A DNA stretch of 64,000 nt from NCBI GenBank assembly GCA_027486585.1, contig JAIXOU010000106.1:62001-126000 (forward strand), read 5' to 3'. Origin of the DNA: Verrucomicrobiaceae bacterium (lineage in GTDB: Bacteria; Verrucomicrobiota; Verrucomicrobiia; Verrucomicrobiales; Verrucomicrobiaceae). Shown here one piece after another: positions 1 to 64,000 of this stretch. The position numbers were made by a program, and so were the translations under genes. The notes below the pieces were generated by a model that saw only the letters and a program-made list of their open reading frames with translations, was not told where the DNA came from and did not search any database. Position 1 is the stretch's first letter. Each line of letters opens with the position of its first letter.

Positions 1-30
1 GGGCTTCGGGTCACACCCCGGAGATCTCCC

Positions 31-1932
31 ATGTCAGAACACAAATCGTCAAACAGTTGGTCCCTTGCCTTAGTGGCATTGGGAGTGGTTTTCGGAGACA
101 TCGGCACGAGCCCGCTTTACGCGCTCAAAGAATGCCTCCATCACGCTAAACCTACACCCGGAGATCCGCTTGGCGTGCTAGGGCCGCTCTCGCTGATGTT
201 CTGGTCGCTGATCGTCATGGTCTGCTTCAAGTACCTTGGCTTCATCACTCGCGCGACCAATCAAGGAGAGGGCGGTATGTTTGCGCTGCTCACCCTTTTC
301 CGCTCGGCTAAGCGCAGCTTCAAACCGCAGACCACGGGTGCCATCGTGCTCATTGGTATCTTTGGAGCTTGCCTGCTCTATGGCGACGGCATGATCACAC
401 CTGCCATCTCGGTTCTTTCAGCCGTCGAAGGCCTGGCTCTTCTAGACGCTAAGCTCGGCACCGATCTAGCTCATTACGTGGTGCCTATTTCGGCTTTCAT
501 CATTCTAGGACTGTTCTTGGTTCAACGTCATGGCACAGCCACCATTGGCAAAGCCTTTGGTCCGATCATGGTGCTTTGGTTTCTCACCTTGGCCGTTCTC
601 GGGATAATCAATATTAGCAGCTATCCTGGCGTTTTCTCAGCTCTGTCACCACATCATGGCATCAACTTTCTCATGCATCATGGACATGAGAGCTTCGTGC
701 TCATGGGGCTCGTCCTTTTAGCTGTGACGGGTTGTGAAGCGATGTATGCCGACATTGGGCACTTTGGCCGTCCGCCACTTGTGCGCAGTTGGTATGTGAT
801 CGTGCTTCCCGCATTGATGCTAAACTACCTCGGTCAAGGCGCACTGGTCTTATCTGATGTGAATGCCTCCCTTCAGCCCGGCTATCACCACTTCTTCAGT
901 CTCGTGCCTCAGGTCGCGCTGATTCCTGTGATCTTGCTGGCTACAGCGGCTACGATCATCGCCTCTCAGGCCATGATAACTGGCGTTTATTCACTGACCC
1001 AGCAGGCGGTACAGCTCGGCTATTTGCCCCGTCTCAAAATCATCCACACCAATCCAGATGTGCGCGGTCAAATCTACATGCCGCAGGTTAATTACCTGCT
1101 CATGGTCTGCTGCTTAGCTCTGGTCTTCCATTTCAAATCTTCTACCAATCTCGCTGCCGCCTACGGCCTCTCAGTTGCCTTAGACATGACCTTTACCAGC
1201 CTGCTCTTCTTCCTGGTCGCACGAGAAGTCTGGCAATGGCCTCTTTGGAAAGCAGGCATCCCTGTCATCATCTTCCTGATCCCAGAAATTGGCTACGTGT
1301 CTGGCAGCCTGCTGAAATTCATGGCAGGAGCTTGGTTCCCCCTCGTCATTGGTCTGACGATCTGGATCATCATGAAAACCTGGACCGACGGTCGTGCCAT
1401 CCTTTTCCAAGCCATGCAGCGGGGTAGATTACCGGTGCAGTTCCTCGTCGATGAAATCGGCAAAGACCGCATCATCCGTGTCCCTGGAGCCGCCGTCTTT
1501 ATGTCGGCCAGTGCCGATGGGCTTCCATTAGCCCTGCTGCATCATTTAAAGCACAACAAAGCTCTGCATAAGCAAGTGATCCTGCTGACCGTCCGCTTTG
1601 AAGACTCCCCTTATGTCTGTGATGAAACTCGTCATACGGTCGAGCAGCATTGTGATGAATTCTATCGGGTCGTCTTGCGTTACGGTTTTGCCGAGTCTCC
1701 TCAAGTTTTTGACGACCTCGTCCAAGCCATGGAAGAAAAAACCAAGCTCAAAAAGAATGGCATCACTTTCTACCAGAGCCGCGAAGTGCTGCTCACCAAC
1801 GGCCCTGGCAAAATGGCGCTCTGGCGGAAAAAACTCTTTGTCATGCTTTCCCGTCTGTCTCGGCCTGCCACAGGCTACTTCGATCTGCCGCCACGACAGG
1901 TCTGTGAGCTGGGAATTCAATTGGAGGTGTAG
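31..1932 (+). CDS. kup: KUP-family potassium uptake transporter
   Basis: Inner-membrane K+ uptake protein, probably a K+/H+ symporter as known for the KUP/HAK/KT family. The N-terminus carries the family signature GVVFGDIGTSPLY at residues 18-30. About twelve hydrophobic segments follow to roughly residue 450, then a hydrophilic C-terminal cytoplasmic domain. At 633 residues it has the normal family length. The ATG start is supported by a GGAG Shine-Dalgarno at 20-23. It stands alone before a 340-base non-coding stretch. Family assignment is secure; the exact ion coupling is inferred. Confidence 0.95.
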   Translation: MSEHKSSNSWSLALVALGVVFGDIGTSPLYALKECLHHAKPTPGDPLGVLGPLSLMFWSLIVMVCFKYLGFITRATNQGEGGMFALLTLFRSAKRSFKPQTTGAIVLIGIFGACLLYGDGMITPAISVLSAVEGLALLDAKLGTDLAHYVVPISAFIILGLFLVQRHGTATIGKAFGPIMVLWFLTLAVLGIINISSYPGVFSALSPHHGINFLMHHGHESFVLMGLVLLAVTGCEAMYADIGHFGRPPLVRSWYVIVLPALMLNYLGQGALVLSDVNASLQPGYHHFFSLVPQVALIPVILLATAATIIASQAMITGVYSLTQQAVQLGYLPRLKIIHTNPDVRGQIYMPQVNYLLMVCCLALVFHFKSSTNLAAAYGLSVALDMTFTSLLFFLVAREVWQWPLWKAGIPVIIFLIPEIGYVSGSLLKFMAGAWFPLVIGLTIWIIMKTWTDGRAILFQAMQRGRLPVQFLVDEIGKDRIIRVPGAAVFMSASADGLPLALLHHLKHNKALHKQVILLTVRFEDSPYVCDETRHTVEQHCDEFYRVVLRYGFAESPQVFDDLVQAMEEKTKLKKNGITFYQSREVLLTNGPGKMALWRKKLFVMLSRLSRPATGYFDLPPRQVCELGIQLEV

Positions 1933-2272
1933 TCCTCAAAATAGCTAGAAATGGCCTAAAGTGGGTTAAAAGCAGGTCGAAAGTCTGAAAATAGTCATAT
2001 TTCCAGAATATTAACCTTTCCAAATTAAATGAATGACTCTATTTTCCGTAATAAATAGAATCCGCATGACCATCGTCCTCGGCGATGAGCAGCTACGTGA
2101 GCAAGGTCCTAAGACTGAACTCTCCGCGGACTGCAACATCGCTGGAGCGGTGGCAGCCAGCGCTGCCTGACCGAGGGCGGCAGCTACTCAAGAAGAGCTC
2201 TCACACCACAGGCTGCTTGCCATTCCTGCAAAAGCGCCCATTTTGTCCGCCCTCTTTTAACCCGACTGACTT
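1933..2272. other. Intergenic region with nested inverted repeats upstream of aroG
   Basis: This stretch holds no recognised gene. The left part (1933-2060) is AT-rich and could carry a promoter, but I see no convincing -35/-10 pair. The right part is GC-rich. CCTCGG at 2077-2082 can pair with CCGAGG at 2171-2176, and inside that GGCAGC (2152-2157) pairs with GCTGCC (2162-2167) across a four-base loop. A 34-codon ORF runs from ATG 2066 through the same region and ends at about 2170. A structured leader of the downstream aroG mRNA is possible, but it matches no riboswitch class I recognise. Confidence 0.35.
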
Positions 2273-3334
2273 GTGAGCCAATCCCACCCTACTGACGATC
2301 TCCGCGTGGCCGAGATCCTGCCGCTGATTCAGCCGGCCCTTCTCATGCATGATCTCCCTCTCAATGAGACAGGGGCCGCATTCATCGAGTCTTCACGAAA
2401 ACAAGCAGAGGCTATCCTCAATCGGAAAGATGATCGGCTCCTCGTCGTCGCAGGACCCTGCTCAATCCACGATCACAAGTCTGCATTAGAATACGCGCAG
2501 CTCATCCAGGCTGCCCGTGAAAAGCACGCCAAGGATTTGGAGATCGTCATGCGTGTCTATTTTGAAAAGCCACGCACCACGGTCGGCTGGAAGGGATTCA
2601 TCAATGACCCGCACCTCAATGAGAGCTACGACATCAATGCTGGGCTGCGTGAAGCACGCGCATTGCTGATCGAGCTTACACGCATGGGCATCCCATCTGG
2701 GACCGAGTTTCTGGATGTCATTACTCCGCAATACATTGCTGACGTCGTTTCTTGGGGAGCCATCGGTGCGCGCACCACGGAAAGCCAAGTCCACCGCCAG
2801 CTCTCCTCCGGGCTTTCCATGCCAGTCGGCTTCAAAAACGGCACCGATGGCGGCATCCAAGTAGCTCTAGACGCTATTCAGGCCGCTGCAGGTCAGCACT
2901 GCTTCCTTTCCGTCACCAAAGACGGCGTCGCCGCCATTGTCAAAACACGCGGCAATGAAGCCTGCCACGTCATCCTGCGCGGGGGCAAGGCTGGCACCAA
3001 CTTTGATGCAGCCTCCATCGACACCGTCGTCGGCCAGCTAACCGCTCGCGGCCTACCTGCAAGTGTGATGGTGGATTGCAGCCACGGCAACAGCCTCAAA
3101 GACTACCGGAAACAGCCCCTCGTCACCGAGTCCCTAGCCGATCAAATCAGTCACGGCAGCAAATCTATCACCGGCGTCATGATCGAAAGTCATCTCGTCG
3201 AAGGCCGCCAAGACGCCAAACCTGGGCAACCACTTACCTATGGCCAGAGCATCACCGATGCCTGCGTGAACTGGGCTACCACCGAGACCATGCTGAACGA
3301 CCTCGCCGCCGCCGTCCGTGCACGCCGCGGCTAA
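2273..3334 (+). CDS. aroG: 3-deoxy-D-arabino-heptulosonate-7-phosphate (DAHP) synthase, class I
   Basis: Condenses phosphoenolpyruvate and erythrose 4-phosphate, the first step of the shikimate pathway to aromatic amino acids, in the cytoplasm. The class I (AroF/G/H) signatures are present: GPCSIHD at 61-67, the ARTTESQVHR substrate-binding stretch, and PVGFKNGTDG just after it. The 353-residue length fits the E. coli-type enzymes. The start is GTG; no upstream in-frame ATG exists after the preceding stop. The heptose kinase follows after 17 bases. Which aromatic amino acid inhibits it cannot be read from the sequence, so the paralogue letter is nominal. Confidence 0.93.
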   Translation: MSQSHPTDDLRVAEILPLIQPALLMHDLPLNETGAAFIESSRKQAEAILNRKDDRLLVVAGPCSIHDHKSALEYAQLIQAAREKHAKDLEIVMRVYFEKPRTTVGWKGFINDPHLNESYDINAGLREARALLIELTRMGIPSGTEFLDVITPQYIADVVSWGAIGARTTESQVHRQLSSGLSMPVGFKNGTDGGIQVALDAIQAAAGQHCFLSVTKDGVAAIVKTRGNEACHVILRGGKAGTNFDAASIDTVVGQLTARGLPASVMVDCSHGNSLKDYRKQPLVTESLADQISHGSKSITGVMIESHLVEGRQDAKPGQPLTYGQSITDACVNWATTETMLNDLAAAVRARRG

Positions 3335-3351
3335 ATTTCCCACTCAAACGC

Positions 3352-4353
3352 ATGCTCACCGCCACCACTGCCCGCGAGGCTATTCAGCGCATGGCCAAAA
3401 GCCGTGTGCTCGTCATTGGTGATGTGATGCTGGATCATTTTATCTGGGGAGCCGTGCGACGCATCTCGCCAGAAGCCCCCGTCCCGATTGTCGAGGTAAC
3501 AAAGGAAACCACCTTCCCTGGTGGAGCTGCGAACGTCGCCCGCAATCTCTCCGCCTTCACGCCGCATGCCTTTCTCATGGGCCGAGTCGGTAAAGACAGC
3601 GCTGCAGGTGAACTCAAACGCCTGCTGAACGATGAAGGTGTGAATACGGACCCGATGCTCGAAAGCGATACCCTGCCGACGATCGCTAAAACACGCATCA
3701 TCGCACGCCAGCAGCACGTCGTTCGTGTGGATCGGGAAACCATTGAAAAGCTATCACCCGAAGAACTCGCCCTCATCTCAGAGCGACTCCAGGTCATGCT
3801 GCCAGAGCTAGATGGCGTGATCATCGAAGACTACGGCAAAGGTTTTGTGACCCAAGCCTTTGCTGACCAAGTGCTTGGCCTATGCAAAGCCGCGGGGAAG
3901 CTCGTTACCGTCGATCCATCACCGCGCAATCCATTGAGTTGGCATGGGGCATCCTTGGTTAAACCTAATCGACTCGAAGCCTTCGCCGCCGCAGGCATTC
4001 AAGATCACCGCAGCCCCGGCCCACCGTTGGAGGATAAGCGTCTTCTCGAAGTTGGCGAGCAACTCCTGGATCAATGGGCCGTCGGTAAAGTGCTGGTCAC
4101 ACTGGGTGAGCAGGGCATGATTCTCTTTCAGCGTGACGTCGCTCCTCATCACATCCCGACTCGTGCCCGTGAAGTGTATGATGTCTCCGGCGCAGGCGAT
4201 ACCGCCATCGCCTTCCTCACCCTCGCTCTCACCGCCGGCCTAAGCGCCGAAGACGCCGCCGACCTCGCCAATCACGCCAGCGGCATCGTCGTTGGAAAGC
4301 TCGGCACCGCACGAGTGATGAAGGACGAATTACTTCAGGCTTTTGAAGATTAA
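3352..4353 (+). CDS. hldE: D-glycero-beta-D-manno-heptose-7-phosphate kinase (HldE kinase domain / RfaE1)
   Basis: PfkB/ribokinase-fold kinase that phosphorylates heptose 7-phosphate at C1 on the route to ADP-heptose for the LPS core. Visible motifs are VLVIGDVMLD near residue 19, GGAANVARN near 57 and the catalytic-base motif DVSGAGDT near residue 280. At 333 residues only the kinase half of E. coli HldE is present, so the nucleotidyltransferase must be encoded outside this window. I chose ATG 3352 because the longer open frame overlaps aroG and its extra residues are nonsense-like. The isomerase gmhA of the same pathway lies 3.2 kb downstream. Confidence 0.9.
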   Translation: MLTATTAREAIQRMAKSRVLVIGDVMLDHFIWGAVRRISPEAPVPIVEVTKETTFPGGAANVARNLSAFTPHAFLMGRVGKDSAAGELKRLLNDEGVNTDPMLESDTLPTIAKTRIIARQQHVVRVDRETIEKLSPEELALISERLQVMLPELDGVIIEDYGKGFVTQAFADQVLGLCKAAGKLVTVDPSPRNPLSWHGASLVKPNRLEAFAAAGIQDHRSPGPPLEDKRLLEVGEQLLDQWAVGKVLVTLGEQGMILFQRDVAPHHIPTRAREVYDVSGAGDTAIAFLTLALTAGLSAEDAADLANHASGIVVGKLGTARVMKDELLQAFED

Positions 4354-4365
4354 GCCAAATCTTGG

Positions 4366-5148
4366 ATGAATCCCATCCCTATTACCGCCATCGTTGTCAG
4401 TTGCGACGAAGGACATCTATTGAAGAAATGCCTAAATTCGCTGACCTTTTGTGACGAAATTATTGTCGTCGATATGGACTGCACTGACCAAACGGTATCA
4501 ATAGCAGCACAATTTAAAGCTCGAGTCTTCAAACATCAGCGTGTGCCATTCGTTGAAGCAGCTCAGAAATGGATGAGCACTCTTGCAAGTCACGATTGGA
4601 TCATAAACATTGATCCCGATGAAGTCTTCGATCCTAAGTTGGCGTCAGCGCTTGTAACCATTGTCAATGAATTGCCAGAAGATGTGGCAGTGATCGAATT
4701 CCCCATCCAGTTCTACCTCGGAAACCATGCCTTACGGGGAACATACTGGGGTGGTAAAAAATGGAAGCCAGGCTCTTTCTTTCATCGTCAACGAGTCACC
4801 CTCGGAGCTGTCGTTCATCGAAGGGCTGAACCAAACCTTGGCCTCCGCATCCATCGAATACCGTGGCAGGATGACCAAGTTTTGCATCATTATTGGATGC
4901 TCAATTATGCCCAGCTCATCGAAAAACATCTTCGATACATCCAGGCAGAAGGGCTCAAACACCAAGCAGCAGGACAGACTTTTTCTTGGCTTACCCTATC
5001 TTATGAAACTGCCCACGCCTTTGCTTGGTCATTGATCAAAAAGTCTGCCTGGAAAGATGGTCTTACAGGCATTGGTCTCAGTATTTTTTACGCTTGGTAT
5101 GTGGCTTCCGGCTGGTTAGCTCTGCGTAGTTTAAACAAGAAAGCATGA
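4366..5148 (+). CDS. Family 2 glycosyltransferase, WaaE/KdtX-like
   Basis: GT-A fold glycosyltransferase acting at the cytoplasmic face of the inner membrane in LPS or polysaccharide assembly. The N-terminus has the short-chain GT2 pattern: ITAIVVSCDEGHLLKKCL, then IIVVDMDCTDQT, then the metal-binding segment DWIINIDPDE. The 260-residue length and this motif layout resemble LPS-core beta-1,4-glucosyltransferases of the WaaE/KdtX type. The stop overlaps the next start by four bases (ATGA), indicating translational coupling. The donor and acceptor sugars cannot be determined from sequence. Confidence 0.85.
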   Translation: MNPIPITAIVVSCDEGHLLKKCLNSLTFCDEIIVVDMDCTDQTVSIAAQFKARVFKHQRVPFVEAAQKWMSTLASHDWIINIDPDEVFDPKLASALVTIVNELPEDVAVIEFPIQFYLGNHALRGTYWGGKKWKPGSFFHRQRVTLGAVVHRRAEPNLGLRIHRIPWQDDQVLHHYWMLNYAQLIEKHLRYIQAEGLKHQAAGQTFSWLTLSYETAHAFAWSLIKKSAWKDGLTGIGLSIFYAWYVASGWLALRSLNKKA

Positions 5149-6233
5149 TTCCCACGCGACGGATTTCAGGACTCGATGGCATGCGTGCCATCGCCATTCT
5201 TTGTGTGCTTTTATCACACTCTGAAGTATCCGGAAATGTGCCACATCATTGGCTCATTGATCAACTAAGACGGGTTTTCTCTGGCACGTTAGGCGTTCAG
5301 ATTTTCTTCACTATTAGTGGTTTTATCATTACACTATTGCTGTGTAAAGAGCAGGCATCTTATGGCCATATCTCACTACGCCGTTTTTGGCTTCGCCGCA
5401 GTCTGCGCATTCTACCGCCTGCTTCAGCGTATCTACTTTTTCTGCATTTTGTAGGTCAGCAAAATCAGGCGCTTGTGCCTTCTGAAACGCAGTGGGGGTC
5501 ACTGCTTTTTTATCGTAACATGATGCCTTTTGACCCATGGTTCACCACGCAGCAAGGTTTCACGGGGCATTATTGGTCACTGGCTGTCGAAGAACAATTT
5601 TATCTCATATGGCCACTGTTAGTAGCATTTCTAGCGGTGAAGCAGCTGCGACGTTTATCTTTGGTAGGCATCGTAATAAGTGTCGTATTCAGAATTGCCA
5701 TTCCATGGTTGCCCGATGGCAGCCTTCGTTGGTTACCGATGAATCTAGACGGGTTCATGGCTGGGGCACTATTAGCATTGAATATAAGCAGTGGCCACAC
5801 AGCACCGTGGCTTCGGATATGGCACAAGCGCACCCTGTTGCTTTTTTGCGCATTGCTTCTAACCAGGCTGTCAGGATCCTCAATTGGCGATTGGTTTACT
5901 TTTATTCAGCCGCTAGCAGTGGCTGCCGCAACGTCAGCCTACATCGCTGGATTAGCCATGGATTGCAAAGGCTCCGAGCTGAGGCTTTTGAATTGGACTC
6001 CTCTGGTGGGTCTAGGTCTCATTTCATACAGTGTCTATCTGTGGCAGCAAGTTTTGCTGGCACCCGAGTTCCAATGGCTCAGCGGTCATGCCCCGTGGCT
6101 TTGTTTGTTTCCACAAAACATCTTGATGTGCATCATCTGTGGCAGCGTCAGTTATTGGGGTATCGAACAGCCCTGTAACAAAATCAAGGAGTGGCTTACA
6201 GCTATCCCTCCAGCCCCGAAGCACGATGATTGA
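5145..6233 (+). CDS. Acyltransferase 3 family membrane protein (OafA/YrhL-like)
   Basis: Polytopic inner-membrane O-acyltransferase, probably adding acetyl groups to a polysaccharide or LPS sugar. The N-terminal family motif GLDGMRAIAILCVLLSH carries the conserved histidine, and about ten hydrophobic segments follow over 362 residues. WSLAVEEQFYLIWPLL near residue 145 is the second characteristic family block. It is translationally coupled to the preceding glycosyltransferase by a four-base overlap. A second member of the family lies at 14649 in the same locus, so the polymer may be modified at two positions. Confidence 0.88.
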   Translation: MIPTRRISGLDGMRAIAILCVLLSHSEVSGNVPHHWLIDQLRRVFSGTLGVQIFFTISGFIITLLLCKEQASYGHISLRRFWLRRSLRILPPASAYLLFLHFVGQQNQALVPSETQWGSLLFYRNMMPFDPWFTTQQGFTGHYWSLAVEEQFYLIWPLLVAFLAVKQLRRLSLVGIVISVVFRIAIPWLPDGSLRWLPMNLDGFMAGALLALNISSGHTAPWLRIWHKRTLLLFCALLLTRLSGSSIGDWFTFIQPLAVAAATSAYIAGLAMDCKGSELRLLNWTPLVGLGLISYSVYLWQQVLLAPEFQWLSGHAPWLCLFPQNILMCIICGSVSYWGIEQPCNKIKEWLTAIPPAPKHDD

Positions 6234-7533
6234 GAGTGCTCAAAGGGTAAGGAACATTATTTCCAACCTGAGTTGGCAGGCAGGGGCTAAGGTGATCAAT
6301 TTAGCCATGAGTGTCTTGGCTGGTGGCTTAGTTGCACGCCACTTGCATCATGATCTCAGCGAATACCGCACTGCGCAATTTTACGTTAGTTTAGTCACGC
6401 CTTTGACCGTCATTATCAGTAATAATGTGATCATGCGGCGTCTGGTAGCACGGGAGTCCGAAGGTCTTATTCTAGGAACCGCTATGTGGATGATAGCACT
6501 CAGCGGTTTATTGTTTTTTTCCGTTGTGGCAGCGGGATCACTTTTATGGTCAGAAAATCGTAGCCAACAGCTGCTCTTCATCGTCGCAGCTCTTAGCCTC
6601 TTGGTTTGGTGGCCCATTCCCTTTGGTCACGCATTAGAGGCTCACTTACATGGCCGAGAAAGTGCCCTTTCTGCTTCCTTGGGCTCTTTGGCCATGCGTT
6701 CATGGGAGATACTCTGTGCCGTTCAAGGTCTTAGCATCATCTGGTTATGTGGCTCTGTGCCTATAGGAACAGCAATTACAATGGTGTTTTTAGCTATCTT
6801 TTACTTTCGTTTACGACAGGAACACCTGGCTCACTGGCGCTGGGACAGCACGACCGCATGGCAGTTATTAAAAGAATCATCGCCGCTTATTCTAGGCGGA
6901 CTGGCCTCGGGTGCCTTATTCCGAATTAACATCGTGCTGTTACGCGAGTGGGCTGGCAATGCAGAAGCTAGCTATTACAGCGCCGCGCTTGAACTACCAC
7001 TCAGCATGCAAATGATTGCCGGAGTTTTGCTCACTGTTTTCTTCCCTGGACTGACCCACTTACTCACGCATGAACCCCTCCGCGCCTGGAACAGGCTAGA
7101 TCAGTTCACGCGTTTAGGAGCGGCACTTGGTCTGCTCTCAGCCCTGGGGTTATGTCTCGGTGCGCCACTATGGACGAACTGGATTTATGGACCTGATTTC
7201 AAACCCACCGCCCAAGTTTTAGCCGTGACTGCGTGGATTTTGCCTGCCATGTTTATGGCTCAGGCACGTGGTGCTTGGCTCTTGCATACCCAACGCACTA
7301 GTATTGAGCTGTATTATATTTTGGGTGGTGTTCTGTTAGACGTGGTTTTAGCTTGGTTATGGGTGCCTTCCATGGGCGCTGTCGGTGCAGCTTGGGCTTT
7401 GGTCGCTGCTTATGCTTTCACTTGGGTTATTTCCTCCCTTATTCATACCCACACACGCCGTATCGGCATCCTTCAGCTGCGTGCAAGTATTTGGCCGTTT
7501 CCTACTTGGCAGGAATTCAATCTCAAACGATAG
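6226..7533 (+). CDS. Polysaccharide flippase (Wzx-like, MATE/MOP superfamily)
   Basis: Likely moves lipid-linked sugar units across the inner membrane. The 435-residue protein has about twelve to fourteen hydrophobic segments with the loose sequence typical of Wzx/polysaccharide biosynthesis exporters. It begins with a short amphipathic stretch and the segment ISNLSWQAGAKVINLAMSVL. ATG 6226 was chosen over an upstream ATG at 6139 because the upstream residues are hydrophilic and lie entirely inside the acyltransferase gene. The start overlaps that gene by eight bases. Substrate specificity is not predictable. Confidence 0.8.
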   Translation: MIESAQRVRNIISNLSWQAGAKVINLAMSVLAGGLVARHLHHDLSEYRTAQFYVSLVTPLTVIISNNVIMRRLVARESEGLILGTAMWMIALSGLLFFSVVAAGSLLWSENRSQQLLFIVAALSLLVWWPIPFGHALEAHLHGRESALSASLGSLAMRSWEILCAVQGLSIIWLCGSVPIGTAITMVFLAIFYFRLRQEHLAHWRWDSTTAWQLLKESSPLILGGLASGALFRINIVLLREWAGNAEASYYSAALELPLSMQMIAGVLLTVFFPGLTHLLTHEPLRAWNRLDQFTRLGAALGLLSALGLCLGAPLWTNWIYGPDFKPTAQVLAVTAWILPAMFMAQARGAWLLHTQRTSIELYYILGGVLLDVVLAWLWVPSMGAVGAAWALVAAYAFTWVISSLIHTHTRRIGILQLRASIWPFPTWQEFNLKR

Positions 7534-7564
7534 CCACTTTATCTTCGTCTATACTTCAACTCTT

Positions 7565-8158
7565 ATGGCCACTCCCGATTCCGCATCCCTCTCTTCGCTA
7601 GCCCTCCGTGAAGTTGAAGATCATCAACGCGTATTAGAAAATTTCCATGGCTGCATCCCCCGCATCACTGAGATCGCCCAAGCCGTCATTGCTGCACTCG
7701 AAGAGGATCATAAAATCATCTTTTTTGGCAACGGCGGCAGCGCTGCAGATGCTCAGCATCTTGCGGCAGAGTTATCTGTTCGATATCGTCTGAACAGAGT
7801 CGCATTGCCGGGCTTAGCACTCTCAACAGACACTTCAGTCCTGACGGCTTGTGGGAATGATTTTGGATTTGAAACGATTTACTCTAGGCAAGTCGAAGCA
7901 CTGGCTCGGCAAGGTGACGTAGTCATCGGCATCACCACTTCAGGAAATAGTGCCAATGTTTTGCTGGGCCTTAAAAAAGCACGTGAGCAAGGTTGCGTCA
8001 CCGTCGCATTTACTGGCGGCACAGGTGGCCAAGTTATTGGCATGGTGGACTATAGTCTGGTGATTCCTAGTGATGTAACCGCACGCATCCAGGAATGCCA
8101 CATTTTAGCGGGGCATATCCTGTGTGAAATGATCGACGTGCATTGGCAGGGAATGTGA
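7565..8158 (+). CDS. gmhA: Phosphoheptose isomerase
   Basis: Converts sedoheptulose 7-phosphate into D-glycero-D-manno-heptose 7-phosphate, the first step towards ADP-heptose for the LPS core. It is a single SIS-domain protein of 197 residues, the usual GmhA length. Motifs seen: FFGNGGSAADAQHLAAELS, STDTSVLTACGNDFGFE and GITTSGNSANV, which form the sugar-phosphate and metal sites of GmhA. The ATG at 7565 is preferred to an upstream in-frame start at 7385 that lies inside the flippase gene. Its product feeds the heptose kinase encoded at 3352. Confidence 0.92.
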   Translation: MATPDSASLSSLALREVEDHQRVLENFHGCIPRITEIAQAVIAALEEDHKIIFFGNGGSAADAQHLAAELSVRYRLNRVALPGLALSTDTSVLTACGNDFGFETIYSRQVEALARQGDVVIGITTSGNSANVLLGLKKAREQGCVTVAFTGGTGGQVIGMVDYSLVIPSDVTARIQECHILAGHILCEMIDVHWQGM

Positions 8159-8199
8159 TTTTCCAATTTCCTGGATTGTATCAGTCAGTAGCACACTAG

Positions 8200-9126
8200 A
8201 TGAAAGTTTCCATCATCATACCGGCGCATAATCGACGCAGCATCACTCTTGATTGTTTGCAGCGATTAAAACAGCAGGGAGTGCTCTCGTGGGCCAATGT
8301 CATTTTAGTCGACGACGGCAGCACTGATGGCACCAGTGAAGCTGTGCGCGCCGGGTTCCCAGAAACCACCCTTCTATCGGGAGATGGTCATCTTTGGTGG
8401 GGCGGGGCCATGCAACTAGGCATTTGGAGAGCCTATTTTGATGGCGCAGATTATGTCATCTGGCTTAACGACGACTGTCACACCCGCAGTCACTCGCTCA
8501 GTTCCTTACTTCAAGTGAGCCAGGCAAAGCATGCGATTACGGTGGCACCCTGCATCCTTCGTGAAACAGGCACTTTACATTATGGTGGCCTACGTCAGAC
8601 CAAAGACGGTGTGGAAGTCATCCCTTGCCGACAGAATGAGGTGATCCCCTGTGACACCATATGTGGAAATTGTGTCTGCGTGCCACGAGAAGTTATCGAA
8701 CGCATTGGCGCTTTGGATATCTCAGCCTTTCCTCACTTTGCTGGCGACGCAGACTACGGATTCAGAGCCCGTGATGCAGGTTTCCCACTTTTCATTGTCG
8801 GAGATGCTGTTTGTGACAGCTCCTACGGGAGTGCCAAAAACCGCCAATCATGGCTATTGGGAGATATGTCATTAGGCCAACTCTGGGCACTGTGTTTTCA
8901 CCCGATGAATGGGACATTGGCGCGACCAGGCTTCATTTTTAAAGTTCGGCACTGGGGTTTCTATGGCTACATGCAGTATGCAAAGGCTTTTATAAAATTG
9001 ATCATGGTCTCCTTGCTGCGCCTTATCTTCCCGCGTCCACTGAGATTGTTTTTGTTTAGTCGTAACCATACGACTTATCAACACATCCAAGCGGTAAAGC
9101 AGTGGGAGACCACTGAGTCAGTTTAG
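8200..9126 (+). CDS. Family 2 glycosyltransferase (rhamnosyltransferase-like)
   Basis: GT-A fold glycosyltransferase of 308 residues. The N-terminus shows KVSIIIPAHNRRSITLDCL, the nucleotide-binding segment VILVDDGSTDGT and a WLNDDC segment in place of the usual DxD metal motif. The C-terminal third includes a short hydrophobic stretch near residues 260-285 that may anchor it to the membrane. Layout resembles O-antigen rhamnosyl- or galactofuranosyltransferases, but substrate is unknown. It sits between gmhA and the ligase/polymerase-like gene in the same transcription unit. Confidence 0.83.
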   Translation: MKVSIIIPAHNRRSITLDCLQRLKQQGVLSWANVILVDDGSTDGTSEAVRAGFPETTLLSGDGHLWWGGAMQLGIWRAYFDGADYVIWLNDDCHTRSHSLSSLLQVSQAKHAITVAPCILRETGTLHYGGLRQTKDGVEVIPCRQNEVIPCDTICGNCVCVPREVIERIGALDISAFPHFAGDADYGFRARDAGFPLFIVGDAVCDSSYGSAKNRQSWLLGDMSLGQLWALCFHPMNGTLARPGFIFKVRHWGFYGYMQYAKAFIKLIMVSLLRLIFPRPLRLFLFSRNHTTYQHIQAVKQWETTESV

Positions 9127-9145
9127 TAGCCACCCTCCGTCAGTC

Positions 9146-10702
9146 ATGTCATCGAATTCTCAATCGGGCAGTCCAGTGCTTGTTATTATAGGTGGGACTT
9201 TTGTGATGCTTTACATCGCAGCGTCAGTCTTGCTTTCTGGAGGCAATACAATGGGCAGCATGTTTTTTTACATGCTGATATTCAGTGGCGTTCTAGGAAT
9301 CATCGCCCCACGAAAAGCATTCTTCTTATTTTTGTTTCAATGTGGTTATCTGGATTTAGCGAAGCGTTTGATGGTGATGGCAGGAGACGTAGGTGTTGAA
9401 GATCTCTATTGGGTTCTTGGCATCGCGCCGATCACTGTGTGCGGCATCACCGCTGGGCTTGTCATACGTATTTTTTATGGTCAAATTCCGGCCGGTCGCA
9501 GCGATGTGCTCCGGCTTTGTCTTGCCGTATGTATCATTACTGCAGGTGCTCTTATTACTTACAAAGGCGGCGGCGGCTTTAGCAGTGTCGCCAAGACAGT
9601 AACGGACGCCTACTTGTACTCGCTTCTCGTCTTCGTTGTACCGTTACTTTTCTCGACAACGCTCGAAGTGCGGCGTCTGTGGAACGTGGTATTCTTGATC
9701 TTTGTGCCTGTTGCAATCTACGGCATTTATCAACAGCTGGTGGGGTTCCAAGAATTTGAATTGGAATACCTTCGCACAGGATTGAGCATTGAGATTAAAC
9801 AGCTCTATACAGAACGTGTGCGTGCCTTTAGCACACTCAATTCTCCGACCTCACTCTCTCTAATCATGTCAGAGCTAGCTGCTGTGGTGGCATTGCTCTC
9901 AGGGACTGCATTCGCGACTCGATTTAAACGACACCGCTTCAAACATGGATTTCCAATTCTTTTAGCGATCACTCTTTTCTGCCTTTTTTGTGCAGCTTGG
10001 CTAGCCAGTACAGTGAGGGTTGGAATAATGGTTGTGCCAATTTCGATCACTGCGGTGATCCTCTTTCGTGGCCAACGATCAACTTTCCTTTTTTATCTTT
10101 TCAGCATTTCGATTTTTGCCTCGCTGATAGCCGTCGCACCTTATATTTTGATGAATATTGAAGGTTGGACCATGCGGATGCATGAGTGGGTTGGTGACAA
10201 TGAGTTCATGGCCAATTTGCTCGACGCTAATACCTACAAAGATCGACTGATGGGATTTGTTAATGTGTTGGGAAATCCAGACGCATACACATTGCTGGGA
10301 AAAGGCGGCGCAGACACAACTGGTGAATTTTACAATCATGATCCCCTCAGTAATGCCTTATTAAAATTCGGCGTATTGCCGTTAGCTTGCATTTTATTGG
10401 GATTATCTAAAGTGCTCATTTATCTGCACCAATCCATTTGGAGAATCGCAGATCATGATTCACGTAGAATGGCGACCATTTGTTTAGCCGTTGTTGCTGG
10501 ATCAGTGGCAGTCTCCATGGTGGGGGGAAATTTAATTTCCAGTTTTCCAGGCAATGTTTTTCTAACGATGCCCATTGGAATGGTGTTGGCTATACGGGGA
10601 GAAGATGAACGGCGGCGAAAAGAACAAGCTGCACAAAATGCGTTGCCTATACCCCCTTCACAATGGCAGAGGCCTTGGGCTCTGGGTCGCCCTGCAGCAT
10701 AG
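9146..10702 (+). CDS. O-antigen ligase/polymerase-like polytopic membrane protein
   Basis: A 518-residue inner-membrane protein with about eleven hydrophobic segments and a large hydrophilic loop around residues 345-400, the layout of WaaL ligases and Wzy polymerases. The block RAFSTLNSPTSLSLIMSELA near residue 230 resembles the conserved region of exopolysaccharide polymerases. The C-terminus is a basic proline-rich tail. In this locus it most likely polymerises repeat units or transfers glycan to an acceptor. Sequence alone cannot separate ligase from polymerase. The gene starts 19 bases after the previous stop. Confidence 0.72.
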   Translation: MSSNSQSGSPVLVIIGGTFVMLYIAASVLLSGGNTMGSMFFYMLIFSGVLGIIAPRKAFFLFLFQCGYLDLAKRLMVMAGDVGVEDLYWVLGIAPITVCGITAGLVIRIFYGQIPAGRSDVLRLCLAVCIITAGALITYKGGGGFSSVAKTVTDAYLYSLLVFVVPLLFSTTLEVRRLWNVVFLIFVPVAIYGIYQQLVGFQEFELEYLRTGLSIEIKQLYTERVRAFSTLNSPTSLSLIMSELAAVVALLSGTAFATRFKRHRFKHGFPILLAITLFCLFCAAWLASTVRVGIMVVPISITAVILFRGQRSTFLFYLFSISIFASLIAVAPYILMNIEGWTMRMHEWVGDNEFMANLLDANTYKDRLMGFVNVLGNPDAYTLLGKGGADTTGEFYNHDPLSNALLKFGVLPLACILLGLSKVLIYLHQSIWRIADHDSRRMATICLAVVAGSVAVSMVGGNLISSFPGNVFLTMPIGMVLAIRGEDERRRKEQAAQNALPIPPSQWQRPWALGRPAA

Positions 10703-10726
10703 TAACTCATGGGTTTTTGTCCCGCG

Positions 10727-11818
10727 ATGAATATAGCCATCCTCACACGCGCCAGAGCGCCTTATCTTCGAGCGCTGCAAGAGGCGCTTGCCGAAAGCAT
10801 TCTAAAGGATGGGGAACTTCATCTACTCTGGCCAACGCACCAAACTTCTGATTTTAACGACGCAGATGTGACCCCTAAGAGCAGCAATGCCACGGTCCAT
10901 TCCATCGCCACCCCTTTTATTCGATTCCTCAAAAATCCTCCCTCCATTTCTCTATGGGTAAAACTAGCATCACTCAAGCCTGCGCTTATCTGGATTCATG
11001 AGTTTAGCCCTTACACCTTGATGGGCATTTTTTATGCAAAGTGGACCGGAGTGCCTGTCGTCGTCTCTACTGAAGTAGGCTGTGCGAATGCTTCGTTTTT
11101 TCCGCTGCTTGTTCGAGCTTGGCACGGCTTTTGGGGACACTTTGTAGATGGCATCATTGCTTGTTCACCAGCTGCTCATTTGCCTTTATGCGGAGAAAAG
11201 TTACCACTAATTGCGGCTTATCATGCAATCGATAGCCGGAATTTTGTGCCTAAGTCAGTCAAGCCAGAGCCCATTATCACGACCTTTGTTTTCGTGGGTC
11301 ACTTGGTTCATAGGAAAGGCATCGATCTACTACTCGATGCCAGCCTGCAACTCCGGCAACGAGGTGTGACACAGTTTAAGGTACTCTTCATCGGTCGTGA
11401 CAAGGATGGCTGGGCAGAAAAGGAAACTCAGCGTCGCGGGTTGGATCAGATCGTGGACTTCAAAGGCTTCCTATCAGGGGATGCATTAAGGCAGGCAATT
11501 TGTGAGGCTGATGTCTTTGTTCTGCCTACACGCCAAGATACCTATGCCGCCGTCGTGCATGAAGCAGCATGTTTGGGTATGCCGCTGCTCATTAGTCGTC
11601 ATGCAGGTGCCTGCATGGCTCTGGTAGAAGAGGCTGTTTCTGGATTTAGCTTTTTGCCAGAAGACACAGACGAATTTGCAGCGGCCATGGAACGAATGCT
11701 GTCTTTTGAGACACGCTTAATCTTGAGTCGTGGCGCTAGACTAATCGGAGAAAAGAATTCAAGTCACATTCGCGGGCCTGCGCTAAGAGCATGGTTCAAG
11801 GAAAACTACGGAGTATGA
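10727..11818 (+). CDS. Family 4 glycosyltransferase
   Basis: GT-B fold retaining glycosyltransferase. The C-terminal domain holds the typical FVFVGHLVHRKGIDLLLDA block and the donor-binding LPTRQDTYAAVVHEAACLG segment, a variant of the E-x7-E motif. I start at ATG 10727, where the protein begins MNIAILTRARAPYLRAL, a normal first beta strand; an in-frame ATG at 10709 would add six residues. It overlaps the next gene by four bases (ATGA). Substrates unknown. Confidence 0.85.
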   Translation: MNIAILTRARAPYLRALQEALAESILKDGELHLLWPTHQTSDFNDADVTPKSSNATVHSIATPFIRFLKNPPSISLWVKLASLKPALIWIHEFSPYTLMGIFYAKWTGVPVVVSTEVGCANASFFPLLVRAWHGFWGHFVDGIIACSPAAHLPLCGEKLPLIAAYHAIDSRNFVPKSVKPEPIITTFVFVGHLVHRKGIDLLLDASLQLRQRGVTQFKVLFIGRDKDGWAEKETQRRGLDQIVDFKGFLSGDALRQAICEADVFVLPTRQDTYAAVVHEAACLGMPLLISRHAGACMALVEEAVSGFSFLPEDTDEFAAAMERMLSFETRLILSRGARLIGEKNSSHIRGPALRAWFKENYGV

Positions 11819-12909
11819 AAAGCATTCTGTTTGCTCCCGTTTTAAAGTCTGAACATTGGACTAGCATTGATCTACAGCAGCTCAATATCCTAGAGGCTTT
11901 AGAAAAGCACCATCCAGAATTAAGTGTTTCGATTTTAGATCTACCCGAACAATGGGCCAATATCCCGATGGGCAGAAGGCTGTTAAGAGACTTTTATTAT
12001 CCTGCACTTATCCGCTCGGAATGTGCACAGCGGAGCCACCTTCTTCATATTGGTGACCATAGTTACGGTCATCTCTGCCGTAGCCACCAGCCATGCGTGA
12101 TTAACTGCAATGATCTCCATCATCTCGTTTCTCCTGATCTTCGTGGGGTTTCGCTTTGGCGCTGGCGCCAGAGAGTGCAGCAGCTTCATCACGCTAGCCG
12201 AGTGCTCACTATTAGCGAACATCTTGCGGTGGAGGTGAAAGAACATCTCAAATTATCTGACGAACAAGTCACCGCACTGCCTAGCGGAATCGATACTGAT
12301 GTTTTCCAGACTCATTCAAACTCGCTAGATCAGGCGTTGGCGCTTCTGCCCGAGCTAGCTGGGGTGCGTCAGAATCATTATTTAGTGACCAATATTGGCA
12401 CGAATATTCCAAGGAAAAATATTCCGACTCTGCTGCGTGCTCTTCATAATCTCATTAATCACTATCGAGTTCCCGTCAAACTTTTGAAAGCAGGCCCTGC
12501 GCTGGCTTCTAGCCACCACGCTGCCCTCATTGATGAGCTTAACCTTGTGGATCACGTCATTGATCTCGGGGCGCTTCCAGCTCCAAAGGTAGCTGCTCTC
12601 TGCCATCTTTCTCATGCTCTTTCTTTCCCGAGCCTTTACGAAGGATTTGGTCGGCCGACTATTGAAGCCCAGGCATGCAGCTTACCCTGCGTTTTATCAG
12701 ATTCATCCTGCATGAAAGAAGTGGGGGGCGATGCAGCCTTGTATCATGCTCCTTTAGACTTTGAATGTCTGGCTAGTCATCTCCACTCCTGTCTAACGAA
12801 TGATGATCATCGTCGAGTACTCATCAGACGAGGTCTGGAAAACGCCAAACGATTTAGCTGGGAAAAGTATGCACAGAAACTAGTCCAAGTTTATTCTGAA
12901 CTTTGGTAG
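11815..12909 (+). CDS. Family 4 glycosyltransferase
   Basis: Second GT-B enzyme, 364 residues from ATG 11815, which overlaps the stop of the previous gene. Motifs include NIGTNIPRKNIPTLLRALHN near the domain junction and SFPSLYEGFGRPTIEAQACS, the canonical E-x7-E nucleotide-sugar site of GT4 mannosyl- and glucosyltransferases. A longer frame from 11791 exists but would use residues encoded by the end of the neighbouring gene. The pair probably adds consecutive sugars to the same repeat unit. Confidence 0.88.
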   Translation: MKSILFAPVLKSEHWTSIDLQQLNILEALEKHHPELSVSILDLPEQWANIPMGRRLLRDFYYPALIRSECAQRSHLLHIGDHSYGHLCRSHQPCVINCNDLHHLVSPDLRGVSLWRWRQRVQQLHHASRVLTISEHLAVEVKEHLKLSDEQVTALPSGIDTDVFQTHSNSLDQALALLPELAGVRQNHYLVTNIGTNIPRKNIPTLLRALHNLINHYRVPVKLLKAGPALASSHHAALIDELNLVDHVIDLGALPAPKVAALCHLSHALSFPSLYEGFGRPTIEAQACSLPCVLSDSSCMKEVGGDAALYHAPLDFECLASHLHSCLTNDDHRRVLIRRGLENAKRFSWEKYAQKLVQVYSELW

Positions 12910-12960
12910 TCTTCTGCAGTGTTGTGAACTCGAAGTATTTCCCTTTTACTTGGTAATGTG

Positions 12961-14652
12961 ATGGCCAATACGACTCAATACCCAAAGGTTAACTTTGGAA
13001 TAATTCTCGGTGTGCTGGCATTTATCTTGGCCTTACTCACCGGCTATCAGCCTTATGCAGCAGGCTACGGCGATTTTCGGCGGACGCTGATGGAAGAGCT
13101 GCTCATGCGCTGGAAAGATCCGACTTGGCAGCATGGCTTTTTGGCACCGTTCATTGCTGGGTGGTTAGTGTTTCGACAAAAGGAAAGCCTGACTGCCTTG
13201 AAGCTCAATCGTAGCATACTAGGCTTGGTTGTCGTCGTCTTTGCTCTCTTCTCGTATTACGGTGGATACAAGGCTAACAATTATTACATGGGAGCCATTT
13301 CGATTCAGCTTTTTCTAGCTGGATTTGTTCTTTCTACACTTGGCTGGAATCATGTGCGGGCACTTGTGTTTCCCTGGCTCATCCTGGGTTTTATGTGGCC
13401 GCTCGTTTTTCTTGAAGACGGGGTTTCTTATCGCTTGCGTGTCTTGATGGTGGAAAGTGTTACTCTGGTGCTCAATGGCATCGGTCTGGAGACTTTACGC
13501 ACCGGCACAGGACTGACTTCAGCAGCCACGGCACATCATGCCATGGGCGAGCTTTTTAGCCTCAAAGTCGATGGACCATGCAGCGGCATGAGATCCCTTT
13601 TTGCGTTGTTGATGGTTGCCGCGCTTTTTGGGTATTTCCGTCAGCACACCTTACTGCGGCGTTTGTTTTTATTTCTCTGTGCTTTGCCCCTGGCGGTGGT
13701 GGCAAACATGGCGCGTATCTTTATTCTGATTGGTGGGTCGATGCTGTTTGGCCAAGATTTTGCCGTTGGCAATGAGACTCAGGAGGTCAGCACTTTTCAT
13801 TTCCTATCGGGTATTGCAGTTTACCTCGTGGCTCTTGCTGGATTGCAAAGTCTCTCCTTACTCATGAATCGGTTTCTCGGGAAAGGATTCAAGGCGGCCA
13901 AGATAGCGGATGTAGTCCAGCAAGATGCAATTCAAAACCAATCGTCTTTGCTGCCATCGGCTATTTGTTTGGCGCTCACTATTCTTACCCTGTGTGCTTG
14001 CCAGATTTCCCCCGCCGTGCGTGCAGGTGAATCAGCTGGAGTGATCATGGAGCTTCCCAGCGGAGTCGGGCGCTTTTTGGGTGATCCATTGGAGCCGGAT
14101 AAAGTGGAAAAAGAACTACTGCCACCCGACACTCAACTCGTGAAAATGCGTTACCGCAGCCCTGGAGGGAATCCTGAAACTTGCGACATGGCCAATGTGA
14201 CCATCGTGCTTGCAGGAGCTGAGAGACGCAGCATTCATCGCCCAGAAGTCTGCTTAGATGGTCAGGGTTGGACACTTCTAGAGTCAACCATCGTGCCTAT
14301 AGAAATCACGCCTGGACACATCTTAAACGTTAAAGACCTTCATATCTCCCGTGAAGTGGTTCGAGCTGACAATACGAAATCCACGCTCAGTGCCCACTAT
14401 CTCTACTGGTTCGTTGGCACGGATGTCACCACTCCTAGCAATTGGACGCGTATTTGGTTAAGCACTTGGGATAATATCACCCGCAGTGTCAATCACCGCT
14501 GGGCTTACCCAAGTGTCACAGTTTGGGTCACTGATAACTTAGACCCAAAAGAATCAGGTCAACGCAAACGCTCGTCGGCTGAATCTATAGCGCTGGCTAC
14601 TGAACTCATTCGTGAACTTGTTCCAAAATTCCAAACGCAATTCCACCCATGA
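12961..14652 (+). CDS. Exosortase fused to an EpsI domain
   Basis: Polytopic inner-membrane transpeptidase-like enzyme that cleaves the C-terminal PEP-CTERM sorting signal of exported proteins. The exosortase domain (residues about 15-310) carries the catalytic triad in its usual settings: Cys207 in [10 protein letters not shown], Arg252 in ANMARIFIL and His280 in STFHFLSG. Residues about 330-563 form the EpsI-type domain often found fused or adjacent, with [15 protein letters not shown] 12958 directly precedes ATG 12961; I take the ATG. A PEP-CTERM protein is encoded 1.2 kb downstream, and the setting in a polysaccharide locus is characteristic for this system. Confidence 0.92.
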
Positions 14653-15821
14653 GCACGCTAGACACAAATAAACCTACCGAACGATTTGATGATGACATGG
14701 TCTTGTTTATCGATCTTTTGCGTGGGGTCGCGGCCATCATGGTCATGTTCGGCCATGCTTTGGATTTAAGTACAGCTTCGACCTTCAGTTGGGATCTTCA
14801 CCAAAATCCGCCTTTTTGGTGCCTGATTCGTTCTTCCATCGGCAATGGTGCTTTCTGGGTCTGGTGCTTTTTCATCATTTCAGGGATGTGTATCCATCAA
14901 TCCATCGCCCGAAGTGTTGAGACTAAGACCTTCCGCTGGCGCAATTATATTGTGGGCCGGATCACTCGGATTTATCCACTCTTTTTGCTTGGTTTAGTTT
15001 TAGCCTATATCGCTTGGATTTTACCAGAGGATTGGGGGGACATTGCTTCGCGTAACAGTCGCCCTTGGCCTCAACTCGCGGCTAGCTTTTTGAGCCTTCA
15101 GATCTTTACCACACCTTTTCCGGCGTTTGAGACTTCTTGGAGTTTGAGCTGTGAAATGGTCTATTATGCCGTTTGGCCAATCTTATTGTTGTCCTTTCGG
15201 GGGAATGGCTCGCGTGCTGCGATTTTTGCTCTTTTCGGGAGTTGCCTCACTTTGATTGCCATTGCAGCCGCATGGCAGTTTTCTGAGCGACTCAGCTCCA
15301 GTGCAGCTTTGGATGGACTTTGGACGACTGTTTTCCTGTTCCCGCTTTGGGCTGGAGGTGCTTGGCTCGGTGCTAACTGGAGATCTGTTCGCGAGCGCAT
15401 GACGACAAGACTTTGGGTCGCTTCAATCATCATCTGTTTTTCAGCTGAAGTTCTTTTTGTTATCTTTAAATTTCATGTTTATCCAGGTTGGGCACTCAAC
15501 ATTCCCGCTTGGGTCGCTGCTCCAGGACTGTTACTATTCTTGGGCGGGGTTTCCCGTTTTAATCTTTCTCAAAAGCCTAGATGGAAACCAGCTTGCGAGT
15601 GGCTGGGGAGATTTAGTTACCCTTGTTACATCCTGCACATGCAGCTGCTCCTGATCTGGCACCATTTCTTGATTCAATGGCTGCCTAAATCCCTCAGCAG
15701 CCAACCGTTTGTGTACATGCTCTGCCTGCTCCTACCACTGCTAGCGCTCATGGCCGTCGTGGGTCCATGGATGGAGTCACAGATCATGTCTTGGAGATCC
15801 CAGCTTTTGAAAAAAATTTGA
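14649..15821 (+). CDS. Acyltransferase 3 family membrane protein
   Basis: Second OafA/YrhL-type membrane O-acyltransferase of the locus, 390 residues with about ten hydrophobic segments. The N-terminal motif [19 protein letters not shown] bears the conserved arginine and histidine, and [17 protein letters not shown] near residue 163 matches the second family block. Its start overlaps the exosortase stop by four bases. It probably acylates a sugar of the locus polymer, but could act on a lipid. It is last before an 87-base AT-rich gap that precedes the PEP-CTERM gene. Confidence 0.88.
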
Positions 15822-15908
15822 TGGTGCATTCACAACCAATTGTTTCGGAAAGCTAAATATTTAAAATTAGCCTTGCATGGTTATTAAAATTATAGTAATC
15901 GTTGTATT

Positions 15909-16760
15909 ATGACATTCAAACTAATCCCTTTCATTGCCCTTTTTGCGCTTTGCCTCTCGGCTTCAGGCCAGGTTGTTGCTATCAACGGCATTGATCGTGA
16001 TGGCTATGGAGGCACCTATGAAATCAGCGGCAGCGGCTACGATGGCGGGACTTACTGGTGGATGTGTGCCGAACCAATCCCAGGGACCACGGGAGCGGGC
16101 AACGGTCAAGGAATGATCGCCAATTCACTGAGCTTAGCGGGAGGCTGGGACAGACAAAATACGCAAAGGCTTTCTGATTACTCAGCAAATCCAGGGTTTT
16201 ACTCAACCGCCTACACAAGACAAATTGGCATTTTGAGCTACGTGCTAGATACGTATCTCCGATGGGACCTCGCAGGTTCTTTAGGCCGTTTCACAGAGCA
16301 AAGCTCAGTCGCTGGAAATTTTGGCAACAATGACGCCTTCTACAATTCATTCTTCACAGTTCAAAATGTGCTAAACAATCTCTACGGAGCGCCTGGCAAA
16401 ACCGATTTCACCGACATTAGCTCAGGCGAATCGAATCCATTTTCCTTTTTCGAAGGCAATGCAGCTGGCAATGCGGCTGCAATCGCTGCACGGCAGAGTC
16501 TGTTTAACACCATCGTCAATGATGTGGATGGAAAAGCTGGAACGTCATTTTTTGATACGTACGTCGCTCAGGGGACATACATGATTGCTAGCTCCAGTTT
16601 TTCGACTGCCAATAATGGTCTGAGCCCAGAAGATGCGAATAAAAACTGGCAGGATGCACTGATCATCGTAGCACCTGTACCAGAACCAAGTGGTGCGCTC
16701 TTGATTGCCTGCACCGGCCTCGCTTTCATGCTCCGCAGCTTTCGACGGGTGCCCGTCTAG
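15909..16760 (+). CDS. PEP-CTERM sorting-signal protein
   Basis: Secreted protein of 283 residues and probable substrate of the exosortase at 12961. It has an N-terminal signal peptide (residues 1 to about 20, FIALFALCLSASG). The C-terminus is a complete PEP-CTERM signal: VPEPSG at 257-262, a hydrophobic helix, then basic residues (SFRR). The mature body is rich in Gly, Asn, Ser and aromatic residues and has a YEISGSGYDGGTYWWMC stretch. I recognise no catalytic domain, so a structural or matrix role is plausible. The 87-base AT-rich gap before it probably holds its own promoter. Confidence 0.9.
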   Translation: MTFKLIPFIALFALCLSASGQVVAINGIDRDGYGGTYEISGSGYDGGTYWWMCAEPIPGTTGAGNGQGMIANSLSLAGGWDRQNTQRLSDYSANPGFYSTAYTRQIGILSYVLDTYLRWDLAGSLGRFTEQSSVAGNFGNNDAFYNSFFTVQNVLNNLYGAPGKTDFTDISSGESNPFSFFEGNAAGNAAAIAARQSLFNTIVNDVDGKAGTSFFDTYVAQGTYMIASSSFSTANNGLSPEDANKNWQDALIIVAPVPEPSGALLIACTGLAFMLRSFRRVPV

Positions 16761-16815
16761 AACGAAACCCTTGATCGCAGGGTATTTGCAATGGGAAGCG
16801 GATGATTTTTTTTGG

Positions 16816-17634
16816 ATGCCGCCTCAACTGATGACAAAGCGATTACGAGTCGAGCTTCATTGCCATACTTTGGCCTCCAGTGATGGAATGATCACACCCG
16901 ATGGCCTCTTAAAAGCGGCCAATCTTCAAAAATTAGACGCCATAGCGATCACTGATCATGATACGACTGCAGGTGCAATTGAATTTAGGCGCTGGTTTCA
17001 GAAAAAGGGATCGGCCACTCAGATCCTCATCGGCGAAGAGCGGACACTTTCAAACAAGTGTCATTTGATAGGACTCTTTCTGCAACATGATCTAAATTCA
17101 ACGGATCCATTGTTAGTCATGGAGGAAATCCATCAACAAGGCGGACTCGTTTTGGTTCCGCATCCTTGTCGGATCAACGATGGCCTGCTGGGACTGAAAG
17201 GACTGGGCATGGAAGGTTTGGATCAAGCAGATGCTTTTGAGATTCACAACGCCAAAGGCAGCCGGGCAGATAATGACCAATCTCTTCAGATCACGACAGC
17301 GTCGAATCGCTCCTTTTTTGGAGGAAGTGATGCTCACTACGAAGCTGATGTCGGTCAATGCGTGAATGAGATCATTCCGTGTGGCAATATGGAAGAGACA
17401 GTGCGGGCGATGCTGAGAAGAGAAAGTCCATTTCGTATTCTAGCCAAAGCACAGAAACCAAGCGGTGAAGAACGCCGCTATGCGCCTGCTTATTATGCAG
17501 TGAGAAAGTATGCCTCCGTACCGAGACGGATACTACCACTAGCCAAAAAGGTTTACCGTTTTTATTGGAATCAAAAGCATGGCGGCCGGCAGCATGAACT
17601 GTCCGAAATCATCTGTTCAGATAGGGGCCTTTAA
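16816..17634 (+). CDS. PHP-domain metal-dependent phosphoesterase
   Basis: Probable hydrolase of the polymerase-and-histidinol-phosphatase (PHP) fold. The first metal motif is VELHCHTLASSDGM, followed by ITDHDT and, near residue 170, FGGSDAHYE, which give the expected His/Asp ligands. Length is 272 residues from ATG 16816; ATG 16831 is an alternative and neither has a clear Shine-Dalgarno. In polysaccharide loci such proteins may act as phosphatases, including phosphotyrosine phosphatases, but its substrate is unknown. It is followed after 14 bases by the fusion gene at 17649. Confidence 0.8.
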   Translation: MPPQLMTKRLRVELHCHTLASSDGMITPDGLLKAANLQKLDAIAITDHDTTAGAIEFRRWFQKKGSATQILIGEERTLSNKCHLIGLFLQHDLNSTDPLLVMEEIHQQGGLVLVPHPCRINDGLLGLKGLGMEGLDQADAFEIHNAKGSRADNDQSLQITTASNRSFFGGSDAHYEADVGQCVNEIIPCGNMEETVRAMLRRESPFRILAKAQKPSGEERRYAPAYYAVRKYASVPRRILPLAKKVYRFYWNQKHGGRQHELSEIICSDRGL

Positions 17635-17648
17635 AGGTCTAATCAAGG

Positions 17649-20042
17649 ATGCACAAGAAATCCATACGCAAGCTCGCCCAACTTCACGGTTGGTGGGTTT
17701 ATCAGACCTTCCTCAAGAAAAGCTGTGCTTTCAGTGAAGAGGAGCGGCAGTCATGGATTCAGGACAGGCTGAAGCAAACACTCATCCGCGCATTTGAAGG
17801 CACACGCTACTATGCAGAAGTCTTTGACAAGATCGGCTTTGATCCGCGAACCGACTATCAGGGCCCCGAGACTTTAGCGGCTCTACCAATGCTCACCAAA
17901 GACATCATCCGTGAGCGTTTCGAAGATCTCATCGATCCACGATATCAGGGATTGAGCGCCTACGCTGAGACAAGTGGCACCACTGGCCAACCCTTACGCA
18001 TGAGGCTAAATGAGAGTTACATAGCCCTAGATTATGCCTGCATGTATCAAATGTGGGCTCAGGCTGGGTACCGCTTTCGCGATCCCTTTTTAGCCCTGCG
18101 CAGTTATGTGCCATCGAATGCCAGTGAACCGCTCTGGAAGCATGACAAAGCACAAAACACACTTTTCATGTCGGCCTATCATTTCTCAGCGAGAAATGCA
18201 GAGGAATACATGCGGGCCATTGCAGAGTTTAAGCCAAAATTCATTCGCAGTTATCCATCCTCACTCATGGTGCTTGCCGATTACCTAGAGCGCACGGGCC
18301 AGAGAATACCCAGTGTGCGCGGCCTTTTTACAGCTTCAGAGACTCTATCAGCCAGTGAACGAGAAGTCATTGAGCGTGTCTTTGGCCCGATTCTCTTTGA
18401 TTGGTATGGCATGACAGAGCCCACCCTTGTGGCCTTTGAAGGACCTGAGCATGATGGCCTTAACATTGCCTGGCAGTATGGGCATGCTGAGTTCGTAGAT
18501 GATGCGAACCTATCCTCAGGAGACTATCGACTCATCGCCACGAGTCTGGCTAACCCAGTCATGCCATTCATCCGCTATGATACTGGCGACATCGTTACCC
18601 GTCATCGATTGGAGGCATCAGACAATCTCTATCCTCAGCGTCTAGGCAGTGTCCAAGGGCGGAAAGATGATCTTATAATCACTCCTGATGGCCGCCAACT
18701 GCCGTCGGTAAACTTTTATTCTGTTTTCAGATCTGCCCCTGGAGTCGTCCGTTTTCAAATCGTGCAATACGGCGCATCCGATATTGTGGTGAATATCGAG
18801 ACGACGGAGAAAAACTTCGAGCGGAGTCCTGGCTATGCTGAGCTGCGAACTGAGCTACGATCTCGATTTGGCGATGAAATGAGCGTCGAATATCGCCTCA
18901 ATCTTCCCTTTGAAACTAGCCATGACGGCAAATGCCCCGTGGTTTTGCGCCGCCGAGCCAACAAGGCCATTGAAGAAAGAAAAGAATACACCCTATCTTC
19001 GCAAGTCGCTTGGACAAGGCATCGGAACGGTGAAACCATGCTCAAGCTTGATTGGAATGAAGCGGATGCTTCACCATCGATCCTCGTTCGTGAAAAATTG
19101 GCCGTTCTGATTCAAGATCCCTGTTCAATCATATGGTATCCGGAAGCTTACCCCAAAGCATTGCATGAAGCATTGGCCCATCATCATGGAGTCCATGTAG
19201 AAAACGTGCTAGCCACCCATGGATCAGACATGGCGCTTTCCTATTTGGTACAGTGCTATGTGAATACAGGTGATAAGGTCCTGATCGTCACCCCAAGCTA
19301 TGATAACTTCCGAGCTGTTGCAGAGCAGCGAGGAGGACAATCGCTCACGTTCGCCTTTGAAGGAGAAAACGAATTTCCACTGGAACAACTCATCAGCCGA
19401 ATCCGTCAGGATCTACCTCGCGTGGTTTACCTGACGAACCCCAATAATCCAATGGGTTACCATCTCTCGCGGTCCAGTATTGCCCAATTATGCGCTGCTA
19501 CCACTTCTTGCCTAATCATTGTAGATGAAGCTTATGCTGAATTTGCACCTGAGGATGCTATTCCGCTCATTCGTGACCATGCAAATCTTGTTATCGTGCG
19601 CACTTTCTCCAAGGCTTGCGGACTTGCTGGACTGAGAATCGGTCACTTGATTGCCGATTCCACCATCATAGATACGGTCAAACGTATCGCTAATCCAAAA
19701 CACTTGACTACCTTTGCTCAAGTGGCGGCACAGGCTACTCTCGAAGACTGGGGCAGTATCGAAAATCATATCGAGGAGATCAAACAGCAACGACTCCGGT
19801 TCACCGCGCATCTGCGTCAACTTGGCATCAAGTATTTCGACTCGCATGGAAACTTCGTTCTTCTCCACACTATTGAACCAAAGGAGATGATAGAGTGGTT
19901 TGAAGAACGTGGGATTCTCCTACGTGGTCGCTCAGCTCAAATCCCTGGCACTGTTCGAGTCAGCATTGGAGGGAAAGAGACCATGGACCGTCTCATCACC
20001 ACATTCGAAGAATTCACCAGTATAAAAGCAGGCAGCGCATGA
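17649..20042 (+). CDS. Fusion: CapK-like adenylate-forming enzyme plus class I/II aminotransferase (HisC-like)
   Basis: Two enzymes in one 797-residue chain without frameshift. Residues about 1-440 are a phenylacetate-CoA-ligase/CapK-type adenylate-forming domain: TSGTTGQP at 108-115, WYGMTEP at 252-258 and RYDTGD at 309-314. Residues about 465-797 are a PLP aminotransferase of the histidinol-phosphate type: TNPNNPMG at 596-603, DEAYAEF at 626-632 and Schiff-base Lys655 in RTFSKACGLAGLR. CapK proteins are common in polysaccharide loci with poorly known substrates. The aminotransferase could make an amino substrate, or act as a decarboxylase like CobD. It overlaps the next glycosyltransferase by four bases. 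The functional coupling is inference. Confidence 0.87.
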   Translation: MHKKSIRKLAQLHGWWVYQTFLKKSCAFSEEERQSWIQDRLKQTLIRAFEGTRYYAEVFDKIGFDPRTDYQGPETLAALPMLTKDIIRERFEDLIDPRYQGLSAYAETSGTTGQPLRMRLNESYIALDYACMYQMWAQAGYRFRDPFLALRSYVPSNASEPLWKHDKAQNTLFMSAYHFSARNAEEYMRAIAEFKPKFIRSYPSSLMVLADYLERTGQRIPSVRGLFTASETLSASEREVIERVFGPILFDWYGMTEPTLVAFEGPEHDGLNIAWQYGHAEFVDDANLSSGDYRLIATSLANPVMPFIRYDTGDIVTRHRLEASDNLYPQRLGSVQGRKDDLIITPDGRQLPSVNFYSVFRSAPGVVRFQIVQYGASDIVVNIETTEKNFERSPGYAELRTELRSRFGDEMSVEYRLNLPFETSHDGKCPVVLRRRANKAIEERKEYTLSSQVAWTRHRNGETMLKLDWNEADASPSILVREKLAVLIQDPCSIIWYPEAYPKALHEALAHHHGVHVENVLATHGSDMALSYLVQCYVNTGDKVLIVTPSYDNFRAVAEQRGGQSLTFAFEGENEFPLEQLISRIRQDLPRVVYLTNPNNPMGYHLSRSSIAQLCAATTSCLIIVDEAYAEFAPEDAIPLIRDHANLVIVRTFSKACGLAGLRIGHLIADSTIIDTVKRIANPKHLTTFAQVAAQATLEDWGSIENHIEEIKQQRLRFTAHLRQLGIKYFDSHGNFVLLHTIEPKEMIEWFEERGILLRGRSAQIPGTVRVSIGGKETMDRLITTFEEFTSIKAGSA

Positions 20043-21220
20043 CCATTCTGCACGTCTTTAATCGCTATCTTCAGTCAGGAGGTGAAGAAACGGCTGTCGA
20101 GCAAATCCAGCGACACCTTGAACTGCGTCATGAAGTTCCTCGCTGCTTCTTTGATAGTCATGAATGGACAGGGTCAGAAGCACCAAATAAAGCCAGTCAG
20201 GCCTTACGCTTTTTCTACAATCCTAGTTCAAAGCAACGATTTGAAACACGAATCCATGAGGCCAAAGCTCACGCAGCGTTGTTTCATAATGTCTATCCCG
20301 TAGGATCTCCTTCTCTCTACCGGAGCGCCCAACAAAAAAAGCTGCCAGTGATTCAAATGCTGCATAACTATCGACCCTTTTCTGTCGATGGTTCTCTCTT
20401 CTATCAAGGCAAACCGCAATCTGGTCCACTGCATGGGAAACACTTCGAAGAGATTATTTCAGGCTCATGGCAAGGCTCCATCGCCCGCAGTGCTGTCTGT
20501 GCATTGATGCTAAGCATGCTTCGCCGGAGCGGCTGGTTAAAAAGTGTCTCAGCATGGATCGCGATTTCAGAATTCATGCGCCAGCGATTGATCGAAAGTG
20601 GCCAGATTCCAGCACATCAAATTCACACGTTAAGGCATTCTTGGGATGCGATGCCTTCCCCGCCTGCTTACTTTGATGCTGGCTATTATCTCTTTCTTGG
20701 GCGCCTCATTCCTGAAAAAGGATTGCACGCACTCATTTCCGCATGGCATGAACTGAGGAACCAGCTTGGAGTCAAAACGCCGACACTCAAAATTGCAGGT
20801 AATGGACCGCTTTCTTCATGGGTTAAGGATCAATGCTTAGCCAATCCCTTTATCGAGTGCCTTGGCCAAATTTCAGGCCAAGCAAAGCATGAAGCGCTAA
20901 GACATTGCCGGGCTTTGATAGCCCCATCCATCTGGTGGGAGCCACTGGGCCTCATCGTTTACGAGGCTTATGACTTTGCCAAACCAGTCCTGGCCGCGAG
21001 GGCAGGCGGATTGACTGAAACCGTGCAACATCAAATGACAGGCCTGCTTCATGACGCAGCAAACACGGCTGGACTGGCTCAAGATATTCTAACCATGGAG
21101 TCCATGTCTGATGAGCAACGCAGAACCATGGGGCAAAAAGGGCGTTCTTGGCTTTTACGTGAAGCTGGCCTGAAATCCTGGCAAGATCAGTTTGATGGTA
21201 TTCTTTCCAGCGTAGTTTAA
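20039..21220 (+). CDS. Family 4 glycosyltransferase
   Basis: GT-B fold enzyme of 393 residues. The N-terminal domain has the frequent opening LHVFNRYLQSGGEETAVEQI, typical of glycosyltransferases that start with an E-E-T/x loop. The C-terminal domain has YLFLGRLIPEKGLHALISAW and the donor-site block IAPSIWWEPLGLIVYEAY. Start codon ATG overlaps the stop of the fusion protein (ATGA), suggesting both are made together. Substrate unknown. Confidence 0.88.
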   Translation: MTILHVFNRYLQSGGEETAVEQIQRHLELRHEVPRCFFDSHEWTGSEAPNKASQALRFFYNPSSKQRFETRIHEAKAHAALFHNVYPVGSPSLYRSAQQKKLPVIQMLHNYRPFSVDGSLFYQGKPQSGPLHGKHFEEIISGSWQGSIARSAVCALMLSMLRRSGWLKSVSAWIAISEFMRQRLIESGQIPAHQIHTLRHSWDAMPSPPAYFDAGYYLFLGRLIPEKGLHALISAWHELRNQLGVKTPTLKIAGNGPLSSWVKDQCLANPFIECLGQISGQAKHEALRHCRALIAPSIWWEPLGLIVYEAYDFAKPVLAARAGGLTETVQHQMTGLLHDAANTAGLAQDILTMESMSDEQRRTMGQKGRSWLLREAGLKSWQDQFDGILSSVV

Positions 21221-21250
21221 TTGGATTCTCTTTTCGTTTCACAAACACAC

Positions 21251-22018
21251 ATGCTTTCGCAGATACCCACAGGCCAGATTTTAGGCACACGAGTCCATGT
21301 GGCGACTTATGCCACGGCTTTTCAAGCAGTTGTGTCTGCTGTGCATGAAAAGGGCACCCTTGCGGTAGCTGCTGCCAATACGCACTTGATTGGAGAAGCT
21401 CATTCAAATCCTGATTTCGCTCAAGTCTTGCGCACCTTTGATCTTATCATGCCAGATGGGATGCCCCTCATTTGGGCACTGCGATTAGAAGGACATGAAA
21501 TTCATGATCGCGTCTATGGTCCCTATTTCATGGAGTATGCGCTGGTGCACTCCACGTCGAATCACAGACACTATTTCTTCGGTGGCACCACAGCTTGCTT
21601 AGAGAAATTGCAGATAAAAGCACGTGAACTCAATCCAAGCCTGCAAATTGTTGGAGCCGTTTCTCCACCATTTGGCATCTGGGATGCAGACACTGAAACT
21701 CGTCTCATTGATGACATCAACGCTGCCAATGCGGATTTCATTTGGATAGCTCTTGGCGGCGTTAAACAGGAGACATGGATTTCTAAAAATCGTCACCGAT
21801 TCCGTCAGGGGGCCTTCTTGGCTGTAGGTGATGCGTTTACACTCGTGGCTGGATTACGATCCTATGCGCCAGCGTGGATTCAGCGCCTAGGCCTGACTTG
21901 GCTTGTCCGACTTTTACAGGAGCCCAAGAGACTCTTCTCACGCTACCTTCATTATAATACTCGGTTTGCCAGCGCTTATTTTCTGGATCGCTTGAGACTT
22001 GTCTATCGTGATCACTGA
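21251..22018 (+). CDS. WecG/TagA/CpsF family (GT26) glycosyltransferase
   Basis: Transfers a sugar, often an N-acetylmannosaminuronic acid or related residue, to an undecaprenyl-linked acceptor during polysaccharide initiation. Family motifs visible: AAANTHLIGEAHSNPDF, IMPDGMPLIWALR and, further on, IWIALGGVKQETWI. Length is 255 residues from ATG 21251. A TTG at 21221 directly after the previous stop could extend it by ten residues. It acts early in repeat-unit assembly, so its presence supports a lipid-linked (Wzx/Wzy-type) pathway here. Confidence 0.88.
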   Translation: MLSQIPTGQILGTRVHVATYATAFQAVVSAVHEKGTLAVAAANTHLIGEAHSNPDFAQVLRTFDLIMPDGMPLIWALRLEGHEIHDRVYGPYFMEYALVHSTSNHRHYFFGGTTACLEKLQIKARELNPSLQIVGAVSPPFGIWDADTETRLIDDINAANADFIWIALGGVKQETWISKNRHRFRQGAFLAVGDAFTLVAGLRSYAPAWIQRLGLTWLVRLLQEPKRLFSRYLHYNTRFASAYFLDRLRLVYRDH

Positions 22019-22027
22019 TCTACTCAG

Positions 22028-24160
22028 ATGAAGCAACTAGCTCAATATCAAGATGGACGCCTTGAGCTCCAAGAAGTACCGGCACCCATGCCGCCACCTG
22101 GGGGTATTCTTGTGCGCACGACATGCTCTGTCATTTCTCCAGGCACTGAGAAAATGAAGGTGGAGCAGGCGCGCATGTCACTGCTTCAAAAGGCCAAAGC
22201 CCGGCCTGACCAAGTTGCCAAAGTATTAGAGACGGCAAAAACACTGGGGTGGAAATCTGCTCTCGAGAAAGTGCGTAACCGATTGGAATCTCCAACTCCT
22301 CTGGGCTACTCAGCAGTCGGTGTCGTCGTTGCGGTGGATCCATTGAACACACGCTTTCACGTCGGTGACCGAGTCGCCTGTGGTGGTGCCGAATGCGCTT
22401 TTCATGCGGAACTGATTGCGGTGCCTGATCTACTCGCCTCACCGATACCTGATGGCGTGGAAAATTGGCAAGCAGCTTACACGACTTTGGCGTCCATCTC
22501 CATGGAGGCTGTCCGCCAATCAAACAGCAGACTTGGTGAACGTATCCTAGTTATTGGGCAAGGCCTCATCGGGCTTCTGGCGACTAGTCTTCTTAAAGCA
22601 AGCGGAGCTCGTGTTATGGCCACCGACTTCCTGCAGCCTCGCCTGGATGCAGCACTCGCCATGGGGGCTGAACGAGTTATACTATCGTCTCAATCAAACA
22701 TCACCGAATCCGTACGCGAATGGACAGGGGGTCATGGGGTGGATGCTGTTCTTCTTTGCATCGGGGGCAAAGGAACAGATGCGTCTGATTTAGCCATTTC
22801 TTGCCTGCGCGACCGTGGAGTCATGGTGATCGTTGGAATGCACGATGCGGAGCTCACATGGAAGGCTGCCTACATCAAAGATATCCAAATCCGGTATAGC
22901 CGCAGCTACGGTCCCGGACGCTATGATCCAAATTATGAATGGGGCGGACAAGACTACCCCATTGGGCATGTGCGTTGGACAGAAAACCGAAACTTCGAGG
23001 CCTGCCTTCAATTGATGAAATCAGGGCATTTAAATCTTTCGCCTGTGACGAGTCGAACAGTCGCATTCAAAGATGTTGTCGAGGTCTATGACCATCTGGA
23101 CGCAGAACTGGGAGTAATCATCGAATATCCGAATGAGACAGACAGCACCCTCTCCACAGACATCATTCATCCAAGATCTCCCTTATCAACCTTTGCTGCG
23201 GCAGAGATCTTAAAACCCTGTGATCGATTAGATGTCATTGGTGCAGGTAACTTTGCTCGAACGATGCTACTGCCACATCTGAAAGGGGCACTAACTTTCG
23301 GAACAATTGTCAATGCGACGGGTCTTAGTGCGAATCATGTGAAGCAAAAGTTCGGTTTCACTCGGGCATCCACGGATGCGTCCGATGTCTTTTCAGGCCC
23401 AGCTGAATCCGTTGTCATAGCGACTAGGCATCATCTCCACGCCCCTTTGACGCTCTTAGGGCTAGCTGCCGACAAACATCTTTTTGTTGAAAAGCCCATG
23501 TGCCTGACTCGCGCTGAATTAGCTCAAATTGATTCTGCTATCTTGCAGTCCAGAGGCAGTCTCTTGATAGGCTTTAATCGGCGATTTGCCCCGGCCACCC
23601 TTGAGTTAAAAAAACTTATTGGCAGCGCTCCAGGCCCAAAATCCTTGGCTTTTCACATCTTCGCTGGACCTTTATCTCCTGATCATTGGTATGCCAATCT
23701 AGAACAAAGCGGCGGACGCATTTTAGGGGAGGCCTGCCACTTCTTTGATTATGCTTGCCATCTGCTCGGCACTCCTGTTCAGGTTACAGCCCAGACGGTT
23801 GGTCGTCATGCCTTCGCTGATTCCGTCACAGCCCAGATTGAGTTTTTAGACGGTTCTTCAGCTCAAATCATCTATTCAGCGGAAGGTGATGCGTCCTTCC
23901 CCAAAGAATCTCTTCGTCTTTTCGGCTCTGGATTCGTGGCAGAATGTGAAAACTTCCAGCGCCTGACTATCCATAAAGGCCGCAGGCAACGCATCATGAA
24001 GTTTTCCAGCAAAGGTCATGCCGAAGAAATGGCCGCTTGGTTAAGCTTTCTGCAGGGTAAGTCGAGCCATCCCCTGGCCTACCCAGAAGCGCAACAAAGC
24101 ATGCGCTTGACCTTTGCCGTGATGGAATCCATCCGTGAAGGCCGCACGATTGCAGCATGA
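22028..24160 (+). CDS. Bi-domain oxidoreductase: zinc-type dehydrogenase plus Gfo/Idh/MocA
   Basis: A 710-residue two-domain protein. Residues about 1-370 are a medium-chain, alcohol-dehydrogenase-like domain with VISPGTEKMK near the start and the Rossmann segment VIGQGLIGLLATSLLKASGA near 175. Residues about 395-710 are a Gfo/Idh/MocA dehydrogenase with VIGAGNFARTMLLPHLKG and the catalytic-lysine motif FVEKPMCLT. This fusion recurs in capsule and exopolysaccharide loci next to a heparinase-like gene, as here. It probably oxidises or epimerises a nucleotide sugar; the substrate is unknown. Confidence 0.88.
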   Translation: MKQLAQYQDGRLELQEVPAPMPPPGGILVRTTCSVISPGTEKMKVEQARMSLLQKAKARPDQVAKVLETAKTLGWKSALEKVRNRLESPTPLGYSAVGVVVAVDPLNTRFHVGDRVACGGAECAFHAELIAVPDLLASPIPDGVENWQAAYTTLASISMEAVRQSNSRLGERILVIGQGLIGLLATSLLKASGARVMATDFLQPRLDAALAMGAERVILSSQSNITESVREWTGGHGVDAVLLCIGGKGTDASDLAISCLRDRGVMVIVGMHDAELTWKAAYIKDIQIRYSRSYGPGRYDPNYEWGGQDYPIGHVRWTENRNFEACLQLMKSGHLNLSPVTSRTVAFKDVVEVYDHLDAELGVIIEYPNETDSTLSTDIIHPRSPLSTFAAAEILKPCDRLDVIGAGNFARTMLLPHLKGALTFGTIVNATGLSANHVKQKFGFTRASTDASDVFSGPAESVVIATRHHLHAPLTLLGLAADKHLFVEKPMCLTRAELAQIDSAILQSRGSLLIGFNRRFAPATLELKKLIGSAPGPKSLAFHIFAGPLSPDHWYANLEQSGGRILGEACHFFDYACHLLGTPVQVTAQTVGRHAFADSVTAQIEFLDGSSAQIIYSAEGDASFPKESLRLFGSGFVAECENFQRLTIHKGRRQRIMKFSSKGHAEEMAAWLSFLQGKSSHPLAYPEAQQSMRLTFAVMESIREGRTIAA

Positions 24161-24169
24161 AGTCATTCG

Positions 24170-26020
24170 ATGAGTTTGGTCAAAAAGCTATCTTGGTATC
24201 GTCACCGCCTCAGCGCCATGACCATGGCAGAGGTGCGATATCGACTCGTCGCTAAATGGCGCGTTTGGACCGAAGGTGGTTTTCTGGAGGATATTCAGAG
24301 CCTCGAAAGCCTTGCGGTGAATACCAAGGCGCTACGTCTGCCCGAACTATCTGCTTTCTCTAACAGCTATCGTCATCAACTGGCTCTGGATGCCAAACTC
24401 CTGCTCAAAGGAGAATGGCAGCTTTTTGGCTGGAAGAATGTCGATGTGGGGGCACCGCCATGCTGGCACCGTGATCCTGCCTTTGGCACCGTTATCGATC
24501 CTGACATACCTGCGCATCGTCTGAATCATCGTGATCTACCCAGTGGTGCCGATGCACGCACGATTTGGGAGATCAACCGCTGGGCAGAAATGACCCGCTT
24601 AGCCATGCACGGCTGGATCAATCATGATCTGGATGCTATCCGCACGGCTCAACTTTGGATTGAGGACTGGTGTGATCGGAATCCACCTGGCGTTGGCATT
24701 AACTGGACAAGCGCGCTTGAGGTCGCGCTAAGACTCATTAATTTCACTTGGTTTGACACGCTTGTTTCAGCCGTCGGAGACAGCACGCTTAATTCTGCAC
24801 AAATTAAGCTCGTGAAACGCATCGTGCCGATTCATGCCGCTTGGATTTGGCGGTATCGGTCCAACGGGTCGTCGGCGAACAATCATTTATTGGGTGAGCT
24901 TTCCGCGCTCATCGTTTCAGGATCACGCTGGCCAGCCCTTGAAAAGATCATCTGCTCAATCGACAAAACTTGGCAAAAACTCGGGCACGAGATTCTGCGC
25001 CAATTTGGAGAAGATGGCGGCAGCCGTGAGCAAGCTCTGCACTACCACCTCTTTGGCTTTGATCTGGCCTGGCAAGCTGCACGAGTCATGGGTTGCAAAG
25101 CAGGTCCGGTGTATGACCGCCTTGCTTTAGCCGCTACTTTTTTTGCAGATCTCAGTCAGAAGGGCGAGCCATGGGACTTTGGAGATAATGACGATGCCCA
25201 GGTCGTCCCCGTGACAGCGGTACGGGCAAATGCGGTTCAAGAATGGCAAGACTGGTTCAATGGTGAGCAAGGTGTACTTCAGGCATGGCTTGGTATGTCA
25301 CCCATTCCACCGCAACTTATCGCTAGCAATGAATGGCGCACTTATTCAACCAGTGGAATGGCTGCGTTTCGTTCGCATGGCTGGTTTGCTCGTCTAGATG
25401 CCTCCCCTCTTGGATTCGGCAGCATTGCCGCTCACGGTCATTGTGATGCCCTACACCTTTCTATTTGGGATGCGGACTATGCCCTGCTGATCGATCCTGG
25501 CACCGGCTCTTATTATGGTAACGTGGAGCTACGCGAAGAACTCGCTCGATGGGATGCCCATAACGGCCCGCAGCCTGTTGATAAATGTTTTGAGACTCCA
25601 CGGCGCCATGGGCCGTTTCTTCAACTGGCCCATCATTCATCACCTACTTTAGTCACCGAGGGCACCACCGCGATTGCTAGGTTCGAGCATGAAAATCATG
25701 CTTTTCAGAGGCAAGTCCTTTTGCATGGAGAGTCGATCGAAATTCGTGACACGGAAGATTTGCAGAAACCTTTTTCCATTCATTGGTGCCTCGCACCTGA
25801 GTGTACGATAGTGGATCATCTTTCACTCAAACCTGGTCGCTTCATCCTTCATCGCAATGAACGCCAATGGGAACTTTTCATGGATGCTCCAGGGGCTACC
25901 TTTTCCGTCATCACTCGGCGAGTTTCGCCGTTTTATGGGCAAATTCAGGAATCAAAAATCATTATTGTCAGCGGCATTCAATCAGGCATCGCGACGCGCC
26001 TCAGACGTTTAGCCACCTAA
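24170..26020 (+). CDS. Heparinase II/III family protein (alginate-lyase-like)
   Basis: Predicted polysaccharide lyase, 616 residues. The N-terminal part (to about 330) is an alpha-helical (alpha/alpha)-toroid-like domain with NGSSANNHLLGELSALIVSG. The C-terminal part is the heparinase II/III beta domain with AAHGHCDALHLSIWD, the conserved His/Asp region, and LLIDPGTGSYYGN. No clear signal peptide is seen: the start MSLVKKLSWYRHRLSAMT is amphipathic. It is the last gene of the locus and ends before a strong terminator. It may trim or release polymer. Confidence 0.87.
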   Translation: MSLVKKLSWYRHRLSAMTMAEVRYRLVAKWRVWTEGGFLEDIQSLESLAVNTKALRLPELSAFSNSYRHQLALDAKLLLKGEWQLFGWKNVDVGAPPCWHRDPAFGTVIDPDIPAHRLNHRDLPSGADARTIWEINRWAEMTRLAMHGWINHDLDAIRTAQLWIEDWCDRNPPGVGINWTSALEVALRLINFTWFDTLVSAVGDSTLNSAQIKLVKRIVPIHAAWIWRYRSNGSSANNHLLGELSALIVSGSRWPALEKIICSIDKTWQKLGHEILRQFGEDGGSREQALHYHLFGFDLAWQAARVMGCKAGPVYDRLALAATFFADLSQKGEPWDFGDNDDAQVVPVTAVRANAVQEWQDWFNGEQGVLQAWLGMSPIPPQLIASNEWRTYSTSGMAAFRSHGWFARLDASPLGFGSIAAHGHCDALHLSIWDADYALLIDPGTGSYYGNVELREELARWDAHNGPQPVDKCFETPRRHGPFLQLAHHSSPTLVTEGTTAIARFEHENHAFQRQVLLHGESIEIRDTEDLQKPFSIHWCLAPECTIVDHLSLKPGRFILHRNERQWELFMDAPGATFSVITRRVSPFYGQIQESKIIIVSGIQSGIATRLRRLAT

Positions 26021-26052
26021 ATAACACCCGACCAATCAGCTTCTTCAGCTTC

Positions 26053-26083
26053 AAAAAGGACATGCATCATGCATGTCCTTTTT
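26053..26083. terminator. Bidirectional intrinsic terminator
   Basis: A perfect 14-bp inverted repeat: AAAAAGGACATGCA at 26053-26066, a three-base loop TCA, and TGCATGTCCTTTTT at 26070-26083. The stem ends in an A-run on the left and a T-run on the right, so each strand's transcript gives a hairpin followed by U residues. It lies between the end of the polysaccharide locus and the convergent small gene at 26086-26445, and should terminate both. Confidence 0.93.
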
Positions 26084-26085
26084 CG

Positions 26086-26445
26086 TTACCACACCATCCG
26101 GCCTGCCATTTGAGCGAAGGCTTTGGCTAGCGCTGAATTAAGTTCCTCTAGAGTCGATTGCTCCAAATCTGCGGACATCGCGCTGGGTGCGGTCGCTTCC
26201 ATCACCATTCTTGTCTCCATTGGCGAAGCGGCCGGTTGCTCATCCCGTGCATAATTAAGCACTACGGCTTCCTTTGGGACTGTCGCTTGAGGTGCATCGA
26301 TATCGAACTCTTCAAGGGCACGCAAACGCTCATCCACATCCTTGCATACCTGCTGTAAAGATTGGCGTAACTCCAACAGCTGTTCCTTGGCGTCTTGGCG
26401 GGACGAGGACTCCATGGTGATCTCAGGCAACATTGGTAAATTCAT
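26086..26445 (-). CDS. Hypothetical small protein with coiled-coil segment
   Basis: A 119-residue hydrophilic acidic protein that I do not recognise. Residues about 15-47 (SRQDAKEQLLELRQSLQQVC and following) have a heptad-like pattern of leucines, glutamates and glutamines suggesting a coiled coil. The middle is a low-complexity linker rich in Ala, Pro, Glu, Met. The end, LNSALAKAFAQMAGRMVW, is amphipathic. There is no signal peptide or transmembrane helix. ATGs at 26430 and 26415 are alternative starts. It ends against the terminator at 26053-26083, which supports it being a transcribed gene. Confidence 0.6.
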   Translation of the reverse strand: MNLPMLPEITMESSSRQDAKEQLLELRQSLQQVCKDVDERLRALEEFDIDAPQATVPKEAVVLNYARDEQPAASPMETRMVMEATAPSAMSADLEQSTLEELNSALAKAFAQMAGRMVW

Positions 26446-26627
26446 ATTGAATCAAATATACAGGAGAAACCATAATTTCAAAAAATTATTCAAAGACTTC
26501 TGAATTTTAATAAAAAACCACCGCTATTCTCGACATTGTCTATCGACATTTATCCAAATAGATAGCCTCATCGCTTGCTTTCCCACTGAGATCGCCGATG
26601 TTCTGCTCCCCTTTTACCCTCCCTATT

Positions 26628-28418
26628 ATGAGCAAAGCCAGCGTCGAAGACATCAAATTAGCCTCCAATGACCTCCGCGGACAGATCGCTGAACAGTTCG
26701 CGGACACCTCCTTGAGCCATGTTCCAGATGATTCGAATATTTTGCTAAAATTCCATGGTTCTTACCAGCAGGACGACCGTGATCAACGGGCCGAACGCTC
26801 AAAGGCTAAACTGGACAAAGCCTGGTCCTTCATGATCCGCAGCAAGATGCCTGGCGGACGCATTACAGCAAAACAATACCTCATTCATGATGACCTTTGC
26901 ACCAAGGCTATGGGTAACCTTCGTCTGACCAATCGTCAGGGGATCCAGCTGCATGGCGTGCTCAAAGGCGGCCTCAAAGAAGTCATTCACGACGTTTGCC
27001 ATAGCGGCCTCAGCACGATGGGTGCCTGTGGAGATGTCGTCCGCAATACCATGGGACCAGCTGCACCTTTGAAGACTCCCGTGCATGCTGACGCACAAAA
27101 ACTGACGGAAGAAATCAGCCAACGTTTCCTCTGGAGATCCTCCGCTTATGCCGACATCTGGCTTGATGGGGAAAAAATCGATCCAGAGTGGATCATGGAC
27201 CCTGCTGTCGATCCCGCCGTCCGTGCAGCCACGACAGCACCTGAAGGCGAAGACCCAATTTATGGCAAAGTCTATCTGCCACGTAAATTCAAAATGGCTG
27301 TGGCCATTCAGCCAAGTAACGACGTGGATCTCTGGTCCCAAGATGTCAGCTTTATCCCACACGTTGTGGATGGCGCTGTCGAAGGCTACACGATCACTGT
27401 TGGCGGAGGCTTTGGCATGAGCCACGGTCAGCTCACCACGCGTCCTTTCTTGGCACAGCCACTCTTTTATGTGAAACGCGCTCACGTCGTCGATGCCACA
27501 GAAGCCATCGTCACCACGCAACGTGACCATGGAAACCGTGTCGAGCGCAAAAACGCCCGCATGAAATACACCGTGCAGACCATGGGCATCGACGCCTTCC
27601 GCGCCGAGGTTCAGCGCCGGTTGCCCGGAATCGAGACCTTCCCAGCCAAAGAACTGAAGTTTGATACCGTCGAAGACAATCTCGGCTGGCACGAACAAGG
27701 CGACGGCAAGCTTTACTGCGCAGTCTATGTCAGCATGGGCCGAATTGCCAATAAAGAAGGCGGTCCACAATATCGCAGTGCCTTTGCAGAACTCGCTCGC
27801 ACGCTCGATCTGCCTTACATCATCACGCCGAACACAAACGTGATCATCGCGGATGTCTCACCAGATCAAAAAGACGCCGTCAATGCCATCCTGGCCAAGC
27901 ACGGTGTTGTCCATAGCGATGAAATGACCCGCGCTCGTAAGGTAGCCCATGCTTGTGTTGCTTTGCCAACTTGCGGACTGTCCCTCAGTGAGTCTGAGCG
28001 GGCCCTGCCAGGCATCATGGACAAAATTGATCCCGTGCTCCGTGAACTGGGTCTGGAAAACGAGCCAATCCTTTTCCGCATGACGGGTTGCCCGAATGGT
28101 TGTGGACGTCCTTACAATGCTGACTTTGGTTTTGTCGGTCGTGCCCCAAACAAGTACGCCATGTTTGTTGGCGGCAGTGTCCGTGGAGATCGCTTGGCAG
28201 GCCTTGAATTCAAGAGCGTGCTTGGTGACGATATCCCAACGAGAGTCCGTGAATTCCTTGAAGCCTTCAAAGCTGAGCGGAAGAACGGCGAAATCTTTGC
28301 CGATTGGTTCGCCCGAACCCGCACCACAGGCGAGGCTCCAACTCCAGAACAGTTCCACATCGAACTCGCCGAACGCGCCGCAAAGCTCGCCGGCGAAAAG
28401 GTCAGTGCTGCTGAGTAG
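26628..28418 (+). CDS. cysI: Sulfite reductase hemoprotein subunit (CysI-like)
   Basis: Siroheme and [4Fe-4S] enzyme reducing sulfite to sulfide in assimilatory sulfur metabolism. The cluster-binding cysteines are present as CVALPTC (C-x5-C) and, 36 residues on, CPNGC (C-x3-C) in RMTGCPNGCGRPY. The N-terminus KASVEDIKLASNDLRGQIAE is typical of CysI. Length from ATG 28 residues' worth of open frame considerations: ATG 26628 gives 596 residues, ATG 26598 would add ten atypical ones; neither has a Shine-Dalgarno. No flavoprotein subunit (cysJ) is adjacent, so a ferredoxin-dependent or remote electron donor is possible. NirA-type nitrite reductase is the main alternative. Confidence 0.88.
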   Translation: MSKASVEDIKLASNDLRGQIAEQFADTSLSHVPDDSNILLKFHGSYQQDDRDQRAERSKAKLDKAWSFMIRSKMPGGRITAKQYLIHDDLCTKAMGNLRLTNRQGIQLHGVLKGGLKEVIHDVCHSGLSTMGACGDVVRNTMGPAAPLKTPVHADAQKLTEEISQRFLWRSSAYADIWLDGEKIDPEWIMDPAVDPAVRAATTAPEGEDPIYGKVYLPRKFKMAVAIQPSNDVDLWSQDVSFIPHVVDGAVEGYTITVGGGFGMSHGQLTTRPFLAQPLFYVKRAHVVDATEAIVTTQRDHGNRVERKNARMKYTVQTMGIDAFRAEVQRRLPGIETFPAKELKFDTVEDNLGWHEQGDGKLYCAVYVSMGRIANKEGGPQYRSAFAELARTLDLPYIITPNTNVIIADVSPDQKDAVNAILAKHGVVHSDEMTRARKVAHACVALPTCGLSLSESERALPGIMDKIDPVLRELGLENEPILFRMTGCPNGCGRPYNADFGFVGRAPNKYAMFVGGSVRGDRLAGLEFKSVLGDDIPTRVREFLEAFKAERKNGEIFADWFARTRTTGEAPTPEQFHIELAERAAKLAGEKVSAAE

Positions 28419-28425
28419 ACACTTA

Positions 28426-31400
28426 TTATTGTGGACCAAATTTAGTGCTGCCCAGGATACGGTAGCGGTAATAAGAATCTAAGCTGCCACCAGTGGCAGC
28501 AAAGTCTGGTAAGGCTGGATCGAAAGGATCAATGTAGCGCTCAATGATCGTTGAGCCTCGGCTTTCAGCGGTAACGCTGTCGATTGATTCATCCCATTCG
28601 GCCCAGGCTTCGGCATCATCACCGCGCAGGCGACTGGCTTGGCGGAGGGCTTGGACACGGTAATGAACGCGGTAGGAGTTAGACTTGGTGGTGAGTCTTG
28701 GATACAAGGTTGCATAGGGACGCTCACGCGCATTGTCACCCGTCAGTTTATTGGTTTCCCAGAAGGTCTTCATCTCTTCAAGCTTCACATTCTGCGGCAC
28801 TAAATGCAGGTTACAAACCTCGCTGGGACTCCGGTAGATATTGCCTGCATCGAAATGCATCTTCATCTGCTTGAGAGTCTCATCGGCGTCGATGGCGTGG
28901 CGATAGTTTTGATCGTTGGCTTTCTTGTAGATGTTTGCGTCTGCGGTGGGAATAGCGAGCACCCGCTCACTACGCAGAAGAGCCCGAAGGGCGGTCGTGC
29001 GCTCAATGAAAGTGAAGGGCACGATTTGTGAATTGAGATTGATTTTGCCAGCTGTGGACAGCGGCTCGCTAATGGCATAAGGCTCGACCACCGGCATCCA
29101 AAATAGATCCAAGAGTAGATGATCAGGCGGTGTCGTGCTGCTGATCGAGGTTTCGTTTTGTTTGGGTCTAAAGCGCAGAGTTGACCAAGGCTTGCCTGCT
29201 TTCACTTGATTCGGCAATGAGCCAAACATGACGGGAGAAGGGATCTGCCGATTCGGTGAGAAAAAGCTTGGGCCACCCGTTTCCTGAACATGATTGCCAT
29301 CAAAATAAGGAACACCTGCCCCGACAACACCGTTGACCGTGCCACGGAAGCTATTGCCTTCATCGGGTTTATTGATGTAGGCACCATCAGTGATCGTGGC
29401 CATGCCAGTATCCCAGTCGCCATTGGCTTCTGCTAGCGCTACCGCATTAACGGGAATGTCGGGCCTGCGGCTTCCATCATAGGCAGCTCCGCTCACGAGC
29501 TGGCCTTCCTTATCATCTGAGCCTGGGGTGAATCCAGCACTGGCGGCTTCGTGAAAGGAATGAGCATAACGTTTACCCATCTGATCATAATACCGATGTT
29601 TGACAAAATAGCTCTCTGGAACCACGGACGTAGCAGCGAGTAGGCGATAGTCGCCATGACTTAGAACCATGGTCCTCACCACATCGGACGGATTCGCTGA
29701 ATGACTGTAAATGAAAGCTCCTGAGCGTAAGGTCGAACGATTGCCTGGATCAGCATGAACACGATGCAAACGACCTGCGGGCTGTTCCAAAAGCGTTGAA
29801 GCCGTGACCTCTGGAACCATTTTGATGGTTGGAAAACCTGCCAAAGCGCCACCGCGTGAGAAGGTCCACCAGAATTCCCTCTCCGTCGTCATGGATTGCG
29901 GATCGCCACTGGTTGCTGCGACTTGAGTTCCCGCTAAAACAAGATTCGGCACAGGAAAGGTACCGCCAGCGAGATTGACCTGAATGGTTTGAACGGGAAT
30001 TTGATTGGCCAAAGCCTCATACTGTGAGACGACGGGAAGACTGTCGGCAAAGATCTCAATGGTAATTTTCCCGCCACTAAAGGACATGGCACCGTTTTTA
30101 GGCGCGACGACTGTGATAGGCACACTCACAAAGGGGTAACTGTTACTAGCGTTGTGCCCGCCATCAGCAGGCATGACACCGCGTGCAGGCAGTCGGCGAT
30201 TATTGAGAAACATTCGAAAGCCAGCGGCACCACCCCAGCGGCGTGTATGCCAGCCGCCATTCGTATCTTCCTTCAACACACCTTCGCTTGGCATGCCAAG
30301 CGAAATGCCATTAACGCTCAGCTTATCCAATCCACGAATACGCAACTGCATATCTGGGCGGATAGAGGGCCAGCCAAGACTCGGAGAGAAAGCCTCTAAT
30401 AGAAGCATCGCCTCAATGCGGCGCTCACCTGCTTTGAGCTTAACTGCGGCTTTCCCACTTCCCAGAGTGCGATTCACGGGTTTAGCGGGCACCTTTGGAT
30501 CAGCGTTGTCTTGGGGCACGATGTTACTCGCAGGAATAGAAGCGTCAGCTGTGCAGATAAAGTGCATGCCGATTTCTGAGATGGTATTAAATCGCCCAAA
30601 GCCCTGCGTTTCACCAATACGAATCGGTGTGACCTGTCCGTGACCAGGTTGAGCTCCTGTTGGTCCAGTGCGTGCATCAGTGAATTGTTGTCCACTCGTG
30701 GGATACACCACGGGCTGAGCTTCGATGCTATCGTCAAAGAGATTGGTGGTGCGAATGTAATCAAACATTTCTGTTAAGATCTGATCGCGATCAGGGCCGT
30801 ACTTTGTTAGAAAATCGCTATCAAAGCCCGGTAGTTTTGCTGCCGTCACATTCTTGAGATATTCATACAGTTGTACATTGCGGCCAGCGAAGTCAGCTGT
30901 GGCACTATCCGCATTTTCGCGATCAAAGAAGTAGTTCTGTCCGCCAATGCGCGAACAAAAAGCAATAAGCCGATCAAAAGCGCTGCGATAAGCTTGGCCG
31001 GCCTGACGGTGAATGGGCCAACAAGCGATGCGGGGCTGATTGAGAAGATTCACTTCCGGCGCACGACTATGCGCAGTCAGTACAAATCTTGCCTGCTCAA
31101 GCTCTTCTGGATCAATGACTGAACTAGCGCGAAGGTCATTGAAGATCAGTTCATCCTCATAGGCATAGAGGCGATCTGCATCCGTTGCCAAGGACCCATT
31201 GGCCATACCTGTGCCCCCCAGTGAACCGCCGGTCTGGATGCGAGGGGCGATTTGATTGACTTGCCCACGCGTCAGATTAGGAAAAGCTGCACTGAGATAG
31301 GTCGTGGCTGGATGCCCAGGGTAACGCTGGTACTCCTGCCGAGCCGGCTGGAATTGGGCTAGTGAGAGTTTTTCGAACTGACTGCCTGTTCTTGGCAGAT

Positions 31401-32202
31401 CCCAGTAGGAGCCTGCCTCCAGAGACATGTCAGGATTCCAGTGATCTCCAGCAGCGGTGTTGACGTTAATTTTACTCGTTTCATCATCTGTCCAAAAAGC
31501 CACGCGTCCGACGATCGGATTGTTAGGTGTTGGCGAGTTTGGTTGACCAACGGCCCATTTCACAGTTTTACCGCCCTCACCACCCGTTGATGGGGCTGTG
31601 AGCTTACCGTCACGCAAGACATAAAGCCAACGTACAGGCATCGGGGCTGCATTTGATTCTGGTGATGCAGTACCTCCTGGGCTTGGGTTGATCTTGAGTC
31701 CCACTGGCAGATTTTTTTGACTCGTCGAAGGCGGCTGAACGATCGGGTAACGTTTCACGCCATTGATTCCATAAATTGGGCGATTCAAATCGGTAAACAG
31801 CGCTTCATTGGCTGACCAGTCAGCAGGAACATCTTTCAGGGGCTGAAAGGTGCCTTGGCCATAATGCCAGATCATGTTTTGCGCGGAATAGAGCTTGTAG
31901 TATCGCAGAGGCGCACTCCCAGCACTGCCATCGGCTTTGCCAAAGGTGCGGATCATGCCAGGCTGGGATGCCCATGCGACCGTTTGCCCCTGTGTTGTCG
32001 CTTCACGCACTTGGCCTATCACCAATGAATTGACTGTTTCCACTAATTCTCGGCTCCGAGTGCCTGCTTGGGAACGCGTAGAGACCTCTGTTTCGGTATC
32101 GACGGTGGTCAAAAAAGCGATGATTAAAATAGCCAGTAAGGCCAGGAAAACCAGCACGATCACCAGAGCGACACCCTGTGGTTTTGGAAGTTTCAGTTTC
32201 AT
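28426..32202 (-). CDS. Verru_Chthon cassette protein A
   Basis: Very large (1258 residues) membrane-anchored protein, last gene of a four-gene minus-strand cassette (D-B-C-A). The N-terminus is pilin-accessory-like: a short basic leader, then the hydrophobic helix GVALVIVLVFLALLAILIIA, as in PilX/GspK-like minor pseudopilins, with a long extracytoplasmic body. The body is rich in Thr, Asn, Pro and Arg, with no enzyme motif that I recognise. The Verru_Chthon cassette was defined from Verrucomicrobium and Chthoniobacter genomes, always as a set. Function unknown; a secretion or surface-fibre assembly is a fair guess. It starts 22 bases after gene C. Confidence 0.85.
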   Translation of the reverse strand: MKLKLPKPQGVALVIVLVFLALLAILIIAFLTTVDTETEVSTRSQAGTRSRELVETVNSLVIGQVREATTQGQTVAWASQPGMIRTFGKADGSAGSAPLRYYKLYSAQNMIWHYGQGTFQPLKDVPADWSANEALFTDLNRPIYGINGVKRYPIVQPPSTSQKNLPVGLKINPSPGGTASPESNAAPMPVRWLYVLRDGKLTAPSTGGEGGKTVKWAVGQPNSPTPNNPIVGRVAFWTDDETSKINVNTAAGDHWNPDMSLEAGSYWDLPRTGSQFEKLSLAQFQPARQEYQRYPGHPATTYLSAAFPNLTRGQVNQIAPRIQTGGSLGGTGMANGSLATDADRLYAYEDELIFNDLRASSVIDPEELEQARFVLTAHSRAPEVNLLNQPRIACWPIHRQAGQAYRSAFDRLIAFCSRIGGQNYFFDRENADSATADFAGRNVQLYEYLKNVTAAKLPGFDSDFLTKYGPDRDQILTEMFDYIRTTNLFDDSIEAQPVVYPTSGQQFTDARTGPTGAQPGHGQVTPIRIGETQGFGRFNTISEIGMHFICTADASIPASNIVPQDNADPKVPAKPVNRTLGSGKAAVKLKAGERRIEAMLLLEAFSPSLGWPSIRPDMQLRIRGLDKLSVNGISLGMPSEGVLKEDTNGGWHTRRWGGAAGFRMFLNNRRLPARGVMPADGGHNASNSYPFVSVPITVVAPKNGAMSFSGGKITIEIFADSLPVVSQYEALANQIPVQTIQVNLAGGTFPVPNLVLAGTQVAATSGDPQSMTTEREFWWTFSRGGALAGFPTIKMVPEVTASTLLEQPAGRLHRVHADPGNRSTLRSGAFIYSHSANPSDVVRTMVLSHGDYRLLAATSVVPESYFVKHRYYDQMGKRYAHSFHEAASAGFTPGSDDKEGQLVSGAAYDGSRRPDIPVNAVALAEANGDWDTGMATITDGAYINKPDEGNSFRGTVNGVVGAGVPYFDGNHVQETGGPSFFSPNRQIPSPVMFGSLPNQVKAGKPWSTLRFRPKQNETSISSTTPPDHLLLDLFWMPVVEPYAISEPLSTAGKINLNSQIVPFTFIERTTALRALLRSERVLAIPTADANIYKKANDQNYRHAIDADETLKQMKMHFDAGNIYRSPSEVCNLHLVPQNVKLEEMKTFWETNKLTGDNARERPYATLYPRLTTKSNSYRVHYRVQALRQASRLRGDDAEAWAEWDESIDSVTAESRGSTIIERYIDPFDPALPDFAATGGSLDSYYRYRILGSTKFGPQ

Positions 32203-32223
32203 TTTAATAAGGTAATTAAAAAT

Positions 32224-33261
32224 TTATTCGTGGCTCCATTTGGCACCCTTGAGAGCAACCTCAGTGCGAAAGACACGAGCGTTGATATGGAGTTCAGTGA
32301 GCCGAGAGAGAAGTGTATCTAGGTCTTTGCGGTTCACGTCTGGATCGGCATTCTGAAAAAGCTGCTCAAGACCAAAATCCGGCGGTGAGCTTTCCCGACC
32401 TAACCGTTCAGCAGAGTCTTGGTCGATTGCGACCATGGTCACTTCAACAATCGGTGGCAGTTGGTGCATACTGTTGAGCTCTTTTCTCTGCTCTCCCCTG
32501 CCCTTCGTATGAGAATCATATTGGTAGTTAGGTGCCAGGGCTTGGCCGATTCCATCAGCAGTGCGGGCGGCAGCAGCTCCTGTTTCCGCAAGTTTTGGCA
32601 AAAACGTTAAAGCCACAATATTGCGTGCCACGATATGAGCATCTGGATGATTGGTCACTGCTGGAGGCCAGACTAAGCCGGGTTTTGGCATTGTCAGGGA
32701 CTCCGAACGCTGTCTGAGTTCCATCAAACGAAACCCATAACCCTGCGCTATGGGCATAAAGTTAGGGCGCTCGGTATCTGCGTCATAGCTGATGTAGTAA
32801 CCGACTAAATTGAGCAGGTGATTTAAACTGGTATTGGCCGTTACCCCAGTCTCACCCAACGGCGCATAAAAAAATAAAGCCTGTGAAGGACACTGCTTTT
32901 CAGGCAACCCTAGAATTTGACTGGCTTTACCGGCGACAAAACGGAGATCTGAATATCGCCCATAACGGCTGGGTTCAAAGGCAGCCACATTGCCAGCTTC
33001 TCGCCGGGCACCTTTGGCGTCATAATAGTCCAAGTAGGTGTTCAACGTAGCTTGTGAAAGATTGCGCGTGATCAGGTCAAATGCATCTCTGGCCTGCTGA
33101 AACTGACTGACTTTGCCCCGTGTATCACGCCAAATCTTAACGGTCCGATCTGTCATGGTAGAGAAGACCAGAACCAAAATCAAAACGATAACCATGCTGA
33201 CCATGACTTCAATCAAGGTAAAGGCCCTTGTTTTGTCGGAGATTGGCAGTTTTGTTTTCAT
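32224..33261 (-). CDS. Verru_Chthon cassette protein C (prepilin-like)
   Basis: 345-residue type IV prepilin-like protein. A class III leader ends before RAFTLIEVMVSMVIVLILVL near residue 13, with the Glu at +5 after the cleavage site required for pilin assembly. The C-terminal body is soluble and unrecognised, with segments such as QARDAFDLITRNLSQATLNT similar to GspJ/PulJ-type minor pseudopilins. It overlaps gene B by four bases (ATGA). The assignment as C rather than B rests on its greater length. Confidence 0.83.
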   Translation of the reverse strand: MKTKLPISDKTRAFTLIEVMVSMVIVLILVLVFSTMTDRTVKIWRDTRGKVSQFQQARDAFDLITRNLSQATLNTYLDYYDAKGARREAGNVAAFEPSRYGRYSDLRFVAGKASQILGLPEKQCPSQALFFYAPLGETGVTANTSLNHLLNLVGYYISYDADTERPNFMPIAQGYGFRLMELRQRSESLTMPKPGLVWPPAVTNHPDAHIVARNIVALTFLPKLAETGAAAARTADGIGQALAPNYQYDSHTKGRGEQRKELNSMHQLPPIVEVTMVAIDQDSAERLGRESSPPDFGLEQLFQNADPDVNRKDLDTLLSRLTELHINARVFRTEVALKGAKWSHE

Positions 33262-33782
33262 AGCATCTTAGCAACATGCCCAACAAATGAGGTGAATGGC
33301 AGATCGCATATGGGATCTATCGTACCTGCCGGAGGAGATGAGTTGGCATCCCCTTTCACGAGGGGAACCGGAACATTTTCCGTATTCAGAATGACCTGTA
33401 CCATGACTGTGGCAAAGTTTCTTTGTGGGATGCCACTTCGTTCATCTGGCTTTTCGACAGTCGTTTGCACATGCATGATTGCATGAAAAACAGCCCCTTC
33501 AGCGGTTTTCATTTCCACACCTTCGTCATCAAAGTAGCGCCAAGGCTTGGTCTGAGGTTCTGCGACAAGCTCAGCATAGTCGGCCTGAGAGGCTTCCTTC
33601 AGCAAACGATCCCCAATCTGCGAGGTCACAGAGATATTCATCGATTGACGAAAATTGGATAGACCAGCTGGAAGCAGGGCAAAAAGGGTCGTTACTGCCA
33701 CCACGCCAATGCCTACGGCTACCAGTACCTCGATTAGCGAAAAGCCAGCTGCACGAATGCTACGTCTAAGTGTTCGTTTCAT
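33258..33782 (-). CDS. Verru_Chthon cassette protein B (prepilin-like)
   Basis: 174-residue prepilin-like protein: basic leader MKRTLRRSIRAAG, then FSLIEVLVAVGIGVVAVTTL with Glu at +5, resembling GspI/PilV-type minor pseudopilins. The short body includes ATVMVQVILNTENVPVP. It lies between D (12-base gap) and C (four-base overlap), so the four genes form one transcription unit. A prepilin peptidase must be supplied from elsewhere. Confidence 0.83.
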   Translation of the reverse strand: MKRTLRRSIRAAGFSLIEVLVAVGIGVVAVTTLFALLPAGLSNFRQSMNISVTSQIGDRLLKEASQADYAELVAEPQTKPWRYFDDEGVEMKTAEGAVFHAIMHVQTTVEKPDERSGIPQRNFATVMVQVILNTENVPVPLVKGDANSSPPAGTIDPICDLPFTSFVGHVAKML

Positions 33783-33794
33783 GATCGTGTTTGA

Positions 33795-34544
33795 TTAATT
33801 TGGACGGAGACTGCGGATGGTTCCGCGAGCAGCTTTAACCTGCACGGTCACGTAATTGGCTGGGGGAACCGTGGTCTCATGGCTTGCGTGCAGTGTGGCA
33901 AACCAAAGTTTTTGCGTATCCAAATCCGTGCTGCCATCTGGCATGAACCGCAGACTGTAGGCTACATACGCATTGCCGCTGCCAGGCACAGCCAGCTTTG
34001 GATCCTGCTGTTTCCAATTCTTTTTGACCCGGGAATCAGTAATCAGGCTTGAAAGCTGTTCACGATCACTCAGCACGACATTGTTGGGAAACTTGAAGAT
34101 CTCTTTAAAAGGTCGTGCTCCCATGTTTTCATCGTCATAGAGAAAGGTTTGCATGGAGTGGATGTGTGACTTCGCTTCCATACTTTCAGGGTCACTAGTT
34201 TTATAGAATCTTACCTCAACCACTCGATCCTTGGCTATGGCTAGGTGACGAGCCGAACGCAATTGGTCCTGTAGCGCCTCGCCAGCTAGCGTTAAATTGT
34301 TCGAAGCCACCACGTGGTTGGCCATTTGGGTCGTCATCGAAATGATCAAGGCAAGAATCGCTACGACCACCATCATCTCGACCAAAGTAAAACCGGCTTT
34401 GGACCGATCTCCGCAGCTGCGAGCCTTCGCTGAAGCTGAATTGCGACTCTCAATCCACTCATTTCCAACAGAATTACCTAAAATAGAGTCTATTTTTGGG
34501 CAATTTCTTTTGCCGACTCCTACAGAACAGCGGTTGCGTTTCAT
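33795..34544 (-). CDS. Verru_Chthon cassette protein D (prepilin-like)
   Basis: First gene of the cassette, 249 residues. The prepilin motif is GFTLVEMMVVVAILALIISM with cleavage expected after Gly51 and Glu at +5, similar to GspH. The leader from ATG 34544 is unusually long (about 51 residues, hydrophilic, several Cys). A shorter start may exist but no internal ATG is available before the motif. The longer open frame up to 34805 is rejected because it runs into xylB. The promoter of the cassette must lie in 34545-34708, where I see no strong consensus. Confidence 0.8.
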   Translation of the reverse strand: MKRNRCSVGVGKRNCPKIDSILGNSVGNEWIESRNSASAKARSCGDRSKAGFTLVEMMVVVAILALIISMTTQMANHVVASNNLTLAGEALQDQLRSARHLAIAKDRVVEVRFYKTSDPESMEAKSHIHSMQTFLYDDENMGARPFKEIFKFPNNVVLSDREQLSSLITDSRVKKNWKQQDPKLAVPGSGNAYVAYSLRFMPDGSTDLDTQKLWFATLHASHETTVPPANYVTVQVKAARGTIRSLRPN

Positions 34545-34708
34545 GCATACTTTGTAAATACACCGTAAATTCCGTTCAAAAGATTTTCTGGCACTTAAGG
34601 CACTCAACCTGAGCAACGATGCCGCCTGAACCCAATAGGTCGTGGACTCCCCGTAGCCTGCTGCATTTTCAGACTCCAACCTCTGGCACAATTCTAGCCT
34701 ACCTGCGT

Positions 34709-36208
34709 TTACAACCAGCCTGTCTGCTGCAAGCGACCCGTCAGGTCCATCTGACGCTCTAACTGTGCCGCGTAATGCTTGGCATTGGCGGCATTTGGTT
34801 TGCACCGAGTCGATTCGTCTAGCGTGACGAGTTTTGCGCAGAGCTGCTCATAGCTGATGGTTTCGCTATGTTCGTTCGCCTGAGCATAGGCGGCTTGGAT
34901 CGCGCCACCTAGAGCGGCACCTTCACTGGTGCTGAGGGTGACGACTTCCGCGTTAAAGCAATCCGCAGCGATTTGTCTCCAGGTAGCACTTTTACTACCA
35001 CCGCCCGTGAGACGAATCTCAGTCGGGTTCATACCGAGATCACGGAAGCGTTTCAAACCATAGGCAAGACCGAGCGTGGCACCTTCAAACGCTGCACGGG
35101 CAATGTTTGGTGCCGTCATGTTTGTGGGACGCAGGCCATGGAGAACGCCAGTGCCGTTCGGGAGGTTCGGCGTACGCTCTCCATTGAGATAAGGCAGGAA
35201 CATCACACCGTCCGCACCCACGGGTGCAGACTTTACAGCGTCCTCAAGCTGCTGCAGATCCCAGCCATACATGTCCCGCACTTGTTCGGTGACAACGGTA
35301 ACATTCATGGTGCAGACGAGCGGCAGCCATTGATCCGTGCTATCGCAGAAAGCAGCGACTTCGCCCTGGCCGTCCACCACGGGTGATCCAGCCACGCCGT
35401 AAAGCGTACCACTCGTGCCGAAGCTGGCGGTGATAACACCGGGCTTGATATTACCTGTTCCGATCGCGCCCATCATGTTATCTCCGCCACCGGCAGAGAT
35501 GATGACATTATCACTGAGTCCCCAGGCCTGCGCCAACTCTGGGCGAAGACGGCCATGAACACTGAGGCTTGAGCCAAGCTCAGGTAACATGGAGCGAACA
35601 CGTGGATCGATGTAGTCACACAATTCATAACACCACTGACGCGTGTTCACATTCAGGATGCCCATGCCTGAGGCATCTCCGTATTCCATGCGCTTGACGC
35701 CGCTGAGCCAAAAATTGATATAATCATGAGGCAATAAGATGGAGGTGATTTTGGCGAAATTCTCTGGCTCGTTCTGTTTGATCCAGAGCAGTTTAGGGAT
35801 CGTGTAGCCAGGCAACATGGCATTTCCAGCCAAAGCGATGACTCCTGGCTGACCGCCAAACTCGTGCGCGATCTCGGCGCATTGTTCCTGCGTGGAGGTA
35901 TCACACCAAAGTTTGGCTGGACGGACAGGTTTGTCGTCAGCGCCCAGCGCCACCAGTCCATGCTGCTGACCACTAACGCCGATGCCTGCAATCTTTGATT
36001 TATCCGCACCGAGCTTCTCTAGACATTGCTTCACACAGCTCTCTACAGCATCGATCCAATTCTGCGGATGCTGCTCCAAATGGCCCGCTGGCAGACCTTC
36101 GATCAAATCATAGGAGCTATGCCCAGAAGCTAGAATTTTACCGCTATCCAAGTCTAGTACGATGGCTTTGGTGCTTTGTGTGCCGCTGTCGATTCCGAGA
36201 AAATACAT
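34709..36208 (-). CDS. xylB: Xylulokinase
   Basis: FGGY-family sugar kinase phosphorylating D-xylulose to xylulose 5-phosphate for the pentose phosphate pathway. The N-terminus FLGIDSGTQSTKAIVLD is the phosphate-1 motif; GVSGQQHGLVAL near residue 80 and LTGGGSKSATWRQIAADCFN near 400 are characteristic xylulokinase blocks. Length is 499 residues, typical. No xylose isomerase or transporter is adjacent. It is followed by the Verru_Chthon cassette on the same strand with a 164-base gap. Confidence 0.93.
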   Translation of the reverse strand: MYFLGIDSGTQSTKAIVLDLDSGKILASGHSSYDLIEGLPAGHLEQHPQNWIDAVESCVKQCLEKLGADKSKIAGIGVSGQQHGLVALGADDKPVRPAKLWCDTSTQEQCAEIAHEFGGQPGVIALAGNAMLPGYTIPKLLWIKQNEPENFAKITSILLPHDYINFWLSGVKRMEYGDASGMGILNVNTRQWCYELCDYIDPRVRSMLPELGSSLSVHGRLRPELAQAWGLSDNVIISAGGGDNMMGAIGTGNIKPGVITASFGTSGTLYGVAGSPVVDGQGEVAAFCDSTDQWLPLVCTMNVTVVTEQVRDMYGWDLQQLEDAVKSAPVGADGVMFLPYLNGERTPNLPNGTGVLHGLRPTNMTAPNIARAAFEGATLGLAYGLKRFRDLGMNPTEIRLTGGGSKSATWRQIAADCFNAEVVTLSTSEGAALGGAIQAAYAQANEHSETISYEQLCAKLVTLDESTRCKPNAANAKHYAAQLERQMDLTGRLQQTGWL

Positions 36209-36352
36209 AGTGCTGGATGGGGTAAGAATGAGGAGGCGATCATGAACAGTCCCAAGAGCAAGGGCAAATGCATTGTTTTAAATCAGGTTTTCAATTCCTT
36301 GCAGAAAGCGTGACTTATTTGACCAGGACACGGAACCAAGGCAGATAGCGCC

Positions 36353-37009
36353 ATGAATATTCTCATCACAGCCGGTCCGACCCGAGAAGCCCTAGATCCA
36401 GTCCGATACCTCACCAATCGTTCTTCGGGCAAAATGGGTTATGCGCTTGCTGAAGCTGCCCGCGATGCTGGTCATAAGGTGACTCTTATTTCAGGACCAG
36501 TAAATCTCTCTGCACCTGATGATATCGAACTCATCAGAATCGAGTCTGCGAAGGAAATGTTTCTCGCTGTTGAAAGCCAAATCTCAAAGGCCGCCGTAGC
36601 CATTTTTTCTGCTGCCGTGGCAGATTATCGGCCTGCAACCCAGGCCACTCAAAAGATCAAAAAGAGCTCAAATAGGCTGACTCTAGAATTAGAAAAAACG
36701 GAAGATATTCTGGGCTCCGCTCGGCAAGTGTTTGGATTTTCAGGCATCCTCGTGGGTTTCGCCGCAGAGACAGAAAACCTCATCGCCAATGCACGCGACA
36801 AGCTGACCCGTAAGGGCTGCGACCTAGTTATTGCCAATGATGTCTCCCAAATCGGCATTGGCTTCGACAGCTCTGAAAATGCTGTGACTCTGTGTTTTCC
36901 AGGAGAAAAATCGATGCCACTACCCAAGCAAAGCAAGACACTGCTGGCACGTGAACTCATTCAGCAGATTGAGCAATTGGCTACGAAACCCCGCGAAACG
37001 CACACATGA
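36353..37009 (+). CDS. coaB: Phosphopantothenate-cysteine ligase, stand-alone CoaB domain
   Basis: Joins cysteine to 4'-phosphopantothenate, with nucleotide activation, in coenzyme A biosynthesis. The protein begins with MNILITAGPTREALDPVRYL and then NRSSGKMGYALAEAARDAGH, the nucleotide-binding start of the CoaB half of Dfp/CoaBC. KIKKSSNRLTLELEKTEDIL near residue 100 is the conserved K-x-KK-type block. It is only 218 residues, so the N-terminal flavin-dependent CoaC decarboxylase is missing here and must be encoded separately. Confidence 0.9.
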   Translation: MNILITAGPTREALDPVRYLTNRSSGKMGYALAEAARDAGHKVTLISGPVNLSAPDDIELIRIESAKEMFLAVESQISKAAVAIFSAAVADYRPATQATQKIKKSSNRLTLELEKTEDILGSARQVFGFSGILVGFAAETENLIANARDKLTRKGCDLVIANDVSQIGIGFDSSENAVTLCFPGEKSMPLPKQSKTLLARELIQQIEQLATKPRETHT

Positions 37010-37132
37010 AGTGTATTTTAGCTTAAGAAAAAAATTCGACAACTTTACTTTGATCCATTTTTAATTTCAACATGGTCGGTTTTCTGCTTGTTTGATGATC
37101 AATGAGACGCAGGTCTCTTATAATTAAACCAT

Positions 37133-37507
37133 ATGCGAAACAAACTTCTCTCTTTACTCCTCCTAGCCAGCCCATTGTATCTGGCCAATTGTGCAGCCAT
37201 CTGCTGCGGCACTAAACAAGGTATCCAGATTAATACGCAGCCTCCTGGAGCCACCGTAAAGATTAATGGCGTCGATTCAGGAGTGACTCCTACAAAAGCT
37301 CAACTAACGCGAAAGGAAACCCACCGCGTGGGCCTTACACTGGCCGGCTACAAGCCCAAAGAAGTTGTTCTTGAGCCTGGGTTCAATCCAGTCGTGCTGG
37401 GCAACATCTTGATCGGTGGTCTTGTCGGACTTGTGGTTGACGGATGCACCGGAGCTTGGTGCAAACTTAATCCAGGCAAAGTAGAGGCTGTGATGGAAAA
37501 GCAATAA
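37133..37507 (+). CDS. PEGA-domain lipoprotein
   Basis: Small predicted lipoprotein of 124 residues. The signal peptide KLLSLLLLASPLYLANC ends in a lipobox-like LANC with Cys20. Residues about 30-85 are a PEGA-type beta domain (IQINTQPPGATVKINGVDSG, then VGLTLAGYKPKE), a surface or peptidoglycan-associated fold. A hydrophobic stretch GNILIGGLVGLVVDG follows; extra cysteines (CCGT, GCTGAWC) are unusual. Related to proteins seen near porin or YceK-like lipoproteins. Its terminator appears to lie inside the convergent gene at 37554-37590. Confidence 0.8.
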   Translation: MRNKLLSLLLLASPLYLANCAAICCGTKQGIQINTQPPGATVKINGVDSGVTPTKAQLTRKETHRVGLTLAGYKPKEVVLEPGFNPVVLGNILIGGLVGLVVDGCTGAWCKLNPGKVEAVMEKQ

Positions 37508-37520
37508 CCACAAGCTTCAG

Positions 37521-37892
37521 CTAAACTGGATCAGACCAGCGAATCTCACGACGAACGCCGACCACATGAAAGTGTGCGTCGGCGTTTTTTATATAGCCTT
37601 TGCTATCTAGAATCAGTCCTTCTGCTTCTAGCCTTTTTCGTTGTTCAAAGGCAATCTCAGTTGGCATGTTTGGACTGATGCGCGCCTCGGCCCCGACGAC
37701 TCGATGCCAAGGTAAACTTGCCGACTGCTCATCAGTCAATCGACTGATCACGGTAGCCACGTGCCGTGCCACCACATTCATATGAATGGCGATGCTGCCA
37801 TAGGTGGTGAATTTTCCTGAGGGAATGAGCGCAATGAGTCGGATGACTTCTGCGCGGATCCGAGTGAAAGCTTGAGTCTTCGACTTTGGCAT
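37521..37892 (-). CDS. Alkyltransferase-like protein (ATL), MGMT family with PWHR motif
   Basis: DNA-binding protein of the O6-alkylguanine-DNA alkyltransferase family. The arginine finger (Arg43 in VVARHVATVIS) is retained, but the active-site PCHR is PWHR at residues 61-64, so the alkyl-accepting cysteine is replaced by tryptophan. That is the hallmark of ATL proteins, which bind O6-alkylguanine and hand it to nucleotide excision repair without removing the alkyl group. Length 123 residues, typical for ATL. It follows the EamA transporter gene by three bases. Its last codons also encode a terminator hairpin for the opposite strand. Confidence 0.9.
   Translation of the reverse strand: MPKSKTQAFTRIRAEVIRLIALIPSGKFTTYGSIAIHMNVVARHVATVISRLTDEQSASLPWHRVVGAEARISPNMPTEIAFEQRKRLEAEGLILDSKGYIKNADAHFHVVGVRREIRWSDPV
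37554..37590 (+). terminator. Intrinsic terminator inside the 3' end of the convergent ATL gene
   Basis: AACGCCGAC at 37554-37562 pairs perfectly with GTCGGCGTT at 37578-37586. The stem continues with CACA/TGTG across one bulged C, and the right arm runs into TTTTTT. It is read in the plus direction, 47 bases after the lipoprotein stop at 37507, yet it lies wholly within the coding sequence of the minus-strand gene at 37521-37892. Confidence 0.85.
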
Positions 37893-37895
37893 GGG

Positions 37896-38798
37896 TTAAG
37901 CGCGGCTGTCTGCTTTATCCGGCAATTGAACGATGACGGTAGCTGAAAAGATAGCCGCGGCCCCAATCCAACCGATAGGCGACAGACTTTCCTTCATGAA
38001 AAGAAATGCCGCTAGTGCTGCAAAGAGTGACTCAGTCGAAAGGATGACAGAGGCTTCCGCAGGCTTTGTGGCCTTCATGGCTACAGAAAGCAGCGTAAAG
38101 GTCATCGCACTGGACAAAACGCCTACATAAAGAATCTCTGGTCCCGCGCGCATTATTGCCTCGACTTCGAATGGTTCACGCAGTGCCGCAAGGCTTGCTA
38201 AAACTGCGACAACGACAAATTGAGTTGCTGTGAACGAAGCCGCTAAATCGAAGCGTGCTGCCAGTCCGACGATGACCACATGCAGTGCCCATAAGATGGC
38301 AGAAAGCGCCACCAAGACATCTCCGTGTGCCAGTAGTGTCAAGGAACCGCCGCCAAGTAGCCAAGTGCCCACAAAGGAAAGCGATGCAGCAATCCAGACC
38401 CATCGTGCCGGGCGATGCCCCATCAGCAACCAGGAGAAAATTGGCGTCAAAACGACATACAAGGCTGTTAAAAACCCGGAGTTGGTGACAGACGCCGTCA
38501 TCAGCCCCATTTGTTGCAACGCAGCTGCACCAAAGAAGGCCAATCCAGCATAGCCAGCTAAGCTTAGCATCGCTGGCATTTTGAATTTAGATCCCACTAC
38601 CCGACATTCTCGCCAGACCAGAGGTGAAAGCGTTAAGCAAGCTAACCAGGAACGTAGGGCGATGAACAAAAACGGCCCTATGTGAGCCATCGCCCTCTTT
38701 TGACAAAGAAAGGCAACTCCCCAAATAGCTGCACAAGCCAGAAGAGTTAAATCAGCGCGAAATCGTGTCATGCCAAACTGTGGCGGCGATTCAGACAT
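37896..38798 (-). CDS. EamA/DMT-family transporter
   Basis: Inner-membrane drug/metabolite transporter of 300 residues with ten predicted transmembrane helices in two EamA repeats; the first opens with FRADLTLLACAAIWGVAFLC, the second with GDVLVALSAILWALHVVIVG. The end PIGWIGAAAIFSATVIVQL is the typical last helix. ATG 38798 is preferred; a GTG at 38804 would add two residues. It starts 9 bases after the beta-propeller gene stop. Substrate unknown, as for most of the family. Confidence 0.88.
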   Translation of the reverse strand: MSESPPQFGMTRFRADLTLLACAAIWGVAFLCQKRAMAHIGPFLFIALRSWLACLTLSPLVWRECRVVGSKFKMPAMLSLAGYAGLAFFGAAALQQMGLMTASVTNSGFLTALYVVLTPIFSWLLMGHRPARWVWIAASLSFVGTWLLGGGSLTLLAHGDVLVALSAILWALHVVIVGLAARFDLAASFTATQFVVVAVLASLAALREPFEVEAIMRAGPEILYVGVLSSAMTFTLLSVAMKATKPAEASVILSTESLFAALAAFLFMKESLSPIGWIGAAAIFSATVIVQLPDKADSRA

Positions 38799-38807
38799 GT
38801 GCACAGG

Positions 38808-40022
38808 TCATTTCAACTTCAGGCCGATGAGGCTTTCGGTGTCTCGGGCAAAGAGCATGCCATCTGAATAGGCGGCGTGGGAGCGGTGGCCAGCACGCAG
38901 GATCTGCACATAGCTGATTTGATCAAACTTTTCGGCCGTGCCACGGACGAGCCAGAGTTCACCGCGCTCAGTAATGACCAGAAGCTTATCCCCCACAGCA
39001 ATGAGCGTACCGCCAGGCACGGAGTCGGGATCCTCCCAGGCTACGATGCCGTCGGCTAGATTGATGCAGCGTAGTTTCATGCCACTTTCCTGGCGTCCAT
39101 GAAATCCAAAAAGATGCTGACCGATCCTCACGGGTGTGGCGTAATGGCAGTCGAGTAGGTCCTCTTTCTTCCATAGCTCGCTGATTTTTCCACCTTTGAT
39201 GCTGAATAGATGAGCTCCTACACCGTAGCCAGCCGAGACAAACCAGCGATCATCACCCACTGAGATCGGTGTGGCGGCATTGACAGAGGCATCCATGTCC
39301 GACCTTAACGGAATCGAAGTAGTGACTGCGCCGTCAAGATTGATAAGCCAAAGCTCATTTCTCATCCAGGCTAGGACGCCTTCATTCATGGCTACGGGAG
39401 ACGCGCATCCAGCCTCATCTTCCACGGCTGTCCAAACAGGTTTGCCAGTGGATACATCGAGAGCGACCAGCCCAGCAGGCTTATCTCCCAGAGTGCCGCC
39501 AGCGGCGATGATGACCGTTTTTCCAACAACCAAGGGAGAAGGAGTCCGTCCAAAAAATCCCTGCTTGGATTCCAGAGCCGAGGCCGTGTCATAGTTCCAG
39601 AGCTCTTTGCCGGTCTCTAGATCCATGGCGGTGACGCGGCCCTCGGGACCAAAAGTGAAGACTTTGCCGTCGGAAATGGCGGGCACTGCGCGGGGGCCAT
39701 TGTCAAAACCAAAGCTGTCGATGTAGTCGGTGATGTAGGTGCTGCGCCAGAGCACCTTCCCCGTCACTGGGTCCAGTGCCTCGGTGGTCATGTCACTGCT
39801 TTCACGATGAAAAATGATCACCTTACCCTGAGCCACAGCTGGGCCTGCGAAACCGGCGCCGACTGATTTTTTCCAAAGTGGTTTCAGATCAAGCGGCAGG
39901 CTTTCAGGTAGAGACGCTTCACTTGCAGCGGCTACGGCATTTCGTGCGGGGCCTAAAAATTGAGGCCAATCGGCAGCAAGCACAGCGTTGGTGAGGCAGA
40001 GATAAAGGGCAGTGAGACGCAT
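38808..40022 (-). CDS. PQQ-like beta-propeller repeat protein, secreted
   Basis: Exported protein of 404 residues. From ATG 40022 it begins MRLTALYLCLTNAVLAADWP, a clear signal peptide with an AxA-like cleavage site, followed by WPQFLGPARNAV, which is common in Verrucomicrobiota and Planctomycetes PQQ-like proteins. Repeats such as GKVIIFHRESSD, GKVFTFGPEGRVTAMDLETG and GTLIAVGDKLLVITERG form a BamB-like propeller. The longer frame uses a TTG at 40055 that would spoil the signal peptide. No quinoprotein dehydrogenase residues are evident, so a binding or scaffold role is likely. Confidence 0.85.
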   Translation of the reverse strand: MRLTALYLCLTNAVLAADWPQFLGPARNAVAAASEASLPESLPLDLKPLWKKSVGAGFAGPAVAQGKVIIFHRESSDMTTEALDPVTGKVLWRSTYITDYIDSFGFDNGPRAVPAISDGKVFTFGPEGRVTAMDLETGKELWNYDTASALESKQGFFGRTPSPLVVGKTVIIAAGGTLGDKPAGLVALDVSTGKPVWTAVEDEAGCASPVAMNEGVLAWMRNELWLINLDGAVTTSIPLRSDMDASVNAATPISVGDDRWFVSAGYGVGAHLFSIKGGKISELWKKEDLLDCHYATPVRIGQHLFGFHGRQESGMKLRCINLADGIVAWEDPDSVPGGTLIAVGDKLLVITERGELWLVRGTAEKFDQISYVQILRAGHRSHAAYSDGMLFARDTESLIGLKLK

Positions 40023-40128
40023 GAGAAAAGGTAACGAACCAAAAGCGCTGCGCAATGCATCAGAGGCGAAGATATGATCTTGGGTTTTGCATTGTTTGTT
40101 TCTACATGGCAGACTCTTGGCTCATTGC

Positions 40129-41520
40129 ATGCCTGCCTTCACCCGTCATCACCTCAACCTCTGGTTCCGCTGGTCGTTGTTTGTGCTTGGGATGGCAGTT
40201 TTCGTAACCTTTTATGTGGGGAAAGCCTTTAATTCGTCACGAAAAGGCAGCTGGACCGTGGAGGAGGAGCGTCATCTAAAACTCACAGAGCAGAGTTCGC
40301 TGGACCTACAGCCTGAGTTCACACGCAGCTTTTCTGAGCCGCTGAAACGCATGATGCCGCATCGCACAGATGGCTTGACTCAGCCGCTATGGCCCTGGGT
40401 AGCAGCGTGGATGCATGACGGTGCTGAGTTGCCTGTTTTTCAGAAGCGCACGCAATTGTTTCAGTTGGGGCTCACCCTGGGGTTCTTGATGGTGCTTGGG
40501 ATCACCTGCGCCCGAAATTTCACCTTACCTGCTGCTTTACTGATCGTTTTAATCGCTGGATGGCATGGTTTTTTGCCAACTCTTTCCTGGTTTACAGGAG
40601 CTGCCCTCTTCCACGTCTTTTTTCTCCTTACATGGGTCGCCTGCCTGTATGCACTGCAAAGAAATTCCTTGTGGATTTATGGCCTCACGGGGGCGTTTGG
40701 CGCTCTGGCCTACCTTTCAGAGGATCGTATTTTGCCACTGCTGGTTATCTTTGTTTTGATCAGCACGATTCGAGCCGTGTGGGGTTGGTTAAAAACTCAT
40801 TGGACGTCTCATGACGGCACTAGCCAATGGTTGTGGCGCAATCATTTGTTTGGCCTCATTCTGTTCGCCTCCTGCTTTGGCTTCATCGCTGGCTCTCGAA
40901 TGGTCGAGGCGCGTGCGAAGTTTGGTTCGGGCTTTTTTAGCTATGTCGATCAGGTGCGCTGGTTGGAGGATGAGCCCTCGGCTCAGGCCTGGATTCGCAA
41001 GCACCCCAGTGCCGCCAGCTTAAAATCTCTGCCGCTGGAGGAACGGGCCAACTGGAGGATTTATGTGGGCACTCACACTCAGCATGAGGCCTTTGCTCGG
41101 CTCCAAACCGGTTTGCAGAAGCTCTGGCAAATCTTGGCTTACGATGGCGGTTGGCACATCATTGGACTGTTATTCGTTTTGATAGCGCTATTAGCCGTCA
41201 CCTGGTGCGGCACGCCTCGTGCCTGTCATGCAGGTCAGAAACTGCATCCTGAGACGATGACGACGATTTTTTTCACAGTCACGGTTAGTTTGACCATCGT
41301 GGCCATTGCCGCCTGGGATAATGCGGTTTGGCCTAGTGATCATTTGAGGGCGCTGCTGGCTCCATTGGCCCTGAGTCTGGTCTGGGCTAGCGAAAGTGTG
41401 CTGCGGCGCGCTCGGCGGCGTTCTTCAGCCAGATTGATCACCTATGCTTATCTGACGGCACTGTGGTCCATGGTTTCCCTGGATTTCGCACTGCATGGGA
41501 AGGCCTTCTTGAATCCTTGA
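40129..41520 (+). CDS. Polytopic membrane protein of unknown function
   Basis: I do not recognise a family. The 463-residue protein from ATG 40129 has about nine hydrophobic segments separated by short loops, one larger extracytoplasmic loop after the first helix (residues about 35-105) and another around 270-325. The overall layout, one helix, a long loop, then many helices, recalls glycosyltransferase family 39/83-like or O-antigen polymerase proteins, but no catalytic Asp motif is clear. A TTG at 40087 could extend it. It is divergent from the beta-propeller gene. Confidence 0.7.
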   Translation: MPAFTRHHLNLWFRWSLFVLGMAVFVTFYVGKAFNSSRKGSWTVEEERHLKLTEQSSLDLQPEFTRSFSEPLKRMMPHRTDGLTQPLWPWVAAWMHDGAELPVFQKRTQLFQLGLTLGFLMVLGITCARNFTLPAALLIVLIAGWHGFLPTLSWFTGAALFHVFFLLTWVACLYALQRNSLWIYGLTGAFGALAYLSEDRILPLLVIFVLISTIRAVWGWLKTHWTSHDGTSQWLWRNHLFGLILFASCFGFIAGSRMVEARAKFGSGFFSYVDQVRWLEDEPSAQAWIRKHPSAASLKSLPLEERANWRIYVGTHTQHEAFARLQTGLQKLWQILAYDGGWHIIGLLFVLIALLAVTWCGTPRACHAGQKLHPETMTTIFFTVTVSLTIVAIAAWDNAVWPSDHLRALLAPLALSLVWASESVLRRARRRSSARLITYAYLTALWSMVSLDFALHGKAFLNP

Positions 41521-41537
41521 CTGCCAGCTAGGATCGG

Positions 41538-42347
41538 GTGACTGATAGCCATTCCTTCATGGCCGCGAGCAAGCCCACGTTCATCCTCTGTTTCGACTTC
41601 GACGGCACACTCGTGCATCCAGATAGCGACCCCGTTTTTCATCCCTCACTGGGGAAGATGATTCAGCAGCTTCGTGCTCAGGGCGCCGCTTGGGTCATCA
41701 ATACCGGCCGCACGCTCCCCCAGACAGTTCAGGGCATCGCCCAATACGGGATCTTCATGGAGCCAGACTACATCATCGCCCGTGAGTGTGACATTTACCG
41801 CCCAGGCCTTTTCAAAAAGTGGACTGACTTTGGCAACTGGAATCGACTCGCTCGGAAGGCCAATGAGCGCTTTATCAAAGACCATCAAAAATCCCTGAAC
41901 GCCATCCGTGAGATGGTCGCAACCACAAACGCGAGCTTCCTGGAAGGCGACGAGGGAGAACTCGGCATCGTGGCCACCAGTGAGGAGGAGATGGACACCA
42001 TCGCCACGTTTATCGAGACCCACAGCTCGCAATTCCCAGACATCGGTTATCAAAGAAACAGCATCTACCTGCGCTTTTCCCACAGCGGCTACAGCAAAGG
42101 CACCGCGCTAAGTGAGCTTGCCCGTCTTCTGGGCTTGGACGCCGCACGCTGCTTCGCTGCTGGAGACAATCACAATGACATCTCCATGCTCGACCCACGC
42201 CATGCGCGCATGATAGCCACACCAAGCAATGGTCTGCCGCCGATCAAAGAGCACGTCCTCAAATTTGGTGGCTTCATCGCCACAAAACCCGCCAGTGAAG
42301 GCATGATGGAGGCTCTCGGCCACTACTTTGGTGGCGGTCAAAAGTGA
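41538..42347 (+). CDS. HAD-superfamily hydrolase, Cof/sucrose-phosphatase-like
   Basis: Probable cytoplasmic phosphatase of 269 residues. HAD motif I is FDFDGTLVHPDSD near residue 20, motif II includes WVINTGR and motif IV is CFAAGDNHNDISMLD, with a C2-type cap between, as in Cof-like sugar phosphatases. The GTG start at 41538 has AGGA at 41530-41533; ATG 41559 is the alternative seven codons later. The fur-type gene follows after 44 bases on the same strand. Substrate unknown. Confidence 0.85.
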   Translation: MTDSHSFMAASKPTFILCFDFDGTLVHPDSDPVFHPSLGKMIQQLRAQGAAWVINTGRTLPQTVQGIAQYGIFMEPDYIIARECDIYRPGLFKKWTDFGNWNRLARKANERFIKDHQKSLNAIREMVATTNASFLEGDEGELGIVATSEEEMDTIATFIETHSSQFPDIGYQRNSIYLRFSHSGYSKGTALSELARLLGLDAARCFAAGDNHNDISMLDPRHARMIATPSNGLPPIKEHVLKFGGFIATKPASEGMMEALGHYFGGGQK

Positions 42348-42391
42348 TGCGGGCTTGCGTGCATTCTCAATTAGGCTAGCCTCGTCTCAAT

Positions 42392-42874
42392 ATGGATTCT
42401 CGCATTAAAGAGCGCTTAGAAGCTCACCTCATCGCCCAAGGCCTCCGCCGCACCAAGCAGCGGGATGTCATTGTCGAGGCGGCTTTTGCCACAGACGATC
42501 ATTTCAATGCTGACGAGCTGCTGGAAAAGACTCGCAAGCTCGACCGAACCATTTCCCGCGCCACCATTTATCGCACGCTTCAGCTCTTGGTAGATTGCGA
42601 CCTGCTTCGCGAGGTCGATCTCGGACGTGACCAGACCTTTTACGATCCGAACTTTCTGGATAAGCCTCAGCACAATCACCTCATCTGCCTCGACTGTGAT
42701 CGTGTCGTCGAGTTTGAGGATGAAAACGCCGCACTGCTGCACGACTGCATCACCCGCCGCCTCGGCTTCCAACCGCAGATGAAGTCCATGCGCATTCAAG
42801 CCAAGTGTGATGAACTCTCCCGCACTGGCCAGTGCAAATGGAAAGCCCAGCGTGAGGCGGTAATGCTAGCGTAA
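42392..42874 (+). CDS. Fur-family metal-dependent transcriptional regulator
   Basis: DNA-binding repressor of 160 residues. The winged-helix domain (HLIAQGLRRTKQRDVIVEAA, then ISRATIYRTLQLLVDCDLL) is followed by the metal-binding dimerisation domain with QHNHLICLDCDRVVEFED: the HxH, CxxC structural zinc site and the acidic cluster of Fur. A second zinc cysteine pair is not evident at the C-terminus, although Cys near 138 and 147 (KCDELSRTGQC) are candidates. Iron (Fur) is the default assignment, Zur or PerR cannot be excluded. Confidence 0.88.
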   Translation: MDSRIKERLEAHLIAQGLRRTKQRDVIVEAAFATDDHFNADELLEKTRKLDRTISRATIYRTLQLLVDCDLLREVDLGRDQTFYDPNFLDKPQHNHLICLDCDRVVEFEDENAALLHDCITRRLGFQPQMKSMRIQAKCDELSRTGQCKWKAQREAVMLA

Positions 42875-42878
42875 TCGC

Positions 42879-43910
42879 TTAGTTACAAAGCACCTCTTTA
42901 ATTCCCGAACCCATCTCTTCCACGCCAAACTTCACGGGTAGGAATTGCTCTATGAGCGCCATGTTTGTACGGGTATGATCTGTGATGGACAGCGTGTGAA
43001 ACACACCGCCACCCGCTAGGACCATTGGCAGCAGTAACTGATCCGCCAAATAAGCGCCCACGGGTGCCGTCGAGGCAAGGTATCCGCGCAGGCCCTTCGC
43101 TGCACCCGTGGCCACAGCTTCAGCAGATTTACCGAGCTGAGCGATGCCGGTGCTGATTTCGCAAACGTTCGCAAACCGCGCTCCAAGCAGGATGGCATTA
43201 CCAGGGCCAGTGCTGTCGTTCGTGTAGCGGAGGTCGATGTGGTTTTCGGGCCATTCGAGGATCTTGGAGGCGGTCAAGATTTCACGTTTAGCGATCTCGC
43301 CAGGCAAATGCGCATGCAACACTCGGCCAAAAATCTCCACGGACTCGCCGCGTTCGATGAGCTTGAGCTTCTTCCACTTTTTGATCGGCGTGATGTGAGC
43401 CGCGAGCAACCCACCGCCAGCCTGCATGAAGCCGGGTCGCTCTAGGGTGACCGTGGCATCGACGCCCATGCTCCAGAGCACCGGCAAAAAACACTGCTCG
43501 ATGAATTCGAACGGCGGAGCCATCGGGTTGTGTGTGCCGCCTTCGATGCGCAACGTGCTGGAAGCTTCCGCCTGCAGCAGCGCGGGCAAAAGCGTCTGCA
43601 ACACGAGCGTCGTGCTGCCGCCGGAGCCGATGGCAAAGCGGTAGTCGCCCGCCGCGATCTTGCCGGGTGTGAAAACGAGTTCCGTGGAGCCCATTTCGGC
43701 TCCTTCGACCTCTGCGCCGCAGACTTCCGCCGCGGCTTTCACGCAGGTGAGGTGCTGACGCATCAGCCCGGGCTTCGGTCGCGTCCCACGGATGTTCGTC
43801 ATGCGAAACGCCCGCCCCGTGACCAGCGCCAGCGACAACGACGACCGCAGCAATTGCCCGCCGCCGGATTCGCCGGAGATGGAGAGGATGGAAGTGTTGG
43901 TTTTGATCAT
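42879..43910 (-). CDS. rtcA: RNA 3'-terminal phosphate cyclase
   Basis: Converts RNA 3'-phosphate ends to 2',3'-cyclic phosphates using ATP. The N-terminus ISGESGGGQLLRSSLSLALV is the family signature; FAIGSGGSTTLVLQTLLPAL near residue 92 is the second. The C-terminal THxRTNMA-like segment (DHTRTNMALIEQF) contains the histidine that is adenylylated in E. coli RtcA. Length 343 residues, typical. It is the last gene of the minus-strand rtc operon and ends four bases from the convergent fur-type gene, with no terminator visible between them. Confidence 0.93.
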   Translation of the reverse strand: MIKTNTSILSISGESGGGQLLRSSLSLALVTGRAFRMTNIRGTRPKPGLMRQHLTCVKAAAEVCGAEVEGAEMGSTELVFTPGKIAAGDYRFAIGSGGSTTLVLQTLLPALLQAEASSTLRIEGGTHNPMAPPFEFIEQCFLPVLWSMGVDATVTLERPGFMQAGGGLLAAHITPIKKWKKLKLIERGESVEIFGRVLHAHLPGEIAKREILTASKILEWPENHIDLRYTNDSTGPGNAILLGARFANVCEISTGIAQLGKSAEAVATGAAKGLRGYLASTAPVGAYLADQLLLPMVLAGGGVFHTLSITDHTRTNMALIEQFLPVKFGVEEMGSGIKEVLCN

Positions 43911-43959
43911 TGCAAAAAGTAGAGATTAGGAGCCAAGGCTCTGATTGGAGTAATCCATT

Positions 43960-44271
43960 TCAAAACAGTATCCGAATCAGTTCCACGAATCCGAAAACGA
44001 AGATCAGGAAGCAAACTGCAAGAAGTATTAGGCAGCCATAACTCGCCAACATCGAACCAACCGACTCCTTGTTTGGTTCATCCTTTTCTTCGCATACCGC
44101 GATGGAACTGAATTCGATCAGATCATCTTTAGAGAAAGTATGTGTTCCATTTTTAATGGCATCATCGATCGCATTTCGAAGGATCACTAGTCCTGCGATA
44201 TTTGCCATTAAAACGGCCTCATCTTCCGCATAGCGGACCCATGCTTGTGGTTGTTCAATTGTTTCTTTCAT
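43960..44271 (-). CDS. Small single-span membrane protein in the rtc operon
   Basis: 103 residues, family not recognised. A soluble N-terminal part (YAEDEAVLMANIAGLVILRN, predicted helical, and an Asp/Glu/Lys-rich region) is followed by one C-terminal transmembrane helix GCLILLAVCFLIFVFGFVEL. The N-terminal resembles a tail-anchored or C-terminally anchored cytosolic domain. I start at ATG 44271, with GAGGG about nine bases upstream; a TTG at 44286 would overlap the rtcB stop. Its place between rtcB and rtcA suggests it is made with the RNA-repair enzymes. Confidence 0.7.
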   Translation of the reverse strand: MKETIEQPQAWVRYAEDEAVLMANIAGLVILRNAIDDAIKNGTHTFSKDDLIEFSSIAVCEEKDEPNKESVGSMLASYGCLILLAVCFLIFVFGFVELIRILF

Positions 44272-44282
44272 AGCGTTTTCCC

Positions 44283-45773
44283 TCAATCATCCGCCTCCGC
44301 CGCGTCTTTGATGACGAAACGGGCTTTCAGTTTGCAGACTTGCTGGGCGAGGCCGGCGGACTCGACGCTATGGAGGACTTCTTTGAAGTCTTTGTAGGCG
44401 TTGGGGGCTTCGTCGATGGGGTATTGGCGGGCGTTGTAGAGGATGTCGTGGGTTTCGAAGTCGGCGTTGACTTCCTGTTGGTTGAGATTGCGGGCGGCTG
44501 CTTTGCGGCCCATGCAGCGACCGGCACCGTGATTCACGCTGTAGCAGCTTTTCACGGCATCGGGCTTTGCAACCATGACCACGGAACCATCGCGCGGATT
44601 TCCGGGGAGAAGAATCGGGTGGCCGGTTTCGGCGAAGGGCGTGTCTTTGAGCGCGTGGTGACCGCCGGGGAAGGCACGCGTTGCCCCCTTGCGGTGAACC
44701 CACGCGAGTTGGTTATCGACGACTTCCTGACGGGCGATGTTGTGGCTGATGAAGTACACGAGCTGGCCGGTGGTCCCGGGCAGCACTTCCTGGAAGGCCT
44801 CCAGCACGAGCGCATTGATGAGCATGTGGTTCACGGTGGCGAAGTTCGCCCCGAGAGCCATGTCGTCGAGATACGCGTCCGCCTCGGGCGTTCCTAGCGG
44901 GGCATAGACGAGTTGTTTGTCTTCGGCAGGAAACGGCAGGCCCCAGGTGCGGAAGAAGCCTTCCAGCGACTTGAACTGGCGCTGCGCGAGGATGTTCCCG
45001 AACCCGCGCGATCCGCAGTGGCTCAGGAACGCGACGTGATTGTCCCGCAGACCGAAAACTTCGGCCGTGGAGCGCATCGCGGCGTCATCGGCGAGCTGCA
45101 CGATCTCGCACTCACCGAAGTGGTTTCCACCACCGTAGGAGCCGAGCTGCATCATCTTGTTCTCAAAGCGCGCGAAGCCGTTGAAGGCACGCATTTTGTC
45201 GAGTCGCTCGTGAAGCGTGGAGACGTTTCCATCGTGGCCGAAGTGGGCGCTGTCTTCGCAACGCAGCGCCCACTCAGGCGGGATGCCGAGAGCTTCGCAC
45301 ACGCTGCGGCTCGCGCCTTCGGTGCACACCTGCACGCCGAGATCGGCGGACACACGACGGGACTTTTTCGCCTCGCGCTGACCTCGGCCTGGGCCCGTTG
45401 GTGTGCGGAGTAAAATGGCATCGATCAGGCGACGACGGACAGCTTTATCCACGATGGCATCGGCAGGGATGTTCATCTGGAGCAGCGACATGGAGCATTT
45501 GATGTCCACGCCGACTGGTCCTGGATAAATGTGCGTTGGCGAAACCATCACGCATCCAACTGGCGCTCCGTAACCGCTGTGCGCGTCGGGATTGAGCACG
45601 AGATCAGTCACGCCCGGCGCAGAGCGTGAATTAAGCGCCTGCTCGATGCAGGATGGGTCGAAGCCAGCACGGATCGCCTCCGTCCCGATGACGGTGATGG
45701 GTTTTCCCGCGTTGTTGCGAGCTGGGAGGATGGCTTCGGCTTCGCCGGTGATGTGGAAGGGGATGGAGGACAT
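44283..45773 (-). CDS. rtcB: RNA ligase RtcB
   Basis: GTP- and Mn2+-dependent ligase joining 2',3'-cyclic phosphate or 3'-phosphate ends to 5'-OH RNA ends. Motifs: PDAHSGYGAPVGCVMVSP, GSYGGGNHFGECEIV (metal ligands), FLSHCGSRGFGN and SVNHGAGRCMGRKAA, whose His accepts GMP. The 496-residue length starts at ATG 45773 (MSSIPFHITGEAEAIL); the upstream open frame to 45926 is low-complexity and rejected. It belongs to the longer RtcB lineage. It is the second gene of the operon downstream of the sigma-54 promoter. Confidence 0.95.
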   Translation of the reverse strand: MSSIPFHITGEAEAILPARNNAGKPITVIGTEAIRAGFDPSCIEQALNSRSAPGVTDLVLNPDAHSGYGAPVGCVMVSPTHIYPGPVGVDIKCSMSLLQMNIPADAIVDKAVRRRLIDAILLRTPTGPGRGQREAKKSRRVSADLGVQVCTEGASRSVCEALGIPPEWALRCEDSAHFGHDGNVSTLHERLDKMRAFNGFARFENKMMQLGSYGGGNHFGECEIVQLADDAAMRSTAEVFGLRDNHVAFLSHCGSRGFGNILAQRQFKSLEGFFRTWGLPFPAEDKQLVYAPLGTPEADAYLDDMALGANFATVNHMLINALVLEAFQEVLPGTTGQLVYFISHNIARQEVVDNQLAWVHRKGATRAFPGGHHALKDTPFAETGHPILLPGNPRDGSVVMVAKPDAVKSCYSVNHGAGRCMGRKAAARNLNQQEVNADFETHDILYNARQYPIDEAPNAYKDFKEVLHSVESAGLAQQVCKLKARFVIKDAAEADD

Positions 45774-45807
45774 AGATGGTTGGAGGAATGGAGTTTTGGA
45801 TTGGTGA

Positions 45808-46500
45808 TTATGCGAGACTGAGTTCGCGGATGACGTGAGTGAGTTTTTGCTCGGTTTGGTGAATGAGTTCGGCATTGAGCTTGAATTGGCGGTTGGGAGC
45901 GCCTGCCGCGGTCCAGGCAAAATCACGCCACAGAGCTAGAATGGCCGGACCATCTGAATAGCCATTCAGCCGCTCCAAAAGAGCTGATCCATAGGCCGAT
46001 AAAGATGCACAACGGCGCACTTCGGTGTCTTGCAATGCCTCGTGACCCAAAAGCTCATTGAAAGGCAGACCTTCTTCGAGTGCGAGCATTTCGATGCGAC
46101 GCACTCGAAGCTTGGCCGCACGATGCTTGTCCACTTTCGTGAGCGACTTTGCTTTGAGGTGTTGGGGATTTGCCAAGCGGCGACACATCGGGCAGTAACA
46201 CCCACACCCACTCACGTATCTTTCAGATGGTGCTTCAACGATATCGAATGAGGTCTCGAGGTATGAGGCGAAAAAGTTGGCAAACTCCTCCAAATCGCTC
46301 TGCTCAGGACGGCAATCGAATGGAAGATTGTGATAATGCCCCTCAATCCACGCTTTCGCAGCATGAGCAGCATCCGCCACATCGTGCGCCTTCGTCAGCG
46401 GAACGAATCCTTCCCGAATGGCCTTCGCAAGCCATTGGAGCAATTTGAATGAACGGCCTTGGATTTCGATGGCGCGGCTGAGTTCTTCGATTGGGAGCAT
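45808..46500 (-). CDS. Uncharacterised cysteine-cluster protein, first gene of the rtc operon
   Basis: 230 residues, family not recognised. A helical N-terminal region is followed by a C-x-C-x-C-x2-C cluster (Cys99, 101, 103 and 106, in GCGCYCPMCRRL) that probably binds zinc. After it comes a basic segment (LKAKSLTKVDKHRAAKLRVR) and a helical C-terminus. A zinc-knuckle plus basic patch fits nucleic-acid binding, but that is inference. It is the first gene behind the sigma-54 promoter at 46542-46558 and 34 bases upstream of rtcB, so it is expected to be co-induced with RNA repair by RtcR. Confidence 0.75.
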   Translation of the reverse strand: MLPIEELSRAIEIQGRSFKLLQWLAKAIREGFVPLTKAHDVADAAHAAKAWIEGHYHNLPFDCRPEQSDLEEFANFFASYLETSFDIVEAPSERYVSGCGCYCPMCRRLANPQHLKAKSLTKVDKHRAAKLRVRRIEMLALEEGLPFNELLGHEALQDTEVRRCASLSAYGSALLERLNGYSDGPAILALWRDFAWTAAGAPNRQFKLNAELIHQTEQKLTHVIRELSLA

Positions 46501-46541
46501 TGTTTTGGATTGGCTGGGGTGTTTCCTGTGCCAACCACTAT

Positions 46542-46558
46542 TGCTAGTGCCGTGCCAA
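46542..46558 (-). promoter_or_regulatory. Sigma-54 (-24/-12) promoter of the rtc operon
   Basis: Read on the minus strand the sequence is TTGGCACGGCACTAGCA. It matches the sigma-54 consensus TGGCACG-N4-TTGC with one mismatch (TAGC for TTGC) and the exact GG-to-GC spacing. The expected start is near 46530, about 30 bases before the first codon of the operon. An RtcR gene, the dedicated sigma-54 activator of rtc operons, lies divergently at 46700, which makes this promoter assignment strong. Confidence 0.88.
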
Positions 46559-46570
46559 AACTTGGCACGG
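46550..46570. promoter_or_regulatory. Perfect palindrome overlapping the sigma-54 -24 element
   Basis: CCGTGCCAA at 46550-46558, a three-base spacer, and TTGGCACGG at 46562-46570 form a perfect 9-bp inverted repeat. Its left arm is the minus-strand -24 box. The right arm therefore gives a second TTGGCACG on the plus strand towards rtcR, but the matching -12 position reads GGCC rather than TTGC. The palindrome may be an operator or a fortuitous duplicate of the promoter box. Confidence 0.6.
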
Positions 46571-46699
46571 AGGGGCCGGATGATGCTGGAGGCCTTGTAA
46601 ATAAAGGAGGAGAAAATTTTTCGAGTATTTCCGAGGCCGTGTCATGATGTTCCGTAAATCCAGATTGTTTATCTCATAAGCTAGTGAAATATCCGAATT

Positions 46700-48301
46700 A
46701 TGGATTCAGCTAAACCCATCATCACTTTCGGTTTCCTCGGCTCTACTTTGGACCGCGCTCAGGGCGCGGAAAGGTGGTCGAAATGGCGGCCGACGGTGGC
46801 GATGTGTCAGCAGGAGGATTTGCTCGTTTCGCGGCTGGAACTGCTCGTGGAGCCGAAGTTTGCGGATCTGGCGAAAAGCGTGGTCGCGGACATCGCGAAG
46901 GTTTCGCCGGAGACGGAGGTGGTGGTGCATGACTTCGCGCTGAAGGACCCGTGGGACTTTCAGGAGGTGTATGAGCGGCTCTACGACTTTGTGCGCGGCT
47001 ATGACTTCCAGCCGGAGAAGGAGGATTACCTCATCCACCTGACCACCGGCACGCATGTGGCGCAGATTTGCTGGTTCCTGCTCAATGAAGCGAACTTCAT
47101 CCCGGCGCGGTTGCTGCAAACCTCGCCCTCACGCGAGGGCGGACGCGATGCGAAGGCCTCGGGGCGCTACGAGATCATCGACATCGATCTCTCGAAGTAT
47201 GACCGGCTCTCCACGGGCTTCGCGCAAGAGCAGGAGCGCACGTTGGATTTCCTGAAAAGCGGCATCGCCACCAAGAGCAAAGGCTTCAACAAGCTCATCG
47301 AGCAGATCGAACTCGTCGCCGTGAACTCCAGAGCGCCGATCCTCATCACGGGACCGACTGGCGCGGGCAAATCGATGCTCGCAGGCCGCATCTACGACCT
47401 GCGACGCTCGCGGGCGGGTTTGAGCGGTCGATTCGTCGAAGTGAACTGCGCCACGCTGCGCGGTGATCAGGCGATGTCGGCGCTGTTTGGCCACAAACGT
47501 GGCTCCTTCACCGGTGCGCAGTCGGACCGGCCGGGCCTGCTCAAAGAAGCCGATAAAGGCCTCATTTTCCTCGATGAGATCGGCGAACTAGGCCTCGACG
47601 AACAGGCGATGCTGCTGCGAGCACTGGAAGACAAAACCTTCCTGCCACTCGGCAGCGACAAGTCCGTGCAGAGCGACTTTCAGCTCATCGCCGGCACGAA
47701 TCGCGATCTGCGGGCCCAAGTCGCTGCGGGCAAATTCCGCGATGATTTGCTCGCCCGCATCAATCTCTGGACCTTCACGCTGCCCAGCCTCGCCGAGCGG
47801 CGCGAAGACATCGCCGCGAATCTTGATTTCGAGCTGGAGCGCTATGCAAAGTCGCATCGCCGCCAGGTGCGCATGAACAAGGAAGCACGTGAGGCTTTCC
47901 TCAAATTCGCCAAAGGCTCGGATGCCAAATGGAGTGCGAATTTCCGTGATCTTAATGCGGCGGTGACGCGCATGGCCACACTCGCACCGAAAGGACGGGT
48001 CACGGTTGAGTGTGTGGAGGCGGAGATGCTTCGACTGAAGGAGGTCTGGCGTGTTGTCGGACAGGAAGTGCTTGGTGATCAGTGTTTAGCATTAAGTCCT
48101 GAGCGACGGTCAGCGATTGACCCGTTTGATCTGGCCCAGTTAGACTTTGTTTTGAAAGCATGTCGCGAGAGTAAGACGCTCTCGGATGCTGGCAGGAAGC
48201 TCTTTGCGGTTTCAAGATCAAAGCGCTCCAAGATGAATGATGCGGATCGCCTGAAGAAGTATCTGGCGCGGTTTCAGCTGAAATGGGAAGATGTGAAATG
48301 A
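46700..48301 (+). CDS. rtcR: RtcR, sigma-54-dependent activator of the RNA-repair operon
   Basis: Bacterial enhancer-binding protein of 533 residues. The N-terminal RtcR/CARF-like domain (about 1-185) begins ITFGFLGSTLDRAQGAERWS and is thought to sense RNA ends or cyclic phosphate. The central AAA+ domain has Walker A GPTGAGKS, the sigma-54-contacting loop GSFTGA (Ser in place of the more usual Ala) and FLDEIGELGLDEQAMLLRAL. A short C-terminal helix-turn-helix-like segment ends the protein. It is divergent from the rtc operon with a 199-base gap. Confidence 0.93.
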   Translation: MDSAKPIITFGFLGSTLDRAQGAERWSKWRPTVAMCQQEDLLVSRLELLVEPKFADLAKSVVADIAKVSPETEVVVHDFALKDPWDFQEVYERLYDFVRGYDFQPEKEDYLIHLTTGTHVAQICWFLLNEANFIPARLLQTSPSREGGRDAKASGRYEIIDIDLSKYDRLSTGFAQEQERTLDFLKSGIATKSKGFNKLIEQIELVAVNSRAPILITGPTGAGKSMLAGRIYDLRRSRAGLSGRFVEVNCATLRGDQAMSALFGHKRGSFTGAQSDRPGLLKEADKGLIFLDEIGELGLDEQAMLLRALEDKTFLPLGSDKSVQSDFQLIAGTNRDLRAQVAAGKFRDDLLARINLWTFTLPSLAERREDIAANLDFELERYAKSHRRQVRMNKEAREAFLKFAKGSDAKWSANFRDLNAAVTRMATLAPKGRVTVECVEAEMLRLKEVWRVVGQEVLGDQCLALSPERRSAIDPFDLAQLDFVLKACRESKTLSDAGRKLFAVSRSKRSKMNDADRLKKYLARFQLKWEDVK

Positions 48302-48342
48302 AAGGTCTTGGCGGATTGCGTGGTGCTGTCTAATCTATCTGG

Positions 48343-49383
48343 ATGAAACGTAATCGTATTGGCCGCACGGGCATCGTCGTCACAGACATCTGCATGGGAA
48401 CCATGACCTTTGGTCTTCAGGCCGATGAGAAAACCTCCTTTGCAATCATGGACCGTGCGATTGAGGCGGGGATCGATTTTTTCGATACAGCGGAGATGTA
48501 TCCAGTGCCACCGAGTGCGGAGTTGTTTGGGGTGACCGAAGAGATCGTTGGCAAATGGTTGAAAGGCCGGACACGGGGTGAAATCATCCTGGCTAGCAAG
48601 GTGACGGGTCCAGGACACGGCTGGTTCCGCCCGCCGATTCGTGGTGGTTTCACGGCGCTGGATCGACGCCAGATTTTTCAGGCTTGTGAGGACAGTCTTC
48701 GCCGTCTTCAAACGGATTACATTGACCTTTATCAGACGCATTGGCCGGATCATGGGATGGAGCAGGAAGAGACACTAGGCGCACTAACGGACCTCATCGA
48801 TCAAGGGAAAATCCGAGCCTGGGGCAGTAGCAATGAGACCTGCTGGGGCGTGATGAAGAATCTCTGGGAAGCGGAAAAGCATGGGCTGGCGCGGATGGCC
48901 TCGGTGCAGAATAATTTCTCACTGATCAATCGCCGCTGTGAGAGTGAGCTGGCCCAAGTGTGTCGAAAGGAAGGCGTGAGTTTGTTGCCTTACTCGCCGC
49001 TAGGCGGTGGTGTGCTTTGCGGGAAATACAATCAGGGTGCTTTGCCGAAAGGTGCTCGTTTCACCGACTATATTCAAAATGGTGGCCCGCGCCAAAAGCG
49101 CATGGCAGCACGCTTTGTGAATGAGCGGAGTCTCGAAACAGCAGCGCGGCTGCAAGTCATCGCGGCAGATCTGGGCGTGAATGTGACGGCTCTGGCGCTG
49201 GCTTGGAGCAAGCAACATGACTTTGTGGCCTCGACAATTGTCGGCGCCACGACGGTGGCGCAGTTTGAAGAAAGCCTGCAAGCGGCTGATCTTGTGTTGA
49301 GTGCAGAGACCTTGGCGCGGATTGACGAGATCGACGAAGCGATTCCGACTCCGATGACGGAAGACGGACTGCGTCGGTTATAA
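48343..49383 (+). CDS. Aldo/keto reductase (Tas/YajO-like)
   Basis: NADPH-dependent oxidoreductase with a TIM-barrel fold, 346 residues. The catalytic tetrad is visible: Asp and Tyr in [12 protein letters not shown], Lys in IILASKVTG and His in [11 protein letters not shown]. The C-terminal cofactor segment includes [20 protein letters not shown]. The insert [19 protein letters not shown] after the Tyr resembles E. coli Tas. Starts 41 bases after rtcR; substrate unknown. The next gene is convergent with only three bases between stops. Confidence 0.92.
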
Positions 49384-49386
49384 TTC

Positions 49387-50643
49387 TCAGTTCCCGCGAC
49401 CTTCGATGACATTTTTACCGACCGATAAGATGTCGATCAGCCATTGGCGCATGGCTTTAAAACCGCGCATCAGAGCACTGTCGATGACCTCCTGGCAGCC
49501 GTAGCGAGTGGCGATGCTTTCTTCGACTCGGCGATAGCGTGGCAGCAGAATCAGAGTGCTGCGCGGAGCTGACTCGGCGGTCTCGCGATGCGAGACGCTG
49601 GGATGCAGGAGGCCTTTACAAACAACCATGCCACCTTCCGCGACGGGAACGCTCCTTTGTGGAAGCAGCAACCATGGACGATAGACAAAAGATACGCCTC
49701 CTTCAGAAGAGCTTTTGAGTTTGCCAAACGTGCGAACGGGCACGCCACGAAAACGACGGGCTAGGAAACCCTTCACACCAGTCTCACGCACATCTTCAGC
49801 CGTGGCACGTTTATTGAGCAGGAAATCTCGACCCATCAGTGTGCCAAAGACGGTCAGACGGAAGGACCAGCCTGCGGCCAAAGCACCGATCAATATGAAG
49901 ACCAGCGACACAGCAGCGCCCAGATAAGGATTCAAGGCTGCGCTCAGCGTGATGATGGAGATCAGAGCCAGTTTTGATAACTTCAGGCCAGCGTCCACGA
50001 TACCAAAAGGAGAGAGAGCGATGAGCACATTTAATGCATGTGAACTGAGCCAAACGACACAAAAGGCGGCAATACCGACCGGAATGGTGATCCAAGGATT
50101 ATGCATGCTGTATTGAGCAAGGTCACCCAGAGGCATGAGAGCCAGTCCAGATCCGGCAAAACCAATGCAAGCCTGATCAGGCTGAATCTGCTGAAACTGA
50201 GAAACAGCTAGAGCTACGAGCGGCACAAACGCAGCACTGGCTACCAGAGCGCTAAGTTTGTCCTCGAAGAGCTCCAAGAAATCGAGCGGCTTCTTGACTA
50301 AAGCAGGGGCAGCAGCTCCCAGGAAGTCTTTGAGAAAGCAAAGGCTCAATAAAGATAGACCTGCGCCCCAGGCATAGGGATGACAATACCAAGGCAATTT
50401 AGAGCGCATTTTTTCTTCGGTATGAAAATATTTCCACGCGCCGATGGTGCTGACGCCCAAAAGCGGACTGACTGCGACGCCAGTGATTTCCGAAATTCCC
50501 TCCGCAAGACTAGTGCCAGGCAAAAGCAGGTCTTGACGCAGTTTTTCGGCCAAGGGGTTAGCGGCACCCTCCGCTAAAATCGGCGTCACAGAAGCGAATA
50601 AAACATTGAAAATGAGTATAATGAGGGTTTTTTTCATGATCAT
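49387..50643 (-). CDS. Polytopic membrane protein of unknown function, divergent from the tubulin operon
   Basis: 418 residues from ATG 50643, with a signal-peptide-like N-terminus (KKTLIILIFNVLFASVTPIL) and about six to seven further hydrophobic segments, for example PYAWGAGLSLLSLCFLKDFL. After residue 285 a soluble cytoplasmic C-terminal domain follows, containing GVSFVYRPWLLLPQRSVPVA and STLILLPRYRRVEESIATRY. I do not recognise the family. A GGGAG at about 13 bases upstream is compatible with this start. It shares the 343-base divergent control region with btubA. Confidence 0.75.
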   Translation of the reverse strand: MIMKKTLIILIFNVLFASVTPILAEGAANPLAEKLRQDLLLPGTSLAEGISEITGVAVSPLLGVSTIGAWKYFHTEEKMRSKLPWYCHPYAWGAGLSLLSLCFLKDFLGAAAPALVKKPLDFLELFEDKLSALVASAAFVPLVALAVSQFQQIQPDQACIGFAGSGLALMPLGDLAQYSMHNPWITIPVGIAAFCVVWLSSHALNVLIALSPFGIVDAGLKLSKLALISIITLSAALNPYLGAAVSLVFILIGALAAGWSFRLTVFGTLMGRDFLLNKRATAEDVRETGVKGFLARRFRGVPVRTFGKLKSSSEGGVSFVYRPWLLLPQRSVPVAEGGMVVCKGLLHPSVSHRETAESAPRSTLILLPRYRRVEESIATRYGCQEVIDSALMRGFKAMRQWLIDILSVGKNVIEGRGN

Positions 50644-50986
50644 AAATGGAAGTCTCCCTGAATCACGAAGAGACTGCACTGAACTCTCCGAACTGGACAA
50701 TGATACTGGTTTCCCACCTGCCACTTACATTTTTTACAGAAGAGTGTAGCTTTAAGCTCAGAGCAGACGAATGGTGGGTTAACACATTTTGGTTGAATTA
50801 GGGCAGCGAAGCGAGATATATTTAGATTCTCTATAATAATCACAGCTTAATCTGCCCTGCGCTGAACAATTGGAGCCCTTTTTTTAAAGCACGACTGACA
50901 AACAAATTAATTTATCCGAAACGGGAACAATTCTTGCGGATTTTCTCATTTGTAATAGAACACACCAAGAAACTCATATTCTTCTG
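50644..50986. other. Divergent intergenic region upstream of btubA
   Basis: This 343-base AT-rich gap separates the divergent membrane-protein gene from btubA and must carry the promoters of both. I see no strong sigma-70 pair. TTGCGG (50934-50939) with TAGAAC 16 bases on is the best plus-strand candidate and is weak; an isolated TATAAT is at 50832-50837. A poly-T stretch near 50880-50886 is notable. The btubA start has no Shine-Dalgarno in the preceding 20 bases. Confidence 0.3.
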
Positions 50987-52420
50987 ATGAAGGTAAATAA
51001 CACAATTGTCATTTCGGTCGGTCAAGCCGGCAACCAGATCGCGGCCTCATTCTGGAAAACAGTCTGTCAGGAGCATGGGATCGACCCGCTCTCTGGCTCC
51101 ACAGTATCCGGTGCCGTTCCGCGTGGTAACTGGAGTTCCTTTTTCACGAAACTGGGAGAATCAGGTTCTGGAAGTTATGTGCCGCGTGCTGTCATGGTCG
51201 ATCTAGAGCCAAGCGTCATTGAAAACGTGAAGGCCAATTCAGGCTCACTCTTTAATCCTGCCAATCTCATCTCCCGCAATGAAGGTGCTGGCGGTAACTT
51301 TGCAGTCGGTTACATGGGAGCGGGTCGTGAGGTTCTGCCAGAAGTCATGGGTCGCATTGATGGCGAGATCGACAAGTGTGACAACGTTGGTGGCATCATT
51401 ATCATCCATGCCACAGGTGGTGGTTCCGGCTCTGGTTTGGGTGCACTCTTGATCGAGACGTTGAAGGAAAAGTATCCAGAATATCCAGTGCTTAGCTGTG
51501 CTGTGCTGCCATCGCCGCAAGTTTCTTCCGTGGTCACCGAGCCCTACAACACGGTCTTTGTTCTCAATACACTGCGCCGCTCTGCAGATGCTTGCCTGAT
51601 CTTTGACAATGAGGCGCTCTTTGAATTAGCCCATCGCAAATGGAACATCGATAATCCGACGGTCGATGACTTGAATCTGCTCATCACGGAAGCTCTGGCT
51701 GGCATCACTGCTTCCATGCGCTTCAGCGGTTTCCTCACCGTGGAAATCAGCCTGCGTGAACTTCTCACCAATCTGGTGCCGCAGCCTTCCCTGCACTTCT
51801 TGATGTGCGCGTTTGCTCCGCTGACACCACCAGATCGCAGTAAGTTTGAAGAAATGGGCATTGAGGAGATGATCAAGTCCTTGTTCGACAATGGCTCAGT
51901 CTTTGCTGCTTGCTCGCCAATGGAAGGCCGCTTCCTCAGCACGGCAGTTCTTTATCGCGGTATCATGGATGACAAGCCGCTGGCTGATGCAGCGCTGGCT
52001 TCCATGCGTGAGAAGCTACCATTAACTTATTGGATTCCGACAGCCTTCAAAATTGGTTATGTCGAACAGTCCGGTATGTCCCACCGCAAGAGCATGGTAC
52101 TGCTCGCCAACAATACAGAGATCGCTCGTGTGCTGGATAGGATCTGTCACAACTTTGACAAACTCTGGCAGCGCAAGGCTTTCGCCAACTGGTATCTGAA
52201 TGAAGGAATGTCGGAGGAACAGATCATCAATCTACGCGCCTCTGCTCAAGAATTGATTCAGAGTTATCAAGTGGCTGAGGAAAGCGGAGCCAAGGCCCGC
52301 ACTCAAGATGCCGGTTTGGCCGGTGCTGTGGCAAAGGCGGCAGCAGCACCTGTCAGCGCGGAAGAAGAGCGGTCCGCATCAGCCTCTGTCAGCTTGCGCG
52401 ATCTCGTTGATCGCCGCTAA
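50987..52420 (+). CDS. btubA: Bacterial tubulin BtubA
   Basis: GTP-binding protein that co-polymerises with BtubB into mini-microtubules in Prosthecobacter, and is closer to eukaryotic tubulin than to FtsZ. GQAGNQIAASFWKTVCQEHG at 12-31 is the tubulin T1 region. The tubulin signature is GGGSGSG at 144-150 (Ser where the canonical form has Thr). VVTEPYNTVFVLNTL and SLRELLTNLVPQPSLHFLM follow, the T7 loop carrying an acidic residue. Relative to BtubB, T7 is two residues longer. Length 477 with an Ala-rich C-terminal tail. It starts at ATG 50987 and btubB follows 56 bases after its stop. Confidence 0.97.
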   Translation: MKVNNTIVISVGQAGNQIAASFWKTVCQEHGIDPLSGSTVSGAVPRGNWSSFFTKLGESGSGSYVPRAVMVDLEPSVIENVKANSGSLFNPANLISRNEGAGGNFAVGYMGAGREVLPEVMGRIDGEIDKCDNVGGIIIIHATGGGSGSGLGALLIETLKEKYPEYPVLSCAVLPSPQVSSVVTEPYNTVFVLNTLRRSADACLIFDNEALFELAHRKWNIDNPTVDDLNLLITEALAGITASMRFSGFLTVEISLRELLTNLVPQPSLHFLMCAFAPLTPPDRSKFEEMGIEEMIKSLFDNGSVFAACSPMEGRFLSTAVLYRGIMDDKPLADAALASMREKLPLTYWIPTAFKIGYVEQSGMSHRKSMVLLANNTEIARVLDRICHNFDKLWQRKAFANWYLNEGMSEEQIINLRASAQELIQSYQVAEESGAKARTQDAGLAGAVAKAAAAPVSAEEERSASASVSLRDLVDRR

Positions 52421-52464
52421 GTCTAGAGCCCATTTCAAGACACTAAATACAGACCAAGAACACC

Positions 52465-52470
52465 GGAGGA
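52465..52470 (+). promoter_or_regulatory. Strong Shine-Dalgarno for btubB
   Basis: GGAGGA lies six bases before the GTG start at 52477 and fixes that start. It is the only near-consensus Shine-Dalgarno in the operon; btubA, bklc and the fourth gene lack one. Confidence 0.85.
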
Positions 52471-52476
52471 TACACT

Positions 52477-53757
52477 GTGAGAGAGATTCTTAGCATTCAC
52501 GTCGGCCAATGTGGCAACCAAATCGCAGACCGCTTCTGGCGTCTGATTTTGAGCGAGCACGGCCTCAATGAACAAGGCATGCCCAAAGAAGGCAGTAACG
52601 CCTCCACGAACACCAACATGGAGGTCTTCTTCAATAAGATCCGTGATGGGAAGTTTGTTCCCCGCGCCGTCTTGGTCGATCTTGAACCTGGCGTTATCGC
52701 CCGTATCGAAGGTGGAGACATGTCTCAGCTTTTCGATGAAAGCTGCATTGTCCGTAAAATCCCAGGTGCCGCTAATAACTGGGCCCGTGGCTACAATGTG
52801 GAAGGTGAGCGCGTGATCGATCAGATCATGAACGTCATCGACAGCGCTGTGGAAAAGACCAAGGGCTTGCAGGGTTTCCTGCTCACTCACTCCATCGGTG
52901 GCGGTTCAGGCTCAGGTCTGGGTTCATTGATTCTTGAGCGTCTCCGTCAGGCTTACCCAAAAAAGAAGATCTTTACCTTCTCAGTGGCTCCATCCCCGCT
53001 GGTTTCTGATTCTGCTGTAGAGCCTTATAATGCGATTCTGACACTTCAGCGTATCCTTGAAAATGCAGATGCCGCGGTGCTTCTGGATAACGAGGCTCTC
53101 TTCCGTATTGCCAAAGCCAAGCTGAATCGCAGCCCCAACTATATGGATCTCAATCACATCATCGCACTCATCATGAGCTCGGTGACGGCTTCCCTGCGTT
53201 TCCCTGGCAAGCTGAATACAGATTTGAATGAGTTTGTCACCAATCTGGTGCCATTCCCAGGCAATCACTTCTTTACTGCGAGCTTTGCGCCGATGCGCGC
53301 TCTGGGTCAGGAAGGTCAGGTCCGCACCACTTTCCCAGACTTGGCTCGTGAGACCTTTGCTCAGGATAACTTCACGGCTGCTATCGATTGGCAGCAGGGT
53401 GTCTATCTGGCTGCAAGTGCCTTGTTCCGTGGTGATGTGAAGCAGAAGGAAATTGATGAAAACATGGCGACCATTCGCCAATCGTTAAACTACGCCAGCT
53501 ACATGCCGAAGAATGGTGGCCTGAAGATTGGTGCTGCCGAAACAGCCCCTGAGGGCTTTGCTTCCAGCGGTCTAGCCTTGGTGAATCACACGGGTATCGC
53601 CGCAGTTTTCGAGCGCTTGATTGCGCAGTTCGACATCATGTTTGACAACCATGCTTATACCCATTGGTATGAGGCCGCTGGAGTCTCCCGTGACATGATG
53701 GCTCAAGCACGCAACAGCATTGCCAATCTTGCCCAATCGTATCGAGACGCCAGCTAA
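52477..53757 (+). CDS. btubB: Bacterial tubulin BtubB
   Basis: Partner of BtubA in the heterodimeric bacterial tubulin, 426 residues. GQCGNQIADRFWRLILSEHG from residue 10 is the T1 region, GGGSGSGLGSLILERL from 141 the T4 signature, and KLNTDLNEFVTNLVPFPGNH the T7 loop with the N-x-D-x2-E-type residues that activate GTP hydrolysis. There is no acidic C-terminal tail. The GTG start is placed by GGAGGA at 52465-52470. bklc follows 31 bases after the stop, as in known Prosthecobacter operons. Confidence 0.97.
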   Translation: MREILSIHVGQCGNQIADRFWRLILSEHGLNEQGMPKEGSNASTNTNMEVFFNKIRDGKFVPRAVLVDLEPGVIARIEGGDMSQLFDESCIVRKIPGAANNWARGYNVEGERVIDQIMNVIDSAVEKTKGLQGFLLTHSIGGGSGSGLGSLILERLRQAYPKKKIFTFSVAPSPLVSDSAVEPYNAILTLQRILENADAAVLLDNEALFRIAKAKLNRSPNYMDLNHIIALIMSSVTASLRFPGKLNTDLNEFVTNLVPFPGNHFFTASFAPMRALGQEGQVRTTFPDLARETFAQDNFTAAIDWQQGVYLAASALFRGDVKQKEIDENMATIRQSLNYASYMPKNGGLKIGAAETAPEGFASSGLALVNHTGIAAVFERLIAQFDIMFDNHAYTHWYEAAGVSRDMMAQARNSIANLAQSYRDAS

Positions 53758-53788
53758 AGGCGCTCTCCTCGCCTGACCCAACCCAGTT

Positions 53789-54559
53789 GTGGATGCCAAC
53801 CTAGAACGCCAAATTTCATCCGCCTCGCGTAGTGTCGAGGAGGCGAGGAGACTTGCGTACCATGATGCATCCCGGCTTGGGGCGTTAGTCGAACAGATCA
53901 GTGTTTTAGCTGATTTACGTCAAAAAGATGGAGATTTCCGCAAAGCGGAGTCTCTCTACCGTGAATCCCTGTACCGTGCGGAAGAGCTAAAAAAGCCGGA
54001 TCCTGATCTGATTTGTGGGATCCTATCATTGATTGCTCATTTGTATGATCGCTGGGGTCGGATGGATCAGGCGGCAGAGTATTATCAGAAAGCTTTGAAA
54101 ATCGCAGACCAAGGCAACTTTCAAAACAGTGATAAAGTGGCCACGATCAAAAATAATCTGGCCATGATCTTCAAGCAGCTAAGGGACTTTAAAAAGGCCG
54201 AGCAATATTATGAAGAAGCACTGGCTAGCTTCCAACTCAGTGATGGAGAGCAAAGTGCACGGGTGGCTAGCGTTCTCAATAACCTTGGGGTCCTTCATTA
54301 CACGAATATGGATGTGGAGCGTGCTCAGCAGACGCATGAACGCGCCTTGGGCATTCGTCAAAACCTGTCTGATGATCAGATGGACCCTTCTGATTTATCA
54401 CAGACCTACATCAATCTCGGTGCCGTTTATAAAGCAACGGGAGACTTTCAAAAAGCTGAGGCCTGCGTCGAGCGGGCTAAGAAACTGCGTGCTGGCGTCA
54501 ATGGTTATCACCCAGCGCCGCGTCGTGCCGCTTCTCTTTTAATCGACAAGACTTTATGA
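53789..54559 (+). CDS. bklc: Bacterial kinesin light chain-like TPR protein (Bklc/BtubC)
   Basis: TPR protein reported to bind and stabilise BtubAB mini-microtubules. Of the 256 residues, about 28-240 form five tetratricopeptide repeats, for example DGDFRKAESLYRESLYRAEE, GRMDQAAEYYQKALKIADQG and LRDFKKAEQYYEEALASFQL, with the KLC-style spacing. An N-terminal helical segment precedes them. The start is GTG 53789, with no good Shine-Dalgarno. The gene overlaps the next one by four bases (ATGA). Confidence 0.94.
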   Translation: MDANLERQISSASRSVEEARRLAYHDASRLGALVEQISVLADLRQKDGDFRKAESLYRESLYRAEELKKPDPDLICGILSLIAHLYDRWGRMDQAAEYYQKALKIADQGNFQNSDKVATIKNNLAMIFKQLRDFKKAEQYYEEALASFQLSDGEQSARVASVLNNLGVLHYTNMDVERAQQTHERALGIRQNLSDDQMDPSDLSQTYINLGAVYKATGDFQKAEACVERAKKLRAGVNGYHPAPRRAASLLIDKTL

Positions 54560-54819
54560 CGAATGAAGACTTACTGACTCTGAAGGTTTTACTGAGTCGG
54601 CGCCTTGAACTGATTGCTGATCACAGGTTTCGCGACATGGACCGCAGCGGTCATCTCGCCGCACTTCAGCAGGTATCCGAGCTGATTCAAGATGAGCACT
54701 TACGCTTAAAGCCCTCATTACCGCCGCGCTTGAACCATTTTCTGCAGCAGGCCAGTTTTTCAAAGGCGCTGGATTACCTGTCTGAAAATCAGCCGAGTAG
54801 CTACGGAAGCGAGGATTGA
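54556..54819 (+). CDS. Hypothetical protein, fourth gene of the tubulin operon
   Basis: 87 residues, family not recognised. It is hydrophilic and predicted mainly helical, with LKVLLSRRLELIADHRFRDM near the start, then SELIQDEHLRLKPSLPPRLN and a helical C-terminus (FLQQASFSKALDYLSENQPS). No transmembrane helix or signal. The ATG overlaps the bklc stop codon, which strongly suggests translational coupling to Bklc and thus a role with the tubulin cytoskeleton, but no function can be assigned. It ends 30 bases before rex. Confidence 0.75.
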   Translation: MTNEDLLTLKVLLSRRLELIADHRFRDMDRSGHLAALQQVSELIQDEHLRLKPSLPPRLNHFLQQASFSKALDYLSENQPSSYGSED

Positions 54820-54828
54820 CAAAAGAAA

Positions 54829-54854
54829 TTCACAGGTGAATTTTCACAAGTGAA
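54829..54854 (+). promoter_or_regulatory. Candidate Rex operator: tandem GTGAA/TTCAC palindromes at the rex start
   Basis: Two near-identical palindromes lie in tandem: TTCACAGGTGAA at 54829-54840 and TTCACAAGTGAA at 54843-54854. The inner half-sites also form GTGAA-TT-TTCAC. The second palindrome covers the GTG start codon. The half-site TTCACAA is that of known Rex boxes (TTGTGAA-N4-TTCACAA), but here the spacer is two bases rather than four, so the match is partial. TTGACA at 54816-54821 could be a -35 element. Autoregulation of rex is the likely purpose. Confidence 0.6.
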
Positions 54855-55464
54855 CCGCATAGACATCCCCAGGAAGTCAATCTATCGACTTTCAATTTAT
54901 CAGCGTTGCCTGAGCCGACTGCGTGAAAATGACGTCGATACCGTTTCTTCGGAGGCCTTAGCCAAGGCTGCTGGTGTCAAATCTACGCAGCTACGAAAAG
55001 ACCTGACATACTTTGGACAATTCGGCACTCGCGGTCTTGGCTACAATGTGGATGCCCTAGCGAAAACGATCTCAGAAGTGTTGGGCCAGAACCATCTGCA
55101 GCCAGTCATTCTGATTGGGGTCGGAAATTTGGGCTCCGCTCTTTTGCGCTACGGAGGTTTCCGCAAAGAAGGTTTCGACGTGGTCGCCGCTTTTGACATC
55201 GCCCCAAAACCGCAAACGGGGTTAGCCATTCCCATTTTAGCGATGGCGACAATGCCTGAATTCATTTTAGAAAACCAAGTTAAAATGGCCATCCTCACCG
55301 TGCCCGCCAATAGTGCGCAAGGCGTCACCAATCAGATCGTCAATGCTGGCATTCAGGCCATTCTAAATTTCTCACCCTGCGTACTCGACGTTCCTGATCA
55401 GGTGGTTGTAAACAGTGTGGATCTTGCCGTCGAACTGGAAAATCTCAGCTACTTCATCCGTTAA
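54850..55464 (+). CDS. rex: Redox-sensing transcriptional repressor Rex
   Basis: NADH/NAD+-sensing repressor of 204 residues. The N-terminal winged helix (RLSIYQRCLSRLRENDVDTV, then KSTQLRKDLTYFGQFGTRGL) is followed by a Rossmann domain with ILIGVGNLGSALLRYGGFRK. The C-terminal helix, including VDLAVELENLSYFIR, is typical of Rex. The start is GTG 54850, with no Shine-Dalgarno because the operator-like palindromes occupy that region. It lies 30 bases after the tubulin operon and on the same strand, so read-through could link them. Confidence 0.95.
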   Translation: MNRIDIPRKSIYRLSIYQRCLSRLRENDVDTVSSEALAKAAGVKSTQLRKDLTYFGQFGTRGLGYNVDALAKTISEVLGQNHLQPVILIGVGNLGSALLRYGGFRKEGFDVVAAFDIAPKPQTGLAIPILAMATMPEFILENQVKMAILTVPANSAQGVTNQIVNAGIQAILNFSPCVLDVPDQVVVNSVDLAVELENLSYFIR

Positions 55465-55468
55465 AGCC

Positions 55469-55987
55469 GTGACTTGGATCGAATGTGATATTGACCAGCT
55501 AGAGGCGATCCGTGCCATCTTCAATGAGGCAATCGAAACATCGACGGCGCTTTACGATTATCAGCCGCGCAGTCAGAAGACCATGCAGGCCTGGTGGGCC
55601 GCGAAAAAAGCTGGAGGCTATCCGGTAATCGGTGTTCTAGGTGACACTGGTGATCTCATGGGCTTCGCCAGCTATGGACCCTTCCGCGCCTTTCCTGCCT
55701 ACAAATACACTGTCGAGCATTCTGTTTACGTGGATAGACATTACCGTGGCCGCGGACTAGGTCGGCAACTTCTGGAGCGCGCCATTTTAAGCGCAGAATC
55801 ACAAGGCTACCATGCCATGATCGGCGTGATCGATGCTGAGAATCAGGCCAGCATTGCACTGCATGAAAATCTGGGCTTTCAGCGCTGTGGTGAAATGCGT
55901 GAGGTCGGCTTCAAGTTTGGCCGCTGGCTAAATCTGGTGATTTACCAGAAGCTCCTGAATGGCCCAGTAGCCCCCGTGGATGGCTAA
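55469..55987 (+). CDS. GNAT N-acetyltransferase, phosphinothricin acetyltransferase-like
   Basis: Acetyl-CoA-dependent N-acetyltransferase of 172 residues. The acetyl-CoA site is VDRHYRGRGLGRQLLERAIL, and the C-terminal block IGVIDAENQASIALHENLGF with FQRCGEMREVGFKFGRW matches the phosphinothricin/MddA-type (PAT) subgroup. I start at GTG 55469, five bases after the rex stop; the longer frame from 55415 overlaps rex and is rejected. It probably acts on a small amine or amino acid analogue. It converges with the next gene with three bases between stops. Confidence 0.88.
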   Translation: MTWIECDIDQLEAIRAIFNEAIETSTALYDYQPRSQKTMQAWWAAKKAGGYPVIGVLGDTGDLMGFASYGPFRAFPAYKYTVEHSVYVDRHYRGRGLGRQLLERAILSAESQGYHAMIGVIDAENQASIALHENLGFQRCGEMREVGFKFGRWLNLVIYQKLLNGPVAPVDG

Positions 55988-55990
55988 TCC

Positions 55991-58066
55991 TCACTCCGCT
56001 ATCCAGCGCATACCATCCACCACGACATAGCCATCAGTGCCTGCATTCGAGACGGAGACTGCAGCTTCATTGCCGAACTCATAGGCTCCCAAATCGATCC
56101 AAAAGAGGCCCTCTGCCGCCTTCGGTTCCTTGAGGTTCACCTTCAGGTTCGTCACGCCTTCTTTGTGATGAATTTCGAATGGGGCATTCGTGGCGCGATT
56201 CCCGCTGGGGGCGGCTGCCAGCATGACGCGGTATTTGCCTGCTTTGGGTAGCTTTGTCTCAAAGCGTGCACGGCACTGGCCATCCTTAGCATTGCCATCG
56301 TGGATGTAGTCGTCACTCAGAAAGGACTTGGCAGCGCTGCTGTGAACCCAATGTCCGGTGAGCTTAGCTGCGGTATCGTCGAGAATGATGCCCTGGAGTT
56401 TTTTGGGATCAAAACTGCGCGTGTCTTTTGGGCCGACATATTGCAAAATTTGGCCATCTTTTTGAAGACGCTCACGCAATTGTTGATAGGGCACCTTTTG
56501 CACAGGCAGATTGCCATCAATGGCCATGGCAGCAGCGGTAGCGGCACTTTGACCGAGGATCATGAATACTGGCTCCATGCGGATACTACCGTAGGCGATG
56601 TGGGTCGCTGACATGGCGACTGGAACCAAGAGATTGGAGCCTTGGCCTGCCTTGGGGACCAACGATCCATAGGCGATTTCATAAGGGCCATTCGTGCTCA
56701 CGCCGATATCGCCTTCATTCTGCACGTTCCCCTCTGGCGTGATGTAGCGCTGCACATTGTGGCTGTCGATCGTGTAGCTGCCCATGCCCACAGAATCCGG
56801 AGTTGGTTTCTTTTTCCGCAGCTCGTTTTCCGTCATGACATAGGCCCCGATCATGCGGCGTGCTTCACGGATGTAGAGTTGATGGCTCCAGTTGCCATTG
56901 TCGGTGAATTCATCTTTTGGCAGCCCCCAGGTTTGCAGTTCTTCCTGCACTTTTATGGGCACACGCGGATCATTGGCGACAAACCAAAGAAGGCCCTGCT
57001 GATAAAGACGATGCTCGGCAATGATCTCGCGTCTGCGTTCATAGCTGGCTTCTGGGTAATCGTAATTGTAGCCGATGTTATCAAAGCTGAAGGGGCCATG
57101 ATTGTTCGTGTCCGTTTTAAAGTTCGGTATCGGATCAAACTTCTCAAAAAACTCAGGCCAGTCTGCATTTAGAACGCGGAGTAACAGTTCGTATTGGCTG
57201 GCGTCATAACCTTCAGGCTTTGGAAAAGGGATACGGTTGCTAGGATCAGTCGTGTAGCATGAGCGGAAGCAGTAAGCCTGCACTCGCTTATCGCCTGCGC
57301 CAAATTCCCCGACCGGCTCAATGCTGATGCGCGGCAAAACGCCACTTTTCGGATCGCCAGGGATCTTGTAGGCGCTGATGGGTTGTTTCACCGCGCTAAA
57401 GTGGTGACCGTGATGCAGGACACCCACTTGGATGCCATTGTGTTCTTCGCCATAAACGCTGTTGGCTTCACGCCCGACATGGTAATCCACTCCGGCCGCG
57501 GCCATGAGGTCCCCCTCATAGGTGGCATCAATGAACATTTTCCCAGCATAGGTCTTACCACTGAGAGTGGTGATCGAGGTGATTTTATCGCCTTCTTTGG
57601 TCACGCCCTTGGCGCGGTCCAGCCACTCATCACGCACGACTTCAATGCCAAATTCCTTCACATAATCTTCAAACACCTGTTCGGCTGCATGAGGCTCAAA
57701 GATCCACATCGTGCGATTTTCACCATCCATGGCCGGCGTGCCTTGGCCTTTATTTCCATACTCAGACTGCTTTTGCTGCACCCAGGACGTGGGCTTCTGG
57801 TAATGCAGATAAATGCGATGATAAAAATCCCGCGCCAGTCCGCCAATCACAGCCTTGTTACCCGTGTCCGTGAATCCCAGCCCGCCGCTGCTCAGACCAC
57901 CCAGATGTTTATCGGGTGAAACGACGATCACACTTTTCCCCATCTGCTTCGCCTGAACGGCAGAGGTGATCGCTGCACAGGTGCCGCCATAAATGACGAT
58001 GTCATGGTCGGCTGCTTGTGTTGTCAGCGTGAGTGCTATGGAAGCAAGAAAGGTGCGCGAAATCAT
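55991..58066 (-). CDS. Secreted FAD-dependent oxidoreductase with C-terminal golvesin-like domain
   Basis: 691-residue exported protein. A signal peptide (residues 1 to about 18, ISRTFLASIALTLTTQA) leads into the FAD Rossmann motif IVIYGGTCAAITSAVQAKQM, a family common in Planctomycetes and Verrucomicrobiota. FIDATYEGDLMAAAGVDYHV and YRIPFP-like segments are typical of this group. The C-terminal 120 residues (HWVHSSAAKSFLSDDYIHDG onwards) resemble a golvesin/Xly-type carbohydrate-binding beta domain. Substrate unknown; a periplasmic sugar or lignin-like substrate is possible. Confidence 0.86.
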   Translation of the reverse strand: MISRTFLASIALTLTTQAADHDIVIYGGTCAAITSAVQAKQMGKSVIVVSPDKHLGGLSSGGLGFTDTGNKAVIGGLARDFYHRIYLHYQKPTSWVQQKQSEYGNKGQGTPAMDGENRTMWIFEPHAAEQVFEDYVKEFGIEVVRDEWLDRAKGVTKEGDKITSITTLSGKTYAGKMFIDATYEGDLMAAAGVDYHVGREANSVYGEEHNGIQVGVLHHGHHFSAVKQPISAYKIPGDPKSGVLPRISIEPVGEFGAGDKRVQAYCFRSCYTTDPSNRIPFPKPEGYDASQYELLLRVLNADWPEFFEKFDPIPNFKTDTNNHGPFSFDNIGYNYDYPEASYERRREIIAEHRLYQQGLLWFVANDPRVPIKVQEELQTWGLPKDEFTDNGNWSHQLYIREARRMIGAYVMTENELRKKKPTPDSVGMGSYTIDSHNVQRYITPEGNVQNEGDIGVSTNGPYEIAYGSLVPKAGQGSNLLVPVAMSATHIAYGSIRMEPVFMILGQSAATAAAMAIDGNLPVQKVPYQQLRERLQKDGQILQYVGPKDTRSFDPKKLQGIILDDTAAKLTGHWVHSSAAKSFLSDDYIHDGNAKDGQCRARFETKLPKAGKYRVMLAAAPSGNRATNAPFEIHHKEGVTNLKVNLKEPKAAEGLFWIDLGAYEFGNEAAVSVSNAGTDGYVVVDGMRWIAE

Positions 58067-58181
58067 GGAGAGCTAGAACGTAGAGCGAAAGCTTGGACTC
58101 TCATACTCTTTTGGCTTTTCATTCCGTAATTCCAATTCATCAGCACTTGTGAGCTGGCGTGAATGATGCCATTATCTGTTC

Positions 58182-58523
58182 ATGCCTATCGCCTTTTATC
58201 ACATCGCCCACATCATCGGACTGATCTTTGTTTTCGTCGGTTTCGGTGCACTACTTTCCTCTGAGACCTCTCGCAGCGCCATGAAGTGGCATGGCATTGG
58301 CTTAGTAATCAGCTTGATTTCGGGCTTCGGTCTCCTGGCTAAATTGCAGATTTTTGCCACGATGCCGACTTGGGTTTGGATCAAGATTGCTCTTTGGCTC
58401 GTCCTCGGCGGTCTGCCCGTGCTGGCTCGTCGTAAGGTGCTTTCCCCAACCGTGGTGATGCTTCTCGCCGTCACCGTTGCCGGATTCATGGGTTACCTTG
58501 GCTACCTGAAGCCTGCGCTGTAA
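58182..58523 (+). CDS. Small integral membrane protein (SirB-like)
   Basis: 113 residues, nearly all hydrophobic, with four transmembrane helices: IAHIIGLIFVFVGFGALLSS, HGIGLVISLISGFGLLAKLQ, WIKIALWLVLGGLPVLARR and VVMLLAVTVAGFMGYLGYL. The pattern resembles the SirB/SURF4-like small membrane proteins, but function is unknown. The gene is convergent with lpxD (12 bases apart); the hairpin AGCTCTC-N7-GAGAGCT at 58538-58558 spans the end. Confidence 0.75.
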   Translation: MPIAFYHIAHIIGLIFVFVGFGALLSSETSRSAMKWHGIGLVISLISGFGLLAKLQIFATMPTWVWIKIALWLVLGGLPVLARRKVLSPTVVMLLAVTVAGFMGYLGYLKPAL

Positions 58524-58535
58524 AAAGATCTGCTC

Positions 58536-59561
58536 TTAGCTCTCTGACTTGGAGAGCTGGGCTACTTGCTTTTCAAGTTCCTTGATGCGTTTGAGGGCAT
58601 CTGGAAGTTGCGCCATGGCGATCCATTGGCGCTTTGCCTGCTTGTCGGGCGCAGCTGGATACCCTAGAACTGTTTCACCGGCTGGGATGTCCCGCATGAC
58701 GCCTGATTTAGCGCCAATCTTAGCCTGTGGACCGAGCTTCAAATGGCCGGCAATACCGGACTGTGAAGCGATCACCACATAGTCAGAAAGATGAGTGCTG
58801 CCGGCAAAGCCGACCTGGCCCATGATCAGGCAGTGGCGGCCCATGACGACGTTGTGGGCCACGTGCACGAGGTTATCAATCTTGGTGCCTTGGCCAATGA
58901 TGGTGGCACCCAATGCGCCACGGTCGATGCTTGTATTGGAGCCGATCTCCACATCATCATGGATGATCACATTGCCCACTTGCGGCATTTTGCGATGCTG
59001 CCCTTGATCAAAGACATAGCCGTAACCGTCTGCGCCAATAGTGCTGCCAGAGTGAATGCTGACGCGGTTGCCGATCTGTGTGCGTGAGTAAAGCACCACG
59101 TTCGGGTGAAGGCGCACATCCTGGCCGATCTTGCAGCCACGACCGATGTGATTTCCGCCGATAAGAGCACTGCGCTCTCCAATAGTGACGTCTGCGCCGA
59201 TGACACAATGCGGACCAATAGATGCGCTGGGATGGACAACTGCAGTCGGATCCACCACGGCGCTGGGATGAATACCAGATGGATATTCTTCCTCAGGAAA
59301 GAACAAGGGTAGCACCTTGGCCATGGCGACGCGGGGATCTTTGACCCGAATCAACGTCTTCATTGAAGACTCAAATCCCATGGGGACGAGAATGGCCGTT
59401 GCGGCGCTTTTCTCTGCCGCGTCAAGAAAAGAGGCCTTTTCAGCAAAGGTAAGATGCCCAGCCTGCGCTTGATCAGCAGGTGCTACGCCTGTGAGGATGG
59501 CGTTTCCGTCTCCGATGACTTCACCGCCGAGTTTCTCTGCTAAACTGAATACCGTAAACAT
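58536..59561 (-). CDS. lpxD: UDP-3-O-(3-hydroxyacyl)glucosamine N-acyltransferase
   Basis: Third enzyme of lipid A biosynthesis, adding a hydroxyacyl chain to the amino group. The N-terminal uridine-binding domain (VFSLAEKLGGEVIGDGNAIL) is followed by a left-handed beta helix of hexapeptide repeats (PTAVVHPSASIGPHCVIGAD, VHVAHNVVMGRHCLIMGQ; the latter contains the catalytic-type histidine) and a C-terminal helix ALKRIKELEKQVAQLSKSES. Length 341 residues, typical. Confirms a lipid-A-bearing outer membrane. Confidence 0.94.
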   Translation of the reverse strand: MFTVFSLAEKLGGEVIGDGNAILTGVAPADQAQAGHLTFAEKASFLDAAEKSAATAILVPMGFESSMKTLIRVKDPRVAMAKVLPLFFPEEEYPSGIHPSAVVDPTAVVHPSASIGPHCVIGADVTIGERSALIGGNHIGRGCKIGQDVRLHPNVVLYSRTQIGNRVSIHSGSTIGADGYGYVFDQGQHRKMPQVGNVIIHDDVEIGSNTSIDRGALGATIIGQGTKIDNLVHVAHNVVMGRHCLIMGQVGFAGSTHLSDYVVIASQSGIAGHLKLGPQAKIGAKSGVMRDIPAGETVLGYPAAPDKQAKRQWIAMAQLPDALKRIKELEKQVAQLSKSES

Positions 59562-59601
59562 AATGTCTCAGAGAAGCTTCCGAAAACCCAATGGCAAGGG
59601 C

Positions 59602-60618
59602 TTAATTCAGGCCAACCATGCTTTGCTTCTCCACATCCCAGACTTTCAGGCGGAGGCAACGGATGACATCCAGAGGCTTCAGCGTCGTGATTTTAGGGTT
59701 CTTTAACTCAGGAAGAGCTTCAAGCACCTCAGGAAGGCGATAAAAGGGAATACGTGAGTTTAAATGATGGATGTGGTGGTAGCCGATGTTGGCGGTGAAC
59801 CAAGCCATGATTTTGCTGGTCTTCATGTAGCTAGAAGATTCCAGAGCCGCGCGTTCATAGGTCCAACCAGCTTTATCGTAAAAGGAGACACCAGGGAAAT
59901 TATGCTGGGCATAAAAAAGGTAAGAGCCCAAGCCAAAAGTGATGAGATGCGGAATGGTCTGCGTCAGCAGCAGGCCAACCCAACCCATGTAGTAAACCAG
60001 AGCCACAGAAATGGCGAAGTGGACAATGAGTGAAACAAGGCAATCAAAATGCTCTTTGGGTTTCCGAATGAATGGCAGCAAGCACATGCCCTGAAGAAAG
60101 ACGAAGACATAACCAAGAGCAATGGTGGCGGGGTGACGGGTGAAGAGATAAAGGAAGCGTGCTGACTTACTAGCTTTCTGGTAATGCTCCTTGGTCATGA
60201 TCGGAAAGGAGCCGATGTGAGACCCTTTGATCTTTGAGTTATGATTGTGGTGATGATTGTGTGAGCTGCGCCAGACGCTGCTTGGACTCAGGGCATAGAT
60301 ACCAAAGACGCGCATCATGTATTCAGCCAGCTTTGAGCGCGGCAGGATCGCGTGGTGCTGCTGATCATGATAGATCACAAATAAACGCAGAGCCAAGAGT
60401 CCCGAAAGAATACTACAAGCAACGCGGCCTATGAGATGAAAATTCCAGATCGTGCCAGCCATCGCAGCGAGCAGGAGGAAAGTAGTCGATAAAAAACACC
60501 ACCAACTTTTTGCCGTGCTGTCAGTAGTAAATGGTTTGGTAGCCAAAATCAGCTCAGGGCCAGTTCTGGCGCGGTCACTAGTGAGGTTGGTTTTGGTTGG
60601 TTCAAGGACACAAGTCAT
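59602..60618 (-). CDS. Fatty acid desaturase
   Basis: Membrane-bound di-iron fatty-acid desaturase or hydroxylase of 338 residues. All three histidine boxes are present: HDQQHH near residue 87, SSHNHHHNHN near 120 and YHHIHH near 285, set among four to five hydrophobic segments. Resembles bacterial DesA/beta-carotene-hydroxylase-like desaturases in Verrucomicrobiota. Likely role: adjusting membrane unsaturation. The gene lies upstream of lpxD with a 40-base gap on the same strand. Confidence 0.9.
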   Translation of the reverse strand: MTCVLEPTKTNLTSDRARTGPELILATKPFTTDSTAKSWWCFLSTTFLLLAAMAGTIWNFHLIGRVACSILSGLLALRLFVIYHDQQHHAILPRSKLAEYMMRVFGIYALSPSSVWRSSHNHHHNHNSKIKGSHIGSFPIMTKEHYQKASKSARFLYLFTRHPATIALGYVFVFLQGMCLLPFIRKPKEHFDCLVSLIVHFAISVALVYYMGWVGLLLTQTIPHLITFGLGSYLFYAQHNFPGVSFYDKAGWTYERAALESSSYMKTSKIMAWFTANIGYHHIHHLNSRIPFYRLPEVLEALPELKNPKITTLKPLDVIRCLRLKVWDVEKQSMVGLN

Positions 60619-60747
60619 GTGCAGACATCCAGCCCTATGTTCAACTTGATAGCAAGCGCAGAATGCAGGTGATTCTTGTTGATTTTTTGGAGGTCAACAG
60701 ACTGTCACTTGTGTGGCAACTGGTTCTGCCTCATAAGCGTAACCGGC

Positions 60748-61638
60748 ATGTCAGCACCCATTCCCGTCATTCTTAATCCCGCTGCAAAGAGCACACAGGC
60801 GGCTGCCCGCGAAAAGGTCATTCGCGCTCTTTCTCCAGCCCCCGAACTCATTCTCACATCGGCTCCCGGTGAGGCTACTGAGATCGCTGCGAAGCTAGCA
60901 AAAGAAGGCCATCCGTTGGTTGTCGCAGCTGGTGGAGACGGCACTATGAATGAGGTTTTGCAGGGCATTTGTCAGGTGAATGCCAATCGATCAGCTGGAG
61001 AAAAGCATACAGCACTGGGCGTACTGCCAGTGGGCACGATGAATGTTTTTTCTCTCGAAATGGGGCTGCCAGCCTCAGACATCGCCAACTGCTGGCAGAA
61101 GATCTCTAGCGGAAGATTAAAGGAGATCGATCTTTGGCTGGCCAATCAGCAATATTTTGTGCAGCTGGCGGGTGTGGGTTTTGATGCCGAAGTCATTCAG
61201 GAGACGCCTTGGGAACGAAAAAAGAAATTTGGACCTCTCAGCTACGTGATGTCTGCCGTTCAAGTGCTGATGAGAACGCCGCCTGCAGTTCGTTTGCAGA
61301 TTGCCGGCCGTCCAGACATGCATGGCTCAGTTGTGCTGATCGGTGCGGGCAAACATTACGGTGGTCCCGTGCCCGTGTTTCCAAAGTCGAACAATCAGGA
61401 CGGCCTGCTGGATGTGATCATTTTCAAGGGACTCGGCGGCTGGGAATTTGCTCAAATGGTCCGCGCCATTTTGGAGCGTGGCTATGACTCAGCTCTGGAC
61501 ATCGATTACCTGCAGGTTCGTGATTTCACTGTCATTGCTGCCCCAGACGCACCCTTTGAAGTGGATGGTGAGTTAGCCACAGGAGTTACTCCCGTGCACT
61601 TTCGCGCCGCTGACTTTAAAATTCAGATTGCTGTCTGA
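60748..61638 (+). CDS. Diacylglycerol/lipid kinase (YegS/BmrU-like)
   Basis: Cytoplasmic lipid kinase of 296 residues. The catalytic signature is VVAAGGDGTMNEVLQGICQV near residue 57; the conserved NxSxG-like block is TALGVLPVGTMNVFSLEMGL, and VLIGAGKHYGGPVPVFPKSN appears in the C-terminal domain. I start at ATG 60748 (MSAPIPVILNPAAKSTQAAA), the normal N-terminus of the family; the longer frame from 60676 adds unlikely residues. It phosphorylates diacylglycerol, phosphatidylglycerol or a sphingoid-type lipid. Confidence 0.9.
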   Translation: MSAPIPVILNPAAKSTQAAAREKVIRALSPAPELILTSAPGEATEIAAKLAKEGHPLVVAAGGDGTMNEVLQGICQVNANRSAGEKHTALGVLPVGTMNVFSLEMGLPASDIANCWQKISSGRLKEIDLWLANQQYFVQLAGVGFDAEVIQETPWERKKKFGPLSYVMSAVQVLMRTPPAVRLQIAGRPDMHGSVVLIGAGKHYGGPVPVFPKSNNQDGLLDVIIFKGLGGWEFAQMVRAILERGYDSALDIDYLQVRDFTVIAAPDAPFEVDGELATGVTPVHFRAADFKIQIAV

Positions 61639-61678
61639 CCGCCCGACTGACTTTTGCTCGAAGAGTCAGTTGACTTAA

Positions 61679-62941
61679 TCAAGCGCGGCGGCGTGGGCCG
61701 GAACTGCGTTTGCTGGCAGGGCGTTTGCCTTCACCGCGTGGAGCACTGCTGCGGGGTCCAGAGCGGGACGGGGCTGCATCACGTGATGAGGAACGAGATT
61801 TTTCAAAGCTACGACCACGGCTAGGTGGGCGTCCACCCTCATCACCACGGTCCTCGCGGACTGGGCGCGTGCGGCCTTCTGGGCGGCCACGCCCTGCTGG
61901 TCCTTTGGATTCTCCAGAGCGATCGCGTGTAAAAGTGATGCCTGCACGAGCTGGACGATCCGTCGTTGTGGGACGCTCCTTGCCTTTGCCAAAGGGGCGA
62001 CCATCACGGGGTGCTCTGCCTTTGCTGGTTCTTTCCTTGCGTCCACTTGAGCGGCCTCGAACTTCTGGACGGACTTCAGGTTCTGGCACGTCTTCACGAG
62101 ATGTGCGGAACTTGCCTGTCGGACGTTTTTTACCAAAACTACGCTCTGGACGTTCAACGGGCTTCGCCGGGCGGATCACCTCGTCATCCTCGCCGGAGTC
62201 AGCACCGGCCACTTTCGGTTTGTCCAAACGTGGAGGACGACCAGTCGTTCCTTCCTTGGAGAAAAAGCGTTCGACTTCCGTGGAGGAGAGCTGCTTCCAG
62301 CCGCCGCGTTGCAACCCTTTGAGCTCCAACCAGCCAATGCGGACACGGACCAGACGCACGACTTCAAAGCCGAGCTGATAAAACATGAGACGGATCTGAC
62401 GCTTGAGGCCCTGCTTCAGGACGACATGGCAGCGGTATTCACTATCCATCCAGGCGCGCTCAGATTTGGCGTAACCTTCTTCAGTCAGCATGCCTTTCAC
62501 CAGTCGGGCCATGACAGCCTGATCCAGCGGCTTATCGACGATCACTTCGTATTCTTTTTCAGCGCCCTTGCTGGGGTGAATCAGATGGTGAGATAGATCT
62601 CCACGATTGGTCAGGAGTAGCAGGCCTTCACTATCCTTATCCAGACGGCCCACGTGATGCAGAGTTTGCAGTGGTTTGGGGAGCAGCGCATAGATCGTCA
62701 TGCGATCTTTTTCGTCGCTACGGCTACAGATGTAGCCACGTGGCTTATTTAAAGCAATCACGATGCCTGTTTCAGGCCTGGCAGGCTTACCATCGACAGT
62801 AACCTGATCTTCATCACCGACATTGGTGGCTAGATCCTTGATGAGCTTGCCATTGATGGCCACACGGCCCTCAAGAACGAGGAGCTCACTGCTACGGCGT
62901 GAACCCAGGCCACATTGGCTAAGAAATCGGTTGAGTCGCAC
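61679..62941 (-). CDS. RsuA/RluB-type pseudouridine synthase with a long Arg/Ser/Gly/Pro-rich tail
   Basis: Modifies a uridine in rRNA. An N-terminal S4 RNA-binding domain (RLNRFLSQCGLGSRRSSELL) leads into the catalytic core with GRLDKDSEGLLLLTNRGDLS (catalytic Asp101) and KQGLKRQIRLMFYQLGFEVV. The core ends near residue 240; a tail of about 180 residues rich in Arg, Ser, Gly, Pro, Lys and Glu (for example RSFGKKRPTGKFRTSREDVP) continues to the end at 420. Such tails are disordered and RNA-binding-like. The start codon is GTG. A stem-loop at 62951-62972 lies directly upstream. Confidence 0.9.
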   Translation of the reverse strand: MRLNRFLSQCGLGSRRSSELLVLEGRVAINGKLIKDLATNVGDEDQVTVDGKPARPETGIVIALNKPRGYICSRSDEKDRMTIYALLPKPLQTLHHVGRLDKDSEGLLLLTNRGDLSHHLIHPSKGAEKEYEVIVDKPLDQAVMARLVKGMLTEEGYAKSERAWMDSEYRCHVVLKQGLKRQIRLMFYQLGFEVVRLVRVRIGWLELKGLQRGGWKQLSSTEVERFFSKEGTTGRPPRLDKPKVAGADSGEDDEVIRPAKPVERPERSFGKKRPTGKFRTSREDVPEPEVRPEVRGRSSGRKERTSKGRAPRDGRPFGKGKERPTTTDRPARAGITFTRDRSGESKGPAGRGRPEGRTRPVREDRGDEGGRPPSRGRSFEKSRSSSRDAAPSRSGPRSSAPRGEGKRPASKRSSGPRRRA

Positions 62942-62950
62942 GGTCGGGGT

Positions 62951-62972
62951 TGAGCAGGATGGAGCCTGCTCA
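62951..62972. promoter_or_regulatory. Stem-loop between the small basic protein and pseudouridine synthase genes
   Basis: TGAGCAGG at 62951-62958 pairs with CCTGCTCA at 62965-62972 around a six-base loop, an 8-bp stem. In plus orientation it is followed by GTTTTT, which would make a terminator, but no plus-strand gene ends here. On the coding (minus) strand it lies ten bases before the GTG start of the pseudouridine synthase and no T-run follows, so it is more likely an mRNA element or an RNA-processing site. Confidence 0.4.
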
Positions 62973-62982
62973 GTTTTTCAGG

Positions 62983-63138
62983 TTACTCGGGCTTAGTCTT
63001 TGGCAGATTAGTCGGCAGGCGACCCTCTTTCCAGAGACCACGGGACTTGAGAAGCTTCACGCGTTCGCCACGCTTGAGGACGCTACGCTTGGTGCCGACT
63101 GAACCGCCGGAAGATTTGAGGCTGCGATGTTGTGACAT
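62983..63138 (-). CDS. Small basic protein (Chlamydiae/Verrucomicrobia family)
   Basis: A 51-residue basic protein recognised as the small basic protein conserved in Chlamydiae and Verrucomicrobia, possibly ribosome-associated. It begins MSQHRSLKSSGGSVGTKRSV, followed by LKRGERVKLLKSRGLWKEGR and ends LPTNLPKTKPE. The start is ATG 63138, stop TAA at 62983-62985. It precedes the pseudouridine synthase gene by 41 bases on the same strand, consistent with a translation or ribosome role. The RNA-modification neighbour supports, but does not prove, this. Confidence 0.85.
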   Translation of the reverse strand: MSQHRSLKSSGGSVGTKRSVLKRGERVKLLKSRGLWKEGRLPTNLPKTKPE

Positions 63139-63346
63139 AACTGAGTAAGGACTGAATTGCTAAAAATGGGGGGCGGAGACTAGCCGCAGCCCTCAGAAGC
63201 GCAACAAGTTTATTGGTTCTTAACGGCAGCAGACTCAAAGAAGCAGCTTATTTCGCCGCAAAGCCTCCTTTTTTCCAGATCTCTTCTTATAGAAATACAC
63301 GAAACTCTTGCACTTGGGGCTTCGTTAGGCTTTGGACAGAGACCGC

Positions 63347-64000
63347 ATGTGGGAGTTCCTATCAGATCATTGGCGCGATGGCGTGGAAATCATTATCCTC
63401 GCTGCGCTAGCCTATCATGGATATTTGTTCTTTAGGGCCACTCGCGGTGCGCGCATTTTGACAGGATTGCTGGTGCTGCTACTTAGCTTGGCCCTGATAT
63501 CCCAGCTTTTAGAGCTTGAGGTGATTAACTGGCTGCTGCAGCGCATCTCCGTTTTCCTGGCAGTGGCCCTGGTGGTTCTGTTCCAGCCAGAACTCCGCCG
63601 CGTGCTGGCAGAACTAGGCAGCCACCGAGTGTTTTCATTCAATCGCCCCGACCCAGAGTCTCTGGATGTGCTGATGGAAGCGATGCAGCAGCTCTCGGCC
63701 CGCCGCTGTGGTGCGTTGTTTGCTTTGAAGCGCGGGATTGATCTCCGGCAGTATGTGGAAACGGGTGTCGAGGTGGACGCGGCCATCAGTACCGAGTTAA
63801 TCACGACGATTTTTCATCCTAAAACCACCCTGCATGACGGCGGCGTGATCATGGATCAAGGGCGCATCATGGCGGCTGGCTGTGTCTTCCCCGTGAGTCA
63901 AAAAGAAGTACGAGATCGCGCCATCGGGCTACGCCACCGCGCCGGCATGGGCGTCACAGAGGAGACAGACGCCATCGCTCTCATTGTGAGTGAAGAAAGT
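63347..64000 (+). CDS. cdaA: Diadenylate cyclase CdaA, 5' part (runs off the right edge)
   Basis: Makes cyclic di-AMP from two ATP. Starts at ATG 63347 (MWEFLSDHWRDGVEIIILAA). Three transmembrane helices occupy the first 85 residues, then AVALVVLFQPELRRVLAELG, the characteristic CdaA coil, and the DAC domain. The catalytic motif reads HDGGVI where family members typically have DGA; the RHR motif (LRHRAGMGVTEETDAIALIV) is intact. 218 residues are encoded before the window ends; the C-terminus is outside. The 208 bases between it and the small basic protein hold nothing I recognise. Confidence 0.9.
   Translation, partial: MWEFLSDHWRDGVEIIILAALAYHGYLFFRATRGARILTGLLVLLLSLALISQLLELEVINWLLQRISVFLAVALVVLFQPELRRVLAELGSHRVFSFNRPDPESLDVLMEAMQQLSARRCGALFALKRGIDLRQYVETGVEVDAAISTELITTIFHPKTTLHDGGVIMDQGRIMAAGCVFPVSQKEVRDRAIGLRHRAGMGVTEETDAIALIVSEES

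Follow-up and report, generated by a model that had tools for sequence, protein, structure and literature searches.

What bacterial microtubules do in the cell is, to our knowledge, not yet settled. The locus described here raises the question of which genes belong to that system, since behind two tubulin genes and bklc it holds a further gene (ORF4) that begins inside the bklc stop codon. A sequence-only reading of the window (the whole stretch of 64,000 nucleotides that was analysed) had taken this as a hint that the functional unit may be larger than the three described components. The comparisons below show that the locus is the known operon, and make it likely that it was inherited mainly vertically and that ORF4 is a separate, older gene that joined it in one clade.

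The btub Locus

The genes are arranged as follows; the start codons of btubA, btubB, bklc and ORF4 are those read from the sequence.

49387..50724, minus strand: divergent neighbour upstream of btubA, matching no Pfam family
50987..52420, plus strand: btubA, bacterial tubulin A, 477 aa, ATG start
52477..53757, plus strand: btubB, bacterial tubulin B, 426 aa, GTG start
53789..54559, plus strand: bklc, bacterial kinesin light chain with TPR repeats, 256 aa, GTG start
54556..54559, plus strand: ATGA overlap of the ORF4 start codon and the bklc stop codon, read from the sequence
54556..54819, plus strand: ORF4, 87 aa (87 codons), conserved, predicted all-helical, family-wide and not btub-specific
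54850..55464, plus strand: rex-like redox repressor (PF06971 and PF02629), 30 bases past ORF4
55466..55987, plus strand: GNAT acetyltransferase (PF00583) after rex; open frame from 55415, start putative

The open reading frames follow one another in the order A-B-bklc with gaps of 56 and 31 bases, which is the order of the known operon. Both tubulins carry the GTPase and tubulin C-terminal domains (PF00091 and PF03953 in Pfam), and a GGGSGSG loop is visible in each. BtubA aligns with the BtubA of PDB entry 2bto over residues 1-477 (E 3.5e-280), BtubB with 7quq_B over residues 1-426 (E 9e-261) and with 2btq_B over the same span, and Bklc with 5o01 over residues 1-256 (E 8.4e-127); Bklc also matches TPR_12 in Pfam (E 3.8e-33). 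FtsZ is a weak match only, at 14.9 and 24.2 bits against an NCBIfam ftsZ cut-off of 295.2, and both tubulins are nearer to BtubA and BtubB. The initial reading of a complete btubA-btubB-bklc operon, with similarity above the level of FtsZ, is borne out by three intact genes whose products match the solved Btub proteins over their full length.

Judged by these matches, the locus is the known BtubAB-Bklc operon. In relatives, BtubA and BtubB form a heterodimer that assembles into a mini microtubule of four or five protofilaments, and the TPR protein Bklc binds this filament and can tether it to membrane (PMC5372463, PMC3232192). By analogy, the proteins encoded in the window would form such filaments and bind Bklc. 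The Prosthecobacter operon has the same three genes in the same order, with full-length proteins (PDB 2bto, 7quq, 5o01, 5o09); the window differs in its extra overlapping gene downstream. A fourth btub gene goes unmentioned in the consulted portions of PMC5372463 and PMC3232192. After the solved Btub proteins, the best PDB matches are Asgard tubulins, AtubA for BtubA (E 3e-118) and AtubB for BtubB (E 1.1e-119), which rank ahead of the eukaryotic tubulins. A 2026 paper groups Btub with AtubA and AtubB, which are archaeal, and mentions neither bklc nor ORF4 for them in the consulted portion (PMC13394414).

The surroundings vary. A gene resembling the divergent neighbour at 49387..50724 is also found upstream of btubA in genomes G019 and G032; matches to this neighbour include loci L015 (50%) and L028 (55%), as well as L163 and L165. 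Rex and GNAT genes also follow ORF4 in G040, G015 and G037. Predicted promoters (5, against a mean of 4.5 in shuffled sequence) and terminators (5 against 5.3) occur at chance level, and nowhere in the window was there an Rfam match at the gathering threshold.

Distribution and Inheritance of the btub Genes

Intact btub genes are found in 42 of the 68 genomes of the window's family, representing 7 of its 11 genera; the BtubB search matched 43, one of which (G042) holds a broken btubB remnant only. BtubA matches occur at 34 loci in the named genome collection, including one in Brevifollis gellanilyticus (L015). Beyond the family the genes are rare. The order was sampled with 239 genomes; three of these, all from one other family (G100, G177 and G203), have Btub-like genes, and a weak match of 27% in G092, of a further family (f4), is to the fused tubulin-like protein taken up below. 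In a sample of 387 genomes from the phylum there were btub matches in 5, all of them in the window's family. In G203 BtubA and BtubB seem to be fused, but the joined frame spans a run of N and is an artefact. The operon was at first thought to identify the organism as Prosthecobacter. Because it occurs in 7 of 11 genera, Brevifollis gellanilyticus among the matches, and in three genomes of another family, it is not enough to tell the genus. A 2023 paper gave Btub for Prosthecobacter only (PMC9871819), and further Btub sequences from Verrucomicrobia, together with an Asgard origin, were reported in 2026 (PMC13394414).

Differing insertion sites in three Prosthecobacter species were once taken as a sign of horizontal transfer (PMC3232192). 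On that view the operon in the window would be a cassette, mobile or gained by horizontal transfer, that landed upstream of an ORF4-rex operon already resident there; the flanks do differ between genomes. A tree of BtubA, BtubB and Bklc was compared with a species tree built from rpoB and rpoC only, both made quickly and without bootstrap. The former has 44 rows, 36 of them shared with the latter, which covers 58 genomes (rpoB was matched in 60 of 68; G001 and G022, both small pieces, are left out). For the 36 shared genomes, 20 of 33 splits are common to the two trees, and chance gave at most 2 in 500 label shuffles. Thirteen splits differ in each tree, and the window's small clade is placed differently in the two. 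Since the Btub tree largely follows the rpoBC tree, inheritance within the family looks mainly vertical with repeated loss; on the species tree the presence of btub requires at least 11 changes.

Traces of loss can be seen in two genomes. In G015 the tubulins are gone and a bklc remnant lies between an aldo-keto reductase gene and ORF4; in G042 a btubB fragment with stop codons lies near a full-length bklc. Congruent trees and loss traces thus weaken the argument from insertion sites within the family. Also against a cassette are a gene just upstream of btubA that is common to 24 genomes (c4, see below) and the persistence of ORF4 beside bklc across different flanks. Neither BtubB nor the third tubulin described below matched any plasmid. 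A cassette is, on this evidence, very unlikely. Entry of the operon into the phylum from outside is a separate matter from its inheritance within the family, and may have taken place.

ORF4 as a Conserved Gene of the Order

A reading frame of 87 codons at the end of another gene could be spurious, and searches of Pfam (E up to 1), NCBIfam and PHROGs found nothing for ORF4; a sequence search of the PDB gave one match at chance level (E 0.92). Conservation argues strongly the other way. Homologues are found in 67 of the 68 family genomes at E <= 1e-11, the sole miss being G022, a btub genome that is 81% complete. A profile search detected the gene in 169 of the 239 sampled genomes of the order, and of the 387 genomes sampled from the phylum 80 gave a match, which in 26 had an E below 1e-15; the others are weak and mostly limited to the C-terminal part. 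Some residues are invariant across 25 sequences. The ratio dN/dS is far under 1, at 0.086 for ORF4 of the window against its nearest relative, in G040, and at 0.014 against that of G015, a genome that lacks btub; the second value is rough, with synonymous sites near saturation (0.61), and also spans the time before an undated loss of btub. Conservation at loci without bklc refutes a spurious frame, the probability of which is negligible. By these comparisons ORF4 is a real gene, as the initial reading had it, and starts within the bklc stop codon (ATGA, 54556-54559).

The family to which ORF4 belongs by sequence is unnamed, about 80 residues long, found in Verrucomicrobiales and often encoded near dnaA. 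The window's member differs in that it sits between bklc and rex and not near dnaA. A structural model built from five sequences has a mean pLDDT of 88.6, with predicted helices at residues 3-21, 23-28, 30-54, 57-64 and 68-77; without relatives the model is poor (mean pLDDT 71.0). No known fold could be assigned, as Foldseek gave no PDB match at E <= 0.001 and the best (E 1.5) was the ESCRT-I headpiece.

Position of ORF4 and Its Link to bklc

Every one of the 26 family genomes that lack intact btub has ORF4, which is therefore not a gene specific to Btub. In the 42 btub genomes it lies directly after bklc in 11, all inside one 19-genome clade of the window's genus, and away from bklc in 30; in one more, G022, none was found. 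The linked copies have a 4-base NTGA overlap in 10 of the 11 genomes, and in the remaining one (G037) a GTG start would give the same 4-base overlap and an ATG start a 1-base overlap. The fewest changes that account for the linkage among btub genomes are two, e.g., one gain and one loss.

Outside the window's genus the neighbourhood is of another kind. In 18 of 20 such family genomes dnaA lies beside ORF4, which points away from it, and dnaN adjoins ORF4 as well. Inside the genus dnaA is beside ORF4 at none of 46 loci (45 genomes, some loci being ended by contig ends). At 23 loci outside the family dnaA was never within flanks of 1.5 kb, and on stretches of 7-8 kb around ORF4 in other families it was found at 8 of 13 loci, which were chosen by hand from profile hits and not at random.

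These positions suggest how the locus could have arisen. ORF4 would be an older gene of the order, often near dnaA, that in one clade of the window's genus came to sit right after bklc with its start overlapping the bklc stop. We infer the direction of the move, from the vicinity of dnaA to the tail of the btub operon. A housekeeping gene would thus have been captured at the end of the operon and kept there in part of one clade, where it would be transcribed with btub and probably translated from the btub message by coupling. Because of its distribution, a job for ORF4 that would be independent of Btub is supported, and its place near dnaA points to a housekeeping function connected with the cell cycle or with the initiation of replication.

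A different reading makes ORF4 a true fourth component of the mini microtubule in the linked clade, produced in step with Bklc by translational coupling, for example as a small helical protein with Bklc or the ends of the filament as its target. Such a role would fit the overlap, which is seen in 11 genomes and is 4 bases long in no fewer than 10, and also a four-gene block that has stayed intact in these genomes while its flanks take several different forms. Sequence identities also speak for it. The window's ORF4 is 63-74% identical to the copies of unlinked clade members (G016, G019, G029, G030, G032 and G058) and 52-62% identical to linked copies beyond its own small group. Being closer to unlinked than to distant linked copies, ORF4 may have become attached to bklc more than once, and repeated attachment would favour a functional tie.

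The distribution already described weighs against this fourth component: 30 of the 42 btub genomes hold ORF4 away from bklc, and all 26 genomes lacking intact btub have it. Three genomes (G019, G030 and G032) keep both btub and ORF4 but hold them apart. In G015, where btub is lost, ORF4 is intact and 94% identical to that of the window, while the bklc remnant beside it is down to 56 residues at 62% identity and ends in a stop. Decay of ORF4 after loss of btub is therefore not seen in this one case, and the decayed remnant next to a 94% identical ORF4 is a plainer sign than dN/dS. A fourth component is accordingly unlikely, and ORF4 probably does not belong to the tubulin machinery as a dedicated component, although within the linked clade it may have a functional tie to Btub. 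What stands of the original suggestion is the overlapping gene itself; an enlarged functional unit is weakly supported, given the genomes that lack btub or hold ORF4 elsewhere. The separate, older gene remains the preferred account.

A Kinase-Like Gene Upstream of btubA

A stronger candidate for a Btub partner than ORF4 is found on the other side of the operon. The proteins of cluster c4 have a median length of 825 and, by eye, one membrane-spanning stretch; they match the Pfam Pkinase family at E 7.5e-7 but at 29.2 bits, under the cut-off of 31.7, and are thus described as kinase-like. The gene lies directly upstream of btubA on the same strand in 24 genomes, with a gap of 26-292 bases in 22 of them and of 786 and 999 in the other two. 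Four more btub genomes (G001, G022, G038 and G050) end at contig ends upstream of btubA, and a piece of c4 lies beside btubA in the last three. In the window's clade c4 is not upstream of btubA; the orthologue in the window's genome (52% identity) is on another contig, at G000:C134:156649-159039.

Presence of c4 largely follows that of btub. Strong orthologues (E <= 1e-150, with second-copy matches at 42-45% identity left out) were detected in 40 of the 42 btub genomes, the exceptions being G019 and G001, and in 5 of the 26 without intact btub (G015, G016, G029, G042 and G054). The count includes G038, where c4 is a fragment next to btub at the end of a contig (39 of 42 if G038 is left out), and treats matches at 35-37% in G064, G065 and G067 (E 1e-85 to 1e-91) as absences. 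In 11 independent pairs differing in btub, c4 differed the same way in 7.3, the opposite way in 0.3 and not at all in 3.4 (averages; median p 0.016, range 0.008-0.07). The association weakens to 12 of 13 against 3 of 6 (p 0.07) in that clade of the tree in which c4 and btub are unlinked, so co-occurrence can in part reflect joint deletion of neighbours. The candidacy of c4 as a partner follows from its mostly coming and going with btub and its place directly upstream in 24 genomes.

A Third Tubulin and a Related Protein in Other Families

Additional tubulin genes are found outside the window's family, in which the same search gave no third tubulin. In G177 the order is an XRE-type helix-turn-helix (HTH) gene, a third tubulin, a c4-like gene and btubA up to the contig end, with btubB and bklc on a second contig. 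G100 has the same order, but btubA is missing, the c4-like gene is broken and btubB is incomplete. The third genome, G203, has btubA, btubB and bklc, with none of the upstream genes of G177 on the stretch covered. The third tubulin matches the Pfam tubulin GTPase domain and not the tubulin C-terminal domain, and its closest PDB match is BtubA.

A long protein related to this third tubulin is found in six genomes of family f4 (G077, G083, G086, G092, G101 and G104), where no further tubulin was found. Five of these proteins are complete and the sixth, L333, ends at a contig end. By BLAST, three of the five (L318, L329 and L332) resemble the HTH protein in their N-terminal part, and only L318 passes the Pfam HTH cut-off; no HTH was seen in L330 or L331. 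Three of the five, L330, L331 and L332, have a GTP loop whose glycines are clearly degenerate.

From these arrangements one might suppose that the three-gene operon has been cut down from a larger unit (XRE-type DNA-binding gene, third tubulin, c4, btubA, btubB and bklc), a possibility we regard as doubtful. The third tubulin, whose relative in family f4 is fused to the DNA-binding domain, would then be a regulator reading the state of tubulin, and the kinase-like protein would still be a partner of Btub even in genomes such as the window's, in which the two are no longer linked. ORF4, ancestrally near dnaA, would on the same supposition have moved to the end of the operon and may tie filament expression to the cell cycle.

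Implications

Among the papers listed in a literature search, none has a title or an abstract opening that describes, for Verrucomicrobia, an HTH-tubulin, a kinase-like partner of Btub or a fourth gene of the operon. A 2007 study by Pilhofer, reportedly, to go by its title, a characterisation of the btub operons of Prosthecobacter, is probably the most relevant; the novelty of the btub flanks is not proven, because that study and Deng 2017 lay outside the search.

The case once made for transfer, from insertion sites that differ between species, is weakened by mainly vertical inheritance within the family. The guess of a fourth microtubule gene is replaced by a history that can be tested, in which ORF4 was probably captured from near dnaA. 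A likelier partner is the kinase-like membrane protein, which gene order alone would miss in the window's genome. This co-occurring protein, together with a third tubulin that lies beside a DNA-binding domain or is fused to one, provides handles on the role of bacterial microtubules.

Genes around btubA

The kinase-like protein c4 (its Pfam Pkinase match lies below the cut-off) is a candidate partner of the bacterial tubulins. Its gene stands immediately 5' of btubA at 24 btub loci, in 24 genomes, and its presence largely tracks that of btub. In the window's genome it is located elsewhere:

G000:C134:156649-159039, c4 gene

The gene divergent from btubA in the window has no Pfam family, and a similar gene is also found 5' of btubA in G019 and G032. 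Further upstream is a regulator of RNA repair, and the gene at 42879-43910 (minus strand) is, by our reading, presumably RtcA-like.

46700-48301, plus strand, RtcR-type sigma-54 regulator, matching Pfam RtcR at E 3.6e-79
49387-50724, minus strand, gene divergent from btubA

For ORF4, the 87-residue gene that overlaps the bklc stop, a distant match was seen in another member of the order (L312:1046-1683, minus strand); its neighbor we take, by reading, to be a SUI1-type translation factor.

Other tubulin-like proteins

A third tubulin, with 33-35% identity to BtubA, occurs in two genomes of a family other than the window's. The gene order is the same in both: an XRE-type HTH gene, the third tubulin, then c4-like and btub genes.

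L316:4764-5648, minus strand, XRE-type HTH gene
L316:3473-4951, minus strand, third tubulin
L317:11812-12546, minus strand, XRE-type HTH gene
L317:10535-11806, minus strand, third tubulin

Six genomes of a further family, f4, encode a long, divergent tubulin-like protein, and a search of the same six for btubAB found neither gene. The N-terminus matches the HTH protein encoded beside the third tubulin in three of the six, and the GTP loop is clearly degenerate in three.

L318:8793-10727, plus strand, HTH-like N-terminus
L329:7622-9556, minus strand, HTH-like N-terminus
L332:6149-7933, plus strand, HTH-like N-terminus, degenerate loop
L330:1756-3534, minus strand, degenerate loop
L331:6887-8656, minus strand, degenerate loop
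L333:3-1097, plus strand, cut by the contig end

Second copy and loss of btub

Two btub operons are present in the single genome G014 (L137, L188). ORF4 accompanies one of them and is absent from the other, which has diverged further, its BtubB being 84% identical. An apparent 912-residue BtubA-BtubB fusion in G203 proved false, the frames having been joined across a run of N (L314:9149-9248). Decay is also seen. G042 (L195) retains a piece of btubB, interrupted by two stop codons, in the vicinity of a full-length bklc, and in the close relative G015 a decayed bklc remnant, the scar of btub loss, lies between an aldo-keto reductase gene and ORF4-rex.

L069:1257-1424 (also L097), btub loss scar in G015

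Among genomes of the window's genus at least 93% complete, the 23 that carry btub measure 5.4-7.7 Mb, and five of the eight without it measure 4.0-4.7 Mb. Genome reduction and btub loss may be associated.
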